This document shows positions 1 to 61,363 of a stretch of 61,363 nucleotides of DNA, in pieces (position 1 is the first letter of the stretch; the number at the start of each line of letters is the position of its first letter). The DNA is from Gammaproteobacteria bacterium. Its GTDB lineage: Bacteria; Pseudomonadota; Gammaproteobacteria; Ga0077536. The position numbers and the translations under genes were made by a program. The stretch is taken from assembly GCA_009692265.1 (NCBI GenBank), contig SHZM01000014.1, positions 1-61,363 of the forward strand, read 5' to 3'. The notes beneath the pieces are model-generated. The model did no database searches. It was not told the DNA's origin and saw only the letters and a list, made by a program, of their open reading frames with translations.

Positions 1-9
1 TTGCAATGA

Positions 10-972
10 GTGACAATGCGGCTGCCGAGCACCTTAACAAGGCCCGGGAAATTCTTTTTAAATCTATTCCTAATCGACCGAAAGCAGCCGCCTAAGCCCA
101 GACTCAACTTCAACCCTTCAGACTCATACCTCGATTGGAATGTACTGAATACCCCGACCTCACGAATTCGCTCCGCGGCCCAAGGCTATGTGGAGTTTCA
201 AGGTACAGCCGAATTGATAGACGGCGACCCGATACTCTCACCCTTATCTGGACAAACCTGTGTTTGGTACCGCTATTCCGTTGCCCGCAAGGAACGCGCC
301 GGCGGTCAAGATGACCCCGGCTCAACCCGCTGGAATACTCTTTCCCGCGGCATCAGCGAGCACTTATTCCGACTCCGCGATGACACCGGCTTCTGCGTGG
401 TCGATCCGGATGCCGCAATCGTGACGCCTTCTGTTCGTCATTGCTAGTACGGCAATACGATGCAACCTCCGAGAATCAAAGAACCGAGCCGCTGGGCACG
501 CTGGTTAATGGCAGCGGGTTCCGGGAATAGCTATCGCTACATCGAAGAACTGATTGCTGCCGGAAACCCGCTCTTCGCCCTTGGCCAATTTCACACCCAT
601 GGTGGTGCTAACACTTCCGCTGATTCAGGGAGCGATATCGCCGCTTTGTTGAGCGCTTGGAAGCAGGACGGCGCCGAACTAAAGCGCCGATTCGATACGA
701 ACCAAGATGAAGCGATCGACCTACCCGAATGGGAATTCGCACGCGGCGAAGCGCGTGTGGAAGTGAATCGCCGTAGGCAACCGGGCGCGCCGCCACCAGC
801 GGTAGAGGTCCTGGGCAATACGTTAGACCCTGATCGCCCCTATCTGATATCAGCTGCCGCGCATGGAAAGCTAGTTGCTCAATTCGGCGGAATAGCTTTG
901 GTATTTATTGCAATAAGCGCCGTCGCGGCAGTAATTTTGAGCTGGGGTGCGCTGGTTCGCGCGACCGGTTAG
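10..972 (+). pseudogene. GIDE-domain membrane protein, interrupted by an in-frame TAG
   Basis: Two open stretches (GTG at 10 to TAG at 445-447, then 448-972) lie in the same frame and read as one protein of about 320 codons. The first part holds the GIDE-like core (IRSAAQGYVEFQGTAEL, LSPLSGQTCVWYRY), the domain of bacterial proteins annotated as E3 ubiquitin ligase-like, whose true role in bacteria is unknown. The second part continues it (YRYIEELIAAGNPLFALGQF) and ends in one C-terminal membrane helix. The stop falls where the family, as I recall it, has Trp before Tyr-Gly, so one G-to-A change (TGG to TAG) explains it. The first 9 bases (TTG CAA TGA) may be the end of an upstream gene. Either a pseudogene, two fragments, or a read-through codon; the first is most likely. 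Confidence 0.7.
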
Positions 973-1054
973 CGCTCTCTCATTCCGGGAATCCGCGCCG
1001 CGCTCCTTAGGCGAGACTAGACTCGGCGTATGATTCAGTTTACAAATCGTTACC

Positions 1055-1798
1055 ATGAACCCCTATCTTTTTCTTCTAATCGCGTTCCTAGCAGCTGCTC
1101 CATACGGAGTCGGCGCCGCCGAAACCGCCTTTGTCATCGATAAACTGCTCGTCGGTGTCCATCAGGAAGAGGATCTCACAAGCGCGATCATGAAAGTTCT
1201 TCCGACAGGGACTAAATTGGAGGTTGTCGCGCGGAAAGGCGAAATCGCGAAAATCAAGGACCCTGACGGCGTCACCGGCTGGGTCGATGCGGCGTACCTG
1301 ATGAAAAGCGCGCCCGCGGCGGATTTACTTGAACAGCTTAAGCTCGATAAGCAGGCACTCGCGGATCGCGTCAGGGCACTCGAAAGCAGCAAGGCAACGC
1401 CTGGTGGGCCGCCCGCTGCTGTTGACGCACTCACTAATGAAAATACTGAATTAAAAAGCCAGTTATCAGCACAAAAACTAAAGAACAGCGAACTCGAAAC
1501 AACCTTGGCGGATTTACGCAAAAACGCCCCAACAACCCCAGGCGGCGGTACAGTTGCCGCCGAACTGCAAACGGCAAACCTCGAACTCAAGGAAAAACTG
1601 GAGCAAGCACAAGAAGCAATCGAAGCCTTGCGTGCGCAACAGCCGAGTTCCAGCCCGCTCGACAGAATTCGTGCCGCGAGTTCAGGAACCTTAAATGCGT
1701 TGTTGGTATTGGGAATAATGCTCTGCATGGGGTTCGGCGGCGGCCTGTACTTGATGGATTACTTGAACCGACGACGGCACGGCGGCTTCCGGGTCTAA
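1055..1798 (+). CDS. SH3-domain and C-terminal anchor protein (TIGR04211-like)
   Basis: The 247-residue product has an N-terminal signal peptide (cleavage near GVGAAET), a bacterial SH3 domain over about residues 24-85 (ending GVTGWVDAAYL), a long helical region rich in Glu, Leu and Gln that should form a coiled coil (about 90-200), and a C-terminal membrane helix followed by the basic tail RRRHGG. This order matches the SH3-and-anchor family of Gammaproteobacteria. Such proteins are probably held in the inner membrane with the SH3 domain in the periplasm, near peptidoglycan; the exact role is not known. It follows the GIDE gene by 82 bases on the same strand. The family call is firm, the function is inferred. 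Confidence 0.8.
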   Translation: MNPYLFLLIAFLAAAPYGVGAAETAFVIDKLLVGVHQEEDLTSAIMKVLPTGTKLEVVARKGEIAKIKDPDGVTGWVDAAYLMKSAPAADLLEQLKLDKQALADRVRALESSKATPGGPPAAVDALTNENTELKSQLSAQKLKNSELETTLADLRKNAPTTPGGGTVAAELQTANLELKEKLEQAQEAIEALRAQQPSSSPLDRIRAASSGTLNALLVLGIMLCMGFGGGLYLMDYLNRRRHGGFRV

Positions 1799-1986
1799 TC
1801 ACGCGTTAATTTACGGGTGCTATCCGCGCGCGGCGGGCGCCTTGCACCAGAGCTTAGCGATACCCCTCGACCCCCACCGTTTGCGGCAAGCGCTTTTCCC
1901 GCCCCAAAGGTTTACTTTTGAGCTCTTTTCACAAGGCAGCATGATCCCCCAGAATTAAGCCCCGTTCGTTGTAGAAGCTGGGCGCC

Positions 1987-2331
1987 ATGGAAGATTCTGT
2001 GTCTAAGTTCCCCTTCGATTTTTGGGCGCAGCTGGCGAAGGACGATCCCAGCGCTTTTGAAGAAGCTCGACGTTTGATGATCGAGAGCCTCATCGAGGCT
2101 TCGCCACCTTCCAAGCAGGGCCGGTTACGCGGCCTGCAGTGGCGGATTGAGCAGGTTCGACGTCGCGCCGCCACCCCGCTAGGCGCTTGCGTGAAGTTAT
2201 CTAACTTGATGTGGGAGCAAGTAACCGGAGACGACGGACTGATCGAACACCTATCAGACCTTACGGAAGGCCGATCCAAATTGAAGAGCCATAAGCTGGC
2301 GGCAGTTATTCCACTACACCCGAAAGGTTAG
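1987..2331 (+). CDS. DUF3135 family protein
   Basis: A 114-residue soluble protein with the DUF3135 pattern: an FDFWAQLAKDDPSAFEE start, then SKQGRLRGLQWRIEQVRRRA and NLMWEQV. The family is small, nearly confined to Gammaproteobacteria, and has no known function. There is no signal peptide or membrane segment. The ATG at 1987 begins close to the conserved part. The 188 bases before it hold no recognisable gene, so it probably has its own promoter, although I see no convincing one. Its neighbour downstream is rpmE. Confidence 0.8.
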   Translation: MEDSVSKFPFDFWAQLAKDDPSAFEEARRLMIESLIEASPPSKQGRLRGLQWRIEQVRRRAATPLGACVKLSNLMWEQVTGDDGLIEHLSDLTEGRSKLKSHKLAAVIPLHPKG

Positions 2332-2414
2332 GCGACATTTTGAGCAGCGCTCTTGAATTAGCTTGGCGAGCCCACTAAGATTCCCGCCCCTTAGATTTGC
2401 CCCCAGGCGCGCCC

Positions 2415-2627
2415 ATGAAAGCTGACATCCATCCCGCCTACCATGACATTACGGTGACGTGCAGTTGTGGTAATTCTTTTCAGACCCGTTCGACCTTGAA
2501 ATCAGATTCTATAGGCCTGGATGTGTGCTCCGCCTGTCATCCCTTTTATACCGGCCAGCAGAAAATCGTAGATACCGCTGGCCGAGTCGATAAATTCCGC
2601 CGTCGATACGGAGTCGAGCGCGCGTAA
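2415..2627 (+). CDS. rpmE: 50S ribosomal protein L31, zinc-binding type
   Basis: The ATG at 2415 gives 70 residues, the same as E. coli L31, and the start [10 protein letters not shown] is diagnostic. A TTG 18 bases upstream is in frame but is not needed. Cysteines at 16, 18, 38 and 41 (CSCG and CSAC) form the zinc site of the C-plus form, so this is the zinc-replete paralogue rather than the zinc-free one induced when zinc is scarce. The protein binds the 50S central protuberance and bridges to the 30S subunit. It is followed by a structured, gene-free spacer. Confidence 0.95.
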
Positions 2628-2940
2628 TCTCAAAATCTCTCGCGTGGGAACTAATTCGTAGCCGTGGGGTCTACTCGCATACGTTCATTGAACGTTCCTG
2701 CCATCCACCCCTCCCAGGCAGGATTGGTCGCCGCGCTTCCCCAGCCGACGATTCAAAATGGCCCCGGTTCCTTTAATCCCCCTACGTGTTGAAACCGGGG
2801 CCCTCTTTTAAGGGGGACCCCTATGAATTCGCTGAAGGCGCGCTGGCAGCGTTGCAACCGAAATCAAAATGCTCATTTACCCGCTGTAAACTGCGCCTTT
2901 TTAGCTCGGTTGTGTCTTGCCGTCATCACCTTGATCGAAT
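2628..2940. other. Spacer between convergent rpmE and engB with several inverted repeats
   Basis: This 313-base spacer has no confident gene. It holds three inverted repeats: ACGTTCA/TGAACGT at 2681-2695, CCTGCC/GGCAGG at 2697-2722, and the long stem at 2760-2802. A 69-codon ORF begins at ATG 2823, just after AGGGGGA at 2811-2817, which could act as a Shine-Dalgarno site. It contains one hydrophobic stretch and its 3' half runs antisense to engB. I do not recognise it and do not call it as a gene. The spacer could be only a bidirectional terminator plus debris, or a small structured RNA. Confidence 0.4.
2760..2817 (+). terminator. Terminator hairpin with possible pseudoknot after rpmE
   Basis: A 10-bp perfect stem pairs 2760-2769 (GGCCCCGGTT) with 2793-2802 (AACCGGGGCC), followed by CTCTTTTA, which suits an intrinsic terminator for rpmE. 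On the other strand the stem is followed by ATTTTG, so it may also stop engB transcripts. The loop contains TCCCCCT (2777-2783), exactly complementary to AGGGGGA (2811-2817) beyond the stem, which would make an H-type pseudoknot. The 23-base loop is long for a simple terminator. Confidence 0.55.
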
Positions 2941-3573
2941 TTATAGAGATGCCCTCAACTTCTCTTCTAATCGCGCGTGTAACCACTCAGCGACTTCCGA
3001 AATTCCTAGCTTTTTTGCAGCCGAGACGGTGAGCACTTCGTTCTGCAACCCCAATGCGTTCACTGATTTCTGCATATTCCGCGTCGCCCAGAGTGAGTCC
3101 TGACGAGTCAATTTATCCGATTTATTAAGCGCGACTAGCACGGGTAATTTCGCCTCTTCGCTCCATTGGAGAAGACGGTTTTCTTCTTCTTTCAGTGGGG
3201 CGCGCGCGTCCACTACAAGTAACAGTCCCGCCAAGGCGAGCCGTTGTTCTAGAACCTGCGAGATCATTACCTCCCATTGCGCGCGTAATTCACGATGGAC
3301 CGCGGCATAGCCAAAACCCGGTAGGTCCAATAAACGGCGGTTCTCGCCCAAGTCGAATACAACGATAAGTTGAGTTCTACCGGGCGTTCGACTGGTACGC
3401 GCCAGCCCTCGTTGATCACATAAAGCGTTAAGCAGAGTCGACTTGCCCACATTAGATCGACCCGCAACAGCAATCTCGGCACCGGTATCAGGCGGCAAAT
3501 CGGAAATTGCTGGCACGCTTTTCATAAAGCGAGCGCGCCGCAGGTACTCGGGAAGTTTCGTGGAGGTGTTCAT
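2941..3573 (-). CDS. engB: Ribosome biogenesis GTPase EngB/YihA
   Basis: A 210-residue TRAFAC GTPase of the YihA/YsxC family, needed for late assembly of the 50S subunit and usually essential. The motifs are in order: G1 GRSNVGKS (residues 38-45), the SRTPGRTQ switch I region, G3 DLPGFGYA, G4 NKSDK and G5 SAAKK. Length and N-terminus fit the family, so the ATG at 3573 is accepted. It is divergent from the cytochrome c4 gene, a common arrangement in Gammaproteobacteria, and convergent with rpmE. Confidence 0.96.
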   Translation of the reverse strand: MNTSTKLPEYLRRARFMKSVPAISDLPPDTGAEIAVAGRSNVGKSTLLNALCDQRGLARTSRTPGRTQLIVVFDLGENRRLLDLPGFGYAAVHRELRAQWEVMISQVLEQRLALAGLLLVVDARAPLKEEENRLLQWSEEAKLPVLVALNKSDKLTRQDSLWATRNMQKSVNALGLQNEVLTVSAAKKLGISEVAEWLHARLEEKLRASL

Positions 3574-3708
3574 GTCGGATTAACGCCTTATCGAGTACTG
3601 GTATTACGAGCGCAATAAAGTCCTCGGACCTATCTCGCCGCTGTATAGTACTAATTCACCTAGCCCCGCAGGGATCTATGTTCCGCACGCACCTACGTTT
3701 TTGATGGT

Positions 3709-3714
3709 TATAAT
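3709..3714 (+). promoter_or_regulatory. Candidate -10 box for the cytochrome c4-dsbA operon
   Basis: A perfect TATAAT lies 30 bases before the ATG at 3744, in the divergent region between engB and the cytochrome gene. I do not see a good -35 hexamer at 16-18 bases upstream, so activity would depend on an activator or on the -10 alone. The placement gives a short leader of about 22 bases containing the ribosome site. Confidence 0.4.
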
Positions 3715-3743
3715 GCGCACGGATTTTTGGAGTGAAGTTGGCG

Positions 3744-4358
3744 ATGAATCGATTTAAAAAGAAATTTTTGATGACGCTGTTGACCACGGCTGCGCTCATG
3801 TCGGTATGCCTAAGTCCGCACGCTAACGATGGTCGCACGAAAGCCTTGCCGTGCACCGCTTGTCACGGTCCTGATGGAAACAGCACCCTGAATCGGGAGT
3901 GGCCAAATCTTGCAGGCCAGCACGTCGACTATATGGTTGCCCAGCTCCAAGCGTACAAAACGGGTGTGCGGAAAAACCCGAACATGAATGGTATGGCTGC
4001 GGCGTTGAGCGACCAAGACATGCTCGAGATAGCCGAGTTCTTTTCCGGGCAAGCGCTGAACATCGCCTCTACCGACCCTACTCAGTCAGCCGCGGGTGGT
4101 GCCCTTTATCGTGGCGGGAACAAACAAACAGATGTGCCGGCGTGTATGGCGTGCCACTCACCGAACGGCGCCGGGAACCCTGGCGCAGGCTATCCGGCAT
4201 TGCGGGGGCAGCACGCGAAGTACACAGTCCTGCAGTTACAAGCGTACCGATCACAGGACCGCACGACGGACGCGAAGGAGATTATGCGCACCATTGCCAG
4301 TCGGATGAGTACCGAAGAAATTGAAAACGTCGCCAAATTCATTGAAGGCCTACACTAA
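3744..4358 (+). CDS. Diheme cytochrome c4
   Basis: A 204-residue periplasmic electron carrier with two class I cytochrome c domains, each with a CXXCH heme site (CTACH at 37-41, CMACH at 134-138) and the c4 pattern of PNLAGQH and PALRGQH after the hemes. A signal peptide (KKKF then hydrophobic, ending SPHAND) sends it to the periplasm. Cytochrome c4 typically carries electrons from the bc1 complex to terminal oxidases. ATG 3744 is preferred over the in-frame GTG at 3732 because GGAGTGA at 3729-3735 is spaced 8 bases from it. dsbA follows 18 bases downstream, a common pairing. Confidence 0.92.
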   Translation: MNRFKKKFLMTLLTTAALMSVCLSPHANDGRTKALPCTACHGPDGNSTLNREWPNLAGQHVDYMVAQLQAYKTGVRKNPNMNGMAAALSDQDMLEIAEFFSGQALNIASTDPTQSAAGGALYRGGNKQTDVPACMACHSPNGAGNPGAGYPALRGQHAKYTVLQLQAYRSQDRTTDAKEIMRTIASRMSTEEIENVAKFIEGLH

Positions 4359-4376
4359 AGGCCTACGGAAACCGTC

Positions 4377-4997
4377 ATGACCCGTGTACTAATAGCGTCT
4401 CTCCTAGTTGTAATCGCAGCGTGCGCTCACGGCGCGGACGAATTTCGTGAAGGCGAGCATTATCAACTAGTGGCGAAGCCACTGTCGGTCAAATCTCCCG
4501 ATAAAATCGAAGTGGTAGAGCTGTTTTGGTATGGCTGTCCCCACTGCTTCCATTTTGAGCCGTTGCTCAAAGCATGGCTAAAAACGAAACCTGGCGATGT
4601 TGAGTTTCGTCGTATACCGGCACTGTTCGCCGAGAATTGGGTACCTCATGCCCGGGCTTTTTTCGCCGCCGAAGCACTCGGCGCGTTAGAAGAATTTCAT
4701 TCCCCATTGTTTAGGGCGATTCACGAAGACGATAAGAAAATCATGGACGAAGAAAGCTTGATCGCCTTCGCAGCCAGCGTTGGTGTTTCGTCGTCCAGCT
4801 TTAGCGAGGCTTATGCAGGCTTCGCTATCGACGGGAAAGTGAAACAGGCGATGGCGTATACGCGGGATTCCGGGATAACTGGCGTGCCGTCGGTGATAGT
4901 CAATGGGAAATATCGAACCGGCGCGCAAATGGCTGGTGGCCAGGATAAAGTCATGGACGTGGTCGATTTTCTAATCGAGAAAGAGCGGGCGAAATAG
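4377..4997 (+). CDS. dsbA: Thiol:disulfide interchange protein DsbA
   Basis: A 206-residue thioredoxin-fold oxidase that puts disulfides into exported proteins. The active site is CPHC at 54-57 and the cis-proline loop is GVPSV near 167-171; the helical insert between them is DsbA-like. The N-terminal segment is a signal sequence, but it also reads IAAC at 13-16, a fair lipobox, so the protein may be a membrane-anchored lipoprotein rather than soluble. It is co-oriented with cytochrome c4, whose maturation also handles cysteine pairs, and is probably transcribed with it. Identity is firm, the lipid anchor is a guess. Confidence 0.92.
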   Translation: MTRVLIASLLVVIAACAHGADEFREGEHYQLVAKPLSVKSPDKIEVVELFWYGCPHCFHFEPLLKAWLKTKPGDVEFRRIPALFAENWVPHARAFFAAEALGALEEFHSPLFRAIHEDDKKIMDEESLIAFAASVGVSSSSFSEAYAGFAIDGKVKQAMAYTRDSGITGVPSVIVNGKYRTGAQMAGGQDKVMDVVDFLIEKERAK

Positions 4998-5088
4998 GTT
5001 TCAGAGATCAATCGCGCGTTCACAGCGTTCGGTTGGCACGCCGGCTTGCTACAAGGCGGAACCGGCGGTTCCCAATGTCACGGTAAAC

Positions 5089-5165
5089 TGGCGCGCCCGG
5101 CGGGAGTCGAACCCACGACCTCAGGCTTCGGAGGCCTGCACTCTATCCAGCTGAGCTACGGGCGC
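5089..5165 (-). tRNA. tRNA-Arg (anticodon CCG)
   Basis: The 77-base gene on the minus strand folds as a full cloverleaf. The acceptor stem GCGCCCG pairs with CGGGCGC, then comes discriminator G and an encoded CCA (TGG at 5089-5091 on the plus strand). The anticodon loop CTCCGAA, closed by CAGGC/GCCTG, gives anticodon CCG (plus-strand 5129-5131), reading CGG arginine codons. The T arm carries GGTTCGACTCC. Confidence 0.95.
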
Positions 5166-5219
5166 GATGTCCGTAGATTCAATTCTAGTCAAATGAGAGC
5201 GGTACGCCTACCACTCGAC

Positions 5220-5236
5220 GGCGGCGAGACGCCGCC
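5220..5236. repeat. Short inverted repeat GGCGGCG-AGA-CGCCGCC
   Basis: A perfect 7-bp palindrome with a 3-base centre in the 224-base gap between the divergent tRNA-Arg and the small basic protein gene. No T tract follows on either strand, so it is not a clear terminator. It could be a leader structure or a protein site. Nothing else is recognisable in this gap. Confidence 0.3.
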
Positions 5237-5389
5237 AATTTCGACGACTTTTACGATGCCTTTCCGACTTCGCCGTCTCTGCTGTAAGGTGTGGGCCGGA
5301 CTTGGATGCGAGTCGAAACTGCCAAACTCTTGTGCTGAGCGGCTCTAAGTGCTTACAGTTACTTAAAATCAAAGACATAAGGATTCCCA

Positions 5390-5548
5390 ATGGCCAAGCC
5401 CAACTACGCCTTCGCTAAGCGGCAGCGTGATATGGCGAAGAAGCAGAAGAAGGAAGAAAAACGCCAGCGCAAAGCTGGAGCTCCGGAGCAATCCGCAGAC
5501 GGTAACGAAGACCTGCCGGTCGCCGACGAAATTCCGACCCAGGAGTAA
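5390..5548 (+). CDS. Small highly charged conserved protein (52 aa)
   Basis: The ATG at 5390 opens 52 codons to TAA at 5546-5548, with AAGGA a few bases upstream. The product starts MAKPNYAFAKRQRDMAK, followed by a Lys/Arg/Glu-rich helix (KKQKKEEKRQRKAG) and an acidic C-terminus (DLPVADEIP). I recall proteins with this MAKPNYxFxKRQRxxxKK start as short uncharacterised ORFs in many proteobacteria. The basic helix suggests RNA or ribosome binding, but no function is known. It stands alone between a tRNA gene and the broken tgpA. Confidence 0.75.
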   Translation: MAKPNYAFAKRQRDMAKKQKKEEKRQRKAGAPEQSADGNEDLPVADEIPTQE

Positions 5549-5578
5549 CGCCGTATTCGGGCACGCTTGATTCCTGAC

Positions 5579-7550
5579 TTATTGATGTCGCCGTGGAGAA
5601 AACTTACGCACCAAGTTTCTCAGTAAACTCGGCGCAATCCGCGCGCCAGCGTAGCGCAGGGTGGTGTATAGCGCGGTGATATGCGCAACATCGGAACCTA
5701 GGTCTGGTCGCGTCAGCACGACCCTTTGTGCATAACTCAGCGGACCCTCGTGCGGTGCACGAAGCAATTGAACGTGGGCAAGTTTGCGACAAAACTCCGC
5801 ATAGGCGCGAACTACCGGATCCGTTGAGTTGCGCGATTTCAGGGTAACGCGCGCTAGCCCACCGAGGATTAAAGCGACCTCTCCAGTAAGTCCAAATAGT
5901 AAGTCGCCAGCCTCCACGTCCTCCCAACCGAGTTCCGCCAGAAAATCCTGTTGGCGCTGCGTTGAATAGCCTAAAACCCACTGCGCCCATTCAAAGTTAA
6001 CTGCTTCCCACCACGCCGCCGCGCCGCGCCATGCTCTGAACACCGAGCCATTCCGATCGAGGATTCTCAGTGGCGAGCGCATATCCGCGAACGATTCAAT
6101 CCCGAGCGATAAACGCGAGGGCGCCACCACCGAGGTTGGATCCACGCGCACCCAACCTTCGTGCGGCAAATAAACTTCCGCCCAGGCATGGGCATCGCGT
6201 TGACGAATCAATAAGTAATCGCTGACTGGGTTGTACTCACCCCCTTGGTAACCAGTGACTACGCGGGCAGGGATTCCGGCCGCGCGCATCAGGACGGTGA
6301 AACTCGCCGCGAAATGCTCGCAAAATCCGGCGCGAGTTTCGAATAAAAACTGATCAACCGAGTCTCCCGGCAACGCGGGAGGGAGCAAAGTGTAGGCAAA
6401 CCCCTGTGTTTTGAAGTAAGCGAGGCCGCGCAATACTACGGCGCGTGGACTTTGCGCCTCTTTAACCCAACGTTGCGCAAGCGCGACCGCTCGTGGATGA
6501 CGTTGGCGCGGTAAGGCCAACGCCGCGTCGTTCGTCGGCGGTGAGATCGCGCCAGTGGTACTTCGTCGCGGACCGCAGCTCGTAGCGTACCCGACGCTTA
6601 ACCGTCGTGTTGCTGCGTAGCGACTGATCCGCGTACAGACGCATCATTCGACCGGTGCTGGTCACCGCATCAAGGCCAAGCAACCAGCGCTCGCCGGTTG
6701 CTTCCAGCAAAATCGTGTAGCGAAATTCTGGGCCTTGTGGCGTGATCGGGTGCGGTACACCGAGCCCAATATCGCCGGCGCGCCAGGTTCGCCCATCTGT
6801 TTCCCATAACACCGGACCACGCCAGTAACGCTCGGCGGCCGTGGGAGTTGGACCAGCGAACTTAGCGCGAAAGGCGATCTCGTCCGAGGTTCCCAATGAT
6901 GTAATTTGTCCCAAGGTCATGCTGTCGCTCAAGCCAGTGACAGCGCTGAAGGCATTCTGCGGCAGGCCCCATAGCGGTCCCGGCAGTCGCGGAAACAACA
7001 GGAACGCTACGAGCATGATGGGCAGGGCTTGCATCAGCATGAGCGACGCCAGTCGTATGCAGGCGATGTCACTGAATGCCGGCAGCGGACTATTGAATCT
7101 GATGATCCCGGCAGTAACCACGATCACGACTACCAACATCGAGACCGCCGTCAAAATGCTTTGGGTATAAAAGAAATTCGTCACTACCAGGAAGTAACTT
7201 AAAAAGTTGACGATATAAAAATCGCGTTCGCGTTCTAGTTCTAAGACTTTCAGCCCAATTAAAGCGGTTAGCAGGGCAATTCCAGCATCGCGACCGATCT
7301 GGCCGCGATAGCTGATATAAATCGCGACAAAAGCAGCTAACGCAAGCACCTGTTTGACGACCCACAGGGTACGATTCGCGCGGATCGGCAATGGCAAAAC
7401 ACCGTAGGCGCCGAGTAGTCGCCAGAGCGCGAACGCGCCGAAGCAGGCCAGGATCCCTAAATTAAAGCGCCCCGCATGCGGGGCGAGTGCGAGGCCCAGG
7501 CCGGCTATCGACCACAGGAGATGACGCGTCTGAATTGATGCCACCGTCAT
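5579..7550 (-). pseudogene. tgpA: TgpA-type transglutaminase membrane protein, frameshifted
   Basis: Two minus-strand frames together encode one TgpA-like protein. The upstream part (7550 to about 6530) carries several membrane helices of the DUF3488 region and the start of the periplasmic domain (RYWRGPVLWETDGRTW). The downstream part carries the transglutaminase core with the catalytic Cys in RAGFCEHFA, His in DAHAWAEV and Asp in VDPTS, then a DUF4129 C-terminus. The frame changes between 6533 and 6521: reading LTADER then skipping one base leads straight into AALALPRQRHPRA. So one extra base splits the gene. The ATG at 7550 overlaps the stop of the DUF58 remnant (ATGA). TgpA is essential in Pseudomonas aeruginosa; here it appears lost, unless the base is a sequencing error. 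Confidence 0.8.
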
Positions 7551-7639
7551 GCGTCGAACAAGGCTAAGGCGCGCAGCAATACAGCAAGTTGTTTAGTTCC
7601 GCGCGCGGCCGGATAGCTCACCGTAGGCAGCTCCAAGCC
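7547..7639 (-). pseudogene. 3' remnant of a DUF58 gene
   Basis: The last 30 codons match the usual C-terminus of DUF58 proteins: GLELPTVSYPAARG, then a helix ending LLRALALFDA, and a TGA overlapping the tgpA start by ATGA. DUF58 genes normally sit directly upstream of tgpA, after a MoxR ATPase gene. Upstream of codon Gly (7637-7639) the match stops and the sequence instead belongs to a histidine kinase gene on the other strand. The rest of DUF58, about 270 codons, and any MoxR gene are absent. Confidence 0.65.
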
Positions 7640-7640
7640 C

Positions 7641-9654
7641 ACGCACCCTCCGGACCTAGCGGATGACCTCATGTGGATGGTGCGATTACGGGCGGGCGAG
7701 TGTGGTCGCTTCGAACTCGAGAAGCGGATGCTGCACAAAAACCGCGCGCTGGTTTGGATCAAACTGGCGGTATCGGCACTGTGGCCCGGGCAGGTGCCGT
7801 GCATGACTCATATCGCGACCATTGAAGATATCTCGTCCCGCAAAGCGAACGAGCAGGCCTTACGCGAGGCGAACGAGCGTTTGTCGTTGGCCCAAACCGC
7901 CGCCCAGTTCGGCACCTGGGAATACGATTTCGCCACGAGCATTGCCGAGTGCGATGCGTATGTCCGCGCAGTGTTCGGGCTGCCGGGCACAGGGGTAATC
8001 ACCCAAGCAGATTTTTTGCGGCGGACTTATCCGGCTGATCGTGCAGCGGTCCTCGCCAGCATCCAGGCTGCGTTAACGGACGCGAACGACGGTAACTTTG
8101 CCGTCGAGCAGCGTGTGCTCCGCGACGGCGACTGCTGGATCGCGGCAACCGGCAAGATCTATCAGAGTCATACCGGGCCTCGCTTGATTGGGATTCTCCA
8201 GGACATCACCGCGCGCAAACGAACGGAATTTGCCCAGTTACGAGACGCGGCGATTCTGCAGGCCTATTTCGACAACGCCAACCTCATCGCGTGGGTGAAG
8301 GACTCCGACCATCGCTATGTTTATTTGAACGCGCGTTATCTGGCGCGCTTCGACGATCGCGACTACCTCGGCAAGACCAAATCCGATCTTTGGCCTGCGG
8401 ATTACGCGGCACGTTTTCAGCAGGATCATGAGGATTTACTCGCCGATGAACAACCTCGTGAGCGGCTAGATGAGGTGCCCGATAATCGCGGGAAAAGTAA
8501 ATTCTGGCTCTGTCACGAATTTGTGTTTCGCGACGCCGCAGGTGCTCGCTACGTCGGTGGCACCGGCATCGAATCGACCGCTCGAATAAAAGCGGAGCAG
8601 TCACAGCGCACTAGCGAGGCGCGCTTGCGAGCCTTTCTCGACAACAGTAACTTCATGGCCTGGATCAAGGACGCTGACGGTCGCTATGTCTTCGCAAATG
8701 AGACGTTCATGCAGCGCAACGGTGTGGTGGTGAGCGATAGTTCGCAGATTTCGGATTTTGATCTTTGGCCCGCGGAGGTCGTGAAAAGATTTCATCTAAT
8801 AGATCGACAAGTAATCGATCAGCAGCGCGCAATGGAGTATGTCGACGACCACGGCGCGCCAAATGGCGCGCACAATTGGTGGCTGAAACACAAATTCCCT
8901 TTAACTGACCAGGACGGAAAACAATATGTAGGCGCGCTTGCGATCGATATTACCGAGCGGACAGAGCTGCGCATCGCGCGTGACGAATTGCGCCAGTTGT
9001 CGCGTGGCTTGCAGGTCGTGCAAGAAGAGGAACGCAAACGCATCGCGCGCGAAATTCATGACGAGTTTGGTGGCACTTTGTCCATGATTAAAGGGTCTCT
9101 TTATCGCATTGAGAAAGAAGTAGCCACTTCACCCGCGAGGTTCCCCGCGATCTTGGAACAGCTCCGCGCGATGATTGACGCGCTGCTGCTCGCCTCGGAC
9201 ACCCTCGTCCATCGGCTACGACCGCCCAGTCTCGATCATCTAGGATTAGACGTAACCTTGCGGCGCCTCATCAAGACTTTTTTGCGAAGCGCACGGCCTC
9301 GAATGTTTGGTCGATCTGCCCGACCCCTTCCCGACCCTTCCCGAGGAATATGCAGTCAGCCTGTATCGTATTGCACAAGAGGCGTTGACCAATGTACAGA
9401 AACACGCGTTCGCAACTCGGATTGAAGTTGAGCTCGTGGTGGATGATCGGGAACTTGTGTTGGAGGTGCGCGATAACGGCTGCGGGTTCGCGCCAAAGGC
9501 ATCGACCCGTAAAGGTTTTGGCCTGACCGGCAGTCGCGAGCGCGCCGGCTTAATCGGCGGTGAACTGACCATCACTCCCCGCGACAGTGGCGGCACCTGC
9601 CTGCACATCTCCCTCCCTTCGCCTCTTAGAAGCGATATCTTTGTGGAGGGTTAA
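7641..9654 (+). pseudogene. Multi-PAS NarL/UhpB-type sensor histidine kinase, 5'-truncated and frameshifted
   Basis: Homology begins abruptly with the second half of a PAS domain (THPPDLADDL at 7641, then RFELEKRM and IEDISSRKA). Three further PAS/PAC units follow (to about 8960), then the HisKA_3 dimerisation helix with phospho-accepting His in IAREIHDEFGG (about 9045). The ATPase domain lies in another frame (YRIAQEALTNVQKHA, VRDNGCGF, SRERAGLIGG; about 9307-9640). Removing one T from the six at 9278-9283 joins them as IKTFCEAHGLECLVDLPD. It therefore lacks its N-terminus and promoter and cannot make an intact kinase. No response regulator gene follows, which is unusual for this type. Confidence 0.8.
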
Positions 9655-9664
9655 TCGCTAACCC

Positions 9665-10996
9665 TCAATCGCCGGCGATCGTCATCTCGGCGACTAAAAT
9701 GGAACCGGTAGCTATGCTGCTGCGCAGTTCGCGATCCGTCCCAGTGGCCACAATCGCGCGGAACATCTCGCGTAGAGTGCCGGCGATCGTAATTTCTTCG
9801 ACCGGATAGGCCACTGCGCCGCGTTCCACCCAGAATCCGCTGGCACCGCGCGAATAGTCGCCGGTGAGTAAGTTCACACCGAAGCCCATTAAATCCGTGA
9901 CGATGAGCCCTGTATCCATTTGGCGAACGAGGGAGTCGTGGTCGGCACCTTGATCGCTAACTACAAGGTTATGAATTCCACCGGCGTTGCCGGTTGGCGG
10001 AAGCTTCAAACGTCGCGCGCTGTAGCCGTCGAGAACATAACCGGTTAACACGCCCTGGTCGATTAAGCGTCGCGCGATAGTTGCCGCGCCTTCACTATCG
10101 AACGGTGCCGAACCGAGCCCTCGCAATAAATGCGGATCTTCGTCGATGTTCAGGAAGGACGGCAAAATCTGCGTGCCGGCGGCATCGCGTAGAAATGACG
10201 CTTCGCGGTAGAGATTGCCTCCGGAAATCGCCGCGACCAAGTGGCCGATGAGGCCGGTCGCGATGCGCGCTTCGAACAGCACTGGCGCCTTGCGCGTGGT
10301 GAGTTTGCGAGCACCGAGTTTCGCCACAGCCCGCGCACTCGCGGTTTGGCCGAGCGTGACGGGATCTTCCAACGCGCCGGCGTTGCGTGCAGTGCTATAC
10401 CAGTAGCCGCGCTGCATCGCGCCGTCGCGCCTTCCAACAACGGTGCAATTCAGCCCGTGTCGGGTCGCGATGTAGCTGCCAACAAATCCTTGAGTGTCGG
10501 CGTAGGCGTGGAGGCCGCGATACAGACTCAACCCCGCATCGTCAACTTGGTCCACTTCGCGCTCGGCATTTCGTGCAGCCTCTTCGCAGGCGAGCGCTAT
10601 TTTGGTAGCTTCATCAATCGCGATCGACCATGGATGATCCAGATCGAGCTGCGGGATCTCGGTGGCCAGATGGCTCGGCGCAATTAACCCGGCATACGGA
10701 TCGGACTCGGCGAAGCGCGCGATCCGGGCGGCGGCCGCGAGGGTTTCGGCCAACGATTCGGGGCTGAAATCCGTAGTACTCGCCGAGCCTTTTTGAAAGC
10801 CTTGATAGACCGTGACCCCGAGTGACTTATCGCGATGATGCTCCAGGGTTTCTAGCGCCTGATTGCGGACACTGAGTGAAAAGCCTTCACCGGCGTTAAT
10901 ACCAACCGCGGCGGTGAGTCCGAGGCGGCGCGCGTGCGCAATTACCCCTGAAGCGATCTCAACCGCAACTCCTTCCCCAAACAGTTGATTGCTCAC
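9665..10996 (-). CDS. pmbA: Metalloprotease PmbA/TldE
   Basis: A 443-residue member of the TldD/PmbA family. PmbA (TldE) pairs with TldD to form a cytoplasmic protease that trims modified peptides such as microcin precursors and degrades the antitoxin CcdA. Recognisable parts are YQGFQKGSAST in the N-terminal half and the C-terminal barrel with GSAPFDSEGAATIARR, PTGNAGG and GVNLLTGDYSRGASGFWVE. TldE lacks the catalytic HExxxH, and none is seen here, as expected. tldD is not in the window. Length is normal and the ATG at 10996 fits. Confidence 0.93.
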   Translation of the reverse strand: MSNQLFGEGVAVEIASGVIAHARRLGLTAAVGINAGEGFSLSVRNQALETLEHHRDKSLGVTVYQGFQKGSASTTDFSPESLAETLAAAARIARFAESDPYAGLIAPSHLATEIPQLDLDHPWSIAIDEATKIALACEEAARNAEREVDQVDDAGLSLYRGLHAYADTQGFVGSYIATRHGLNCTVVGRRDGAMQRGYWYSTARNAGALEDPVTLGQTASARAVAKLGARKLTTRKAPVLFEARIATGLIGHLVAAISGGNLYREASFLRDAAGTQILPSFLNIDEDPHLLRGLGSAPFDSEGAATIARRLIDQGVLTGYVLDGYSARRLKLPPTGNAGGIHNLVVSDQGADHDSLVRQMDTGLIVTDLMGFGVNLLTGDYSRGASGFWVERGAVAYPVEEITIAGTLREMFRAIVATGTDRELRSSIATGSILVAEMTIAGD

Positions 10997-11090
10997 GGTG
11001 ATGTTCCTTCAGGACAGTGGTGTTGGCATTGTAGCGGATTCAGGATCATGCGCTCTGTGATCGTCGTCGTCGGCTCGTTAGAATCGTCGG

Positions 11091-13229
11091 ATGTCCATGA
11101 CCCGCGCGTTAGAACGCCTCAACACCGATCAGCAACAAGCAGTGACTACCGCAGCCGCGCAGGCGCTGGTGCTGGCGGGTGCCGGCAGTGGTAAAACGCG
11201 CGTGCTGGTGCATCGGATCGCCTGGTGCCTCGAACAAGGACTCGCGGCACCCACGGGAATCCTCGCTGTCACGTTTACGAACAAGGCGGCGGCGGAAATG
11301 CGCGGGCGCATTGAAGCCCTGCTCAATCGACCTCTCGGCGGCATGTGGGTCGGGACCTTCCACGGGATCGCACATCGTTTGCTGCGCGCGCATTGGCGCG
11401 AGGCGCGGCTGTCCGAACAGTTTCAGATCATCGATGCCGACGATCAGCAGAAAATGCTGCGGCGGGTGATTCGTGGTCTCGATCTCGACGAAGAGCAGTG
11501 GCAGGCGAAGGAAGCTCAGTGGTTTATCAGTGCGCGCAAGGACGAAGGCCTGCGTCCGGACAAGCTCCACGACGGCGATGATCCCGGCATGAAAACCATG
11601 ATCCACATTTACCGCAGCTACCAGGAGGCCTGCGAACGCGCGAGCCTGGTGGATTTCGGTGAGTTACTGCTGCGCGCCTACGAACTGTGGCGCGATACCC
11701 CAGGCCTGCTCCGACACTATCGCGAACGATTCTTTCACGTGCTGGTCGATGAATTTCAGGACACTAACGCGTTGCAGTATTCGTGGTTGCGATTGCTGGT
11801 TGGGGAGTCCGCGAATTTCTTCGCGGTCGGCGACGACGATCAGTCGATTTATAGCTGGCGCGGCGCACAGGTCGAAAACATGCAGCGCTTTCGCCGCGAC
11901 TACCCCCAGCACGCTTTGATCCGGCTCGAGCAGAATTATCGCTCGACCGGCACCATTCTGGATGCCGCGAACGCCTTGATCTCGAACAACACCGCGCGCC
12001 TGGGCAAAAAGCTCTGGACCAACGGACAACGTGGTGAAGCGATCAAGCTTTATGCGGCGTACAACGATATCGATGAAGCACGCTACTGTGTCGATCGCAT
12101 TCGGCTATGGCACGACGATGGCGATCGCTTCGCCGAGTCGGCGATTCTGTATCGAACCAGCGCGCAATCGCGGGTCATGGAAGATGCGCTGCGCCAGGCC
12201 GAGATGCCTTACCGGGTGCATGGCGGTTTCAAGTTCTATGAGCGCGCCGAAGTTAAAGATGCATTGGCCTACCTGCGCCTCATGCACAACCGACAAGATG
12301 ACCCCGCGTTTGAACGGATCATCAACACCCCGACCCGCGGGATAGGTAATCGTACAGTGGACGAGATCCGCAATACCGCGCGGCTTGAACGCCTGAGCTT
12401 GTGGGAGGCGGCCGTGCGCCTGATCGCCGCCCGCGAATTGGGGGCGCGCGCGGCCGGCATGTTAGGCAGCTTCCTGCGCTTAATTGACCTTGCCGCCGAA
12501 CAGTTACAGGGGCTCGCGCTTGATTCGATGCTCGATACGGTGATCGAGCACAGTGGGTTAGTCGAGCATTACCGCAAGGAAAAAGGCGATCGTGGCTTGG
12601 ATCGGATCGACAATCTCGCCGAACTCGTGAGCGCGGCACGCGATTTTGTGCCAGACGAAAACACTGAAGAGTTGCCCTTGGTGGCGGCGTTTTTAAGCCA
12701 CGCGGCATTGGAAGCTGGCGAAGGTCAGGGCAGCGAGTTCGATGATTGCGTGCAATTGATGACCCTGCACGCCGCTAAAGGACTCGAATTCACGAATGTG
12801 CTGATCGTGGGAGTTGAAGAAGGCCTGTTCCCGCATTCGCGCTCGATCAGTGATCCCAATCAACTCGAAGAAGAACGCCGACTGTGCTACGTCGGCGTGA
12901 CGCGTGCACGGCAGCGCCTGGTAATGTCGTTCGCCGAATCTCGTCGCCTTCACGGCAGTGATTATTACCCGCAACCCTCCCGCTTCTTGCGCGAATTTCC
13001 GAGTGAACTCATTGAGGAGATCCGGGTCGGCGGTGCTCCGACTGTGCAGGCGGTCCGGGAAACTGAAGCGAACGGGTTACGGCTAGGACAACGTGTATTA
13101 CACCGCACGTTTGGCGAAGGGATCGTGCTGCATTTAGAAGGGCGCGGCGCGCACACCCGGGTGCAGGTAAACTTTCCGGGCGGGGTTAAGTGGTTGGTTG
13201 CGGCTTATGCAGCGTTAGAGGCGATGTAG
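11091..13229 (+). CDS. uvrD: DNA helicase II UvrD
   Basis: A 712-residue superfamily 1A 3'-5' helicase for mismatch and nucleotide excision repair. Motifs in order: I GAGSGKTR (30-37), Ia TFTNKAAAEM, II VDEFQDTN, III GDDDQSIYSWRGA, IV QNYRS, V MTLHAAKGLEF, VI RRLCYVGVTRA. The C-terminal LGQRVLHRTFGEG segment is the Tudor-like domain that lets UvrD contact RNA polymerase; it separates UvrD from Rep. An alternative ATG sits 6 bases downstream. It is divergent from pmbA with a 94-base gap. Confidence 0.95.
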   Translation: MSMTRALERLNTDQQQAVTTAAAQALVLAGAGSGKTRVLVHRIAWCLEQGLAAPTGILAVTFTNKAAAEMRGRIEALLNRPLGGMWVGTFHGIAHRLLRAHWREARLSEQFQIIDADDQQKMLRRVIRGLDLDEEQWQAKEAQWFISARKDEGLRPDKLHDGDDPGMKTMIHIYRSYQEACERASLVDFGELLLRAYELWRDTPGLLRHYRERFFHVLVDEFQDTNALQYSWLRLLVGESANFFAVGDDDQSIYSWRGAQVENMQRFRRDYPQHALIRLEQNYRSTGTILDAANALISNNTARLGKKLWTNGQRGEAIKLYAAYNDIDEARYCVDRIRLWHDDGDRFAESAILYRTSAQSRVMEDALRQAEMPYRVHGGFKFYERAEVKDALAYLRLMHNRQDDPAFERIINTPTRGIGNRTVDEIRNTARLERLSLWEAAVRLIAARELGARAAGMLGSFLRLIDLAAEQLQGLALDSMLDTVIEHSGLVEHYRKEKGDRGLDRIDNLAELVSAARDFVPDENTEELPLVAAFLSHAALEAGEGQGSEFDDCVQLMTLHAAKGLEFTNVLIVGVEEGLFPHSRSISDPNQLEEERRLCYVGVTRARQRLVMSFAESRRLHGSDYYPQPSRFLREFPSELIEEIRVGGAPTVQAVRETEANGLRLGQRVLHRTFGEGIVLHLEGRGAHTRVQVNFPGGVKWLVAAYAALEAM

Positions 13230-13234
13230 CGGCC

Positions 13235-13252
13235 GCGACCCCGCAGGGTCGC
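13235..13252 (+). terminator. Hairpin after uvrD
   Basis: A perfect 7-bp stem, GCGACCC/GGGTCGC, with a CGCA loop starts 6 bases after the uvrD stop. It lies between convergent uvrD and the diheme cytochrome gene. There is no long T run (TTGCGCTTGG follows), so it is a weak or Rho-assisted terminator. Confidence 0.45.
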
Positions 13253-13274
13253 TTGCGCTTGGTTCGCACGCAGC

Positions 13275-14114
13275 TTACTGGCTGTTCGAAACCATGAAAT
13301 CGACAGCAGCCTTGATATCCTCATCGGAGAAATCCGGTCGGCCGCCTTTGGGTGGCATTAAACCGGCTTCACCCATGAAGCCGTTGACGGAATGGTCGTA
13401 GAGCATCTCGATCCCTTTCGCGATACGCGGTGCCCACGCTGCAGCGTCCCCAAATTTCGGTGCGCCCGCAGCCCCTGGAGTGTGGCAGGCGAAACACACC
13501 GCATCGAAAACTTCTTTACCTTTCCCCGTGTCGGCGACGGCGGGTTCCGCAGCGGCCGGCGCCGGCGGTGCAGCCGCGGTGCTTCCGCCTTGCGCCGCCG
13601 TGACCATGTAATCCACCGCGGCTTTTACTTCGTCGTCCGTCATATCGACTCCGCCGCCCTTGGGCGGCATCAGGCCTGCACTGCCTTGAAAGCCTTCGAC
13701 CGCGTGTTTGTATAAAGTCTCGACACCGAGCGCTATGCGGGGTGCCCACGCTTCGGGGTCACCACGTTTTGGCGCGCTGGCGATGCCCTGGGCATGACAG
13801 GCAAAACAAACTTTGTTGTAGGCTGCCTCGCCTGGACTGGCGGCAGTCGCAGGGACGGCCGCAGCCGCGGGGTCAGCAGGCGGGGCAGAACCCGCGAGGG
13901 TGAGTGTTTCTCCGCTGGTATTTGCGGCGCCGACTGGCGCGATCCGACTATCGAGATCACTGGCGTCATAGATGCCTGTACCAGTGACGAACTCGTGGTA
14001 CACGTGTCGGGCCAGGAAGGTAATGGTGATGCCGATAACCGTCAGCAGCAGCACCAGAGCGAAATTTCGCACAAATAGCGCGTCCTGTTGCGCGTTGTCG
14101 TGGCTCGAACTCAT
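13275..14114 (-). CDS. Membrane-anchored tandem c5-type diheme cytochrome
   Basis: The 279-residue protein has one N-terminal membrane helix (LVLLLTVIGITITFLA) and two repeats of a short cytochrome c domain joined by an Ala/Pro-rich linker (AAPPAPAAAEPA). Each repeat has a CFACH heme site and the c5-like LMPPKGG loop supplying the axial Met. It should sit on the periplasmic face of the inner membrane and shuttle electrons to an oxidase or reductase. Two-domain c5 cytochromes are common in sulfur oxidisers and denitrifiers. It is divergent from cbbQ, so the two may share control. Confidence 0.85.
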   Translation of the reverse strand: MSSSHDNAQQDALFVRNFALVLLLTVIGITITFLARHVYHEFVTGTGIYDASDLDSRIAPVGAANTSGETLTLAGSAPPADPAAAAVPATAASPGEAAYNKVCFACHAQGIASAPKRGDPEAWAPRIALGVETLYKHAVEGFQGSAGLMPPKGGGVDMTDDEVKAAVDYMVTAAQGGSTAAAPPAPAAAEPAVADTGKGKEVFDAVCFACHTPGAAGAPKFGDAAAWAPRIAKGIEMLYDHSVNGFMGEAGLMPPKGGRPDFSDEDIKAAVDFMVSNSQ

Positions 14115-14211
14115 GTAAAAACATCCTCATGCTAACGCCGCGACTAGCGGCGAACGACGTTCAAATTCAGCGGGAACCGCGCATAACCCCACCCCTGCGC
14201 GATCGGGCGGC

Positions 14212-14217
14212 ATTATA
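14212..14217 (-). promoter_or_regulatory. Candidate -10 box for the diheme cytochrome gene
   Basis: On the minus strand this reads TATAAT, about 95 bases before the cytochrome start at 14114. A leader with a CGCCGC/GCGGCG stem (14136-14152) would follow. No good -35 is present at the usual spacing, so an activator may be involved. Confidence 0.35.
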
Positions 14218-14245
14218 GCGACTTTGCACTGTCACACTAGGGACG

Positions 14246-14260
14246 CGCTAGGGCCTAGCG
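14246..14260. promoter_or_regulatory. Perfect 15-bp palindrome upstream of cbbQ/norQ
   Basis: CGCTAGG-G-CCTAGCG is a perfect inverted repeat in the divergent promoter region, 76 bases before the likely TTG start of the AAA ATPase gene. About 10 bases further on is TTGAT-TTCGA-ATCAT (14270-14284), close to an FNR/CRP-family half-site pair but with a 5-base rather than 4-base centre. Either could be an operator controlling the ATPase/VWA pair or the cytochrome. The regulator is unknown. Confidence 0.35.
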
Positions 14261-14335
14261 ACGAGCGCCTTGATTTCGAATCATAATGCGCGCAGCCGCA
14301 TGCCCTTCACCCATAATTTTGAAAAGGACCACAGC

Positions 14336-15145
14336 TTGAATACTGCAAGCGATGCAGCCGAGCGCATGATCGAAGACGAACCCTACTACGAACCGGCCGG
14401 CGGCGAGATTGAGGTGTTTACCGCCGCCTATCGAAACCAATTACCGGTGTTACTTAAAGGTCCGACTGGCTGCGGCAAAACCCGATTTATTCATTACATG
14501 AGTTGGGTTTTGCATCGACCGTTAGTCACCGTGGCTTGCCACGACGACCTTACGGCCGCCGATCTCGTTGGTCGCTACCTCGTGCGAGGCGGCGAAACTC
14601 AATGGCTAGATGGCCCGCTGACCCATGCGGTGCGCACGGGTGCGATCTGTTATTTGGATGAGATCGTTGAAGCGCGCAAGGACACTTCGGTGGTCATCCA
14701 CCCGCTCTGCGACGACCGCCGGATTCTGCCGATCGACAAGCTCGGACAGTTGCTGCGGGTGCCAGCAGAATTCTGCCTGGTGGTGTCGTACAACCCGGGG
14801 TATCAGAGCGTGCTGAAGGATCTGAAGCAAAGCACCCGGCAACGCTTTGTGGCCCTAGAATTCAATTATCCAGACACCGAACACGAACAGAAAATCGTCG
14901 CGACCGAAAGCGGCGTTGAGGCGGAGACGGCGCGACGCTTGGTCAAATTCGGCATCCATACTCGTAACCTCAAAGGCAGTGGTTTGGACGAGGGCGCGAG
15001 TACTCGCTTGTTAGTCAATGCCGCGAAATTGATTACCAACGGTATCGCACCGCCGCTCGCTTGCGATACGGCGGTCGGTCATGCGTTAACTGACGATCCG
15101 GAAATTTTGCACGCCATACATGAATTGGCCGCGGCAGTGTTTTAG
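14336..15145 (+). CDS. CbbQ/NirQ/NorQ-family MoxR AAA+ ATPase
   Basis: A 269-residue AAA+ protein that, with a VWA partner, remodels a metalloenzyme: RuBisCO (CbbQ) or nitric oxide reductase (NorQ). The Walker A motif GPTGCGKT is at 42-49, Walker B is ICYLDEI near 106, and the family signature [12 protein letters not shown] lies between them. TTG 14336 is chosen because AAAAGGA (14322-14328) is well spaced and DEPYYEPAG then falls at the usual place; ATG 14300 and TTG 14270 are in frame but less likely. The VWA gene follows 15 bases after the stop. The client cannot be told from this sequence. Confidence 0.85.
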
Positions 15146-15160
15146 GGAACTCTCGCGGCA

Positions 15161-17305
15161 GTGGACGGCGCGCGCCAAAATTTATTTAATCTAATCCGGG
15201 TCCAAAAAGATCTCGAGAAGATCTCCGGTCAAATTCTCGCACGCCTGCCACGGGCAGGCGATCTCGTCGCTGATATCGCGGATCTCGAACGCGATACACA
15301 GGACTTCATCTACCACTGGACCGAAGTCATAGCGCTGTCGAACGAAGAGCTGGCGGCACATTTCATCGCGAAAGCACCGCTAGCCTTTAGGTTTCTCGAG
15401 GAAGCCGCGGTCGAGGGGTGGATTATCAAAGCGATGGACGCTTTTGATAATCGAGGTCTTGGTTTCGCTATTGAAATTTTCGATGATCTCCAGGGCTACG
15501 TCGACGCCCATCAACAACACCAAACCGGCTGCCGCTTTGATCAAGTCGCGGGCTTGTTACGCTATTTAGTCCGCGGACTCGGCGGGCGCGCGTTGCAGCT
15601 CGCGTGCGAGCCAATGGCCTACACTGATACCGAGCGAATCTGCTTACCACCGACCCTCGGGGCGTTTCCCGAGCGCGACGAAAACGCCCGACTCTACAAA
15701 TGCACCGCGGCGTTTTTATGGGCACAGAATCGCTATGGGACGTGGCGCTACCGCGTGCTTGAGCAGGCCATTCGACAGCTGGACGCGGCCACTACCTGGC
15801 CGATCTATCAACGACTCGAAACAGTACGCCTCACTGCCTGCATTTCCCGCGATCTGCCGGGTCTAGCGCGCGAAATGGCAACCATAGCGCATGCCGATGA
15901 AGCGGCGCGGGAGAGCTGGGAGCGCTTCACTGCGCAAGCCTTCGATCTTTGCGCCATTGACGCGGGCGCCGAGCACTGCCTCCAACGGGTCGTGGATTTC
16001 ATTGGGAAACCCTTACCGCCACCGTTGCAGTACCAGGGCGAAATGTTACCCGCCAAAGTGCGCGAAGTGCTGTTCAAACGCGTCCCGCGCGAGAAAGCGG
16101 CCTTGCAGCAGGCGCTCGCAAGCCTGCAACAGGAACTCGGCAACGAGCAATCCCAAGATCCGGAATCTGGTCCGACGGGGGACGCGGCGAACCGATTTTC
16201 GATCTCGACGACGGAAAGTCCGGGGGGTGCGGCAGATTTCGAGAGCCTCGAATTTAACGATCGAGCTGTCCCAACTGGACCGGAACTGGAGGCGCTGTTG
16301 GCGTCGATTCTGCAAGATCTCGGCGAGGTGGAGGACGATTACTTGAATGCCGGGACGTTGGGAGACAGCTATCCGGCGAGTGCCGAGCTTGGTCAGGGTC
16401 CGGGCATGGAGTTGGGGGAATTCGATCACGGTAGCCGCGTTGAGCTGTACCCGGAATGGGATTACACCCGACAACGCTTTCGCGAAGCGTTCTGCGCGCT
16501 GACTGAACAAGACGTGCCCTTTGGCAACGAAGACTTCGTGGTGCAAACGCGGGCCAAATATCAGGGCTTATCGAAATCCATTCAACGGGTGTTCGAGGCG
16601 ATCTTGAGTGAGGCGCAACGCCAGAAGAAACAAGCCCACGGCGATGAACTCGATCTCGACGCCCTCGTCGAAGCCCATGTTGATCGCCTCCAAGGGCGGG
16701 AGATGAGTGATCGGCTGTACACCCATTTCCGTAAATCCGGCCGCAGTGTCGCGGTGATGTTCATGGTCGACATGAGTGGCTCGACCAAGGGCTGGGTTAA
16801 TGAAGCCGAACGTGAGTCGCTGGTGCTGCTATGCGAAGCGGTCGCGACCTTGGGGGATCAGTATGCAATCTACGGCTTTTCTGGGCGTACGAATAAGCGT
16901 TGCGAAGTGTATCGAATCAAAACGTTCGACGAGGGATACAGCAGCAATGTACGGCGACGGATCAGCGGCATGGCCCCGAAAGCCTATACCCGGATGGGGG
17001 TTGCGATCCGTCATCTGGGGAAATTACTGAGCGCCGTCCCCGCGCGGACAAAACTCCTTATTACGCTGTCCGACGGGAAACCCGAGGACTACGGCAGCTA
17101 CCGCGGGCGCTATGGAATCGAAGATACGCGTCACGCGCTACTAGAAGTAAAGCGCAGCGGAATCCATCCGTTTTGCATCACGATCGATAAAGAGGCGCAA
17201 TCCTATTTGCCGCACATGTACGGCGCGTCGAATTTCACGGTCGTCGATGAGGTGCATAAATTGCCCTACAAAATCGCCGACATTTATCGTCGGCTGACGA
17301 CCTAA
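15161..17305 (+). CDS. CbbO/NorD-family VWA-domain activator
   Basis: The 714-residue product starts at GTG 15161. It has a long helical N-terminal region (1 to about 330), an acidic low-complexity middle (about 330-430), and a C-terminal von Willebrand factor A domain with an intact MIDAS (DMSGS, then TRMGVAIRH and LSDGKPEDYG). This is the adaptor partner of CbbQ/NorQ; the VWA domain binds the client while the ATPase ring pulls. Length favours CbbO slightly over NorD, but the evidence is weak. It forms an operon with the ATPase and converges on dnaG. Confidence 0.83.
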   Translation: MDGARQNLFNLIRVQKDLEKISGQILARLPRAGDLVADIADLERDTQDFIYHWTEVIALSNEELAAHFIAKAPLAFRFLEEAAVEGWIIKAMDAFDNRGLGFAIEIFDDLQGYVDAHQQHQTGCRFDQVAGLLRYLVRGLGGRALQLACEPMAYTDTERICLPPTLGAFPERDENARLYKCTAAFLWAQNRYGTWRYRVLEQAIRQLDAATTWPIYQRLETVRLTACISRDLPGLAREMATIAHADEAARESWERFTAQAFDLCAIDAGAEHCLQRVVDFIGKPLPPPLQYQGEMLPAKVREVLFKRVPREKAALQQALASLQQELGNEQSQDPESGPTGDAANRFSISTTESPGGAADFESLEFNDRAVPTGPELEALLASILQDLGEVEDDYLNAGTLGDSYPASAELGQGPGMELGEFDHGSRVELYPEWDYTRQRFREAFCALTEQDVPFGNEDFVVQTRAKYQGLSKSIQRVFEAILSEAQRQKKQAHGDELDLDALVEAHVDRLQGREMSDRLYTHFRKSGRSVAVMFMVDMSGSTKGWVNEAERESLVLLCEAVATLGDQYAIYGFSGRTNKRCEVYRIKTFDEGYSSNVRRRISGMAPKAYTRMGVAIRHLGKLLSAVPARTKLLITLSDGKPEDYGSYRGRYGIEDTRHALLEVKRSGIHPFCITIDKEAQSYLPHMYGASNFTVVDEVHKLPYKIADIYRRLTT

Positions 17306-17363
17306 ATAGTAGAGCGAAAATAGGCACCATTCGACACCGGCTCGGAATGAGGCACTCATAAAG

Positions 17364-17390
17364 TGACGGATATTTGCCGTCAATTATTTT
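17364..17390 (+). terminator. Intrinsic terminator after cbbO/norD
   Basis: A 6-bp stem TGACGG/CCGTCA with a 7-base loop is followed directly by ATTATTTT, a good T-rich tail. It lies 59 bases after the VWA gene stop and before the end of convergent dnaG. Confidence 0.55.
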
Positions 17391-17431
17391 GTCCCTCTGA
17401 ACAAATCAAAAATTCGGTGCAGAGGTACCGG

Positions 17432-19174
17432 CTATTTATCTCCCAGTGGTCCGCGTTGAAGTCGGGTGCGCGCAGCGGCACCAATTTCCCCCGGCCGCGT
17501 GGTCTGGGCGCCGAGCGAGCGGGTGTAGTAATTACGCTGGTTCGCTCGCAAAACTTGCTGTAGCGCGCCTTTAAATTCATCAACCCACAATTCTGGCGCG
17601 AGCAGAATTTGCGGCAGCAAAATATGCTCGACTAATTCGTGGTGGGGCGAATCGCGCAGTGTTTCGAGCAGCGCACCACTGGAGAGATCCGGGCTTTCGC
17701 GTAAATGCTCGAGAATCGTGACCAGCAGCGCGAGGCCGGGATCGGAGGTTACATCCAGCGCCGGAAACTCCGCGGCCCAGCGCGCGAGTTTTGGCTCATG
17801 AATGAGTAACGCAATCGCGCGCCCCAACACCGGCTGTACGTTGTGAGCCGAGGCACGCGGACGACTGTTTGGCGTGCGCGATGTCGGCGCGGGGCGTCCA
17901 GCGAACGGTACTTCGACCCGCGTCTGCGCCAGCTCGGCCAACCGCTCCAACAATAACTGCCGGAAAGTGCCTGTTGGTACTTTGTGTATCAGGGGTTTGG
18001 CGAGCGCCACGAAGGCTGCGCGACCTTCTAATGAATCGAGTTTCGCCGGTGTCGCGAGCTGGGTGAACAAATGCGCTGACAGATCAATCGTGCGCGCGTT
18101 ATCGCGGAACGGCTCTGGGCCTGCTTCGCGCACCAGACTGTCGGGATCATGACCTTGCGGCAAAAAAAGGAAACCGGCCCGACGCCCGTCTTGCATCAAG
18201 GGTAGAGCGACTTCCAAGGCGCGCCAGCTTGCGCGTTGCCCGGCGCTATCTCCGTCGAAGCAGAAAATGACTTCGGAGACCACGCGAAACAACTGCTCCA
18301 AATGTTCGGCGCTGGTCGCGGTACCGAGTGTTGCGACAGCGTTATCAACGCCGTGTTGGGCGAGAGCGACGACGTCCATATAGCCTTCGACGATCAGAAT
18401 CCGCTCGACCTTGGCATTCTGTTTGAGCACGTGATGCAGGCCGTAAAGCTCTCGCCGCTTGTGAAAAATGGGGGTTTCGGGCGAATTGAGATATTTCGGT
18501 TCGCCTTGATCGATCACCCGACCACCGAAGGCGATGCACCGGCCGCGTCGATCGACGATCGGAAAAATGATGCGATCCCGAAACCGGTCGTAGTACCCGC
18601 CGCCGTCACGCTCGATGGTCAGCCCGACCAGGGCGAGCAACTTCTTACGCTCCGGGCTGGAGCCGAGTTCCTCGACCAACGTGTCCCACGCCTCGGGCGC
18701 GAAGCCAATCCCGAAGCGACGGGCGATATCACCTGAAAGGCCGCGTCGCTTGAGGTAATCGACTGCGCGCGCGCGCGCTGGGTGATGACGCAGCAGCCGC
18801 GCATAGATTTGTTGGGCGTCGGCCATCATCGAGTAGAACGGCGCGAAATCCTCATGTGGAAGATCGAAACCGCCTTCGTATTCAACTTGCAGTCCAAGCC
18901 GCGCTGATAAATCTTCGACGGCTTCAGTAAAGCTTAAGTTGTCGTGGTTCATCACGAAGCCGATCGCCGAACCATGCGCGCCGCACCCGAAACAGTGATA
19001 GAACTGCTTCTCGGCACTGACAGTAAAGGAAGGGGTTTTCTCGGTGTGGAACGGGCATAGGCCCTGGAAATCGCGGCCGGTCTTTTTCAACACAACCGTG
19101 TGACCCACGATTTCGGCGATATCGACCCGGTTAAGGAGTCGATCGATAAACGATTTGGAAATTCGGCCGGCCAT
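17432..19174 (-). CDS. dnaG: DNA primase DnaG
   Basis: The 580-residue primase makes RNA primers at replication forks. It has the N-terminal CHC2 zinc finger (CPFHTEKTPSF then HCFGCGAHG), the RNA polymerase domain, the TOPRIM core with EGYMDVVAL and FDGDSAG, and a C-terminal helicase-binding domain that binds DnaB. It is the last gene of rpsU-yqeY-dnaG. rpoD, which usually comes next in the macromolecular synthesis operon, is absent; the convergent VWA gene sits there instead. Confidence 0.96.
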   Translation of the reverse strand: MAGRISKSFIDRLLNRVDIAEIVGHTVVLKKTGRDFQGLCPFHTEKTPSFTVSAEKQFYHCFGCGAHGSAIGFVMNHDNLSFTEAVEDLSARLGLQVEYEGGFDLPHEDFAPFYSMMADAQQIYARLLRHHPARARAVDYLKRRGLSGDIARRFGIGFAPEAWDTLVEELGSSPERKKLLALVGLTIERDGGGYYDRFRDRIIFPIVDRRGRCIAFGGRVIDQGEPKYLNSPETPIFHKRRELYGLHHVLKQNAKVERILIVEGYMDVVALAQHGVDNAVATLGTATSAEHLEQLFRVVSEVIFCFDGDSAGQRASWRALEVALPLMQDGRRAGFLFLPQGHDPDSLVREAGPEPFRDNARTIDLSAHLFTQLATPAKLDSLEGRAAFVALAKPLIHKVPTGTFRQLLLERLAELAQTRVEVPFAGRPAPTSRTPNSRPRASAHNVQPVLGRAIALLIHEPKLARWAAEFPALDVTSDPGLALLVTILEHLRESPDLSSGALLETLRDSPHHELVEHILLPQILLAPELWVDEFKGALQQVLRANQRNYYTRSLGAQTTRPGEIGAAARTRLQRGPLGDK

Positions 19175-19243
19175 CTGAATGTCCCCGCGCGCCGCGCGGC
19201 GGCGTTCGCTCGATTCTAAGGGACGGTGGGCGCTAAGCGTAGG

Positions 19244-19714
19244 CTATTTTTTTTCGCGTTCGAGCTGGCCAGTGAGGCGGGTTTTTACCGTGGTGCTGAC
19301 CGCGGCTAGATCGGCTCTGCCCACCAGCAGTGGCCGCAGTTCGGCCATTACTTTACCCATGTCCTTCATTTGGGTAGCGCCGAGTCTGGCAATCGCGGCG
19401 GTAATAAGGTGCTCTACTTCTTCGGCGCTAAGCGGTGCGGGGAGATAGCTTTCGATGATCGTGAGTTCGGCGCGCTCTTTATCGGCCAGATCGGCGCGTT
19501 GCGCTGCATCGTATTGCGTGATTGAGTCTCGCCGCTGGCTTGCGAGTTTGGTCAAGATTCCAATCGTTGCCGCGTCATCTAGAGTGATTCGTGAATCGAC
19601 TTCGACCTGTTTGAACGCGGCCATGATGCCGCGCAGAGTCGTGACTCGGATCTTATCGCCACCCTTGAGGGCGGCTTTGATGTCGGTATTGAGTTGGTCC
19701 TTGAGTGCGGACAT
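19244..19714 (-). CDS. yqeY: GatB/YqeY domain protein
   Basis: A 156-residue YqeY protein, related to the tail domain of the amidotransferase subunit GatB that contacts tRNA. It carries the family blocks TTLRGIMAAFKQVE, IIESYLPAPLS and MGKVMAELRPLL. Its role is uncertain; tRNA-dependent amidation is suspected. It lies between rpsU and dnaG, its usual place. Confidence 0.92.
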   Translation of the reverse strand: MSALKDQLNTDIKAALKGGDKIRVTTLRGIMAAFKQVEVDSRITLDDAATIGILTKLASQRRDSITQYDAAQRADLADKERAELTIIESYLPAPLSAEEVEHLITAAIARLGATQMKDMGKVMAELRPLLVGRADLAAVSTTVKTRLTGQLEREKK

Positions 19715-19740
19715 GCCAGGGGCGCTGCCAGCCCGGCTGG

Positions 19741-19956
19741 TTAGTACGGTCGCACTTTACGCAAGGTGCTGCGTGCGGCCTTCTTTTGCCAGCGCTTAAC
19801 TGCGGCGGCGGCTTTGCGTTTACGCTCTTGGGTTGGCTTCTCGTAGAATTCGCGCTTATGCACTTCAGCAAGTACGCCGGCTTTTTCACACGCTCGCTTG
19901 AAGCGGCGCATTGCAATGTCGAAAGGTTCGTTTTCGCGGATTTTTACGCTGGGCAT
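19741..19956 (-). CDS. rpsU: 30S ribosomal protein S21
   Basis: The 71-residue basic protein begins [19 protein letters not shown], which is diagnostic, and ends RKVRPY. S21 binds near the platform of the 30S subunit and helps mRNA initiation. It is the first gene of the operon with yqeY and dnaG; the ATG at 19956 is preceded by AGGAG. The promoter should lie in the 95-base gap shared with divergent tsaD. Confidence 0.95.
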
Positions 19957-20051
19957 ACGCTTGCTTCTGCTCCTGCTTTGGGGCTTTTACGAGGCGGGCG
20001 ATCGTACTCACGCCTCCTCCAAATGTCCACCGATCAATCAGGTTCAAGTCT

Positions 20052-21059
20052 GTGATCGTTCTAGGCATTGAGACTTCCTGCGACGAAACCGGGGTCGCGC
20101 TCTATAGCGCAACCGAAGGTTTGCTCGCCCACCGCCTGTACAGCCAGGTCGCTATGCATCAAGTCTACGGCGGCGTGGTGCCCGAGCTGGCGTCTCGCGA
20201 TCATGTGCAAAAGATTTCGCCGCTGATCCAAGCTACCGTGGCGGAGGCAGGCGTTACGCTGTCGCAGCTCGGGGCGGTGGCCTATACGGCGGGACCCGGT
20301 TTGATCGGGGCGTTGCTTGTAGGTGCCGCAGTCGGTCGTAGTTTGGCCTGGGCGCTCGAGATCCCCGCAGTCGAGGTCCACCATATGGAAGCCCATTTGC
20401 TCGCGCCGCTGCTGGAGCCAAATCCACCCAATTTCCCGTTTCTTGCGCTGCTCGTGTCTGGCGGTCATACCTTGCTCGTCAGTGTGGAAGGCCTCGGACG
20501 TTATTCAATCCTAGGGGAGTCCCTCGACGATGCGGCGGGCGAAGCCTTCGATAAAACCGCCAAACTCCTAGGTCTTGGCTATCCAGGTGGACCCGCTGTG
20601 GAGAAACTTGCCGCGTTCGGCGATCCGCAACGCTTTCGATTTCCGCGCCCTATGACAAATCGGCCGGGGCTCGATTTCAGTTTCAGTGGGTTGAAGACTT
20701 ACGCAGCCAATACCGTGCGCAACACTGCACTTGATGAACAGGCTAAAGCCGACATCGCACGCGCCTTCTCGGACGCGGTAGTCGAGACCTTCGTCATCAA
20801 GTGCCGACGAGCGCTGCGGGCAACCGGCTTACGCACCTTGGTCGTAGCTGGCGGAGTAAGTGCTAACCGCATGTTGCGTGACGGACTTGATCGCCTAGGC
20901 CATGAATCGCAGATACGGGTGTGTTATCCGCAACTTCAGTTCTGTACGGACAACGGGGCGATGATCGCGTTCGCGGGGTGCCTGCGGTGGCGCGCTGGAG
21001 CACGTGCGCCGGCCGGATTCACTGTGCGTGCGCGCTGGCCGCTTGATGAAACCGGCTAG
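20052..21059 (+). CDS. tsaD: tRNA N6-threonylcarbamoyladenosine transferase TsaD
   Basis: This 335-residue ASKHA-fold protein transfers threonylcarbamoyl to A37 of ANN-decoding tRNAs, working with TsaB, TsaC and TsaE. GTG 20052 is the start because the product then opens [14 protein letters not shown], as in the family; the longer frame back to 19911 runs antisense through rpsU. The metal-binding HHMEAH motif and the nucleotide-binding GGVSANRML are present. It is divergent from rpsU, as in E. coli, and its stop overlaps the plsY stop by 4 bases. Confidence 0.95.
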
Positions 21060-21646
21060 CCCGGTTTTCCAATCCTGCCTTCGGTGCCTGCGAGTAGCCG
21101 CTGAATATTTGCGCGATGACGCCAAAATACGGCGGCGACCATCGCAATCACCGCGCCGCAGAGTGGGAGAGGAAGACCGAGTACGAGGGCGATTATCGGT
21201 GAGAGTGCGGTGGCGACGAGCGCCGCCAGCGACGAGTAACGGGTAACCGCCGCGACTACCAACCAGGTCACGATGAACGCCAAGCCCAGGCGCCAGTCAT
21301 AACCGCCGAGCACGCCGATTAACGTCGCCACGCCTTTGCCGCCACGGAATGCGAAGAAAATCGGATAGAGATGACCTAGAAATGCGCTGAGTCCGGCCCC
21401 AGCAATGGCGTACACGGGCAGGTTTAATGCGGTGGCGAGCCACACCGGCACAAATCCTTTCCCAACATCCCCGACCAAGGTGAGTACCGCCGGGAGCTTG
21501 CCGAAGGCGCGTAACACATTCGTCGCGCCCGGATTACCGGATCCCACCTGCCGAGGATCACCTTTTCCTAGCGCGCGACAGATCAAGATCGCCGCGGATA
21601 AAGAACCGATGAAATAACTCGCGAGGATATAAAGCGTTGTACGCAC
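21056..21646 (-). CDS. plsY: Acyl phosphate:glycerol-3-phosphate acyltransferase PlsY
   Basis: An integral membrane enzyme that makes lysophosphatidic acid from acyl phosphate. Motifs are [29 protein letters not shown] and RYSSLAAL, with five or more membrane helices. GTG 21646 gives 196 residues starting [15 protein letters not shown], the usual length; ATG 21685 and the frame to 21724 add a polar tail not seen in the family. It lies opposite tsaD, a conserved gammaproteobacterial order. Confidence 0.93.
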
Positions 21647-21686
21647 GTCGGTATTGGAATGGAAGTGATCCGGGGAATCAAGCATT

Positions 21687-21705
21687 CGCCACGTTACACG
21701 TGGCG
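21687..21705. repeat. Inverted repeat between plsY and folB
   Basis: CGCCACG and CGTGGCG form a perfect 7-bp stem around TTACA in the divergent plsY/folB region. It may be a leader hairpin of the plsY transcript or an operator. No T tract follows. Confidence 0.35.
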
Positions 21706-21845
21706 TAGCGATACGCAACCGCAAGGGGACGCATCATTGAACGATATACTCGACTCCTATCACCAACTTGCTCACGAATACGAGCGGTCAATCGAGGCTT
21801 CTAGGGTTATACTGCCGACGAATTAAAGGTGCCTCGGGATCCAGA

Positions 21846-22211
21846 ATGGACGTGGTTTTTTTACACGGCTTGCGCATCGATACAGTGATCGGGATTTTCG
21901 ATTGGGAGCGACGTCTCAAACAGACGCTGGTCCTGGATATCGATATGGGTGCGGACCTCAGTCGCGCAGGCCATAGCGATGCGATTGACGATACGATCGA
22001 CTACAAGTCCATCACCAAACGGATTTTCAAACTCGCCGACGAACACTCGTTTCTGCTCGTCGAAGCGCTAGCCGAAAGCCTCGCGCAAATTCTGCTGACG
22101 GAATTCAGCTTGGCGTGGGTGCGAATCAAACTCAACAAAAAAGGTGCGGTTCGCCAGGTGCGAGATGTTGGCGTCATCATCGAGCGTCGACTCGACCACG
22201 CCCCGACCTAA
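21846..22211 (+). CDS. folB: Dihydroneopterin aldolase FolB
   Basis: The 121-residue enzyme converts 7,8-dihydroneopterin to 6-hydroxymethyl-dihydropterin and glycolaldehyde in folate synthesis. Blocks include LHGLRIDTVIGIFDWER, the YKSI segment and the active-site region SFLLVEALAE. ATG 21846 gives MDVVFLHGL; the frame open to 21768 is upstream non-coding. folK starts 4 bases after the stop, and its product uses the FolB product. Confidence 0.94.
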   Translation: MDVVFLHGLRIDTVIGIFDWERRLKQTLVLDIDMGADLSRAGHSDAIDDTIDYKSITKRIFKLADEHSFLLVEALAESLAQILLTEFSLAWVRIKLNKKGAVRQVRDVGVIIERRLDHAPT

Positions 22212-22215
22212 GCCA

Positions 22216-22725
22216 GTGTTGCGCGTTTTTATCGGGATCGGAAGCAATGTCGAACGAGAAGCGAATATCCGTCGCGCCGTCGCGGCGTTACAAGCCCAAT
22301 TCGGTGAGGTGAAATGCTCGCCGGTGTATCGCACTCCAGCAGTTGGCTTCGTGGGTGATGATTTTTACAACCTGGTGGTCGAGATTGAGACTGACCTCAC
22401 GGTAGAAACACTCGCTGCCGAACTGCGGCAGATTGAACTGCACCAGGGGCGGCATCGTGGCGAGGCCAAGTTCGCGCCTCGGACGCTCGATCTCGATCTG
22501 CTTACCTACGGAGCAACGATTGGTACCTACGGCATGGTGGTACTGCCGCGCCCAGATATTCTTGAATATCCCTTTGTACTGGGTCCGCTGGCCGATCTCG
22601 CACCCGAGCTGTGTCATCCTACGGTGCAACGTACCTATCGTGAGCTGTGGCAGGGTCGAATAGCGAGTGAACCACTCACACCCGTCCCGAACTTTTTGTC
22701 CATGCAGGCCGAACCAAGCGCGTAA
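22216..22725 (+). CDS. folK: 6-hydroxymethyl-dihydropterin pyrophosphokinase FolK
   Basis: The 169-residue HPPK transfers pyrophosphate from ATP to hydroxymethyl-dihydropterin. It has the start VFIGIGSNVEREANI and the signature APRTLDLDLLTYG with the magnesium-binding aspartates, then the PRPDILEYPFVLGPL block. GTG 22216 is 4 bases after the folB stop; TTG 22219 is an alternative. The ATG at 22144 would overlap folB heavily and is rejected. Confidence 0.94.
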   Translation: MLRVFIGIGSNVEREANIRRAVAALQAQFGEVKCSPVYRTPAVGFVGDDFYNLVVEIETDLTVETLAAELRQIELHQGRHRGEAKFAPRTLDLDLLTYGATIGTYGMVVLPRPDILEYPFVLGPLADLAPELCHPTVQRTYRELWQGRIASEPLTPVPNFLSMQAEPSA

Positions 22726-22750
22726 TTCAGCGCGCTGATAGAGGATCCCT

Positions 22751-23179
22751 ATGAATGTCGTCTTATTACGATCGCTGAGCTTGAGTTTAGCCGTGCTGCT
22801 GTTATGCGCCTGTGGACATTTCTTGACCCCCAAGGAGCAACGGCGCGAAAAAGCTTTGGTGCTCGCAACTGACAGTTATCGAAAAAACATGCGCTGGGGT
22901 AATTTCGAAGAGGCAGCGGGGTATCTCAGAGCCAAGGAAGGCGAGATCTCGGGTCCCAACATGGAGAGCTTCAGCCATTACAAAATCACGGGTTATTACA
23001 CCAACGAGCAACAGCGCAATGATGCCGGTGACGAAGTGCGCGTTGTCGCGCACATCGAGTATTACGAGCTTGATACCGGGGTTGCCCGGACTCTGCGGGA
23101 TGATCAGTACTGGTGGTACGACGAGGCAAGTCAGCGCTGGTATTTAGGGTCACGCATGCCGGAGCTTGATAAACACTAA
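22751..23179 (+). CDS. Small lipoprotein of unknown function
   Basis: The 142-residue product has a type II signal peptide with lipobox LLCAC (Cys near residue 21), then a soluble region rich in Tyr, Trp and charged residues ending in DDQYWWYDEASQRWYLG. It should be an outer- or inner-membrane lipoprotein. I recall similar lipoproteins in gammaproteobacteria but no function. It follows folK by 25 bases in the same direction and overlaps the end of the convergent pteridine reductase gene by 4 bases. Confidence 0.75.
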   Translation: MNVVLLRSLSLSLAVLLLCACGHFLTPKEQRREKALVLATDSYRKNMRWGNFEEAAGYLRAKEGEISGPNMESFSHYKITGYYTNEQQRNDAGDEVRVVAHIEYYELDTGVARTLRDDQYWWYDEASQRWYLGSRMPELDKH

Positions 23180-23940
23180 TCGACGATCATCCGACCGCCA
23201 TCGACGCTTAGCACCTGCCCAGTGACATACGGCGCGTTGACGAGGTATTCCACGGCCCCGGCGATGTCGCTGGGTTCCCCGGCGCGCCCGAGTGGTGTGC
23301 GCGCCAGGATCGCCGCCTGCTCCGCAGGTGTTGCTTCGGCGGTCCATAAAATAGCGCCCGGTGAGATCGCGTTCACCCGCACCAGCGGCGCTAACTCGCG
23401 CGCCAAGGCGCGGGTTAATCCGATGAGCCCCGCTTTCGACGCACAGTAAATCGCATATTCGACCCGCGGGCGTTCTGCATAAACGTCAATCAGATTTACA
23501 ATACACCCGGCGGAGGACCTTAACAGCGGCGCTGCTGCTTGGCTTAGGAAAAATGGCGCCTTCAGATTAACCGCGAAAATCGTATCCCATTGTGCCGGTG
23601 TCGCATCGCTCAGCGGGGTAGCGTGAAACACCGCGGCATTATTAATTAGGGCGTCTAGACGACCCCACTGGGCTGCTAAGCTTGTAACAAGCTGTGACGA
23701 TGCTTGCGGATCGAGAAGATCCGCCTTCAGGGCCACCGCCGAGTTAGCGCGATCTGAATTGAATACCTCGCATAATGCGAGTGTCTCGGCGACCGAATTG
23801 AAATAGTGCAATCCCACTCTCCAACCGTGTTGGTGCAAGGTCGACGCTATGTGTGTTCCGAGCCGCCGACCCGTCCCCGTCACTAAGGCGACTCGGTCGG
23901 CGCCTGAATTTGAATGGTTAGAGTGAACTATTTGCGACAC
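23176..23940 (-). CDS. Pteridine reductase (short-chain dehydrogenase)
   Basis: A 254-residue SDR enzyme. The NADP(H) motif TGTGRRLG with its Arg-Arg pair is typical of pteridine reductases; NNAAVF, the catalytic Tyr and Lys in YAIYCASKAG, and SPGAILW follow. It probably reduces dihydropterins or dihydrofolate, and its closeness to folB-folK supports that. A general SDR role remains possible, and the usual active-site Ser is replaced near LIDVYAERP by Asp, as in known pteridine reductases. Confidence 0.85.
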   Translation of the reverse strand: MSQIVHSNHSNSGADRVALVTGTGRRLGTHIASTLHQHGWRVGLHYFNSVAETLALCEVFNSDRANSAVALKADLLDPQASSQLVTSLAAQWGRLDALINNAAVFHATPLSDATPAQWDTIFAVNLKAPFFLSQAAAPLLRSSAGCIVNLIDVYAERPRVEYAIYCASKAGLIGLTRALARELAPLVRVNAISPGAILWTAEATPAEQAAILARTPLGRAGEPSDIAGAVEYLVNAPYVTGQVLSVDGGRMIVD

Positions 23941-23963
23941 TTTAAGTTAAAGATTAAACACCA

Positions 23964-25136
23964 TTGGAAGTCACCACGAGATTACCCGATCCAAGTCCTG
24001 AACAAGTAGCCCTATCGCGGATCTTGGGCACGCGGATCGACGCCGAGATCGCCCGTGGCGGGGGTTTCTTGCCGTTCGACCGTTTCATGGATCTGGCGTT
24101 ATACGCCCCTGGGCTGGGTTACTACGTCGCGCATGCTGACCAATTTGGCGCGAACGGTGATTTCGTCACCGCGCCGGAAATTTCGCCGCTCTACGGTGCC
24201 GCATTAGCTGCGCAATGCGCGCTGACCCTGGAAGCATTAGCCGAAGGCATGATCATCGAGTTCGGCGGTGGCAGTGGGCGCATGGCCCTCGCCATCCTGA
24301 AAGAGTTGCGTCGGCGTGGGGTGTGGCCGGTTGACTATGCGATCGTTGAATTGAGTCCGGCATTGCGCGAACTACAGCGTGAAACGCTATCAGCGGCGGA
24401 TCCGGCGATCGCCGCCTGCGTACGCTGGTGGCAAACCCAACCAGAGTCACCGACGGTCGGGGTGGTCATCGCGAACGAAGTGATCGATGCCTTGCCGGTA
24501 AGTGTATTTGAGTGTGCGGACAACGAACTCTACGAATGCGGCGTTGGCAAAGCGTCGTGTGGGTTCGAGTGGTTATTGCGCGCGGCGCCGAGTGGATTAG
24601 CTCAGGAGATAGCTCTGCGCGTCGGGCCGGCCCCGCAGTCTCGGTACCGTTCCGAATTAAATCTCCGCCAAGCGGTGTGGTTGGCCGACCTTAAACGTTT
24701 TTTAAGTCGTGGTGTGGCAATCATCGCGGACTACGGGTATCCACGGCACGAGTACTACCACCCGGATCGCTCCGAGGGAACTTTGCAGTGCCACTATCGG
24801 CAGCGCGTGCACAGCAACGTGTTCTGGTACCCTGGGCTCCAGGACATCACGGCATCGGTGGATTTCTCAGCCCTTGCTGAAGCTGCGACAACCCTGGATT
24901 TCGAAGTCCGCGGCTACGCGGATCAAGCAAGTTACTTATTGAGTAGCGGAATCACCGAGCGCTTAGCGGAATTAGCAACCGCTGATGCACTGGTACAGTA
25001 TCGGGCCGCCCAGGCAGTCAAGACGTTATTGTTACCCCAGGCAATGGGGACACGGGTCAAGTTTATGAGCTTGAGCCGCGACTACTCGGGTCCCATCAGT
25101 GGCTATCTGGTGCGCGACGATCGTCATCGGTTGTGA
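23964..25136 (+). CDS. MidA/NDUFAF7-family SAM-dependent methyltransferase
   Basis: The 390-residue DUF185 protein has the family blocks FDRFMDLALYAPGLGYY, GDFVTAPEISPLYG and the SAM-binding EFGGGSGRMA. In mitochondria NDUFAF7 methylates an arginine of a complex I subunit; the bacterial target is unproven. The start is TTG 23964, 23 bases from the divergent pteridine reductase. The pairing of these two genes is common in gammaproteobacteria. Confidence 0.9.
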   Translation: MEVTTRLPDPSPEQVALSRILGTRIDAEIARGGGFLPFDRFMDLALYAPGLGYYVAHADQFGANGDFVTAPEISPLYGAALAAQCALTLEALAEGMIIEFGGGSGRMALAILKELRRRGVWPVDYAIVELSPALRELQRETLSAADPAIAACVRWWQTQPESPTVGVVIANEVIDALPVSVFECADNELYECGVGKASCGFEWLLRAAPSGLAQEIALRVGPAPQSRYRSELNLRQAVWLADLKRFLSRGVAIIADYGYPRHEYYHPDRSEGTLQCHYRQRVHSNVFWYPGLQDITASVDFSALAEAATTLDFEVRGYADQASYLLSSGITERLAELATADALVQYRAAQAVKTLLLPQAMGTRVKFMSLSRDYSGPISGYLVRDDRHRL

Positions 25137-25211
25137 CGGTTCCTCCGCGATGAACTTAGGAAACGGTGCACAGTCTATTAGGCTGCTCCATAGTCTAGTG
25201 AAGGAATTTAT

Positions 25212-25844
25212 ATGCGAAGTCTCCTGGCGCTTGTTCTCGCGGTTGCCGTGTTTACCAGCGCCAATGCGCAAGAGATCGATCCAGAGGCGCCTGCGACCTT
25301 GCCGCAACCGCGCGCCGATCAGCAGGTCGCAACGTTTGCGGGAGGGTGCTTTTGGTGCATGGAACCACCGTTCGACCACCTTGAGGGCGTGTCGGCGACG
25401 ACGTCAGGTTATATTAGTGGCAGGTTGAAAAATCCTTCTTATGATCAGGTGTCGCACGAGGAAACCGGGCACGCCGAGGCGATTCAGGTCTTATTTGATC
25501 CCGATAAAGTCACGTATGAAAGGTTGCTAGAGGTGTTTTGGCGAAACATCGATCCGACCGCGCTGGATTATCAGTTCTGTGATGCCGGCCATCAGTATCG
25601 CAGTGCAATTTTCTATCATGATGCCGCGCAAAAAGCCGCTGCGATTAGCTCCAAACAGGCGCTCGAGAAGGATAAGCCCTTCGCCGGCGGAATCGTCACT
25701 GAAATTACCGCGGCTACAGAATTTTACCCGACTGAGAACTACCATCAGAATTACTATCTCACCAATCCGGTTCGCTATAAGTTCTATCGCTACAACTGCG
25801 GGCGTGACAAGCGGTTAAACGAACTCTGGGGGACATCGAAATGA
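25212..25844 (+). CDS. msrA: Peptide methionine sulfoxide reductase MsrA, exported
   Basis: The 210-residue enzyme repairs methionine-S-sulfoxide. The catalytic GGCFWCME motif is near 45-52, followed by GYISG, HAEAIQV and the ENYHQNYYL block. An N-terminal signal peptide (cleavage after ANAQ) sends it to the periplasm, unlike the cytoplasmic E. coli MsrA, suggesting protection of envelope proteins. GAAGGA precedes the ATG. No msrB is seen nearby. Confidence 0.94.
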   Translation: MRSLLALVLAVAVFTSANAQEIDPEAPATLPQPRADQQVATFAGGCFWCMEPPFDHLEGVSATTSGYISGRLKNPSYDQVSHEETGHAEAIQVLFDPDKVTYERLLEVFWRNIDPTALDYQFCDAGHQYRSAIFYHDAAQKAAAISSKQALEKDKPFAGGIVTEITAATEFYPTENYHQNYYLTNPVRYKFYRYNCGRDKRLNELWGTSK

Positions 25845-25926
25845 GGTCTGACGTTGGCTAGTGTCACAAAACAAGGCGGGAAACTGTCGCTGACCCGCGA
25901 AATGCGCAGTCTCCGAAAGACCAGCA

Positions 25927-26851
25927 ATGGCTAACGCGACGCCGCTAGATACTACAATCGGCGTGTCGCAACAGTGCATTATGTTTGCCGATATCGTAGG
26001 AAGCACCGTGCTTTATGAAAGTCGTCGGAGACGAGCAAGCGCGGGAGCTGACCGGGCAAGTACTTGCCCGCATGACTTCTATCATCGTAGGCAAGAACGG
26101 CCGAATCGCGGCCGAGCTTGGTGATGAACTAATGTGTTTTTTCACGCAAGCGGGCGACGCTGCGGCAGCATCGTGCGAATTGCACTCCACCATAGGCGAT
26201 GAATTTCCAAACCCGGTCACGGGCAACCGAATGCGACTTCGCATCGGCATCCACAATGGGGCGGTTGCCGGGAATAAAGACGATTTGATGCGCGAAACAG
26301 GCAAGATCGCCCATTGGGCCGCGAGCAATGCCGAGCCCGATCAGACCTTGGCTATTGTTTCGGTGATCGATGCGTTGCCGCGCATATTTCGCGCCGTCTC
26401 ACGCTATGTTGACGATGAAACCTGGAATTTCGTGACCTTCGAGCACGTCACTCTCTACGAGATTATTTGGGATGTTGAAGCTGTCACAGTGATGGATTCG
26501 GCAACTCAAGTCCCGACGTCTCGTCGTTCTCGCCGGGTAACGTTTACTTTAGGAGGCGACAGCGTGTCGATCAACGCTGAGCGTCCGGTGATTTCGGTAG
26601 GGCGCGGTACTCAAAATGATCTGATCGTCAAACACGATCTCGTGTCACGACAACATTTCACTGCCCAATTCAGTCGAGGGCGTTGCACTGTCACTGACAA
26701 GAGTACGAACGGTACGGTGGTGATCCCGGACCAAGGCGAGCGTCAAACCATCCATCGTGAAACCGCGCCAATAGTCGGCAGCGGCTTCATCGTGATGGGC
26801 GTTGTAGATGCTAATTCGCCAGCCATCACCTTACGTTACGAATGCGTTTAA
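25927..26851 (+). pseudogene. Class III adenylate/guanylate cyclase with FHA domain, frameshifted
   Basis: ATG 25927 opens with the cyclase core start QQCIMFADIVGSTVLYE, holding the metal-binding Asp. The frame then fails, and the rest (VGDEQARELTGQVLA, GDELMCFF, RLRIGIHNGAV) is in another frame from about 26021. Removing one A from AAA at 26018-26020 joins them. The C-terminal FHA domain (ISVGRGTQNDLIV, LVSRQHF, DKSTNGTVV) binds phosphothreonine. An intact protein of about 307 residues would couple cyclic nucleotide synthesis to Ser/Thr phosphorylation. Its end overlaps convergent cca by 26 bases. A programmed shift is possible but no slippery site is evident. Confidence 0.78.
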
Positions 26852-28049
26852 CCTGTGCGGTGACCGCGGCGATGCGCGCCTTATGCAGTGCCACCTTGAC
26901 CGCGCCGCCCTCTAGCCCAGCACTTACGATTTCTTGCGCATCGACTGCGCGAGCGGCGTCCAGAACGGCGCGAAGATAAGGTGCCTGTGGGTAGGATTCG
27001 GGGATTCCGAATCCTCGACCCAGCGCGTCGCATTGGCAGGCTAACAAGATATCGTCGATGCGGTTCGGGCGTCGAAATGCGTCGAGATCCTCCAACAACG
27101 CTACCAGTGTCGACGGCCGCAATTCCAACGCGCGATGGATTTTAACGTGATAGCGCGCGACGAGAACCGCGAGATCGCGCACCGCGACAGGCACGCGAAA
27201 GTGCGCACAGAAATTTCCGACAAGTTGCGCACCGCGCTCCTCGTGCCCGGGATGACTCGGCAGGACATTGGACGCGGTTTCAGCCTTGCCTAAATCATGT
27301 AACAGCACGGCGAACCTGACGGTGGTCGACCCGCCTACCCGCGCGCTCTCGCTGAGCGCCAGTAGCATATGCACGCCAGTATCGATTTCCGGGTGATGTT
27401 TCGCGGGCTGCGGAATCCCAAACAGTCGATCAAGGCTCGGAAAAATCGCGCCTAATGCCCCGCAGCTGCGCAGCACTTCAATAAAACGCGCGGGATATCG
27501 CTCACAGAGCGCGCGTTGCAGTTCGCGCCAGACACGTTCTGGCGCGAGCGTCGCGAGTTCACCCGTGGTTGACATTGTCCGCATCAGTGCAAGCGTTTCG
27601 CTCGCCACTCGATAATCAAACCTGGCCGCAAACCGCGCGACCCGCAGCACGCGTAACGGATCTTCGCTGAACGCGGCAGTGACGTGTCGCAAAATTCCCT
27701 CGGCCAGATCGCGACGGCCGTCATACGGATCAATCAGGTTACCATCGTGATCTTCGGCGATGGCATTGATTGTGAGATCACGGCGCGCCAGATCCTGTTC
27801 CAGAGTCACTTCGGTCGTCGCGAATTCGAACCCGCGATAACCCACGCCTTGCTTGCGCTCGGTGCGTGCAAGCGCATATTCCTCGTGGGTCTGAGGGTGC
27901 AGGAACACCGGAAAATCACGACCGACCTGACGATAACCAAGTGCAATTAAATCTTCAGGTGTGGCGCCGACGACTACCCAATCACGATCCTCGACCGGGC
28001 GTCCTAGCAAGCGATCCCGAACTGCGCCGCCGACCTGATAAATCTCCAT
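26826..28049 (-). CDS. cca: CCA-adding tRNA nucleotidyltransferase with HD domain
   Basis: The 407-residue bacterial enzyme adds and repairs the 3' CCA of tRNAs. The head domain has GGAVRDRLLG and the DRDW metal site, then ARRDLTINAI, DPLRVLRVARFAARF, and a C-terminal HD phosphohydrolase domain with LLHDLGKA, as in the E. coli multifunctional protein. Although tRNA-Arg here encodes its own CCA, the enzyme is still needed for repair. The NDUFA9-like gene precedes it by 8 bases and slt lies before that. Confidence 0.95.
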   Translation of the reverse strand: MEIYQVGGAVRDRLLGRPVEDRDWVVVGATPEDLIALGYRQVGRDFPVFLHPQTHEEYALARTERKQGVGYRGFEFATTEVTLEQDLARRDLTINAIAEDHDGNLIDPYDGRRDLAEGILRHVTAAFSEDPLRVLRVARFAARFDYRVASETLALMRTMSTTGELATLAPERVWRELQRALCERYPARFIEVLRSCGALGAIFPSLDRLFGIPQPAKHHPEIDTGVHMLLALSESARVGGSTTVRFAVLLHDLGKAETASNVLPSHPGHEERGAQLVGNFCAHFRVPVAVRDLAVLVARYHVKIHRALELRPSTLVALLEDLDAFRRPNRIDDILLACQCDALGRGFGIPESYPQAPYLRAVLDAARAVDAQEIVSAGLEGGAVKVALHKARIAAVTAQVKRIRNVR

Positions 28050-28057
28050 AGCCGCTG

Positions 28058-29014
28058 CTAGCGGCGCGCCTTTTCGCGCAAGGCTGTGTAATGTTCACGC
28101 GGTCGTAGCAGTGGCGGCATCACCGCCTCGATAGGTGTAGGGATGATCCCGACTCGCGCAAAGCCGTTCTCGCCGGTGACGATCGAATCCGTTTGCAACG
28201 AGCGCCAGTTGTCGCGCGAGAAGGGTTTACCAGGCAGGTGCTCGCACACTTCCGCTTGAATTCGCGCGAGCATCGCTGGCACTGGTATCACCGCGCGGCG
28301 GCGGCCCAGGTGACGCGCCGTGTAGTCCACTATCTGGCGTAAGGTCCACACTGCGGGTCCACCTAACTCTAGGCGCTCGTGTTGGGCGGGAAGTAGTTGC
28401 CGCAAAAGTTGCAGGATCAGATCCGCGATATCGCCTACAAAAACTGGTTGGAGGCGGAAGCCGGCTCCAGCCAGCGGTAGGCACGGCAAAAGTCGTAAGA
28501 GTTGCGCAAAACGCCTGAACAGCCCATCACCTGCCCCGAAAAGTATCGAGGGCCTGAGCACGGTGGTTTGCAGGGGTGCCGCAGCCACGAGCGCTTCGGC
28601 GTGCCCCTTGGTTTGCAAGTAGTGACTTGGGGCGTCCACCGCCGCGTTCAACGCACTCATGTGCAGATAGCGTGGAACCTGGGCGGTGACGCAGGCAGCG
28701 AGCAGGAGCTTGGTGAGCTCGACATGGGCGCGCGCGAAGCCACGCCCGTCGTCGCCCCGTTCGTTCAAAATCCCGACTAGATTCACGGCCGCGTAGCACC
28801 CGGCAAGTGCGTCGGTCAACGCAGCTTCGCTGTAAACGTCCAATTCGATCGTTGTAGTGTTGGGGAGCGACCACACGCCGCGAGCATGTTCGCGGTTACG
28901 GGTCAGGATTCGTGTGTGCGCGCCACTGCGTTCGAGATGATTCGCCAGGACCGTTCCCACAAAGCCGCTGCCGCCCAGTACGGCGACGGTCTTTCCGACG
29001 AGTTCGTTTAGCAT
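28058..29014 (-). CDS. NDUFA9-like NAD(P)-binding epimerase-family protein
   Basis: A 318-residue extended SDR protein with the Rossmann motif GGSGFVGTVLA near the N-terminus, VNLVGIL, and the SHYLQTKGHAEA and VLRPSILFGAGD blocks of the complex I NDUFA9 subfamily. Such stand-alone bacterial homologues are common in Proteobacteria; ubiquinone- or complex I-related roles are suspected but not shown. It overlaps the end of slt by 7 bases and precedes cca by 8, so the three form one operon. Confidence 0.85.
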   Translation of the reverse strand: MLNELVGKTVAVLGGSGFVGTVLANHLERSGAHTRILTRNREHARGVWSLPNTTTIELDVYSEAALTDALAGCYAAVNLVGILNERGDDGRGFARAHVELTKLLLAACVTAQVPRYLHMSALNAAVDAPSHYLQTKGHAEALVAAAPLQTTVLRPSILFGAGDGLFRRFAQLLRLLPCLPLAGAGFRLQPVFVGDIADLILQLLRQLLPAQHERLELGGPAVWTLRQIVDYTARHLGRRRAVIPVPAMLARIQAEVCEHLPGKPFSRDNWRSLQTDSIVTGENGFARVGIIPTPIEAVMPPLLRPREHYTALREKARR

Positions 29015-30945
29015 GGTCCGGCTCCAGCGCTAGAGGTTGAGGTGAGGTTTGCGAGCCGAATACTCAAGGGGTTGATCGTCTCACCCAAGCGGTGCTCGTA
29101 GATTGCTGCATAAAACAGCGCTCGTCGCACATAGGCTTCTGTTTCGGCGAACGGGATCGTGTCCACCCATAAATCAGGAGGAGCACAGTTAGACGTTTTG
29201 AGCCATGCCCGCACCCGACTTGGCCCGGCGTTATAAGCCGCGGCCGCGAGCGGAAAGCTCCCGTTGAACTGGCGCAGCACCTGGCGGAGATACTCGCTGC
29301 CGATGGCGATGTTCTTATCGATTTTTGTCAGTTCCGCCGGGGTTGCCAGCGACAGCCCCAGGTGCTTGGCGGTGGCGGCACCGGTTGAGGGGAGGACCTG
29401 CATCAGGCCCAGCGCGCCAGCCGACGAATGAGCATCGACCACAAACGCGCTTTCACCTCGAATAATGCTGTAGACCAAGGCAGGGGTTAGCCCGCGCTGC
29501 TTGGCGAATTTAAAGATCACATCCTTGTGCAGCAGCGGAAAGCGCAGATCAAGATCATCGTAGGATTGGATCTGCCCGAGGATCGCGATCGCACGCTCGA
29601 CCCACCCCCAGTCGGCCACCAGCACGGCAGCAATTTCAATGTCGCGTTTAGGGTTATGCGAGAAGAAAAAATTCAATTCGGAATTGGCTTGGGCGCGCAA
29701 CCCCAGTCGATAGAACTCGGCGGCGCGGCGGATCGCACCATGCGCTGCGACGCGAGTGCGATCTTCGACCTTCGGGGCGATCGCGTGATGCGTCATGGCA
29801 TAGTTCCGATGCACTTTGTCACACGCCAGGAAGCCATAATAGTCGCGCTCCGTCGCCAGTGCCTGAAACGCACGGACTGCCTCGTCATTGCGACCGAGTT
29901 CTTCCAGTGACCGCGCATGCCAATAACGCCAACGCAGAGGGTTGGTGGTGGCACCCAGCGGCGGTTCGGCAGTCCAACTCGCAAGCTTCTCCCATGCCCG
30001 TGCGGTCAACCCCGCACGTAGGCGATGCCGCTCGAGGGTGTCATCGATTGCGCTCGGGTCGACGTTCGCTAAGCGGGCTAGCACCGTGGGGTGCGATTGC
30101 GCTACCGCGGCGAGTGCGAGTTCGCGCTGGATCATCCCCGCTTCTTGCGCAGTGAACGCATAGCGCTGACCTGCGACTTCCCACGCCGTGCTCGCTCGCG
30201 CAACGCCCTGACGAGCCAATCGACCCAGGCCATAGCCCACGATTGCACGGGTGCGCGGCGAATCATGCTGCAATGCTGGAAGCTGGAGGGTCTTCGCTGG
30301 GTTAGCGTGGACTTGCGTTAGCAATCCGCCGAAGGGTCGATCGGCGGGGGTCGCATAGCGTTTCGCAACATGTTGTCCGAGGCTCGGATTCCCCGCGCGA
30401 AACGCCAATAACATTCGAGCGAATATCAGTTCGTCGCTCAGCACCTTGCGCGCACGCAGCGCCGCAAACGCCCAATCACAGGCTTTGTCTTGAGATTTCC
30501 CGACTAACCACAATGGTTTGAGGGCTTCGAGGATTCCGTCGAACTGCCCCTTTCTGACTCGAATAGCCAGTGCGTGGCACTGTAGCTCGGCATCGGCCTG
30601 CGGCACATAGTCCTCGACAAAGAGATCCCGCCGGCCGGCACGCGCAGTTTCGCGTAACCAATCAGTGCGCAAGCGTTCGGCGAGAAGACTAGACGGGTAT
30701 TCCGCAAGGAACCCGCGAACTTCGGCTGACGGTAACGACCGTAGCCGGGGCCGCAACTGGTAATACCGGAGATAGGCATACAGGGGGTAATCACGTAGGT
30801 GATCGAGTCGCGCAAGCGCCGGCGGGGCGCCTTTAACCGCGGCGCGATACACCGGTAAAAACTGCTGCCGTTGAACCTCGAGCTCTCCCGCGTGCGAGAT
30901 GAGTGGGAGCAAACACACAACAAACCAAATTATCTTCATAGTCAA
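29008..30945 (-). CDS. slt: Soluble lytic murein transglycosylase Slt
   Basis: The 645-residue periplasmic enzyme cleaves peptidoglycan with formation of 1,6-anhydro ends. It has a signal peptide (ending SHAGE), a long alpha-helical U-shaped domain, and a C-terminal goose-lysozyme-like domain. There the catalytic Glu is in IIRGESAF, followed by GALGLMQVLPSTG and AAYNAGPSRV. It is the first gene of slt-NDUFA9-cca and divergent from the nitroreductase. Confidence 0.94.
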   Translation of the reverse strand: MTMKIIWFVVCLLPLISHAGELEVQRQQFLPVYRAAVKGAPPALARLDHLRDYPLYAYLRYYQLRPRLRSLPSAEVRGFLAEYPSSLLAERLRTDWLRETARAGRRDLFVEDYVPQADAELQCHALAIRVRKGQFDGILEALKPLWLVGKSQDKACDWAFAALRARKVLSDELIFARMLLAFRAGNPSLGQHVAKRYATPADRPFGGLLTQVHANPAKTLQLPALQHDSPRTRAIVGYGLGRLARQGVARASTAWEVAGQRYAFTAQEAGMIQRELALAAVAQSHPTVLARLANVDPSAIDDTLERHRLRAGLTARAWEKLASWTAEPPLGATTNPLRWRYWHARSLEELGRNDEAVRAFQALATERDYYGFLACDKVHRNYAMTHHAIAPKVEDRTRVAAHGAIRRAAEFYRLGLRAQANSELNFFFSHNPKRDIEIAAVLVADWGWVERAIAILGQIQSYDDLDLRFPLLHKDVIFKFAKQRGLTPALVYSIIRGESAFVVDAHSSAGALGLMQVLPSTGAATAKHLGLSLATPAELTKIDKNIAIGSEYLRQVLRQFNGSFPLAAAAYNAGPSRVRAWLKTSNCAPPDLWVDTIPFAETEAYVRRALFYAAIYEHRLGETINPLSIRLANLTSTSSAGAGPC

Positions 30946-31017
30946 TCGCCAAGTCGGTGCATAATTCTCACCGTTGGGGCTAATTGCCGCAACGTCGATC
31001 CAAACAGAGCTTACCTG

Positions 31018-31608
31018 ATGTCAGAGCCTTCTAACCCGATCGGTCAATCCGTGCGCGATGCGGCCACCGCGTTACTCAAAAGTCGCCGCACGATTCACGA
31101 GTTCGACGAGCGCGTACCGCCTTCCGCGCTGATCCATGCCGCTGTCGACCACGCGCGTTGGGCACCGAATCATTATCGGACCGAGCCGTGGCGGTTCTAT
31201 TTGATTGAACACACGGTCGGACTCAAGATCGCTGCGCTCAATGCCGAACTGGTACGAGCCAAGAGCGGGGAAGTGGTTGCCGAAAGTAAGCTTCGACGCT
31301 GGTCCGCGATGCCCGGCTGGTTGACGATCACCTGCGCGCTGAACCCCGATAGCGCACGCGAACGCGAAGACTACGCCGCCTGCTGTTGCGCGGCGCAGAA
31401 TCTGATGCTCTACCTGTGGGCGCACGGAGTCGGAATGAAATGGGGGACCGGGAAGGTGATCCGAGATCCCCGGTTTTTCGAAATTCTCGGTGCTGATCCG
31501 CTGCGCGAGTTCGCGATCGGGCTATTTTGGTACGGTTATCCAAGCGAGGTCCCGGTGCAAACACGCCGCCCGGTGAGCGAAGTGTTGTGTACCGTCGCCG
31601 AACATTGA
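31018..31608 (+). CDS. Nitroreductase-family flavoprotein
   Basis: The 196-residue protein has the nitroreductase fold marks SRRTIHEFDE, HARWAPNHYRTEPWRFYLI and GMKWGTGKV, similar to YdjA-type single-domain members that bind FMN. The substrate is unknown. ATG 31018 is used; the frame open to 30871 would run antisense through slt. It precedes the DUF427 gene by 45 bases. Confidence 0.82.
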   Translation: MSEPSNPIGQSVRDAATALLKSRRTIHEFDERVPPSALIHAAVDHARWAPNHYRTEPWRFYLIEHTVGLKIAALNAELVRAKSGEVVAESKLRRWSAMPGWLTITCALNPDSAREREDYAACCCAAQNLMLYLWAHGVGMKWGTGKVIRDPRFFEILGADPLREFAIGLFWYGYPSEVPVQTRRPVSEVLCTVAEH

Positions 31609-31653
31609 GAAAAAAATTCGCATTAATCGAAGCAAGCTAAGGTGGAGACTCAA

Positions 31654-31938
31654 ATGGCTAAAGCAATTTGGAACGGTGCGGTGATAGCCGAATCGCCGGT
31701 GCACGAAGTGGTCGAAGGCAATGTTTATTTTCCGCCCGAGGCGCTGAACCAGGAATTCGTGCGCGCCAGCGAGACTTACACTGTGTGCGGGTGGAAAGGG
31801 ACCGCGAGCTATTACGATATCGTGGTGAACGGTGAAGTAAATCGCGACGCCTGTTGGTACTACTCGACGACTAAGGATGCAGCTAAAAACATCGAAGGCT
31901 ATGTTGCGTTTTGGCGCGGAGTCGAAGTCACGGCGTGA
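31654..31938 (+). CDS. DUF427 domain protein
   Basis: The 94-residue product is a single DUF427 domain: MAKAIWNGAVIAES, then EGNVYFPPEAL, TVCGWKGTASYYDI and AWYY-like CWYYS. The fold is a small beta barrel of unknown function, often found near oxidoreductases. ATG 31654 is favoured over the GTG at 31642 because GGTGGAG at 31640-31646 is the right distance upstream. Confidence 0.9.
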   Translation: MAKAIWNGAVIAESPVHEVVEGNVYFPPEALNQEFVRASETYTVCGWKGTASYYDIVVNGEVNRDACWYYSTTKDAAKNIEGYVAFWRGVEVTA

Positions 31939-32033
31939 GCCTAAACCGACCGCGAGAAGGCGCGTCGAGGGTTGGGAGTTCGACGTTGTCGCCCGCCAGA
32001 CTTGGGAGCGAACGAGGGAGCCAGGACTAACAA

Positions 32034-33203
32034 GTGACAACTGACATTCACTTGGACGCACTGCTGGACCACGCTGCTCAGCATTCGCCCTACTACCGTG
32101 AGCAGCCATGGGCCGAGCGGGTCAGGCAAGGACTTCGAGTGACACTTGAAGATATCCCGCTCACCCCGAAGCATCGGGTAGTAGGTAATGGGACTCTGTT
32201 CTTTAGCGAGACGGTGCCGTCATCGGAGGGCAGAGTGTTCGATAAATTCACTTCTGGCTCGACCGGCGAACCGCTGCACGTGCGCAAGACGGAGCGTCAT
32301 TTCCTGATTAATGCCGTCGAAAATAGGCGACTCGAACTGGGCTGGGAAATGGAGCGCTGCCACAGAACAGTCAAGGCGAAACTCACGAATGTCGAGGTGA
32401 AAGTGATCGACGGCCAAGCGCACTGGACGATCTATTCGCTTGAGTCAGCGGACGTTCTCGACTTACTGCGCAAAACTTCGGCGGACCGGCTCGCTGGTTT
32501 TCCGTCCATGGCGCTCGGGGTTCTTCAGACCTCGACCAACCTGCCATTCCTCAAACTCGTCGCCACCGTTGGCGAAGTGGTGCCTGCGGAACTCACGCAA
32601 TTGGTCAGTGAAATTCCGAGGTGTCGACTGCGTGATTTATACGGAAGTGTTGAAACAGGGGTCATCGCGATCCAATGTCCCCGTTGTAGTGGCTACCATC
32701 TCGCCGATCAGCACCTCGTTCTTGAGTTCCTCGACGAGCATGGCGCACCCGCGAGCCCGGGCCAGCAGGCGCGCGTCGTGGTCACACCGCTTTTCAATTT
32801 CGCGATGCCGTTGATCAGGTACGAGCTGGGTGATCTGGTAATACATGAGGATGGCGCCGCGTGCGTGGCCGCGAAAGTCATCCGGCGAATAACCGGACGC
32901 GAGAAAGATCTATTTGTATTGCCAGCCAGGTCAAAAGTAACGCCGATGCTGCCGGCAGACGCAATGCTTGCGTTGAAAATAAAGCAATTTAAGTTGGTTC
33001 AAATTTCACTGACTGAAGTTGAATTACGCTACATCCCTGAACACCCTGATTTCGTCATGAGTGCCCCGACCGCACAACAGCTGATCGATACCTACCTCTC
33101 GCCACGGCTTCGCGCGCTTCCCATCGCGGTGACCGAGTTGCCGAGATCCGTGAACGGGAAGTACCGCATGCACGAGAATCAAATCCGCGACATTGCTACC
33201 TGA
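32034..33203 (+). CDS. CapK/PaaK-like adenylate-forming enzyme
   Basis: The 389-residue protein has the ATP-binding loop FTSGSTGEP near 83-91, a YGSVETG motif near 205, a CPRCSGYH segment, and RYELGDLV. This places it with phenylacetate-CoA ligase and CapK/coenzyme F390 synthetase-like adenylating enzymes. It presumably activates a carboxylate as an acyl adenylate; the acceptor could be CoA or a carrier protein. No carrier or condensing gene is near. The GTG at 32034 is taken as the start. The last 25 bases overlap the end of convergent hemH. Confidence 0.75.
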   Translation: MTTDIHLDALLDHAAQHSPYYREQPWAERVRQGLRVTLEDIPLTPKHRVVGNGTLFFSETVPSSEGRVFDKFTSGSTGEPLHVRKTERHFLINAVENRRLELGWEMERCHRTVKAKLTNVEVKVIDGQAHWTIYSLESADVLDLLRKTSADRLAGFPSMALGVLQTSTNLPFLKLVATVGEVVPAELTQLVSEIPRCRLRDLYGSVETGVIAIQCPRCSGYHLADQHLVLEFLDEHGAPASPGQQARVVVTPLFNFAMPLIRYELGDLVIHEDGAACVAAKVIRRITGREKDLFVLPARSKVTPMLPADAMLALKIKQFKLVQISLTEVELRYIPEHPDFVMSAPTAQQLIDTYLSPRLRALPIAVTELPRSVNGKYRMHENQIRDIAT

Positions 33204-34228
33204 ACGTGCTCGGTGTCTGGCGCGAGGTTGCGCGCGATGAGGCTGGCCAAGACCTGGATGTGATCAGCGCGCGCATTTAACGCCGGGATGTAGCGCAACG
33301 CTTCACCGCCAGCCGCGCTGAAGAGATCGCGGTTCTGGATAGCGATCTCTTCTAAGGTCTCCAGGCAGTCGACCGCAAACCCAGGGCATACCACGTCGAT
33401 GACTTTAGTCCCGGCACGTGCAGCCGCTTGGAAGGTCGCTGCGGCGTACGGCTCGAGCCAGCGTGCGCGACCAAAGCGGGATTGAAACACTACCTGCCAC
33501 TGATCCTGAGCCAGTCCAAGACGTTCGGCGACCAGCCGCGCGGTGGCGTGGCAGTGATCGAAATACGGGTCACCTGCAAGCACGGATCTGTGCGGGATCC
33601 CGTGAAACGATAAATACAAACGCTCGCTCGGACCGTTGGCTTGCCAGTGCTCGCGAACGCTGCTCGCGAGTGCCGCGATATAGCCCGGATCGTCGTGGTA
33701 GCTCGCGATGAACCGAAACGCCGGGATCCGCCGCCAGCTTAGAAGTTCGCGGGTTACCGCATCGAATACTGAGCCCGTTGCCGCGCCTGAATATTGCGGA
33801 TACACCGGTAGCACTAAAATCTGTTGGACGTTCGCCGTGCGCAATTCCGCCAGCGCGGCCGCAATCGAGGGCTCGCCGTAACGCATTGCGAGCGCGACTT
33901 TGATGTTTGGGGTAGTGGCTAATTCGCACGCCAGTGCCGCGGCTTGTTGTTCCGAGAAGACTCGCAGCGGCGAGCCTGCTGGGGTCCACACCTTGGCATA
34001 GGCGCGGGCCGAGCGGCGCGGGCGAAAGGTTAAGATAATCCCATAGAGGATTGGTAACCACAGCCAACGGGGCAGCTCGACCACGCGCGGATCGGAGAGG
34101 AACTGCGCAAGAAAACGCCGCAGGGCGCCAGGTGTCGGTGCCGTGGGTGTGCCGAGATTGCACAGGAGTACGCCGCTCGTTGGCGGCACGGAGTGGGAGT
34201 CATGGGTTTCCCCGGGGTAATGAGGCAT
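33179..34228 (-). CDS. hemH: Ferrochelatase
   Basis: The 349-residue enzyme inserts iron into protoporphyrin IX, the last step of heme synthesis. It has LLCNLGTPTAPTP, the active-site His in YLSFHGIPHRS and the acidic pathway VDCLETLEEI. It should be peripheral on the inner membrane. With several c-type cytochromes and hemB in the window, a large heme demand is plausible, though the genes are not clustered. Confidence 0.95.
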   Translation of the reverse strand: MPHYPGETHDSHSVPPTSGVLLCNLGTPTAPTPGALRRFLAQFLSDPRVVELPRWLWLPILYGIILTFRPRRSARAYAKVWTPAGSPLRVFSEQQAAALACELATTPNIKVALAMRYGEPSIAAALAELRTANVQQILVLPVYPQYSGAATGSVFDAVTRELLSWRRIPAFRFIASYHDDPGYIAALASSVREHWQANGPSERLYLSFHGIPHRSVLAGDPYFDHCHATARLVAERLGLAQDQWQVVFQSRFGRARWLEPYAAATFQAAARAGTKVIDVVCPGFAVDCLETLEEIAIQNRDLFSAAGGEALRYIPALNARADHIQVLASLIARNLAPDTEHVQVAMSRI

Positions 34229-34381
34229 GTTCAGCTCAGGATTTTTGGAGATAAAGGGGCACCGATAAACATTCCCTGTTTGTGCTGAGGCGATAAACTA
34301 AGTGGCTGACTCGTTTGTCCCCATCAGCATCGGGATTAATGGAATTCCTACAGATGCCCAAATGTTAACAGTCACAACCAC

Positions 34382-34753
34382 ATGCTGGTAAAAAAAACCA
34401 TGGCTTGCCCCGCTACTCTCGCGATCGACGGCTGCGAGATCCGGGAGGTGATACACCCGGCGCAGGACCCGCTGGTAGTGCCATATTCGCTGGCGGTGGC
34501 TGAGGTCGCGCCGGGCACGACTACCCATCCACATCGATTACAAGCTGACGAAGTGTATTACCTGCTCGAAGGAGCCGGCCGCATGCATATTGAAGATGAC
34601 ATTCAAGATCTGATCGCGGGCGATGTGGTGTATATCCCGGCCAATCGAGTGCAATGGATCGAAAACAGCGGGTCTGGACCTTTACGCTTCATCGCCCTGG
34701 TTAGTCCGCCGTGGTCGTCGACTCAAGACGAGCGTGTGTCGCCCGGGGCGTAA
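34382..34753 (+). CDS. Cupin-domain protein
   Basis: A 123-residue single cupin with motif 1 THPHRLQADEVYYLLEG, supplying two His and a Glu, and motif 2 GDVVYIPANRVQWI, in which the usual second-motif His is replaced by a polar residue. It probably binds a metal and a small ligand; the role is unknown. The ATG at 34382 and one 18 bases on (34400) are both possible. It stands alone between hemH and the convergent porin-like gene. Confidence 0.8.
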   Translation: MLVKKTMACPATLAIDGCEIREVIHPAQDPLVVPYSLAVAEVAPGTTTHPHRLQADEVYYLLEGAGRMHIEDDIQDLIAGDVVYIPANRVQWIENSGSGPLRFIALVSPPWSSTQDERVSPGA

Positions 34754-34784
34754 GCGGCCCGGGACTCGCTTACTATGCACATTG

Positions 34785-36152
34785 CTAGAAGTTCAAATAA
34801 ATGCCGAGTTCGAGAATGTGGTAGCGCTGGTCGTCGCCAAACGCCTGGATTGCCGCATCTCCTGGGAATAGCACGCCGTAACCGGCGCTGATCGAGATGC
34901 GATCGTTGAGGAGCCAATCGGCATAGACATTGATCTCGTCGCCGAAGTGATCGTCGGTGACAGGGATGCCGAGGTAGTGTGATTCTGCCAAGTGATAGGT
35001 GCCACCGATCAGTCCTACGGTGAGGGAATCATTCGGGCTGCCTGAGAGTTTTACCAAATGATTTTGTTGGTTGCTGTTGAACAACAACCAACCGCCGGTG
35101 ACCTCGCCCTGGAACCAGGTACCCCAGCCGCGCTTGTCGAAGCCGTAGAAAAAGCCATCGAAGTCGCGGCGCGTGGTGTCGTTGGCGTTGGCATCACCGG
35201 AAAAATAAGCATAGCGGTAGCTCAAGCTCGGGGTCCAAGGCCTCTCCTGGAAGGTGTAAATCACCTCGCCGTACCAAGCGCTGGCGTCAAATCCGCCGTT
35301 ACGTCCGCTGCCGGATTCACGGGTATATTCCCCCCACATGGCTACCTGTGACCACTGCGGAAGATGAAAATCATTCACCCTCACGCTCGTAACATTCATG
35401 CCGTGTCGAGCGCCGAACAAGGTTGGGCGATCGCTATCAACGACATGAAAATACAACAGGCCTAAATGACCGTTTGCGGCAAACCGATGTTCAAGGTTCA
35501 CGCCAGCCACCGCCGTTTCGTCGTGATCCGGATCGGCTTCGAGAAAGAACGCGTCAAGGTGCAATGCGCGATAGTCCATTCGCCCGATGGCGGTTCGCTG
35601 AAAGGCCTGCCGCGGAACCAGCCACACGCCGCCGTCGTCACGGAAATCAAAGTTTCCATCGTCGATTAGAAACCCATCCCCGATGTTGAGTTCCTGACGC
35701 CCTACCGAGACATCGAATACCGGTCGGGAGGGCGCAATTTCTATTGGTGCCGAGCGCCATCCGACGCTCGCGCCCTCAACGTCAAATTGACCATCGCCGC
35801 CCGCGGTGAATCCGCCAGGATCGCCGTCGCCGAAGGTGATCGCACCAGCAGCGGATAGGTGTCCGTACCAGCTGCCCTCGCCGATGCCGGTTGTTGACCA
35901 GTGAAGCGCCGGCTCCACCGCGGCTTCGCCCCAGGTCGGGTCTTCCTCCGAGAGTCCAGTGTCTGGATCAACGCGGCCACGTCCCAAGTTCGCGCCGGGC
36001 GTGCTTACCGCAGCGAAACTTACGAGGAGATCGCTGGAGGCGGCGACTCCCGGCGATGGCGCGAATTTCCATTCCGCAAGTAACGTCGGCGGGAGGCCGT
36101 ATGACACCGCGAGAACGCCGAATTTCACGAAAAATTGATGCAGGTTAGCCAC
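34785..36152 (-). CDS. Outer-membrane beta-barrel protein (alginate-export-like)
   Basis: The 455-residue product has a signal peptide (cleavage after TLLA), many alternating aromatic and glycine-rich strands (for example WYGEVIYTF, SLSYRYAYFSGDAN, WGTWFQGEVTGGWLLF), and ends in Phe (LELGIYLNF), the mark of BAM-inserted barrels. Segments around FDVSVGRQELNIGDGFL resemble the alginate-export/porin group. The GTG at 36152 lies within the end of ybbP, an 8-base overlap, so the barrel is likely translated with the permease. Substrate unknown. Confidence 0.75.
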   Translation of the reverse strand: MANLHQFFVKFGVLAVSYGLPPTLLAEWKFAPSPGVAASSDLLVSFAAVSTPGANLGRGRVDPDTGLSEEDPTWGEAAVEPALHWSTTGIGEGSWYGHLSAAGAITFGDGDPGGFTAGGDGQFDVEGASVGWRSAPIEIAPSRPVFDVSVGRQELNIGDGFLIDDGNFDFRDDGGVWLVPRQAFQRTAIGRMDYRALHLDAFFLEADPDHDETAVAGVNLEHRFAANGHLGLLYFHVVDSDRPTLFGARHGMNVTSVRVNDFHLPQWSQVAMWGEYTRESGSGRNGGFDASAWYGEVIYTFQERPWTPSLSYRYAYFSGDANANDTTRRDFDGFFYGFDKRGWGTWFQGEVTGGWLLFNSNQQNHLVKLSGSPNDSLTVGLIGGTYHLAESHYLGIPVTDDHFGDEINVYADWLLNDRISISAGYGVLFPGDAAIQAFGDDQRYHILELGIYLNF

Positions 36153-38634
36153 CGCGTAAAACCTCGGCTGTGGGCTGATGCCAGCCTCTGATCACAGTGT
36201 GGAGGCCGGCGAGCACGACGGCGAAGATCCCGAGGCAGCTCCCAATCGCGAAGGCCTGCGGGTTGAAGTGGAATTCAATATGCAGCACACGGGTGGCGAG
36301 CATCCACGCGGCGACGCTGGCCCCGAGCGCACCGATGAGACCTGTGACGGTACCGAGTGCGAGGAACTCCACGGCGGTAAGCGCAAGAATCCGCTTCCGC
36401 GTGCCCCCCAGGGTCTTCATGACAGTCGTATCGTGCAAGCGCCGGACCTGGGTCGCCTGAACCGCCGAGTAGACCACCACGATGCCAGCGCCAACGGTGA
36501 ATAAAAACACGAACTGGATGGCGGCGAGCGATTTATCCATCACCCCGCGAACCTGGCGCAGTAGGGCCATGACATCGAGGATGGTCACGCTCGGAAAGCG
36601 GTGAGCAAGGTCCCGCAAGATCTCGAAGCGACCCGGCGGTAATTTAAAGCTTGTAATAAACGTAGCCGGGTGTGGTGCAAGTAACGCTGGTGGGGCCACG
36701 ACAAAAAAATTCGCCTGCATGGTTTCCCAATTCACCTCGCGTAGGCTTGTGACCCGGCCGGTAAGCAGCTGTTCGGCGATGCGATAAGTGACGGTGTCGC
36801 CGAGCCTGATGCCTAACGAGTTTGCGATTTCAACTTCAAAAGAAAATTGGTCTATTGGGTCGTTTGGCTGCCAGAAACGGCCCGTGGTGACGCGATTATC
36901 GGGCTTTAAGGCGGTCGCGGCGGATAAATTGAATTCGCGCTCGGCGAGCCTGCGGGCGCGCGGATCTGGGTAGTCGTCCGGAGACACGAGGTGATCGTTG
37001 ATACTCACGAGTCGTGCGCGTGCCATCGAATAGAACCCTTCGACTGTAACACCCTGCTGGTGCAAATAGTCTCCCAGACTCGCGACTTCTTCGGGTTCGA
37101 TATTGATCAAAAACTGATCTGGCGCATCGGGTGGTAGGCTGGTTGCCCAACCGGCAACGAGATCACCGCGCACGAAGCCGAGCAACATGACGGCCATGAT
37201 GCTTAAGCCAAGCGCGCAAATTTGCAGGCTTGTGAGCGCGGGAAACCGAATTAAATTAATGAGTCCAAGTCGCCACCAGTGCGCGCTCCTTCGATACAGA
37301 GTCGACAGCAATACGAGCACGACGCGCGCGCTGAGCAAGAGCATCACCAAGCACGCGCCCAACCCAAGGAGCGCCCATCCGGTGGTGGCGGGATCTCCGG
37401 CGTACCACGGTGCCAAGAGCACGATCGCCACGCAGCCGCTACTGAGCAAGGTGCGACGTCGAGCAAGATAGGTGCCGTGATCGCGGCGCAACACCCGTGC
37501 TGGAGGCACATCGCGTAAGGCGAGCAATTGCGGGAGCGCGAAGCCGGCAAGGCTAGCAGTCCCAACGCCCACGCCAAACACCGCTGGCCATGCCGAAGCA
37601 ATTGGAAGATCTCCTTGTAACCATCCGGCCAAGACATGTGCGAGGCCGAACTCTAAAGCCATGCCGAACCCCGCGCCGATGCTCGACGCGATTAAACCCA
37701 AGAGGAAAATTTCAAACATATAGCGCAAAGCCAAGATTCGCCGCGAGGCTCCCAAGGTTCGCATGATCGCAATCGAGTCGAGCTGTTCGCGGGCAAAGCT
37801 ATGCGCGGCCACCAGGATCGCAAGCCCCGCGAGCGTGGTCGCCACCAGCGCGGCTAAGCTCAGGAATTGCTCGGCGTGCTCAAGCGCCGAACGAACTTCG
37901 GGGCGCGCTTCGGCTGGGGTGATGATTCTCACCTCGGCGTTGTCGTCGAGGCTCGCTCGAAATTGCGCAACCGACTTGGCAGCGCCGGCGACGATCAAAC
38001 TGTGCTGGACACGACTGCCTGGGAGGACCAAGTCGGTAGCCGGAATATCGTCCAGATGCATCATCACCCTGGGAGCGATCGAGAAGAGATCACCTGCGCG
38101 GTCCGGCTCTAGTACCAACACGCCTGCAATCTGAAACTCCGCGGTACCGAGGCGTAGGGGTGCGCCGATAACAGTCTTCAGCATCGTCAGTAGTCGCGAC
38201 TCAACCCAGACTGTCCCCGGTCTCGGGCCGGTGGAAGCGCGTGAAGCTGCGGCGAACGGCGCAGGTGCGATCAACAGTTCGCCGCGCAGCGGGTAGGTGT
38301 CACTGACTGCCTTGAGTTCAACCATCTGTAAACCGGATTCCGCACTGACCATGCTGCGCAGGCTGAGGTTCTCGCTGATCCGAAGGTGCGCGGCCTGCGC
38401 GCGCCTGCGATAGAGCGGCGGCAGGGGGCGGCTCGATGTGAGCGCAAGATCTCCGGCGAGCAACTGGCTCGCTTGGGTACTCAGAGCGCGCTTGATGCGG
38501 TCGGTGAAAGTGGCGACCGCGGTCATCGAAGCGACCGCGATGATCAACGCGATGGCCACGATAATCAGATGCGAATTGCGGCGATCTCGAAGCAGTGAGC
38601 GGATCGCCTGTTGCGCCAAGCTCGACCAGGTCAT
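36145..38634 (-). CDS. ybbP: YbbP-type FtsX-family ABC permease
   Basis: The 829-residue permease has an N-terminal helix (LIIVAIALIIAVASMTAV), two FtsX membrane modules (about 260-440 and 700-829) and periplasmic domains between, the layout of E. coli YbbP, part of the MacB/LolCE superfamily of mechanotransmission transporters. ATG 38634 starts 7 bases after the ATPase gene stop; the frame open to 38712 overlaps ybbA and is rejected. It pairs with YbbA; the substrate is not established, though lipid handling has been proposed. Confidence 0.88.
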   Translation of the reverse strand: MTWSSLAQQAIRSLLRDRRNSHLIIVAIALIIAVASMTAVATFTDRIKRALSTQASQLLAGDLALTSSRPLPPLYRRRAQAAHLRISENLSLRSMVSAESGLQMVELKAVSDTYPLRGELLIAPAPFAAASRASTGPRPGTVWVESRLLTMLKTVIGAPLRLGTAEFQIAGVLVLEPDRAGDLFSIAPRVMMHLDDIPATDLVLPGSRVQHSLIVAGAAKSVAQFRASLDDNAEVRIITPAEARPEVRSALEHAEQFLSLAALVATTLAGLAILVAAHSFAREQLDSIAIMRTLGASRRILALRYMFEIFLLGLIASSIGAGFGMALEFGLAHVLAGWLQGDLPIASAWPAVFGVGVGTASLAGFALPQLLALRDVPPARVLRRDHGTYLARRRTLLSSGCVAIVLLAPWYAGDPATTGWALLGLGACLVMLLLSARVVLVLLSTLYRRSAHWWRLGLINLIRFPALTSLQICALGLSIMAVMLLGFVRGDLVAGWATSLPPDAPDQFLINIEPEEVASLGDYLHQQGVTVEGFYSMARARLVSINDHLVSPDDYPDPRARRLAEREFNLSAATALKPDNRVTTGRFWQPNDPIDQFSFEVEIANSLGIRLGDTVTYRIAEQLLTGRVTSLREVNWETMQANFFVVAPPALLAPHPATFITSFKLPPGRFEILRDLAHRFPSVTILDVMALLRQVRGVMDKSLAAIQFVFLFTVGAGIVVVYSAVQATQVRRLHDTTVMKTLGGTRKRILALTAVEFLALGTVTGLIGALGASVAAWMLATRVLHIEFHFNPQAFAIGSCLGIFAVVLAGLHTVIRGWHQPTAEVLRGG

Positions 38635-38641
38635 CGCGTCC

Positions 38642-39316
38642 TTATTGCCCAAGTAGGCGTCCGTCCGTGAGTTCGAGCCGGCGGCTACAACGTGACGCAA
38701 GGCTGTCATCATGAGTCACTAGCACCAAGGTTGTGCCGGTCTCGCGGTTGAGTTCGAACAGCAGTTCAATGATTTGATGAGCGGTGCGCGTGTCGAGATT
38801 TCCGGTCGGCTCGTCGGCGAAGAGTAAGCTGGGGTTGGTGCAAAAGGCTCGCGCAATGGCGACGCGTTGCTGTTCGCCGCCGGAGAGCTGGCGTGGCAGG
38901 TGTTTGGCGCGCGACGCTAATCCCACGCGATCTAAAGCGGTTGTCGCGAGCTCGCGGCGATTTCTGACGTTTGCGAGTTCAAGCGGCAGCAAGACGTTTT
39001 CTAACGCATTGAAGCTTTCGAGCAAGTGGAACTGCTGGAATACAAAGCCGATATGCTGATTACGTAAGCGCGCGCGTGCATCTTCGTCTAGCACGTTAAG
39101 GTCCTGACCATCGAGCAGGCAGCGGCCCGTACTCGGTAACTCCAGCCCCGCCAATAAGCCGAGTAAGGTCGACTTGCCGGACCCTGAGGCGCCGACCACC
39201 GCACACGAGGCACCGTGCGCGAGCTGAAAGTTGATATTATCGAGTACAGTTAGAGGACCATCGGGGCCCAGAAAATGTTTGCTCAGGTTTTCTGCAGTGA
39301 CTAAGGTGTTCCGCAC
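38642..39316 (-). CDS. ybbA: YbbA-type ABC ATP-binding protein
   Basis: The 224-residue ATPase has Walker [10 protein letters not shown], signature [15 protein letters not shown], Walker [13 protein letters not shown] and the switch His in VTHD, all typical of the LolD/MacB/YbbA family. The GTG at 39316 is the start; its 5' end overlaps the start of divergent tesA, the same arrangement as in E. coli. ybbP follows by 7 bases. Confidence 0.93.
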
Positions 39317-39938
39317 AATGCTGCTCAGTAGTGTTTTAGCGCTGCTTGTTTCGGCGCAAGCCGATTCTGCGCCAGTGGTCCTAATCCTTGGTGACAGTTT
39401 AAGTGCTGCCTACGGGATTGCGGTGACTGACGGCTGGGTGGCCTTGCTCGAACGCAAGCTTGCGCAGGAAGGCTATCCGCATCGGGTGGTAAACGCGAGT
39501 ATTAGCGGCGAGACCACCGGGGGAGGGCGACGCCGATTGGGCGATCTCCTGGTCGCGCATCAACCACGGATGGTGATCCTCGAGCTAGGTGCCAACGATG
39601 GTCTGCGTGGAATTCCGCTACTGGAAATTGAGCGTAACTTTAAAGCGATCCGCCAAATGCTTGTTGAGAAAGATATCATCACGATCGTGTTGCGCATGGT
39701 ATTACCACCGAATTACGGGTCGGATTACACCCGAGGCTTTAATGCGATTTTCGACGGTTTAAGCGATGAAGGTGCAGCTAGCTTCGTCTCTCCGTTCTTC
39801 CTTGAAAACGTCGCGCTCAACCCTGAATTGCTTCAAACCGATGGTTTGCACCCGACAGCCGCCGCACAACCCCGGATGCTAAAGGCCGTGTGGCCGACTA
39901 TTGCGACAGGATTAGATGTAGCGGAACCGACACGATGA
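39306..39938 (+). CDS. tesA: Periplasmic SGNH esterase/lysophospholipase TesA
   Basis: The GDSL-family hydrolase has block I ILGDSLSAAYG (nucleophile Ser), block III LGANDGLRG and block V DGLHPTAAAQ with the catalytic Asp and His. A signal peptide ending AQADSAP puts it in the periplasm. GTG 39306 gives 210 residues and a charged start MFRTM; ATG 39318 has a better spaced AAGG and gives 206. Its stop overlaps the next start as ATGA. The 5' end overlaps divergent ybbA by 11 bases, so its promoter must lie inside ybbA. Confidence 0.9.
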   Translation: MFRTMLLSSVLALLVSAQADSAPVVLILGDSLSAAYGIAVTDGWVALLERKLAQEGYPHRVVNASISGETTGGGRRRLGDLLVAHQPRMVILELGANDGLRGIPLLEIERNFKAIRQMLVEKDIITIVLRMVLPPNYGSDYTRGFNAIFDGLSDEGAASFVSPFFLENVALNPELLQTDGLHPTAAAQPRMLKAVWPTIATGLDVAEPTR

Positions 39939-40507
39939 AATTTTGCAGTCAATGTGGCTCTAACACGATTACCTGGAGCGTTCCGTCGGGCGATAACCGG
40001 CCGCGCCACGTGTGCGGCGATTGCAATGAAATCTACTACCAGAATCCAAAAATTGTGGTCGGCTGTATCCCTGAATGGGAGGACCAAGTCTTGCTGTGCA
40101 GGCGAGCGATCGAGCCGCGACATGGTTTCTGGACCCTGCCCGCCGGATTTATGGAAAACGAGGAAACAACCCAGGAAGCAGCGGAGCGCGAAACGCTGGA
40201 AGAAGCCAATGCGCGGGTCGAGTTACTCGGGCTCTACACGGTAATGAACATCCCGCATACCAATCAGGTGTACATGATGTTCCGCTCACGTTTGTTGGAC
40301 CTTGATTTCAGCCCCGGCTCGGAAAGTCTCGAATGCAAACTTTTTCGTGAAGAGGAAATTCCATGGCGGGAGTTAGCGTTCCCAACCATTGTGCATACTC
40401 TAAAGTTGTATTTTCAGGAGCGCACCGCTGCGCGTTATGGGATGCACTTAGGGGACATCGTCCGCGAAGATCACCGTGCGGTGTTTCTTCCACGCCGCTC
40501 GCGTTAG
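39935..40507 (+). CDS. Nudix hydrolase with N-terminal zinc ribbon
   Basis: A 190-residue protein with a zinc ribbon (CSQCG and CGDC, residues 4-29) followed by a Nudix domain whose box GFMENEETTQEAAERE continues into TLEEAN, giving the full metal-binding signature. It resembles the short NudC-like, zinc-ribbon Nudix group, which usually hydrolyses nucleotide diphosphate derivatives such as NADH or ADP-ribose. The substrate is not certain. ATG 39935 overlaps the tesA stop (ATGA). Confidence 0.88.
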   Translation: MKFCSQCGSNTITWSVPSGDNRPRHVCGDCNEIYYQNPKIVVGCIPEWEDQVLLCRRAIEPRHGFWTLPAGFMENEETTQEAAERETLEEANARVELLGLYTVMNIPHTNQVYMMFRSRLLDLDFSPGSESLECKLFREEEIPWRELAFPTIVHTLKLYFQERTAARYGMHLGDIVREDHRAVFLPRRSR

Positions 40508-40528
40508 CGCCATTACGGAGGAGGAGAA

Positions 40529-40873
40529 GTGACACAGGCGACGTTGTTCGAGCGCATTATTGCGCGGGAAATCCCGGCCACCATTGTTTTCGAGGATGCG
40601 CAATGCCTGGCCTTTAAGGACATCAATCCACAGGCACCTTTGCACGCATTGGTGGTGCCGAAACGGCCAATTCCCAAGGTCAGCGATGCCGTGCCGAGCG
40701 ACGCGGCGCTACTAGGGCACTTATTGTTGGTAGCTGCTCAGGTGGCCCGTGACGCCGGGTATGGCGAGGCGTTTCGACTCGCCATTAATAACGGGGCAGG
40801 TGCCGGTCAAACCGTGTTCCATCTACACGTGCATGTGCTAGCAGGGCGTCCGTTGACGTGGCCGCCAGGCTGA
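40529..40873 (+). CDS. hinT: HIT-family nucleotide phosphoramidase HinT
   Basis: The 114-residue protein has the histidine triad HLHVHVLAG at its end and the HinT start TLFERIIAREIPATIVFED. HinT hydrolyses aminoacyl-AMP and other phosphoramidates. The start is GTG 40529 after the strong site GGAGGAGGAG. It ends the tesA-nudix-hinT set and converges on rho. Confidence 0.94.
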   Translation: MTQATLFERIIAREIPATIVFEDAQCLAFKDINPQAPLHALVVPKRPIPKVSDAVPSDAALLGHLLLVAAQVARDAGYGEAFRLAINNGAGAGQTVFHLHVHVLAGRPLTWPPG

Positions 40874-40925
40874 GCTGACTAAATCGCTCGACAGTGTCCG
40901 TCAGGCGAGCAATAGTGGAGAGCAA

Positions 40926-42182
40926 CTAGCGCTTCATCGAATCGAAGAAGTCGCCGTTGTTCTTTGTTGCCTTGAGGCGCTCCAGCAGGAAGTCCATTGC
41001 GGCGACTTCTTCCATCGGGTGTAGCAGTTTGCGCAGAATCCACATTTTTTGAAGTTCGTCGGGATGCGTGAGTAGTTCTTCTCGTCGGGTACCGGAACGA
41101 TTGATGTTAACGGCGGGAAAGACCCGTTTTTCGTAGATCTTACGGTCAAGATGGATTTCCATGTTGCCCGTGCCCTTGAATTCTTCGTAGATTACATCGT
41201 CCATGCGGGAGCCCGTGTCGATCAGGGCAGTTGCGATAATCGTCAGGCTGCCGCCTTCTTCGATATTGCGCGCGGCACCGAAAAAGCGTTTTGGGCGCTG
41301 TAAAGCATTGGCGTCGACACCGCCGGTAAGTACCTTACCCGAGGCTGGCACGACCGTGTTGTAAGCGCGAGCGAGGCGAGTGATCGAATCGAGCAGGATC
41401 ACCACATCGCGTTTGTGTTCCACCAGCCGCTTGGCTTTATCGATTACCATTTCCGCGACTTGTACGTGGCGGCTCGCGGGTTCGTCGAATGTGCTGGAAA
41501 TCACCTCGCCGCGCACCGAGCGCTGCATTTCAGTGACTTCTTCCGGTCGCTCATCGATCAGCAACACGATGAGATAACACTCAGGATGATTGAACGCGAT
41601 CGAATGCGCGATGCTTTGCAGCATCATCGTTTTGCCCGCCTTCGGCGGTGAAATCAGCAGGCCACGTTGGCCTTTCCCGATCGGTGCGACAAGATCGATT
41701 ACACGAGGCGTCAGGTCTTCGGTGCTGCCATTACCGAGTTCGAGATTTAAGCGTTTCTGTGGAAATAGAGCGGTGAGATTTTCGAATAGGACTTTGTTCT
41801 TCGCATTTTCGGGTGGCTCAAAGTTGATATCGCTGACTTTGAGTAGAGCGAAATAACGTTCACCGTCCTTGGGGGGGCGGATCTTGCCGGAGATGGTGTC
41901 GCCGGTACGTAAATTGAAACGGCGGATTTGGCTGGGTGAAACATAAATATCGTCTGGCCCTGCTAGGTAGGAGCAGTCCCCAGAACGCAGGAAACCAAAT
42001 CCATCCTGGAGTATTTCGAGGACGCCATCCCCCGATATATCTTCACCTTTTTTTGCGTGGGCTTTAAGGATGCCGAAGATGATGTCCTGCTTACGCGAGC
42101 GGGCGAGCCCTTCAAGGCCCATTTCCTCTGCGAGTGCAATCAGTTCAGCGGCCGGTTTCTGTTTGAGTTCGGTAAGATTCAT
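40926..42182 (-). CDS. rho: Transcription termination factor Rho
   Basis: The 418-residue hexameric RNA helicase has the N-terminal Rho domain and primary RNA site (DGFGFLRS), Walker A PPKAGKT, Walker [17 protein letters not shown], the Q-loop [14 protein letters not shown] and the R-loop [11 protein letters not shown]. All parts needed for termination are intact, with no insertion. It lies after trxA, the usual order in gammaproteobacteria, with a hairpin in the leader. Confidence 0.97.
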
Positions 42183-42319
42183 CGTGATTCAAGGGATTTG
42201 GTGTTGAGTTGGGCACGCACACGCGATTGCGGACGTGATCCGAGAGCGTTGTAGGGGTAGCGAAAAGAGCCTAGGACGGCCAGATGCTTGTGCGCGAACC
42301 ATAGCACGCGATCTGGCTG

Positions 42320-42354
42320 GCGTCCAGACACCCTTTTAACAGGTGTTTGGACGC
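42320..42354 (-). terminator. Long hairpin between trxA and rho
   Basis: A 13-bp stem (42320-42332 with 42342-42354, one G-U pair) closes a 9-base loop, just beyond the trxA stop on the minus strand. No T run follows in that direction, so it may be a Rho-dependent stop, an RNA-stabilising 3' end for trxA, or part of the rho leader. rho is known to control its own expression by attenuation in its leader. Confidence 0.5.
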
Positions 42355-42363
42355 TCGAAAAAT

Positions 42364-42693
42364 TTAGATGTTGCTATCGATGAACGCAGTGAGCTGCGAT
42401 TTTGTAAGCGCCCCGACGTGCGTAGCGACCACGTCCCCATCCTTGAACAGCATCAACGTAGGCACGCCGCGGATCCCGTATTTCATCGAAGTCGCCTGAT
42501 TATCATCGACATCGAGCTTAGCAATCTTTAGACGTTCGTGATATTCCGAGGAAACCTCGTCTAGAATAGGCGCGATCATGCGGCACGGTCCGCACCACTC
42601 GGCCCAGTAATCGACCAATACCGGTTTGTCGGATTTAAGAACGTCGGTGTCGAAAGAACCGTCGGTCACATAGACGATATTCTGGTTGCTCAT
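42364..42693 (-). CDS. trxA: Thioredoxin 1
   Basis: The 109-residue protein has the WCGPC active site at 33-37, the cis-Pro in RGVPTLMLF and normal length. It reduces protein disulfides in the cytoplasm. It lies 181 bases upstream of rho and is divergent from rhlB, matching E. coli. Confidence 0.97.
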
Positions 42694-42793
42694 GTAGGGG
42701 GCTGGCTCGGCATAAGTTTAGTAGGACGATTGTCGACCGATCCCAACGAGAATTGCAAGCCTAACCCACGCCTATGGAGAATGTAATCGCGGC

Positions 42794-44020
42794 ATGTCAG
42801 AACAACTCTTAACCGATGTGCCGTTTACGGATTTTGAATTAGATCCGCGCCTTATCGAGGGATTACACGCAACGGGGTTTGTCCAGTGCACACCAATTCA
42901 AGCGCGATCTCTCCCTTTGTTGCTGGCCGGTCAGGACGTCGCGGGCCAAGCGCAAACGGGGACCGGCAAAACGGCTGCATTTATGCTGGCGACGATGGAG
43001 CGGCTGCTAACCCTAAAGGCGCGTGACCCGGGGGTTCCAGCGCAGGCGATCATGCTTTCGCCTACCCGCGAGTTGGCAATTCAAATCTACAACGATGCGC
43101 TGAAAATTGGTCGTGCGACAGGTTTGCGGTGCTGCCTCGCTTACGGCGGTGTCGATTACGACAAACAACGAAATCTTCTCCTCGATGGCTTCGATATCGT
43201 GATCGGCACGCCGGGCCGCATCATCGATTACTGCAAGCAGGGTGTATTGAATCTTCGACAAATGCGGGTGGTGGTTCTGGATGAAGCCGATCGCATGTTT
43301 GATCTGGGCTTTATCAAAGATCTCCGTTACCTGCTGCGTCGTATGCCGCACCCAACCCAGCGCCTGACGATGTTGTTCTCGGCCACTTTGTCGTTTCGAG
43401 TCAATGAGCTCGCGTACGAGCATATGAACAATCCGCAGATGGTAGAAGTCTCGCCCGACCGGCGTACCGCGGAGCGGGTAGAACAAGTGCTGTATCACGT
43501 CGGAGCCGAGGAAAAAGTCGCTCTGCTAGTCGGGCTATTTCGACAGTTGAACCCTGACCGCACGCTCGTGTTTGTCAATACCAAACGAGTGGCGAACGAG
43601 ATCGTAGCCTATCTAAATCACAATGGGTTTCGTGCCGAAATGCTGTCGGGCGATGTGATTCAAACCAAGCGGCAACGTTTAATTGAACAGTTTTCGAAAG
43701 GCGAAATTCCGATCGTAGTTGCCACCGATGTCGCCGCGCGCGGGCTTCACATTCCGGATGTCAGCCACGTGGTGAATTTTGATCTCCCGCAGAATGCGGA
43801 GGATTATGTGCACCGCATTGGTAGGACCGCGCGCATGGGCGCTGCGGGCGACGCCATCAGTTTTGGGTGCGAAGAGTATGTGTTTTCGTTGCAGAGCATT
43901 GAAGAGTATATCGGCGCTAAGATCCCAGTTGCGCGAGTTGACGATGACATGATGGCCATCTTGAAGCGTCCTGCACGTAGCGCAATCCCGCAGCGCCCCC
44001 CCTTTCGCAGACGACGGTGA
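42794..44020 (+). CDS. rhlB: DEAD-box RNA helicase RhlB
   Basis: The 408-residue helicase has the Q motif FVQCTPIQARSLP, motif I AQTGTGKT, DEAD in VVLDEADRMFDLGF, SAT, and HRIGRTARMG. In E. coli RhlB unwinds RNA for the degradosome together with RNase E. The basic C-terminal tail is short here (RPPFRRRR). Gene position opposite trxA-rho supports RhlB over other DEAD-box paralogues. Confidence 0.93.
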   Translation: MSEQLLTDVPFTDFELDPRLIEGLHATGFVQCTPIQARSLPLLLAGQDVAGQAQTGTGKTAAFMLATMERLLTLKARDPGVPAQAIMLSPTRELAIQIYNDALKIGRATGLRCCLAYGGVDYDKQRNLLLDGFDIVIGTPGRIIDYCKQGVLNLRQMRVVVLDEADRMFDLGFIKDLRYLLRRMPHPTQRLTMLFSATLSFRVNELAYEHMNNPQMVEVSPDRRTAERVEQVLYHVGAEEKVALLVGLFRQLNPDRTLVFVNTKRVANEIVAYLNHNGFRAEMLSGDVIQTKRQRLIEQFSKGEIPIVVATDVAARGLHIPDVSHVVNFDLPQNAEDYVHRIGRTARMGAAGDAISFGCEEYVFSLQSIEEYIGAKIPVARVDDDMMAILKRPARSAIPQRPPFRRRR

Positions 44021-44028
44021 CAACCCCA

Positions 44029-44163
44029 ATGCATCACTCAAGCACCTTCGGTTACGCGCCTACCATAATCGCCTTCGTCGCGGTATTCGCGCTACTTTCG
44101 GCTTGTGGCCAAAAGGGCGATCTCTACCGTGAGGAGCCAGCGCGATTGACTCAGCAACTCTAG
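44029..44163 (+). CDS. lptM: LPS translocon maturation lipoprotein LptM (YifL)
   Basis: The ATG at 44029 gives a 44-residue lipoprotein with lipobox LLSAC followed by GQKGDLY, the short conserved segment of LptM/YifL. LptM helps form the correct disulfides in the LptD/LptE outer-membrane LPS translocon by mimicking LPS. It sits directly before lysA, its usual place, and after rhlB by 8 bases. Confidence 0.85.
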   Translation: MHHSSTFGYAPTIIAFVAVFALLSACGQKGDLYREEPARLTQQL

Positions 44164-44192
44164 TTCAGAATTTATTTTCCGCACGCGTCGTT

Positions 44193-45449
44193 ATGAGTTT
44201 TCATCGCTCCGCCGGGCGTTTATGGGTAGAAGGGGTCGCTCTATCGGAGATCGCCGATCGCTTCGGTACGCCCTGTTACGTCTATTCGCGCGCGCGGCTC
44301 ACCGAGAACTGGCGTGCCTACGATGATGCATTCGGGGCCCGTGCGCATCGTATTCATTACTCGGTTAAGGCCAACGGCAGCCTGGCGCTTTTGAATATAT
44401 TGCACAGCCTCGGATCTGGCTTCGACATTGTCTCTGGTGGTGAATTGGCACGTGCCCTTGCGGCCGGCGCGAATGGTAGCGATATCATATTTTCGGGTGT
44501 TGGTAAAAGTCGTCAGGAACTGATCGATGCTGTAACGGTTGGGGTCGCCTGTATCAATGTGGAATCGGAAGCAGAACTAGACCGCCTGACCGAAATTGCC
44601 GCGGCCTTGGGTCGGCGCGCGCCGATTGCCCTGCGGGTTAACCCAGACGTTGATCCACAGACGCACCCCTACATTTCAACTGGGCTTCAAGGCAATAAAT
44701 TCGGCGTGTCGATGGTTGAGGCGTTACGGCTCTACCGCAAGGCACTGGCAGTACCGAGCCTTGAGGTCCGCGGGATCGCTTGCCATATAGGGTCGCAGAT
44801 GACGAGTTTGGCGCCAATCTCCGATACGGTCGGTCTTATCGTGGACCTCGCGAAGGCGCTAGAGCGCGAGGGGTGTCAGCTTAGCCACCTAGATCTCGGA
44901 GGTGGCCTCGGGATCCGCTATCGCGATGAGCAACCTCCTGCGATCACCGATTACGTGCGGGTCCTATGCGACGTTCCTGAACGGTTCGAAATTCACGTCG
45001 AGCCGGGTCGCTCGATTATCGGTGACGCCGGAGTGCTGTTGACGTCGATCGAATACTTAAAAGCCATGCCGACCAAGCATTTCGCGATCTGCGATGCCGC
45101 TATGACCGAATTGCTACGCCCGGCGCTCTACAACGCCTGGCACGCTCTCGAATTACTCGAACCCCCCACAGCCGACGTGTCAAGCCGGCGCTACGATCTA
45201 GTTGGGCCGGTGTGTGAATCGGCCGATTTCCTCGCGCAGGATCGCGAGCTGTGTCTAAGCCCCGGCGCGCGGTTAGCAGTCATGAACGCGGGTGCGTACG
45301 GATTCGTGATGGCCTCTAGCTACAACGCGCGGCCGCGGCCTGCCGAAATCCTGGTCGACGGTCATTCGGTAACCGAAATCCGCCCGCGTGAAACGATTGG
45401 CGACTTGATGGCGAGCGAGCGACTAGCGACGGCTCGCGAACTGCCTTAA
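44193..45449 (+). CDS. lysA: Diaminopimelate decarboxylase
   Basis: The 418-residue PLP enzyme makes lysine from meso-diaminopimelate. It has the PLP lysine in HYSVKANG, HIGSQ, the GGGLGIRY phosphate-binding loop, EPGRSI and the C-terminal GPVCESADFLA motif with the partner-subunit Cys. It follows lptM. dapF, usually next, is missing; glnA follows after 270 bases. Confidence 0.96.
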   Translation: MSFHRSAGRLWVEGVALSEIADRFGTPCYVYSRARLTENWRAYDDAFGARAHRIHYSVKANGSLALLNILHSLGSGFDIVSGGELARALAAGANGSDIIFSGVGKSRQELIDAVTVGVACINVESEAELDRLTEIAAALGRRAPIALRVNPDVDPQTHPYISTGLQGNKFGVSMVEALRLYRKALAVPSLEVRGIACHIGSQMTSLAPISDTVGLIVDLAKALEREGCQLSHLDLGGGLGIRYRDEQPPAITDYVRVLCDVPERFEIHVEPGRSIIGDAGVLLTSIEYLKAMPTKHFAICDAAMTELLRPALYNAWHALELLEPPTADVSSRRYDLVGPVCESADFLAQDRELCLSPGARLAVMNAGAYGFVMASSYNARPRPAEILVDGHSVTEIRPRETIGDLMASERLATARELP

Positions 45450-45472
45450 AACGGGGCGGCACCTTGATAATT

Positions 45473-45489
45473 TGCACTTAATTTGGGCA
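45473..45489 (+). promoter_or_regulatory. Candidate NtrC-binding site upstream of glnA
   Basis: The 17 bases TGCACTTAATTTGGGCA fit the NtrC consensus (TGCAC, then AT-rich, then GGTGCA) with few mismatches. A weaker copy, AGCAC ... GGCA, lies at 45527-45543, 54 bases downstream. Both are within 250 bases of glnA, which NtrC controls in many bacteria, and ntrBC lies just downstream. Possible sigma-54 cores such as TTGG-N10-GC at 45559 are poor, so the promoter itself is not placed. Confidence 0.4.
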
Positions 45490-45719
45490 TCGAGAATCGG
45501 CGACGCTTAGCCAGCCCTTAAATTCAAGCACATAGTGCTGGCATACATCGTCCTGGATTGGCAACATGCGGGCGTGCCGGAGCCCCCGTACGGTTTCATA
45601 TTATGCATTGGTTGCTGCATGGCCCCTGTAGCGCAGGCGAGGCGGGGTTAACCCCCGGCCGAATTCTTGAATTACCGATGGTCGAATTTCAAAACCCAAG
45701 GCTTTTAGGAGTGAGATAG

Positions 45720-47129
45720 ATGTCAGTTGATAGCGTATTGAAAACAATAAAAGACGACGAGGTACGGTTCGTCGACCTACGGTTCACCGATACCCGCGGC
45801 AAAGAACAGCACGTGACCGTGCCCTCGCACCAAGTGGACGCGGAAATGTTCGAAGACGGCAAGATGTTCGACGGGTCTTCGATCGGCGGCTGGAAGGGAA
45901 TCCACGAGTCCGACATGATTTTAATGCCCGACGTGTCCACGGCAGTGATGGATCCTTTCTTCGAAGAGAAAACTCTTATCATCCGTTGCGACATCATCGA
46001 GCCGTCGACGGGGCAGGGGTATGAGAGAGATCCGCGCTCGCTCGCGAAACGCGCCGAAGCCTATTTGAAATCCACTGGAATCGGCGACACCGCATTCTTC
46101 GGTCCAGAGCCTGAGTTTTTTGTTTTCGACGACGTGCGTTGGAACCAGGAAATGCGCGGCGGCTTCTACGAAATCGATTCCGACGAAGGATTTTGGAGCT
46201 CGAAAAAGAAAATGGAGGGTGGCAATTCCGGTCACCGTCCAGGTATCAAGGGCGGCTATTTCCCGGTGCCACCGATTGATTCCCTGCAGGATCTACGCTC
46301 CGAAATGTGCGTAGTGCTAGAACGTATGGGCGTGCCGGTCGAGGTCCATCATCACGAAGTCGCGACCGCGGGGCAGTGCGAGATCGGTACGCGGTTTGAC
46401 ACCTTGGTCAAACGCGCCGACTCGATGCAAATCCTGAAATACGTCGTCCATAACGTCGCACACAGCTTTGGCAAGACGGTGACTTTCATGCCCAAGCCGC
46501 TGCTCGGCGACAATGGTAACGGGATGCATGTACACCAGTCCTTGGCCAAGGGCGGTCAGAATTTGTTCCCTGGCGATCGTTACGGTGGGTTATCGGATTT
46601 AGCGCTGCATTACATTGGTGGGATCATCAAACACGCGCGGACCTTAAACGCGTTCACGAATGCGAGCACTAACAGCTACAAGCGATTAGTCCCGGGCTTT
46701 GAAGCACCTACGATGCTGGCGTATTCGGCACGCAATCGCTCGGCGTCGATCCGGATACCGTGGATATCCAACCCGAAAGGTCGCCGCATCGAGGTTCGCT
46801 TCCCAGACTCGACCGCCAACCCGTATTTCGCGTTTGTCGCGATGATGATGGCTGGAATCGACGGCATCAAAAACAAAATCGATCCTGGCGCGCCGATGGA
46901 CAAGGATCTTTACGACTTGGAGCCAGAAGAAGCCAAGCATGTGCCGACTGTCTGCCATTCACTCGATCAAGCCTTGGACTACCTTGACAAGGATCGCGAC
47001 TTCCTAAAAGCCGGTGGTGTGTTCTCGGACGACACAATTGATGCTTACATCGAATTGAAGATGCAGGATGTTACTCGGTTTCGGATGACCCCTCATCCGG
47101 TCGAATTCGACATGTATTACAGCGTCTGA
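45720..47129 (+). CDS. glnA: Glutamine synthetase type I
   Basis: The 469-residue dodecameric enzyme makes glutamine from glutamate and ammonia. It has [21 protein letters not shown], the [14 protein letters not shown] site and NRSASIRIP. The Tyr in [10 protein letters not shown] is at the place of the adenylylation site, so GlnE control is likely. AGGAG at 45707-45711 precedes the ATG. With ntrB and ntrC downstream it forms the classical nitrogen control locus. Confidence 0.97.
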
Positions 47130-47150
47130 GCCAAACTCGGACTGGTCTTT

Positions 47151-47177
47151 CCATCCTCCGCTTACAGCGGGGGATGG
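47151..47177 (+). terminator. Hairpin after glnA
   Basis: An 11-bp stem (47151-47161 with 47167-47177, one G-U pair) around a TTACA loop begins 21 bases after the glnA stop. The tail TGTTCCTCC is poor in T, so partial termination is likely. This would let glnA be made in excess over the downstream ntrBC genes. Confidence 0.55.
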
Positions 47178-47226
47178 TGTTCCTCCAGTACTTGCACTGA
47201 GCAGTCAGTCAGCGGACTATCTTCTC

Positions 47227-47778
47227 ATGCTGGTTCAAGCGCTCGTAGTTGGCCTTCTAACGTTTTGCACAGTCGCCGATGCCCGGGACGTTTTTCGCAC
47301 CGACGATCAGTCGGGTACCGAGTATTCGGATACCGAAAGCCCTGGTGCAACACGCATTACGATCGAAGAATCCGTCAATGAACCAATTCCTCAGTGGTCA
47401 AGTGCGCAGCCGGGCGCGGATCAAAACCTGCCTGAGGTCCCAATACTTTACGAGTCGCTCGAAATCACGAGTCCGAGCAACAGGGAAACCGTGCGTAGTA
47501 ATTCAGGCGATATACCGGTAACAATCAAGAGCAAGCCCTCGCTGCAAACTGCGCACGGGCATGAACTTAGAATTGTCGTCGACGGTACGGTCCAAGTGAC
47601 GTCCGGTATAAATGCAACCTACCAGGCGAGCACGCTCGACCGCGGGACTCATACCTTGGCTGTAGCCATATTCGATCGGGTTGGAGTGGAATTAATCCGT
47701 TCAGCGCCGGTAGTTGTTTACTTACACCGTCATTCGTTGAAGTTCCGTAAGAAACCTTCGCCCCCACCCAAAAAGTGA
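47227..47778 (+). CDS. DUF4124 domain exported protein
   Basis: The 183-residue product has a signal peptide (ending VADARDVF), a short DUF4124 segment (DVFRTDDQSGTEYSD), and an Ig-like C-terminal part (LEITSPSNRETVRSNSGD, then strands) with a basic proline-rich tail. Such genes are commonly placed between glnA and ntrB in gammaproteobacteria. The function is unknown; a role at the cell envelope is likely from the signal. Confidence 0.82.
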   Translation: MLVQALVVGLLTFCTVADARDVFRTDDQSGTEYSDTESPGATRITIEESVNEPIPQWSSAQPGADQNLPEVPILYESLEITSPSNRETVRSNSGDIPVTIKSKPSLQTAHGHELRIVVDGTVQVTSGINATYQASTLDRGTHTLAVAIFDRVGVELIRSAPVVVYLHRHSLKFRKKPSPPPKK

Positions 47779-47842
47779 ATTGCGCGAACTTGGTCCGAAT
47801 CCTGCTTAGACATTAAGCAAGACAGGCCATTAGGTACGCAAA

Positions 47843-48907
47843 ATGTTAGCGCGTGACGCAGCCAGCCTGCTAAATCATCTCGCGACCGCCGTGGTCGTGT
47901 TTGATGCGGAATTGCGCGTGACCGATGCTAATTTGACCGCTGAAACGCTATTGGCAACCAGTGCCGCCAAACTTCGCGGTATCTCGGCCGAGCGCTTATT
48001 TCCGTTTGACGAAAGTTTTCGTAACGCCTGGGCAGAAGTTCTGCGCGATGGCCGAACGTTCACTGAACGGAATATCTCGCTATTACGCATCAATCAAGAG
48101 CACATCAGTGTCGAATGCAGCGTCTCACCTTGGTGGCGCGCTGGTGCCAGTCCCGCAGGGGTTATTCTCGAAATGAGCAGTAATGAACGACAACATCGAT
48201 TACACGCTGAAGAGAATCGATTGCTGCAAAATCAGATCAGCACAACGTTGATGCAAGGCCTCGCGCACGAGGTAAAAAACCCTTTGGGTGGGATTCGGGG
48301 CGCTGCGCAATTACTCGAACGTGAACTCGACGATCCCCGACAGCGGGAATATACACAGATCATCATCGGTGAAGCCGATCGCCTGCGTAAACTCGTTGAC
48401 CGTATGCTGGGACCGCGTGGGCAACTACAGTTGGCGAATCACAACATCCACGAAATTCTGGAACATGTACGTCAAGTAGTTGAGATCGAAATCAACGCAT
48501 GTATCTACCTTCATCGCGATTATGACCCTAGCCTGCCGGATTTTTTTGTCGACCGTGACCTATTGGTTCAGGCGTATCTGAACCTCGTGCGAAACGCGGT
48601 CCAGGCGGTGAATGGTCATGGCGGCAATATTACCTTGCGCACCCGTGCGCAGCGCCAACTCACCTTGGGTAATGTCCTGCATCGCCTGGTACTGCGCACC
48701 GACATCGAAGATGACGGGCCTGGGATCGATCCGGCGCTTGGCGATAGCATTTTTTTCCCAATGGTATCCGGACGCGCCGACGGATCGGGGCTGGGATTGC
48801 CGATCGCGCAATCCCTAGTTCAGCGCCACGGCGGTTTAATTGAATTTAGTACCGGGCCCGCCAAGACGGTTTTTACCGTGTGGATACCGGTGAGGAATAG
48901 CGTATGA
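47843..48907 (+). CDS. glnL: Nitrogen regulation sensor kinase NtrB
   Basis: The 354-residue cytoplasmic kinase has an N-terminal PAS domain (to about 115), the phospho-accepting His in LAHEVKNPLGG, and the ATPase domain with NLVRNAVQAV, IEDDGPGI and GSGLGLPIAQ. It phosphorylates NtrC when nitrogen is low and acts as a phosphatase with PII. Its stop overlaps the ntrC start as ATGA. Confidence 0.96.
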   Translation: MLARDAASLLNHLATAVVVFDAELRVTDANLTAETLLATSAAKLRGISAERLFPFDESFRNAWAEVLRDGRTFTERNISLLRINQEHISVECSVSPWWRAGASPAGVILEMSSNERQHRLHAEENRLLQNQISTTLMQGLAHEVKNPLGGIRGAAQLLERELDDPRQREYTQIIIGEADRLRKLVDRMLGPRGQLQLANHNIHEILEHVRQVVEIEINACIYLHRDYDPSLPDFFVDRDLLVQAYLNLVRNAVQAVNGHGGNITLRTRAQRQLTLGNVLHRLVLRTDIEDDGPGIDPALGDSIFFPMVSGRADGSGLGLPIAQSLVQRHGGLIEFSTGPAKTVFTVWIPVRNSV

Positions 48908-50316
48908 CCAAACCCAATGAAGTATGGATAGTCGATGACGACCATGCGATCCGATGGGTGTTGGAGCGAGCCTTGTCGCAAGCAGAATTTAACCCCCGCT
49001 GTTTCGAGTCCGCTGAGCAGGTGCTGAGCAGACTAAAGCGAGAAACGCCGGCGGTAATTGTGACCGATATTCGGATGCCCGGAATGGATGGCTTGCAGTT
49101 GCTCGAAGCTGTGCGCGCGGTCGATATCCGTGTACCGGTTATCATCATGACGGCGTACGCCGATCTCGACCGAGCAGTAGCGTCGTTTCAGGGCGGAGCC
49201 TTTGAATATCTACCCAAGCCGTTTGATGTCGACGAAGCCGTGACGTTAGTCCGACGCGCGGTCTTGAGTGCGGAAGAGTCGCGGCGCGAGACGGGTGATG
49301 TCGCGCGCCCCTCGACTGTCCCGGACATCATCGGTTCGGCGCCCGCGATGCAAGAGGTCTTTCGCGCAATTGGGCGTCTCTCCAAATCGCATATGACCGT
49401 GTTGCTGAATGGTGAATCCGGTACTGGCAAGGAACTTGTCGCGCGGGCCTTGCATCGCCATTCGCCACGCGCGAATCATCCGTTCATTGCACTTAATACG
49501 GCCGCCATTCCGCGGGATCTCCTTGAATCCGAGTTATTCGGGCACGAGCGAGGATCGTTTACTGGTGCGACCGGACAGCGCACTGGTCGCTTCGAACAAG
49601 CCAATGGCGGCACCTTATTCCTCGATGAAATTGGCGATATGCCAGCTGAACTGCAGACCCGCCTGTTGCGAGTGCTGGCCGAAGGTGACTTCTATCGCGT
49701 CGGCGGTCACCAGCCAGTGCATGTGGATGTCCGTGTCATCGCCGCGACTCATCAAGATCTCGAACGATGCGTGCAAGCGGGCGGATTCCGAGAAGATCTT
49801 TTTCATCGATTGAATGTCATCCGGCTACAGTTGCCCCCATTGCGCGAACGTCAAGCGGATGTGGCAGAGCTTGCGAATCATTTTCTAGCCATCACCGCGC
49901 GCGAACTCGACATCGAGAAAAAGCGATTAACGCCAACTGTGCTCAACGCGTTTCGCACCTATCACTGGCCCGGTAATGTGCGGCAGCTTGAGAATGTTTG
50001 TCGTCGAATCAGCATCATGGCCCCAACCCAGGTCATCGAACTGAGCGACCTTCCTAGAGAGTTCAGTGAAAGTTCAGACAGTGGTGGCGAGCGCGGAGGG
50101 CAGGAGTGGGAAGCCGCTTTGCGGCGGTGGGCCGAGCAGTATTCGGCAACGTCCGAGGTGCCGATTCTCGATGACGCAGTCCCTAAGTTCGAGCGAACCA
50201 TGATCCTGGTTGCCTTGGCTAAAACCCAGGGCCGTCGCCACGACGCCGCGCGCCTGCTCGGGTGGGGTAGGAACACGTTGACCCGTAAAATCAAGGAACT
50301 CGACTTAGACGTCTGA
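48904..50316 (+). CDS. glnG: Nitrogen regulation response regulator NtrC
   Basis: The 470-residue sigma-54 activator has a receiver domain with the phosphoacceptor Asp in VTDIRMPG, the AAA+ domain with GESGTGKE, the sigma-54-contacting loop RGSFTGATG and Walker B GGTLFLDEIGD, and a Fis-type DNA-binding helix at the end (ARLLGWGRNTLTRKI). It would act at glnA and other nitrogen genes. Confidence 0.97.
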   Translation: MTKPNEVWIVDDDHAIRWVLERALSQAEFNPRCFESAEQVLSRLKRETPAVIVTDIRMPGMDGLQLLEAVRAVDIRVPVIIMTAYADLDRAVASFQGGAFEYLPKPFDVDEAVTLVRRAVLSAEESRRETGDVARPSTVPDIIGSAPAMQEVFRAIGRLSKSHMTVLLNGESGTGKELVARALHRHSPRANHPFIALNTAAIPRDLLESELFGHERGSFTGATGQRTGRFEQANGGTLFLDEIGDMPAELQTRLLRVLAEGDFYRVGGHQPVHVDVRVIAATHQDLERCVQAGGFREDLFHRLNVIRLQLPPLRERQADVAELANHFLAITARELDIEKKRLTPTVLNAFRTYHWPGNVRQLENVCRRISIMAPTQVIELSDLPREFSESSDSGGERGGQEWEAALRRWAEQYSATSEVPILDDAVPKFERTMILVALAKTQGRRHDAARLLGWGRNTLTRKIKELDLDV

Positions 50317-50325
50317 CCCCAATAT

Positions 50326-51351
<1,026 letters not shown>

Positions 51352-51361
51352 TTAATCATTG

Positions 51362-52078
51362 TCACGAACGAAACGGCGGGAGTTGTCGGCAGGTGGTTTC
51401 AATCCATGTTTCCGCCTCGGCCAGCAGTTCCGCAGCTGAGCGCCCATCAGGATAAACCGGAGGTCCGATCACTAACTCAATTACCCCTGGTACCTTGCGC
51501 AGCGCCTGGCGGGGCCAAAAAAGTCCCGCGTTGTGTGCGACCGGAACGATTGGGCACTTGGCCTGAATCGCGAGCGCGGTCCCGCTCGGCGAGTACTTAC
51601 CAGGTTGATCAATCGGCACCCTTGTTCCTTCGGGAAAAAGCAAAATCCACCACCCTGAGCCGATGCGTTCCTTGCCTTCGCGTAATACGGTTCTTAACGC
51701 TTTGCTCCCCGCCGCACGATCGATCGCGATTGGGTTCAATGAGGCCAAGCCCCAACCAAAAAAAGGTACCCATAAAAGCTCGCGCTTCACCACCTGACAA
51801 TGCGGCGGAAACACGAATTGAAGTGCCATCGTCTCCCATGCCGATTGATGTTTGCACAAAATGACTCCGGCAGAGGACGGAATCAACTCTGCCCCCGAGA
51901 CCCGCCAGCTCAGTCCACAGGTCGACTTAAGCCACCACAACGCAAAGCGCGACCATTGAATTACTGCGTAATACCGCCAGCGCCGTGGCAACGGCAACAT
52001 GAGCGCGCCGAGAACACAAAAGAAGACCGTCACGGGGGCCAGGCCAAGGTAGAAAAACACCGAGCGTAGCTGCGCCAT
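51362..52078 (-). CDS. plsC: 1-acyl-sn-glycerol-3-phosphate acyltransferase PlsC
   Basis: The 238-residue membrane enzyme makes phosphatidic acid. The catalytic motif is KHQSAWET, an HX4E rather than the usual HX4D, seen in a subset of proteobacterial PlsC; FPEGTR is the phosphate-binding motif. ATG 52078 overlaps the gmhB stop by one base; the frame open to 52096 is rejected. PlsY, which makes its substrate, is encoded at 21 kb. Confidence 0.9.
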   Translation of the reverse strand: MAQLRSVFFYLGLAPVTVFFCVLGALMLPLPRRWRYYAVIQWSRFALWWLKSTCGLSWRVSGAELIPSSAGVILCKHQSAWETMALQFVFPPHCQVVKRELLWVPFFGWGLASLNPIAIDRAAGSKALRTVLREGKERIGSGWWILLFPEGTRVPIDQPGKYSPSGTALAIQAKCPIVPVAHNAGLFWPRQALRKVPGVIELVIGPPVYPDGRSAAELLAEAETWIETTCRQLPPFRS

Positions 52079-52638
52079 CAGCAATTCCCCGCACAAAGCA
52101 TCGAAATCGCGGCCGCCAGATTAGCTGCTACAGGGCAAGGACACTCGTTGCCCCAGGCCGCAACTGTCGCAGCACCGTGACCAGTGAGTACCAGCATCGC
52201 TTGGATCCCGGCCGCGCGCGCAGCGAGAAAGTCACTTTCGCGATCGCCGATCATGATCGCGTTGTTCGCGGGTAGGCCACTGCGCGAGAGTACTTCGCTC
52301 ACCAACCCGGGTTGTGGCTTGCGACATTTGCAATTTTCAGTTGGGTCGTGCGGACAAAAGAAGAACGCGTCGATGACACCGCCGTGCAACGCCACCTCGT
52401 GCCGCAATTTATGATGGATATGGTGTAGATCGTCGATCGAAAACATGCTCCGCGCCAACCCGGACTGATTCGAGACGACAAACACGCGAAAGCCGGCCTG
52501 AGTGGCCAGCCCCATAGCGCGAAGGCTGCCAGGGAGCGGAATCCATTCGCTGGCGCGTTTGATGAAGCCGGACGACTCTGCATTAATGACTCCGTCGCGA
52601 TCGATGATCAATAAGCGAGGAGCAGTTAGTGCCCGCAT
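52078..52638 (-). CDS. gmhB: D-glycero-D-manno-heptose 1,7-bisphosphate 7-phosphatase
   Basis: The 186-residue HAD phosphatase works in ADP-heptose synthesis for the LPS inner core. It has the nucleophile motif LLIIDRDGVIN, the SNQSGLARS loop, the zinc-binding FCPHDPTENCKCRKP and the GDRESDFLAA end motif. It lies between glyS and plsC on the same strand, a common order, and is likely in one operon with them. Confidence 0.95.
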   Translation of the reverse strand: MRALTAPRLLIIDRDGVINAESSGFIKRASEWIPLPGSLRAMGLATQAGFRVFVVSNQSGLARSMFSIDDLHHIHHKLRHEVALHGGVIDAFFFCPHDPTENCKCRKPQPGLVSEVLSRSGLPANNAIMIGDRESDFLAARAAGIQAMLVLTGHGAATVAAWGNECPCPVAANLAAAISMLCAGNC

Positions 52639-52641
52639 ACC

Positions 52642-54708
52642 CTAGTGTGCGATCACGCCAAGGTCGGCAACGCGTAAAAACATCTCGTGGATCCGCCGTA
52701 ATAAGGCGGTGCGCCGCGCGCGCACTGCAGGGTCCTCGACCATTACCATCACATGTTCGAAAAACGAATTGATCACATCGTGCAATTTTGTGAGTTCATT
52801 CAAGTACTCGGTGAAATTACCCTGGACAAACGCCGACTCCGCGTCGGCCTCGACCATCGCGACTTTTTTAGTGAGTAAATCTTCCGCGGGTTCGAGTGCC
52901 TGTGTAGCCACGACTTCTCGATTCGTCGGTTCGGCTTTTTTAAGGATATTCGCGATCCGTTTATTCGCCGCTGCCAGCGAGGCGGCCATTGGTAGCTTCA
53001 GGAATGCTTCCAACGCTGCGATTCGCTCGGCGAGTTCGTGCGGTGCGGTGGGACGCGTGGTGAGCACTGCTTCGAGTATATCGGGACGCTTACCGTCATC
53101 GATGAAATACGCGCGAGATCTTTCCAGAATAAAGTCGAGCACTTGATCGATAAGCGCGCGCGAGATCTCGCGCGCATAGCCTTCGGCGGCGAGACCTAAT
53201 GTCAGCTTCAAATCGAGAGGGACTGCACCTTCGATACAAATACGTAAACAGCCGAGCGCCGCGCGGCGCAACGCAAACGGATCTTTATCGCCACTCGGCA
53301 CCGCACCGATCGCAAAGATTCCGAGCAAGGTGTCGATACGATCGGCGACGGCGATGCAGCGCCCAACAGCGGTTGCCGGCAACTTATCACCAGCGAAACG
53401 TGGCAGATAAAATTCCGCAAGCGCGGCGGCGACCGCTTCTGGTTCGCCGTCGTGTCGCGCGTAGTATCCGCCCATTGTGCCCTGCAGCTCAGGGAATTCG
53501 CCGACCATCTCGGTCACTAAATCACACCGCGACAGCGCTGCCGCGCGTGCCGAGAATTGCACCTCTGTCGAAAACACCGGCGCGAGTTTACCCGCCAGTT
53601 GCGCGACCCGTTCGGTCTTCTCAAGCAAACTACCCAAGCGGCGCTCAAAGACAATTGCGCCCAATTGAGGGTGCCGAGCCTCCAACGAGCTTTTTCGATC
53701 TCTATCGAAGAAAAACGCCGCATCGCTCAGGCGCGGTCGAATGACCCGCTGATTTCCTTCGCGGATCAATTCCGGTTGAGGGCTCTCGATATTGCTAATG
53801 GTGATGAATAGGTTGAGTAACTTCCCACCGCCGTCTTCGAGTGGGAAGTATTTTTGATTGCTTTGCATGGTCGCGATCAGGGCTTCGCGTGGGACTTCCA
53901 AAAAGTGCTGATCGAACGACCCAACGATGGGCACCGGCCACTCGACGAGGGCGGTGACTTCGTCCAGCAGGTCATCATCCAGGATCGCATGCCCACCGAC
54001 CTTCGCCGCCGCGACTTCTACCATCTCTGCGATCGCGCCACGGCGCTCGGCAAAGTCTGCGCGCACATTGTTTTTTTTGAGGGCACTTAAATAATCCGCC
54101 GGCGAGCCGAGCACAATTTCCGCCTGCCCCATGAAACGATGGCCGCGCGTGATGCGATCGCTTGCGATCCCAAGGATGGTCGCCGGAATGACTGTCTCGC
54201 CATGCAGCAATATTACCCAGTGGACTGGGCGGACAAACGCCTCTTCGTGATCGCCCCAACGCATGCGCTTAGGGATCGGTAACGCAGCCAGGGCCGAGTT
54301 AACGAAAGCAGGCACCAATGCTGCCGTCAGCTGGCCGGGTTGCTGAGCGCGGTAGACCAGCCAATCTCCTTTATCCGTCGTTAGCCGCTCCAGGTTCTCG
54401 AACGCGACGCCGCAAGACCGCGCGAAACCGAGTGTTGCCGGCGTCGGGCTTCCCGTTGCATCAAACGCGGCCGACACGGCCGGTCCACGACGTTCAACTG
54501 ATTGGGTGGCTTGAGCGAGAGCCAAGTCTCCGACTACCACGGCTAAACGGCGCGGCGTTGCGTATTCACGCGCATGCGAATACTGAAGTCCGGCGCTTGT
54601 AATGCGGCTTTCAAGTTCAGTTCGAAATCGACTGGCAAGCGCTTTCAGAGCTTTTGGCGGTAATTCCTCGGTACCAATTTCGACTAAAAAATCCGCCGCC
54701 TTAATCAT
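52642..54708 (-). CDS. glyS: Glycine-tRNA ligase beta subunit
   Basis: The 688-residue subunit carries tRNA recognition for the bacterial alpha2-beta2 enzyme. It starts [17 protein letters not shown], has GRRxxIxEMV-like blocks, [13 protein letters not shown], and a C-terminal anticodon-binding domain. It overlaps glyQ by 4 bases and precedes gmhB by 3, so translation is tightly linked. Confidence 0.97.
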
Positions 54709-55634
54709 GCGGTTACCACGGGGTTGCCTAACGTCTTGATCATTGGAAACCCAAGCGCCTCACGGGCCCCGTAGTACGCTTCGGCAATTTGGCGAGCCAG
54801 TGTCCTCACTCGCAATATGTACGCTTGGCGTTCGGTGACCGAGACAGCGCGGCGCGCGTCTAGCAAATTGAAGGTGTGCGAGGCTCTAACCATCATTTCG
54901 TAGGCCGCCAACGGCAGCTTGCATCCGATCAACCGCGTCGACTCCGCTTCGCAGCGATTAAACCAATCGAACAGAATATCGGTGTTGGCCTGTTCGAAAT
55001 TGTAAGTCGACATCTCCACTTCGTTTTGATGATAAACATCGCCATACGTGACAGTGAGATCCGGGTGCCGCGACCAGAGCAAATCAAACACGGAATCGAC
55101 CCCTTGCAGATACATCGCAATGCGCTCGAGGCCATAAGTAATTTCGCCGGAGACGGGTCGGCAGTCTAAGCCGCCGACTTGTTGAAAATACGTGAACTGC
55201 GTGATCTCCATGCCATTTAACCAAACCTCCCAGCCCAGGCCCCAGGCGCCAAGCGTGGGCGATTCCCAATTATCTTCGACAAACCGTATGTCATGTACCC
55301 GCGGATCGACCCCTAGTTCAACCAGCGATTGCAGGTATAGCGCTTGGAGATCGTGGGGCGACGGCTTGAGGATTACTTGAAACTGATAATAGTGCTGGAG
55401 TCGATTGGGGTTTTCTCCATAGCGCCCGTCGGTCGGCCGTCGCGACGGCTGCACATAGGCGGCGCGCCAGGGTTCGGGACCGATCGCGCGCAGGAATGTT
55501 GCTGGATGAAACGTGCCCGCGCCCATTTCCATGTCGTAGGGTTGCGCAATCACGCAGCCACGAGCGCTCCAAAAAGTTTGGAGCCGGAAAATTAGTTCTT
55601 GAAACGTGGTAGGCGAATTTGGGCTTAATGCCAT
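54705..55634 (-). CDS. glyQ: Glycine-tRNA ligase alpha subunit
   Basis: The 309-residue class II catalytic subunit forms glycyl-adenylate. Signature parts are [53 protein letters not shown] and [21 protein letters not shown]. It is the first gene of glyQ-glyS-gmhB-plsC and divergent from the unknown gene at 55757. Confidence 0.97.
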
Positions 55635-55756
55635 GGTTACAGTGGGCTTCAGTGAGATAAAAATCGGCGTCGCAGTATACCGAGTCTTGCTGGCTGCTGT
55701 CGTTCAAGCTAGAGCCACGGGAGGTCGATAGCTGTAGACCTTGCGAGGAGAAGCCC

Positions 55757-56326
55757 GTGCCGCGGAATGATTTTTGTGTTGCAGAAGTTGCCAGCTGGCG
55801 CGCCTTATTCGGCTGCGCGCAGCACGCTTGCGCAACCTATCTTCCCGCCGCGGTTGAGGATTACGCGATACGCCTGTTGTATCGAAACCTGGGCCAACCG
55901 AGCGAGAGTCTGTCGTGCGCGGCAAATTACGCGGAGCGCGTACTCGCGCAGTGCCAGCGAGCGCCAGACCTCGCGACGGTGGGTGATCAAAGCCTGATTT
56001 TCGCTGGCCTGTTCCCTGAACACGCCATCGGCGAAGGGATACCGATCGCCTATTTCGTACATATCGGTATGAATGCCTATCGCGAGTTTGCTGCCGCCGC
56101 CCCCGAGCAGGAGAGCCGCGACACCTATATTGCCTTAGCAAACACCTTCGTAATGCTGGTCGATGTGCTCCACACCTTGCGCGAGGTCGAACAGGACGAA
56201 CCGGTGATCGACGGCTTAAACGCCTACCAGTTATGGCACGAAACCGGCAGCTTGCACGCTTGGCAGGTGTTACGTCGACTCACTCCCAGCCTGCCAGCAA
56301 CTCACATTACCCGTGCGTGCCACTAG
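55757..56326 (+). CDS. Conserved-looking protein of unknown function
   Basis: The GTG at 55757 opens 189 codons for a soluble, mostly helical protein with no signal peptide. Stretches such as EDYAIRLLYRNLGQPSESL, DQSLIFAGLFPEHA and PIAYFVHIGMNAYREF have the feel of a real, conserved domain, and reading is uninterrupted, but I do not recognise the family. It lies opposite glyQ and converges on the DUF4340 gene, with a small AGCCC/GGGCT hairpin between (56328-56341). Confidence 0.65.
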   Translation: MPRNDFCVAEVASWRALFGCAQHACATYLPAAVEDYAIRLLYRNLGQPSESLSCAANYAERVLAQCQRAPDLATVGDQSLIFAGLFPEHAIGEGIPIAYFVHIGMNAYREFAAAAPEQESRDTYIALANTFVMLVDVLHTLREVEQDEPVIDGLNAYQLWHETGSLHAWQVLRRLTPSLPATHITRACH

Positions 56327-56341
56327 TAGCCCAAGCGGGCT

Positions 56342-57478
56342 CTATTCTGTACTGATGACGGGCATTTTTTCGGGTTCGCCCTTTTTCTTGAGCAGGTCAG
56401 GAAGCGTTTTATCCAACAGACGAGCCTTATAGTCGGGTAACACGTAAGCCCAATTAGAGAGCCTTGTATTAAGCTCACTGACTTCCTTGGCAACCTCCTC
56501 GGGCGTTTTTGGTGGAGTTGGCTTTGGACCTTTGTTACCGAGCTTAATTTCCTTTTCGGACGGAGTCGACACCTTGCTGCCGGCGGTCTCCGGACGGTGC
56601 GCAAATTTCAAAACGACAAACACTTCGCCGAGATAATCGAAGGCTTCAACCGTGCCCGTCAAGCCATCGAAGGTTTCGAGCTCGGCCCGTGCGCGTGGCT
56701 TTAACCCCGCGAGCTTGCTCGCCGCGATTACTTTCTCAAACTTGGCGTCTAGCAGCAGCCCGCCGATACTCGACACAGTCGCACGTGCACGCACTTCCTG
56801 GCCGTCCGGTACGTTGTCGAGCACATAAAGTTGTTCTTGAGAATTGGCCTTACTCACCGTAAAGGACGAACCGGTGGCCGGATGTAAGGTCACCTGCCGC
56901 ACGCGGTCGACTGGTAAGTTGGCAACAGTCGTATCGAGCCAGTCAGTAATGGTGGTCGTAAACTCGAGTTCGCCAGCCACGAGATAGGCGGCGTTTTCAC
57001 CGACACGACGCACGTAAAAGCTGGGGGCACCCAAGGATTTCGCGGACCTTTGCTTGCCGATTAGCAGCTCGACCAGCGGTTTGCCCTCGGCGGATAAGCC
57101 AGTGACCAAGCGCGAGCCAGCGTTCGGCAAAGTCACGTCCTCGACGCTTAAAGTTGCATACTTTTCTGGTTTCGACGTTTTCGCTTCGACAATTTTGAGC
57201 GACGCCAGCTGCACCAGCCCACGCTTAACATTTGCGATCAGGCCTGGATAGTTATCGAAGTTTCTGACGACCCATTGGTCACCATCGCGCGCGATCGTGA
57301 CCGCGCCGTCCTTGGATTTGACTTCCAGGGTGTGCACCACGTTAACCTGCGCAAGCAGATCGGGATAGAGGGCTTGCTGCTCAAGCTCTGTCGTCGGGGC
57401 CTTGCGTTGCGTGATAATTCCCGCCGCCGCGATAACTGCGATGGCGATGACCAAGGTGATCAGTGAACGAAGTTTCAT
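56342..57478 (-). CDS. DUF4340 domain protein of a Gld-like ABC operon
   Basis: The 378-residue product has one N-terminal membrane helix (LRSLITLVIAIAVIAAAG) and a periplasmic DUF4340 region with the repeated pattern of short beta units (WVVRNFDNYPGLIANVKRG, ATLSVEDVTLPN, LLIGKQRSAKSLGAPSFYV). A Pro/Lys-rich segment (PKPTPPKTPEEVA) precedes the end. ATG 57478 is chosen because it starts just before the helix, 19 bases after the GldG gene stop. It is the last gene of the operon. Confidence 0.85.
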   Translation of the reverse strand: MKLRSLITLVIAIAVIAAAGIITQRKAPTTELEQQALYPDLLAQVNVVHTLEVKSKDGAVTIARDGDQWVVRNFDNYPGLIANVKRGLVQLASLKIVEAKTSKPEKYATLSVEDVTLPNAGSRLVTGLSAEGKPLVELLIGKQRSAKSLGAPSFYVRRVGENAAYLVAGELEFTTTITDWLDTTVANLPVDRVRQVTLHPATGSSFTVSKANSQEQLYVLDNVPDGQEVRARATVSSIGGLLLDAKFEKVIAASKLAGLKPRARAELETFDGLTGTVEAFDYLGEVFVVLKFAHRPETAGSKVSTPSEKEIKLGNKGPKPTPPKTPEEVAKEVSELNTRLSNWAYVLPDYKARLLDKTLPDLLKKKGEPEKMPVISTE

Positions 57479-57497
57479 GGCGAGTAACGTCGTAAAG

Positions 57498-59375
57498 TTA
57501 AGCGCGTCGACGCGCGCGATAGAGACTGGCACCGATCGCAAAGACCGACAGCAGCAGCGGAATAGCGCCGATGTTCAGAAACTTCAGGAGGGTTCCCAGT
57601 CGTTCAATATTTTTCTGGAGATCATGCTGGACACTGCGAAGCTCTTTGCGGGTTTTCAGCTGTTCGCCGCGAAATAGCTCGATTTCCTTACGCTGCTCCG
57701 CGCTGAGTAATGCCTCTCCACCGCCCTCCGGCTTGGTCTGTAGTGCTTGGAGCTTACTTTCGGTTTCTTTCAGTTTCGCTTGTAAGGCCTGTTCGCGATC
57801 GCGGAATTGAGCCTCAGCTTCACGCTGGATCTGGTTGACGACCTCGAACGGGCGGGAATATTCGCCGCGGCTACGCAAGCTGATCAAATCGTCGTTGCCG
57901 CCCAGGTTATCGACGGCGTTGATCAGGAAATCCGCATTGTTCGCGAACGGATTCGGGACCTGCATACCAAGAAAACGTTGCACACGAACCCAAAAGCGAT
58001 CGGCCAAGATATCTGTATCGGCGACAATGATGACATTGATAGGTGCTTTCGAGGCATTCAGATGGTTGGGATTTCCAGGTGCGCTTTTCTCTTCTTCATC
58101 CAATGGTTGCCCCTCGGGAAAGGCTGTGTCGACCGCCCCAAACAGTCGCGCCGCAAGTACCAGATTCGCTTTATCCGCTTTGAAATTCGACAACAATCCC
58201 GCCGGATCTCGCACGAAGAATATTGAGTCGCGGCCGATGAGGCCAGAGTGAGGTCCGGTCGTCAGCAGTGGGGTAAAAGTTATCTTTGCGTCTTTGCCAT
58301 GCTCAAGCACGCCAGCGCTGCCGACGTTGATGTTCTTCAGTTGATTCGTCACAAAATCATCACGATTTAACCGGTCGCTGAATAGCTGTAACCACGGCAG
58401 ATAGTTGATCTCCTGTGGGCCACGCGCGCTGTTGGCTGAAACCCGCACGGCGCTATCGAGATCGCCAGCGACCTGGTCGGCGGCCATGGTCACACCCCAC
58501 TTCGCCAAAAGTTCCGGCAGATTCGAGTCCACCTTCGGCATCGCCATGGGATTGTTCTGATCCTGAGTCGGTCGATCTTCTTCGGCGAGCGGATCGATGA
58601 AAATCATCGCCTTGCCGCCGCCGAGGACGAATTGATCGATGGCGTACAGGGTCTTGCGGGGCAGATCCTTCGGATGAACGATGAGTAAGGTATCGATGCC
58701 ATCCTCAATTTTTACTAAATCGCGCGCGAGAGCTTTTATCTCAAAGAACTCCTTTAGCATCTCGAAGCTCGCCCAAGCCTGTCCTGGTTGGCCGGTCTGA
58801 GGATCGGGCGCTCCTCCCAGCACTGGCAGATCCGTGACTAAACCAATCACGCGCTTCCGCGGATTCGCGAGGTTGTAGATGAGCTTAGTAATTTCGTATT
58901 CAAGCGCGTCTTCGCGTTCCGGGTTGAGGTACGGAATAGCGAGTTCTTGATCGGTTGTATTAGTTCCGACCAAGCCTAAATATCCCATGTCGCCGGAGGC
59001 GCTGAGCGGCAATTGCTGGATGCCGTAGCCGACTGCCTGATCTTCTGCTTCCGAAAATGATTCGGGCTCGATCACTGACAAATTCAATTTTCCGTCGCTA
59101 TTTGCCGCGTATTCCTCTAGCAGATCACGCACGCGTTTACCGTAGGTCAGATATTGCGGAATGTCTGCAAACTGCTTTGCCGAGAAATACAGTCGAATGG
59201 TCACTGACTCGTCGAGCATTTTGACAATACTGCGACTTCCATCCGACAAGGTGTAGAGCTGGTTGCTTGTGAGATCCAGGCGCTGTGACGTCAAAGTTTC
59301 GTTGGCAACGATATTGCAGCCAATGAACAGTGCGAGCGCAATCAGGAAGCTAGTGGTAACTTGAGTTCGATTCAT
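57498..59375 (-). CDS. GldG-like ABC transport auxiliary protein
   Basis: The 625-residue protein has a helix at each end and a large periplasmic DUF-type region like GldG of Bacteroidetes gliding systems (LTSNQLYTLSDGSRSIV, ITKLIYNLANPRKRVIG, FVLGGGKAMIFIDP). A coiled coil (about 520-600) precedes the final helix. It should sit in the inner membrane with the two ABC proteins. In gammaproteobacteria the substrate and role are unknown; gliding is not implied. Confidence 0.85.
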   Translation of the reverse strand: MNRTQVTTSFLIALALFIGCNIVANETLTSQRLDLTSNQLYTLSDGSRSIVKMLDESVTIRLYFSAKQFADIPQYLTYGKRVRDLLEEYAANSDGKLNLSVIEPESFSEAEDQAVGYGIQQLPLSASGDMGYLGLVGTNTTDQELAIPYLNPEREDALEYEITKLIYNLANPRKRVIGLVTDLPVLGGAPDPQTGQPGQAWASFEMLKEFFEIKALARDLVKIEDGIDTLLIVHPKDLPRKTLYAIDQFVLGGGKAMIFIDPLAEEDRPTQDQNNPMAMPKVDSNLPELLAKWGVTMAADQVAGDLDSAVRVSANSARGPQEINYLPWLQLFSDRLNRDDFVTNQLKNINVGSAGVLEHGKDAKITFTPLLTTGPHSGLIGRDSIFFVRDPAGLLSNFKADKANLVLAARLFGAVDTAFPEGQPLDEEEKSAPGNPNHLNASKAPINVIIVADTDILADRFWVRVQRFLGMQVPNPFANNADFLINAVDNLGGNDDLISLRSRGEYSRPFEVVNQIQREAEAQFRDREQALQAKLKETESKLQALQTKPEGGGEALLSAEQRKEIELFRGEQLKTRKELRSVQHDLQKNIERLGTLLKFLNIGAIPLLLSVFAIGASLYRARRRA

Positions 59376-59377
59376 GG

Positions 59378-60112
59378 TTAGCTGCTCTTCTTAGCGTCGA
59401 TCGCGAGCATATTCGCGTAGAGAAAAAAACCGATTAAAGTGCCGAAAAAGATCACATCCCGCAGGTCGATGACGCCTTTCTGAATAGAATTCGCATGGGT
59501 CAAGAAACTGAACGAGCTGATCACATCGACTATTGCCTGCGGTGCCCACGCTCGGAAGAAATCGAGCACTATCGGAAAGCCGCTTAAATTAAACGCGAAG
59601 CAGATTACAAAGCCGATCACAAACGCGATGACTTGATTCTTAGTCAGCGCCGAGATGCACGAACCGATCGCAAGGAACCCACCCGCCATGAATAGGCTTC
59701 CAAGGTAACCCGCCGCGATAACGGTGTTGTCCGGATCGCCGAGGAAGTTGACGGTGAGCCACAAGGGGAAAGTCAGCGCCAACGCCAGGGCCGTAAACAG
59801 CCAGGCCGCGAGAAATTTCCCGATTACAGCATCAGCCAGCGAGATCGGGAGAGTCATCAGCAATTCAATGGTGCCGGCCTTACGCTCTTCGGACCATAGG
59901 CGCATCGAGATCGCAGGGATTAGCAGCATATAGAGCCACGGCAGGTAGCGGAAAAACGGCTCTAAATCGGCTTGATTGCGTTCGTAAAAGCCACCGACGT
60001 AAAACGTGAAAATCCCGCTTAAGAATAGAAAGATGACGATAAAGACATAGGCCACGGGGGTCGCGAAATACGCATGAAATTCGCGACGCATGATGGTGGA
60101 AATACGGCTCAT
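59378..60112 (-). CDS. ABC-2 type permease (GldF-like)
   Basis: The 244-residue protein has six predicted membrane helices and the ABC-2 pattern: ISTIMRREFHAYFATPVAY at the start, then RLWSEERKAGTIELLMTLP. It forms the pore for the ATPase encoded just upstream. It overlaps that gene by 4 bases and the GldG gene follows after 2. Confidence 0.9.
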   Translation of the reverse strand: MSRISTIMRREFHAYFATPVAYVFIVIFLFLSGIFTFYVGGFYERNQADLEPFFRYLPWLYMLLIPAISMRLWSEERKAGTIELLMTLPISLADAVIGKFLAAWLFTALALALTFPLWLTVNFLGDPDNTVIAAGYLGSLFMAGGFLAIGSCISALTKNQVIAFVIGFVICFAFNLSGFPIVLDFFRAWAPQAIVDVISSFSFLTHANSIQKGVIDLRDVIFFGTLIGFFLYANMLAIDAKKSS

Positions 60113-61077
60113 GTGCGGTGGCCCTCGGAATTGTCGGTGCCGGTGGTGATTGAGCGAAACACTTCATCGAGGTGGCCGCTCTCGACAAACATTTCGTGAA
60201 CCGACCAGGAATTATGACGACTTGCAGCCTCGATAGTGCTGAAGATTGCCTGTCGGTTGCGCGGAAAGGCGGTGATGCGGACAGTAGCCGCGTCACGTGA
60301 GGCTTGTTCGACAGCGCCGACTTCCGCGAGCGCTTGTAAGGTCTTAACGATTTCGGGGGCCGGGCCCACGTCGACCGAGAAGGTCACGGCGTTGTGATAG
60401 CGCGAGCGGCCCGCGAGTTCCGTGGGTGTGCCTGAGAACAGCAAACGACCTTTAGCAATAATTGCCGCACGCGTACACACCGCGTCGACTTCCTCCAGAA
60501 TATGGGTTGAGATGATGATGCCTTTAGTCGGCGACATCTCTTTAATCAGCGCGCGCACTTCGTGTTTTTGATTAGGATCGAGCCCGTCGGTGGGTTCATC
60601 CATGACCAGTATTTCAGGGTCATGCAATATCGCCTGGGCCAGCCCAACACGGCGCTTGAAGCCTTTGGAGAGAGTTTCAATCGTTTGATGCAAAACACCG
60701 TCGAGATGAATTTTCGCGACGACTTCGCGTACTCGAAGGTCTTTAGTCGCGCGACTAAGCCCACGAATGTCCCCGATGAAATCCAGGAACGTTGCCGGGG
60801 TCATTTCGCCATAGGCTGGTGCGCCTTCGGGCAGATAGCCGATGCGGGTCTTAGCGGCCAGCGGATCCTCCACAAGCGCGCGCCCACAGATTTTGATGCT
60901 GCCGCTGGTAGGCGCGAGGAAGCCGGTAATCATTTTCATCGTGGTTGATTTTCCAGCCCCATTGGGACCCAGGAAACCGAGCACTTCACCGCGCCGGACG
61001 GTGAGTGATACACCGTCGACGGCAACCAGGTTACCGAATTGCTTGCGCAAGTCCGTGACCTCGATCAGGTTATCCAT
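60109..61077 (-). CDS. ABC transporter ATP-binding protein (GldA/CcmA-like)
   Basis: The 322-residue ATPase has Walker A GPNGAGKSTT, signature LSKGFKRRVGLAQAI, Walker B ILVMDEPTDGLDPNQ and the switch His in ISTHILEEV, plus a C-terminal extension of about 100 residues. It is the first gene of the four-gene operon. Upstream lie a direct repeat and a possible mobile-element edge. Confidence 0.92.
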   Translation of the reverse strand: MDNLIEVTDLRKQFGNLVAVDGVSLTVRRGEVLGFLGPNGAGKSTTMKMITGFLAPTSGSIKICGRALVEDPLAAKTRIGYLPEGAPAYGEMTPATFLDFIGDIRGLSRATKDLRVREVVAKIHLDGVLHQTIETLSKGFKRRVGLAQAILHDPEILVMDEPTDGLDPNQKHEVRALIKEMSPTKGIIISTHILEEVDAVCTRAAIIAKGRLLFSGTPTELAGRSRYHNAVTFSVDVGPAPEIVKTLQALAEVGAVEQASRDAATVRITAFPRNRQAIFSTIEAASRHNSWSVHEMFVESGHLDEVFRSITTGTDNSEGHRT

Positions 61078-61223
61078 TCATTAAATCCTTGTAGAAAGCT
61101 GCGGTATTTCCGGCGCGCCGGGTCGGCGGCGGCGCCTAGTAAAAGTCGTACTTCGCGGAGGCTTCGCTTGAAGACACGCGGAATCTTCCATAGTCGTTGA
61201 GAGTCCGTCAACTAGCAGCCTTG

Positions 61224-61280
61224 TCCAATGGGGTATGAGTCTGAACAAAGGGCGTGAATCCAACGGAGTATGAGTCTGAA
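61224..61280. repeat. Two copies of a 22-nt imperfect direct repeat
   Basis: Copies at 61224-61245 and 61259-61280 differ at two positions and share the core GTATGAGTCTGAA, at a 35-base period. They sit in the 286-base stretch between the ABC operon and the right edge, just before an ORF that may be a transposase. They could be transposase or regulator binding sites. A GTTGA/TCAAC repeat lies just to the left. Confidence 0.5.
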
Positions 61281-61311
61281 GGGGTAGCTGGGTTCGGTCA
61301 TGATGCGAGGC

Positions 61312-61363
61312 ATGGTGATCGATATGAACGACAAACAATTAGTGACGCCGGCCCAGTTGCAGG
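61312..61363 (+). CDS. Start of an ORF, possibly a transposase, cut by the window edge
   Basis: The open frame reads MVIDMNDKQLVTPAQLQ from ATG 61312 to the window end, with in-frame ATGs at 61300, 61303 and 61324. The opening resembles, to my memory, the N-terminus of ISNCY-type transposases, and assemblies often end at such elements. Only 17 codons are visible, so this is a weak call. Confidence 0.3.
   Translation, partial: MVIDMNDKQLVTPAQLQ

Follow-up and report, generated by a model that had tools for sequence, protein, structure and literature searches.

MoxR, DUF58 and transglutaminase proteins are treated together in papers on bifidobacteria and mycobacteria. The locus described here lies in a window of 61,363 nucleotides that is one whole contig (C28) of a gammaproteobacterial assembly of 3.4 Mb in 118 contigs, estimated to be 95% complete. 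Compared with a MoxR-DUF58-transglutaminase (TgpA-like) set, the window keeps tgpA, divided between two reading frames, and the end of duf58, but lacks moxR and some 90% of duf58. Facing the duf58 remnant is the 3' part of a gene having the same domain content as multi-PAS histidine kinases with HisKA_3 and HATPase_c domains. Unlike those kinases, it lacks its N terminus, is split over two frames and is adjoined by tgpA and pmbA rather than by a response regulator gene. Bacterial pseudogenes that result from truncating deletions or frame changes are likewise truncated stubs with frame changes and lost upstream cistrons (PMC522871, PMC9336565); the sole special feature here is that two stubs meet flush and head to head. 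The event thus looks like gene decay and loss of an ordinary kind, and we consider it rather probable that the deletion is real and recent and struck a decaying locus into which the kinase gene had already entered.

The intact form of the locus was sought in relatives. A DNA search with positions 5560-9700 as query gave matches in 35 of 58 genomes and none in the other 23 (both 58 and 35 include the window's own genome). The loci fetched were 24 stretches from 21 relatives, several of which belong to one genus. As these were chosen because their DNA matched the tgpA region or because they adjoin such a match, the counts describe the locus where it was found and not its frequency. The genes moxR, duf58 and tgpA occur together in 21 of the 24 stretches, the other three (L035, L100 and L101) being contig pieces that carry one side each. 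The gene order pmbA-moxR-duf58-tgpA was found in all 17 stretches that have pmbA and moxR on one contig, with moxR and duf58 at the place that the join occupies in the window.

The interval between the matched parts of pmbA and moxR is at most 346 bases in 13 of these 17 loci, which have no gene-sized gap, and 1.6-1.8 kb in the other four. Each wide gap holds a complete sthA that is convergent with pmbA (L103, L104, L105 and L108, all single contigs). Altogether sthA lies beside moxR in six relatives of four genera: the four just named, L032 with L100, and L033. In G003 and G005, which belong to the window's genus, sthA adjoins moxR and is oriented like the window kinase. One G003 contig ends within sthA after moxR and another starts with the rest of sthA beside pmbA, hence its adjacency to both genes is inferred, and the G005 contig ends short of pmbA. 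The G005 gene scores above the NCBIfam cut-off for Si-specific NAD(P) transhydrogenase; the two G003 pieces are 81 and 83% identical to it and the remaining copies 73-79%. The sthA history is thus that of six genomes, two of which have a contig break within the interval or next to it.

Conservation of DUF58 is clear on the minus strand between a Gly codon at 7637-7639 and the stop codon at 7547-7549; this stop and the tgpA start overlap as ATGA. A single-sequence DUF58 comparison within 6 kb gave a weak match (E 0.004, 48% over 27 residues). When a profile built from the DUF58 C termini of 18 relative loci was compared with 1793 six-frame segments, the best was 7550-7807 on the minus strand, with an E value of 1.2e-7 (runner-up 0.17). 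This profile match together with the alignment delimits a duf58 3' stub of the last 30 or so codons plus the stop (7547-7639, minus strand). The profile also aligns weakly for five residues beyond the Gly codon, so that up to about 15 bp might be common to both sides of the join.

On the plus strand, PAS homology begins at about the Thr codon at 7641, that is, inside a PAS domain. The start was compared with eight kinase loci, preselected for apparent matches to the beginning of the kinase piece in a previous search; seven of these matched, all from residue 1 (the best at 48.8% over 80 residues), and the 15 residues upstream had no evident similarity in the four rows compared. Upstream in the kinase frame there is a TAG at 7614-7616, after which no ATG, GTG or TTG occurs before ATG 7671, the first start codon, from which an open reading frame of 7671-9425 runs. 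The first-pass annotation had placed the DUF58 and PAS limits at these same codons and had stated that both genes lack their 5' ends; the DUF58 profile and the PAS alignment bear this out. DUF58 homology stops and kinase homology starts at 7639-7641, limits that are accurate to a few residues. Around the join, no convincing remnants of moxR or sthA were seen.

The first frame of the kinase (7641-9425, plus strand) encodes Pfam PAS_4, PAS_9, PAS_3 and HisKA_3 domains, whereas the C-terminal ATPase domain (HATPase_c, E 6.4e-16) lies in another frame at 9307-9654, also on the plus strand. The coding-frame plot places the change near 9.3 kb, and strong coding signal persists in both frames. There is therefore no frame with a complete sensor, HisKA and HATPase, and the first PAS domain is cut. 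GC content by codon position in the kinase resembles that of the neighboring genes. As a separate observation, two PAS units (8246-8320 and 8615-8689) share 72% DNA likeness, a sign of internal duplication.

No close relative of the kinase was found in the samples searched. Neither kinase piece has a match at E 1e-5 in the 24 relative stretches, and hence none of them supplies the missing kinase front or holds a full kinase gene beside a complete moxR-duf58 pair, the intermediate that the first-pass annotation had proposed to look for. The kinase as an ancestral neighbor of the operon is thus not supported. In searches of whole genomes, none of 39 relatives gave a match at E 1e-30. Matches at E 1e-15 were found in 8 of 35 other genomes of the family and 36 of 368 of the class, and at E 1e-25 in 7 of 397 of the phylum, all at the level of generic similarity. 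Note that these samples (36, 369 and 398 genomes with the window's own) overlap and their totals are not additive, and that up to three candidates per genome were scored in the class and phylum searches. In the class search, the top-scoring match was 33% over 258 residues and the top identity was 48%, over the first 81 residues. A genome_contigs scan gave two loci with partial matches of 30-31%. Among plasmids, 311 records match, all at below 60% identity (24-30% in the eight matches listed).

Kinase and pmbA are convergent, with their stops 10 bp apart, and a hairpin at 9646-9666 with perfect 8-bp arms spans both stop codons. Such hairpins are not rare in the window (13, versus a mean of 9.1 and a maximum of 16 in 20 simulations), so that solely its position is notable, and that is no more than suggestive. 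It was rejected as a terminator, having no T run and being absent from the list of the terminator scanner. A promoter scan of 5300-11100 found none, versus 2.6 expected, an uninformative difference. Repeats that flank the kinase piece are short or imperfect (for example, 16 nt at 81%, 7606-7621 and 9799-9814; an inverted repeat of 15 nt at 80%, 7571-7585 and 9711-9725) and were taken as chance.

No intact set, with moxR and full duf58 upstream of tgpA, was found around the window tgpA or elsewhere in the assembly, and locus-type moxR and duf58 were likewise not found outside the locus in this 95% complete assembly. All matches of the G003 locus MoxR to the assembly are at most 45% identical, in contrast to 71-77% with the locus copies of G001, G002, G004 and G005. 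The MoxR copy on contig C44 has its own counterpart at 78-89% in five of five genus relatives, which also keep the locus copy. DUF58 matches above the cut-off number four, on contigs C44, C24, C90 and C68. The G003 locus DUF58 matches the C90 and C44 copies partially at 30-31% and the C24 and C68 copies not at all at E 1, compared with 54-56% for G001 and G005. One sthA-like match, at 35%, is present. The duf58 front, moxR and sthA (if ancestral) are thus missing from the assembly, although at 95% completeness they could be unassembled. The moxR-duf58-tgpA set is kept in all five of the genus relatives examined, so that its loss from the window genome is a lineage-specific event.

Downstream of the stub, the N-terminal membrane part of TgpA is encoded at 6462-7550 (minus strand; Pfam TgpA_N, E 1e-70), and the transglutaminase core and DUF4129 are encoded in another frame at 5579-6520 (minus strand; Transglut_core, E 4.4e-26; DUF4129, E 1.1e-12), the coding-frame plot placing the change near 6.5 kb. 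The right flank of the lost segment is an intact pmbA (9665-10996, minus strand; above the NCBIfam PmbA cut-off), followed as outer flank by an intact uvrD (11091-13229, plus strand; above the NCBIfam DNA helicase II cut-off), which is near pmbA in relatives also. In trees, the flanks group with the genus, with support of 99% for uvrD plus pmbA, 100% for the tgpA C part and 52% for the tgpA N part. Inside the genus, the window genome is placed with 62% support. Inner branches have low support in the tgpA trees, and for the N part the tree is weak at the level of the genus. The ratio of the tgpA branch to that of uvrD plus pmbA was compared with relatives that have complete loci. It was 2.1 for the N part in the window, compared with 2.3 in G005, 3.1 in G003 and 3.8 in G001, and for the C part it was 1.9 in the window and in G005, 3.9 in G003 and 4.0 in G001. 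As the window branch is not longer than those of relatives, any loss of constraint looks recent. Judged from these sequences, tgpA appears to have undergone no clear long-term acceleration, its decay being late or the gene still being in use.

The first-pass annotation had explained the layout by a single deletion. That proposal stands for the duf58 front and moxR, where loss in the window genome is well supported by the 17 one-contig loci and by the absence of locus-type copies elsewhere in the assembly, but one deletion from the ancestral layout is probably not enough, since the kinase has no match in the 24 relative stretches and its arrival seems to be needed as well. The kinase probably entered the pmbA-moxR interval before the deletion. 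Under the preferred reading, an ancestor with the order pmbA-(sthA)-moxR-duf58-tgpA, as in relatives, would have received a multi-PAS histidine kinase gene between pmbA and moxR and convergent with pmbA, sthA, if present, being lost before or at that entry. One deletion would then have removed some of the kinase front and, with G003 as the measure, about 1.8 kb of duf58 and moxR sequence, so that duf58 now breaks off near codon 287 and continues into the middle of a kinase PAS domain. The recombination apparently needed no long repeat, and a promoter was presumably lost. Afterwards tgpA, its upstream cistrons gone, and the headless kinase would have acquired frame changes, leaving remnants that probably do not work. 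The position of the kinase stop, 10 bp from that of pmbA under a common hairpin, is what one would see if the gene had been whole at first and its front had gone later. The leftovers of both genes are split between frames and tgpA is not accelerated, hence the decay looks recent. According to PMC522871, many prokaryote pseudogenes seem to stem from failed horizontal transfer, an origin that would fit the window kinase.

The absence of kinase matches in the relative stretches, the merely generic similarity in genome searches and a join that is flush or nearly so would also agree with a replacement in one step, in which foreign or distant DNA, by way of illegitimate recombination or repair, brought in a kinase fragment without a 5' end in exchange for the duf58 front, moxR and any sthA. 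We regard this as unlikely: the close approach of the kinase and pmbA stops under a common hairpin is unexpected for a random fragment end, and the base composition of the kinase is like that of its neighbors. A false assembly join, in which the two sides are in truth separated by moxR, the remainder of duf58 and the front of the kinase gene, had been said by the first-pass annotation to look the same. This rival still has to be reckoned with, given an assembly of 118 contigs that is 95% complete and given possible errors in the window (its two frame changes and a single in-frame stop), but it looks less likely than that annotation allowed. Assemblers join at shared words, and here the homologies meet flush or have at most about 15 bp in common, with no repeat found: the 601 bases around the join match only themselves in the assembly, and of the words within 40 bp of it, two 12-mers but no 14-mer occur again in the window. 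Moreover, locus-type moxR and duf58 were not found elsewhere in the assembly, and both flanks group with the genus (albeit at only 52% for the tgpA N part). A false join therefore seems to us quite improbable.

Use of the remnants, with TgpA and the kinase made at reduced function via frameshifting or reinitiation, would be in keeping with the unraised tgpA branch length and the coding signal left in both kinase frames. However, we give it very little credence, as the kinase starts inside a PAS domain and has its HisKA_3 and ATPase domains in different frames, and tgpA is deprived of its overlapping upstream gene. The pmbA-moxR interval might be a site of turnover, with sthA in some genomes, no gene in most of those examined and here an orphan kinase whose arrival triggered loss of moxR-duf58-tgpA; this we hold to be doubtful.

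For annotation, the duf58 stub, tgpA and the kinase look like pseudogenes, and the assembly alone is no basis for scoring this species as having this MoxR-DUF58-TgpA set. A second, distant MoxR-DUF58-transglutaminase set is on contig C90 (L040 and L048), with 44% MoxR, 30% partial DUF58 and 37% partial transglutaminase matches. One guess is that it could make loss of the pmbA-side set bearable.

The frame changes in tgpA and the kinase could themselves be assembly errors. Six other places in the window were looked at closely for frame changes. At 10-969 (plus strand), a reading frame is broken by TAG 445-447 and stays open beyond it in the same frame; neither half has a Pfam match at E 0.001. 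It may be a further broken gene or an error of the assembly. On the other side of the locus, uvrD is followed by a putative cytochrome c gene and a putative cbbQ/cbbO-like pair (11091-17305), an order that is kept in G001, G008 and G003.
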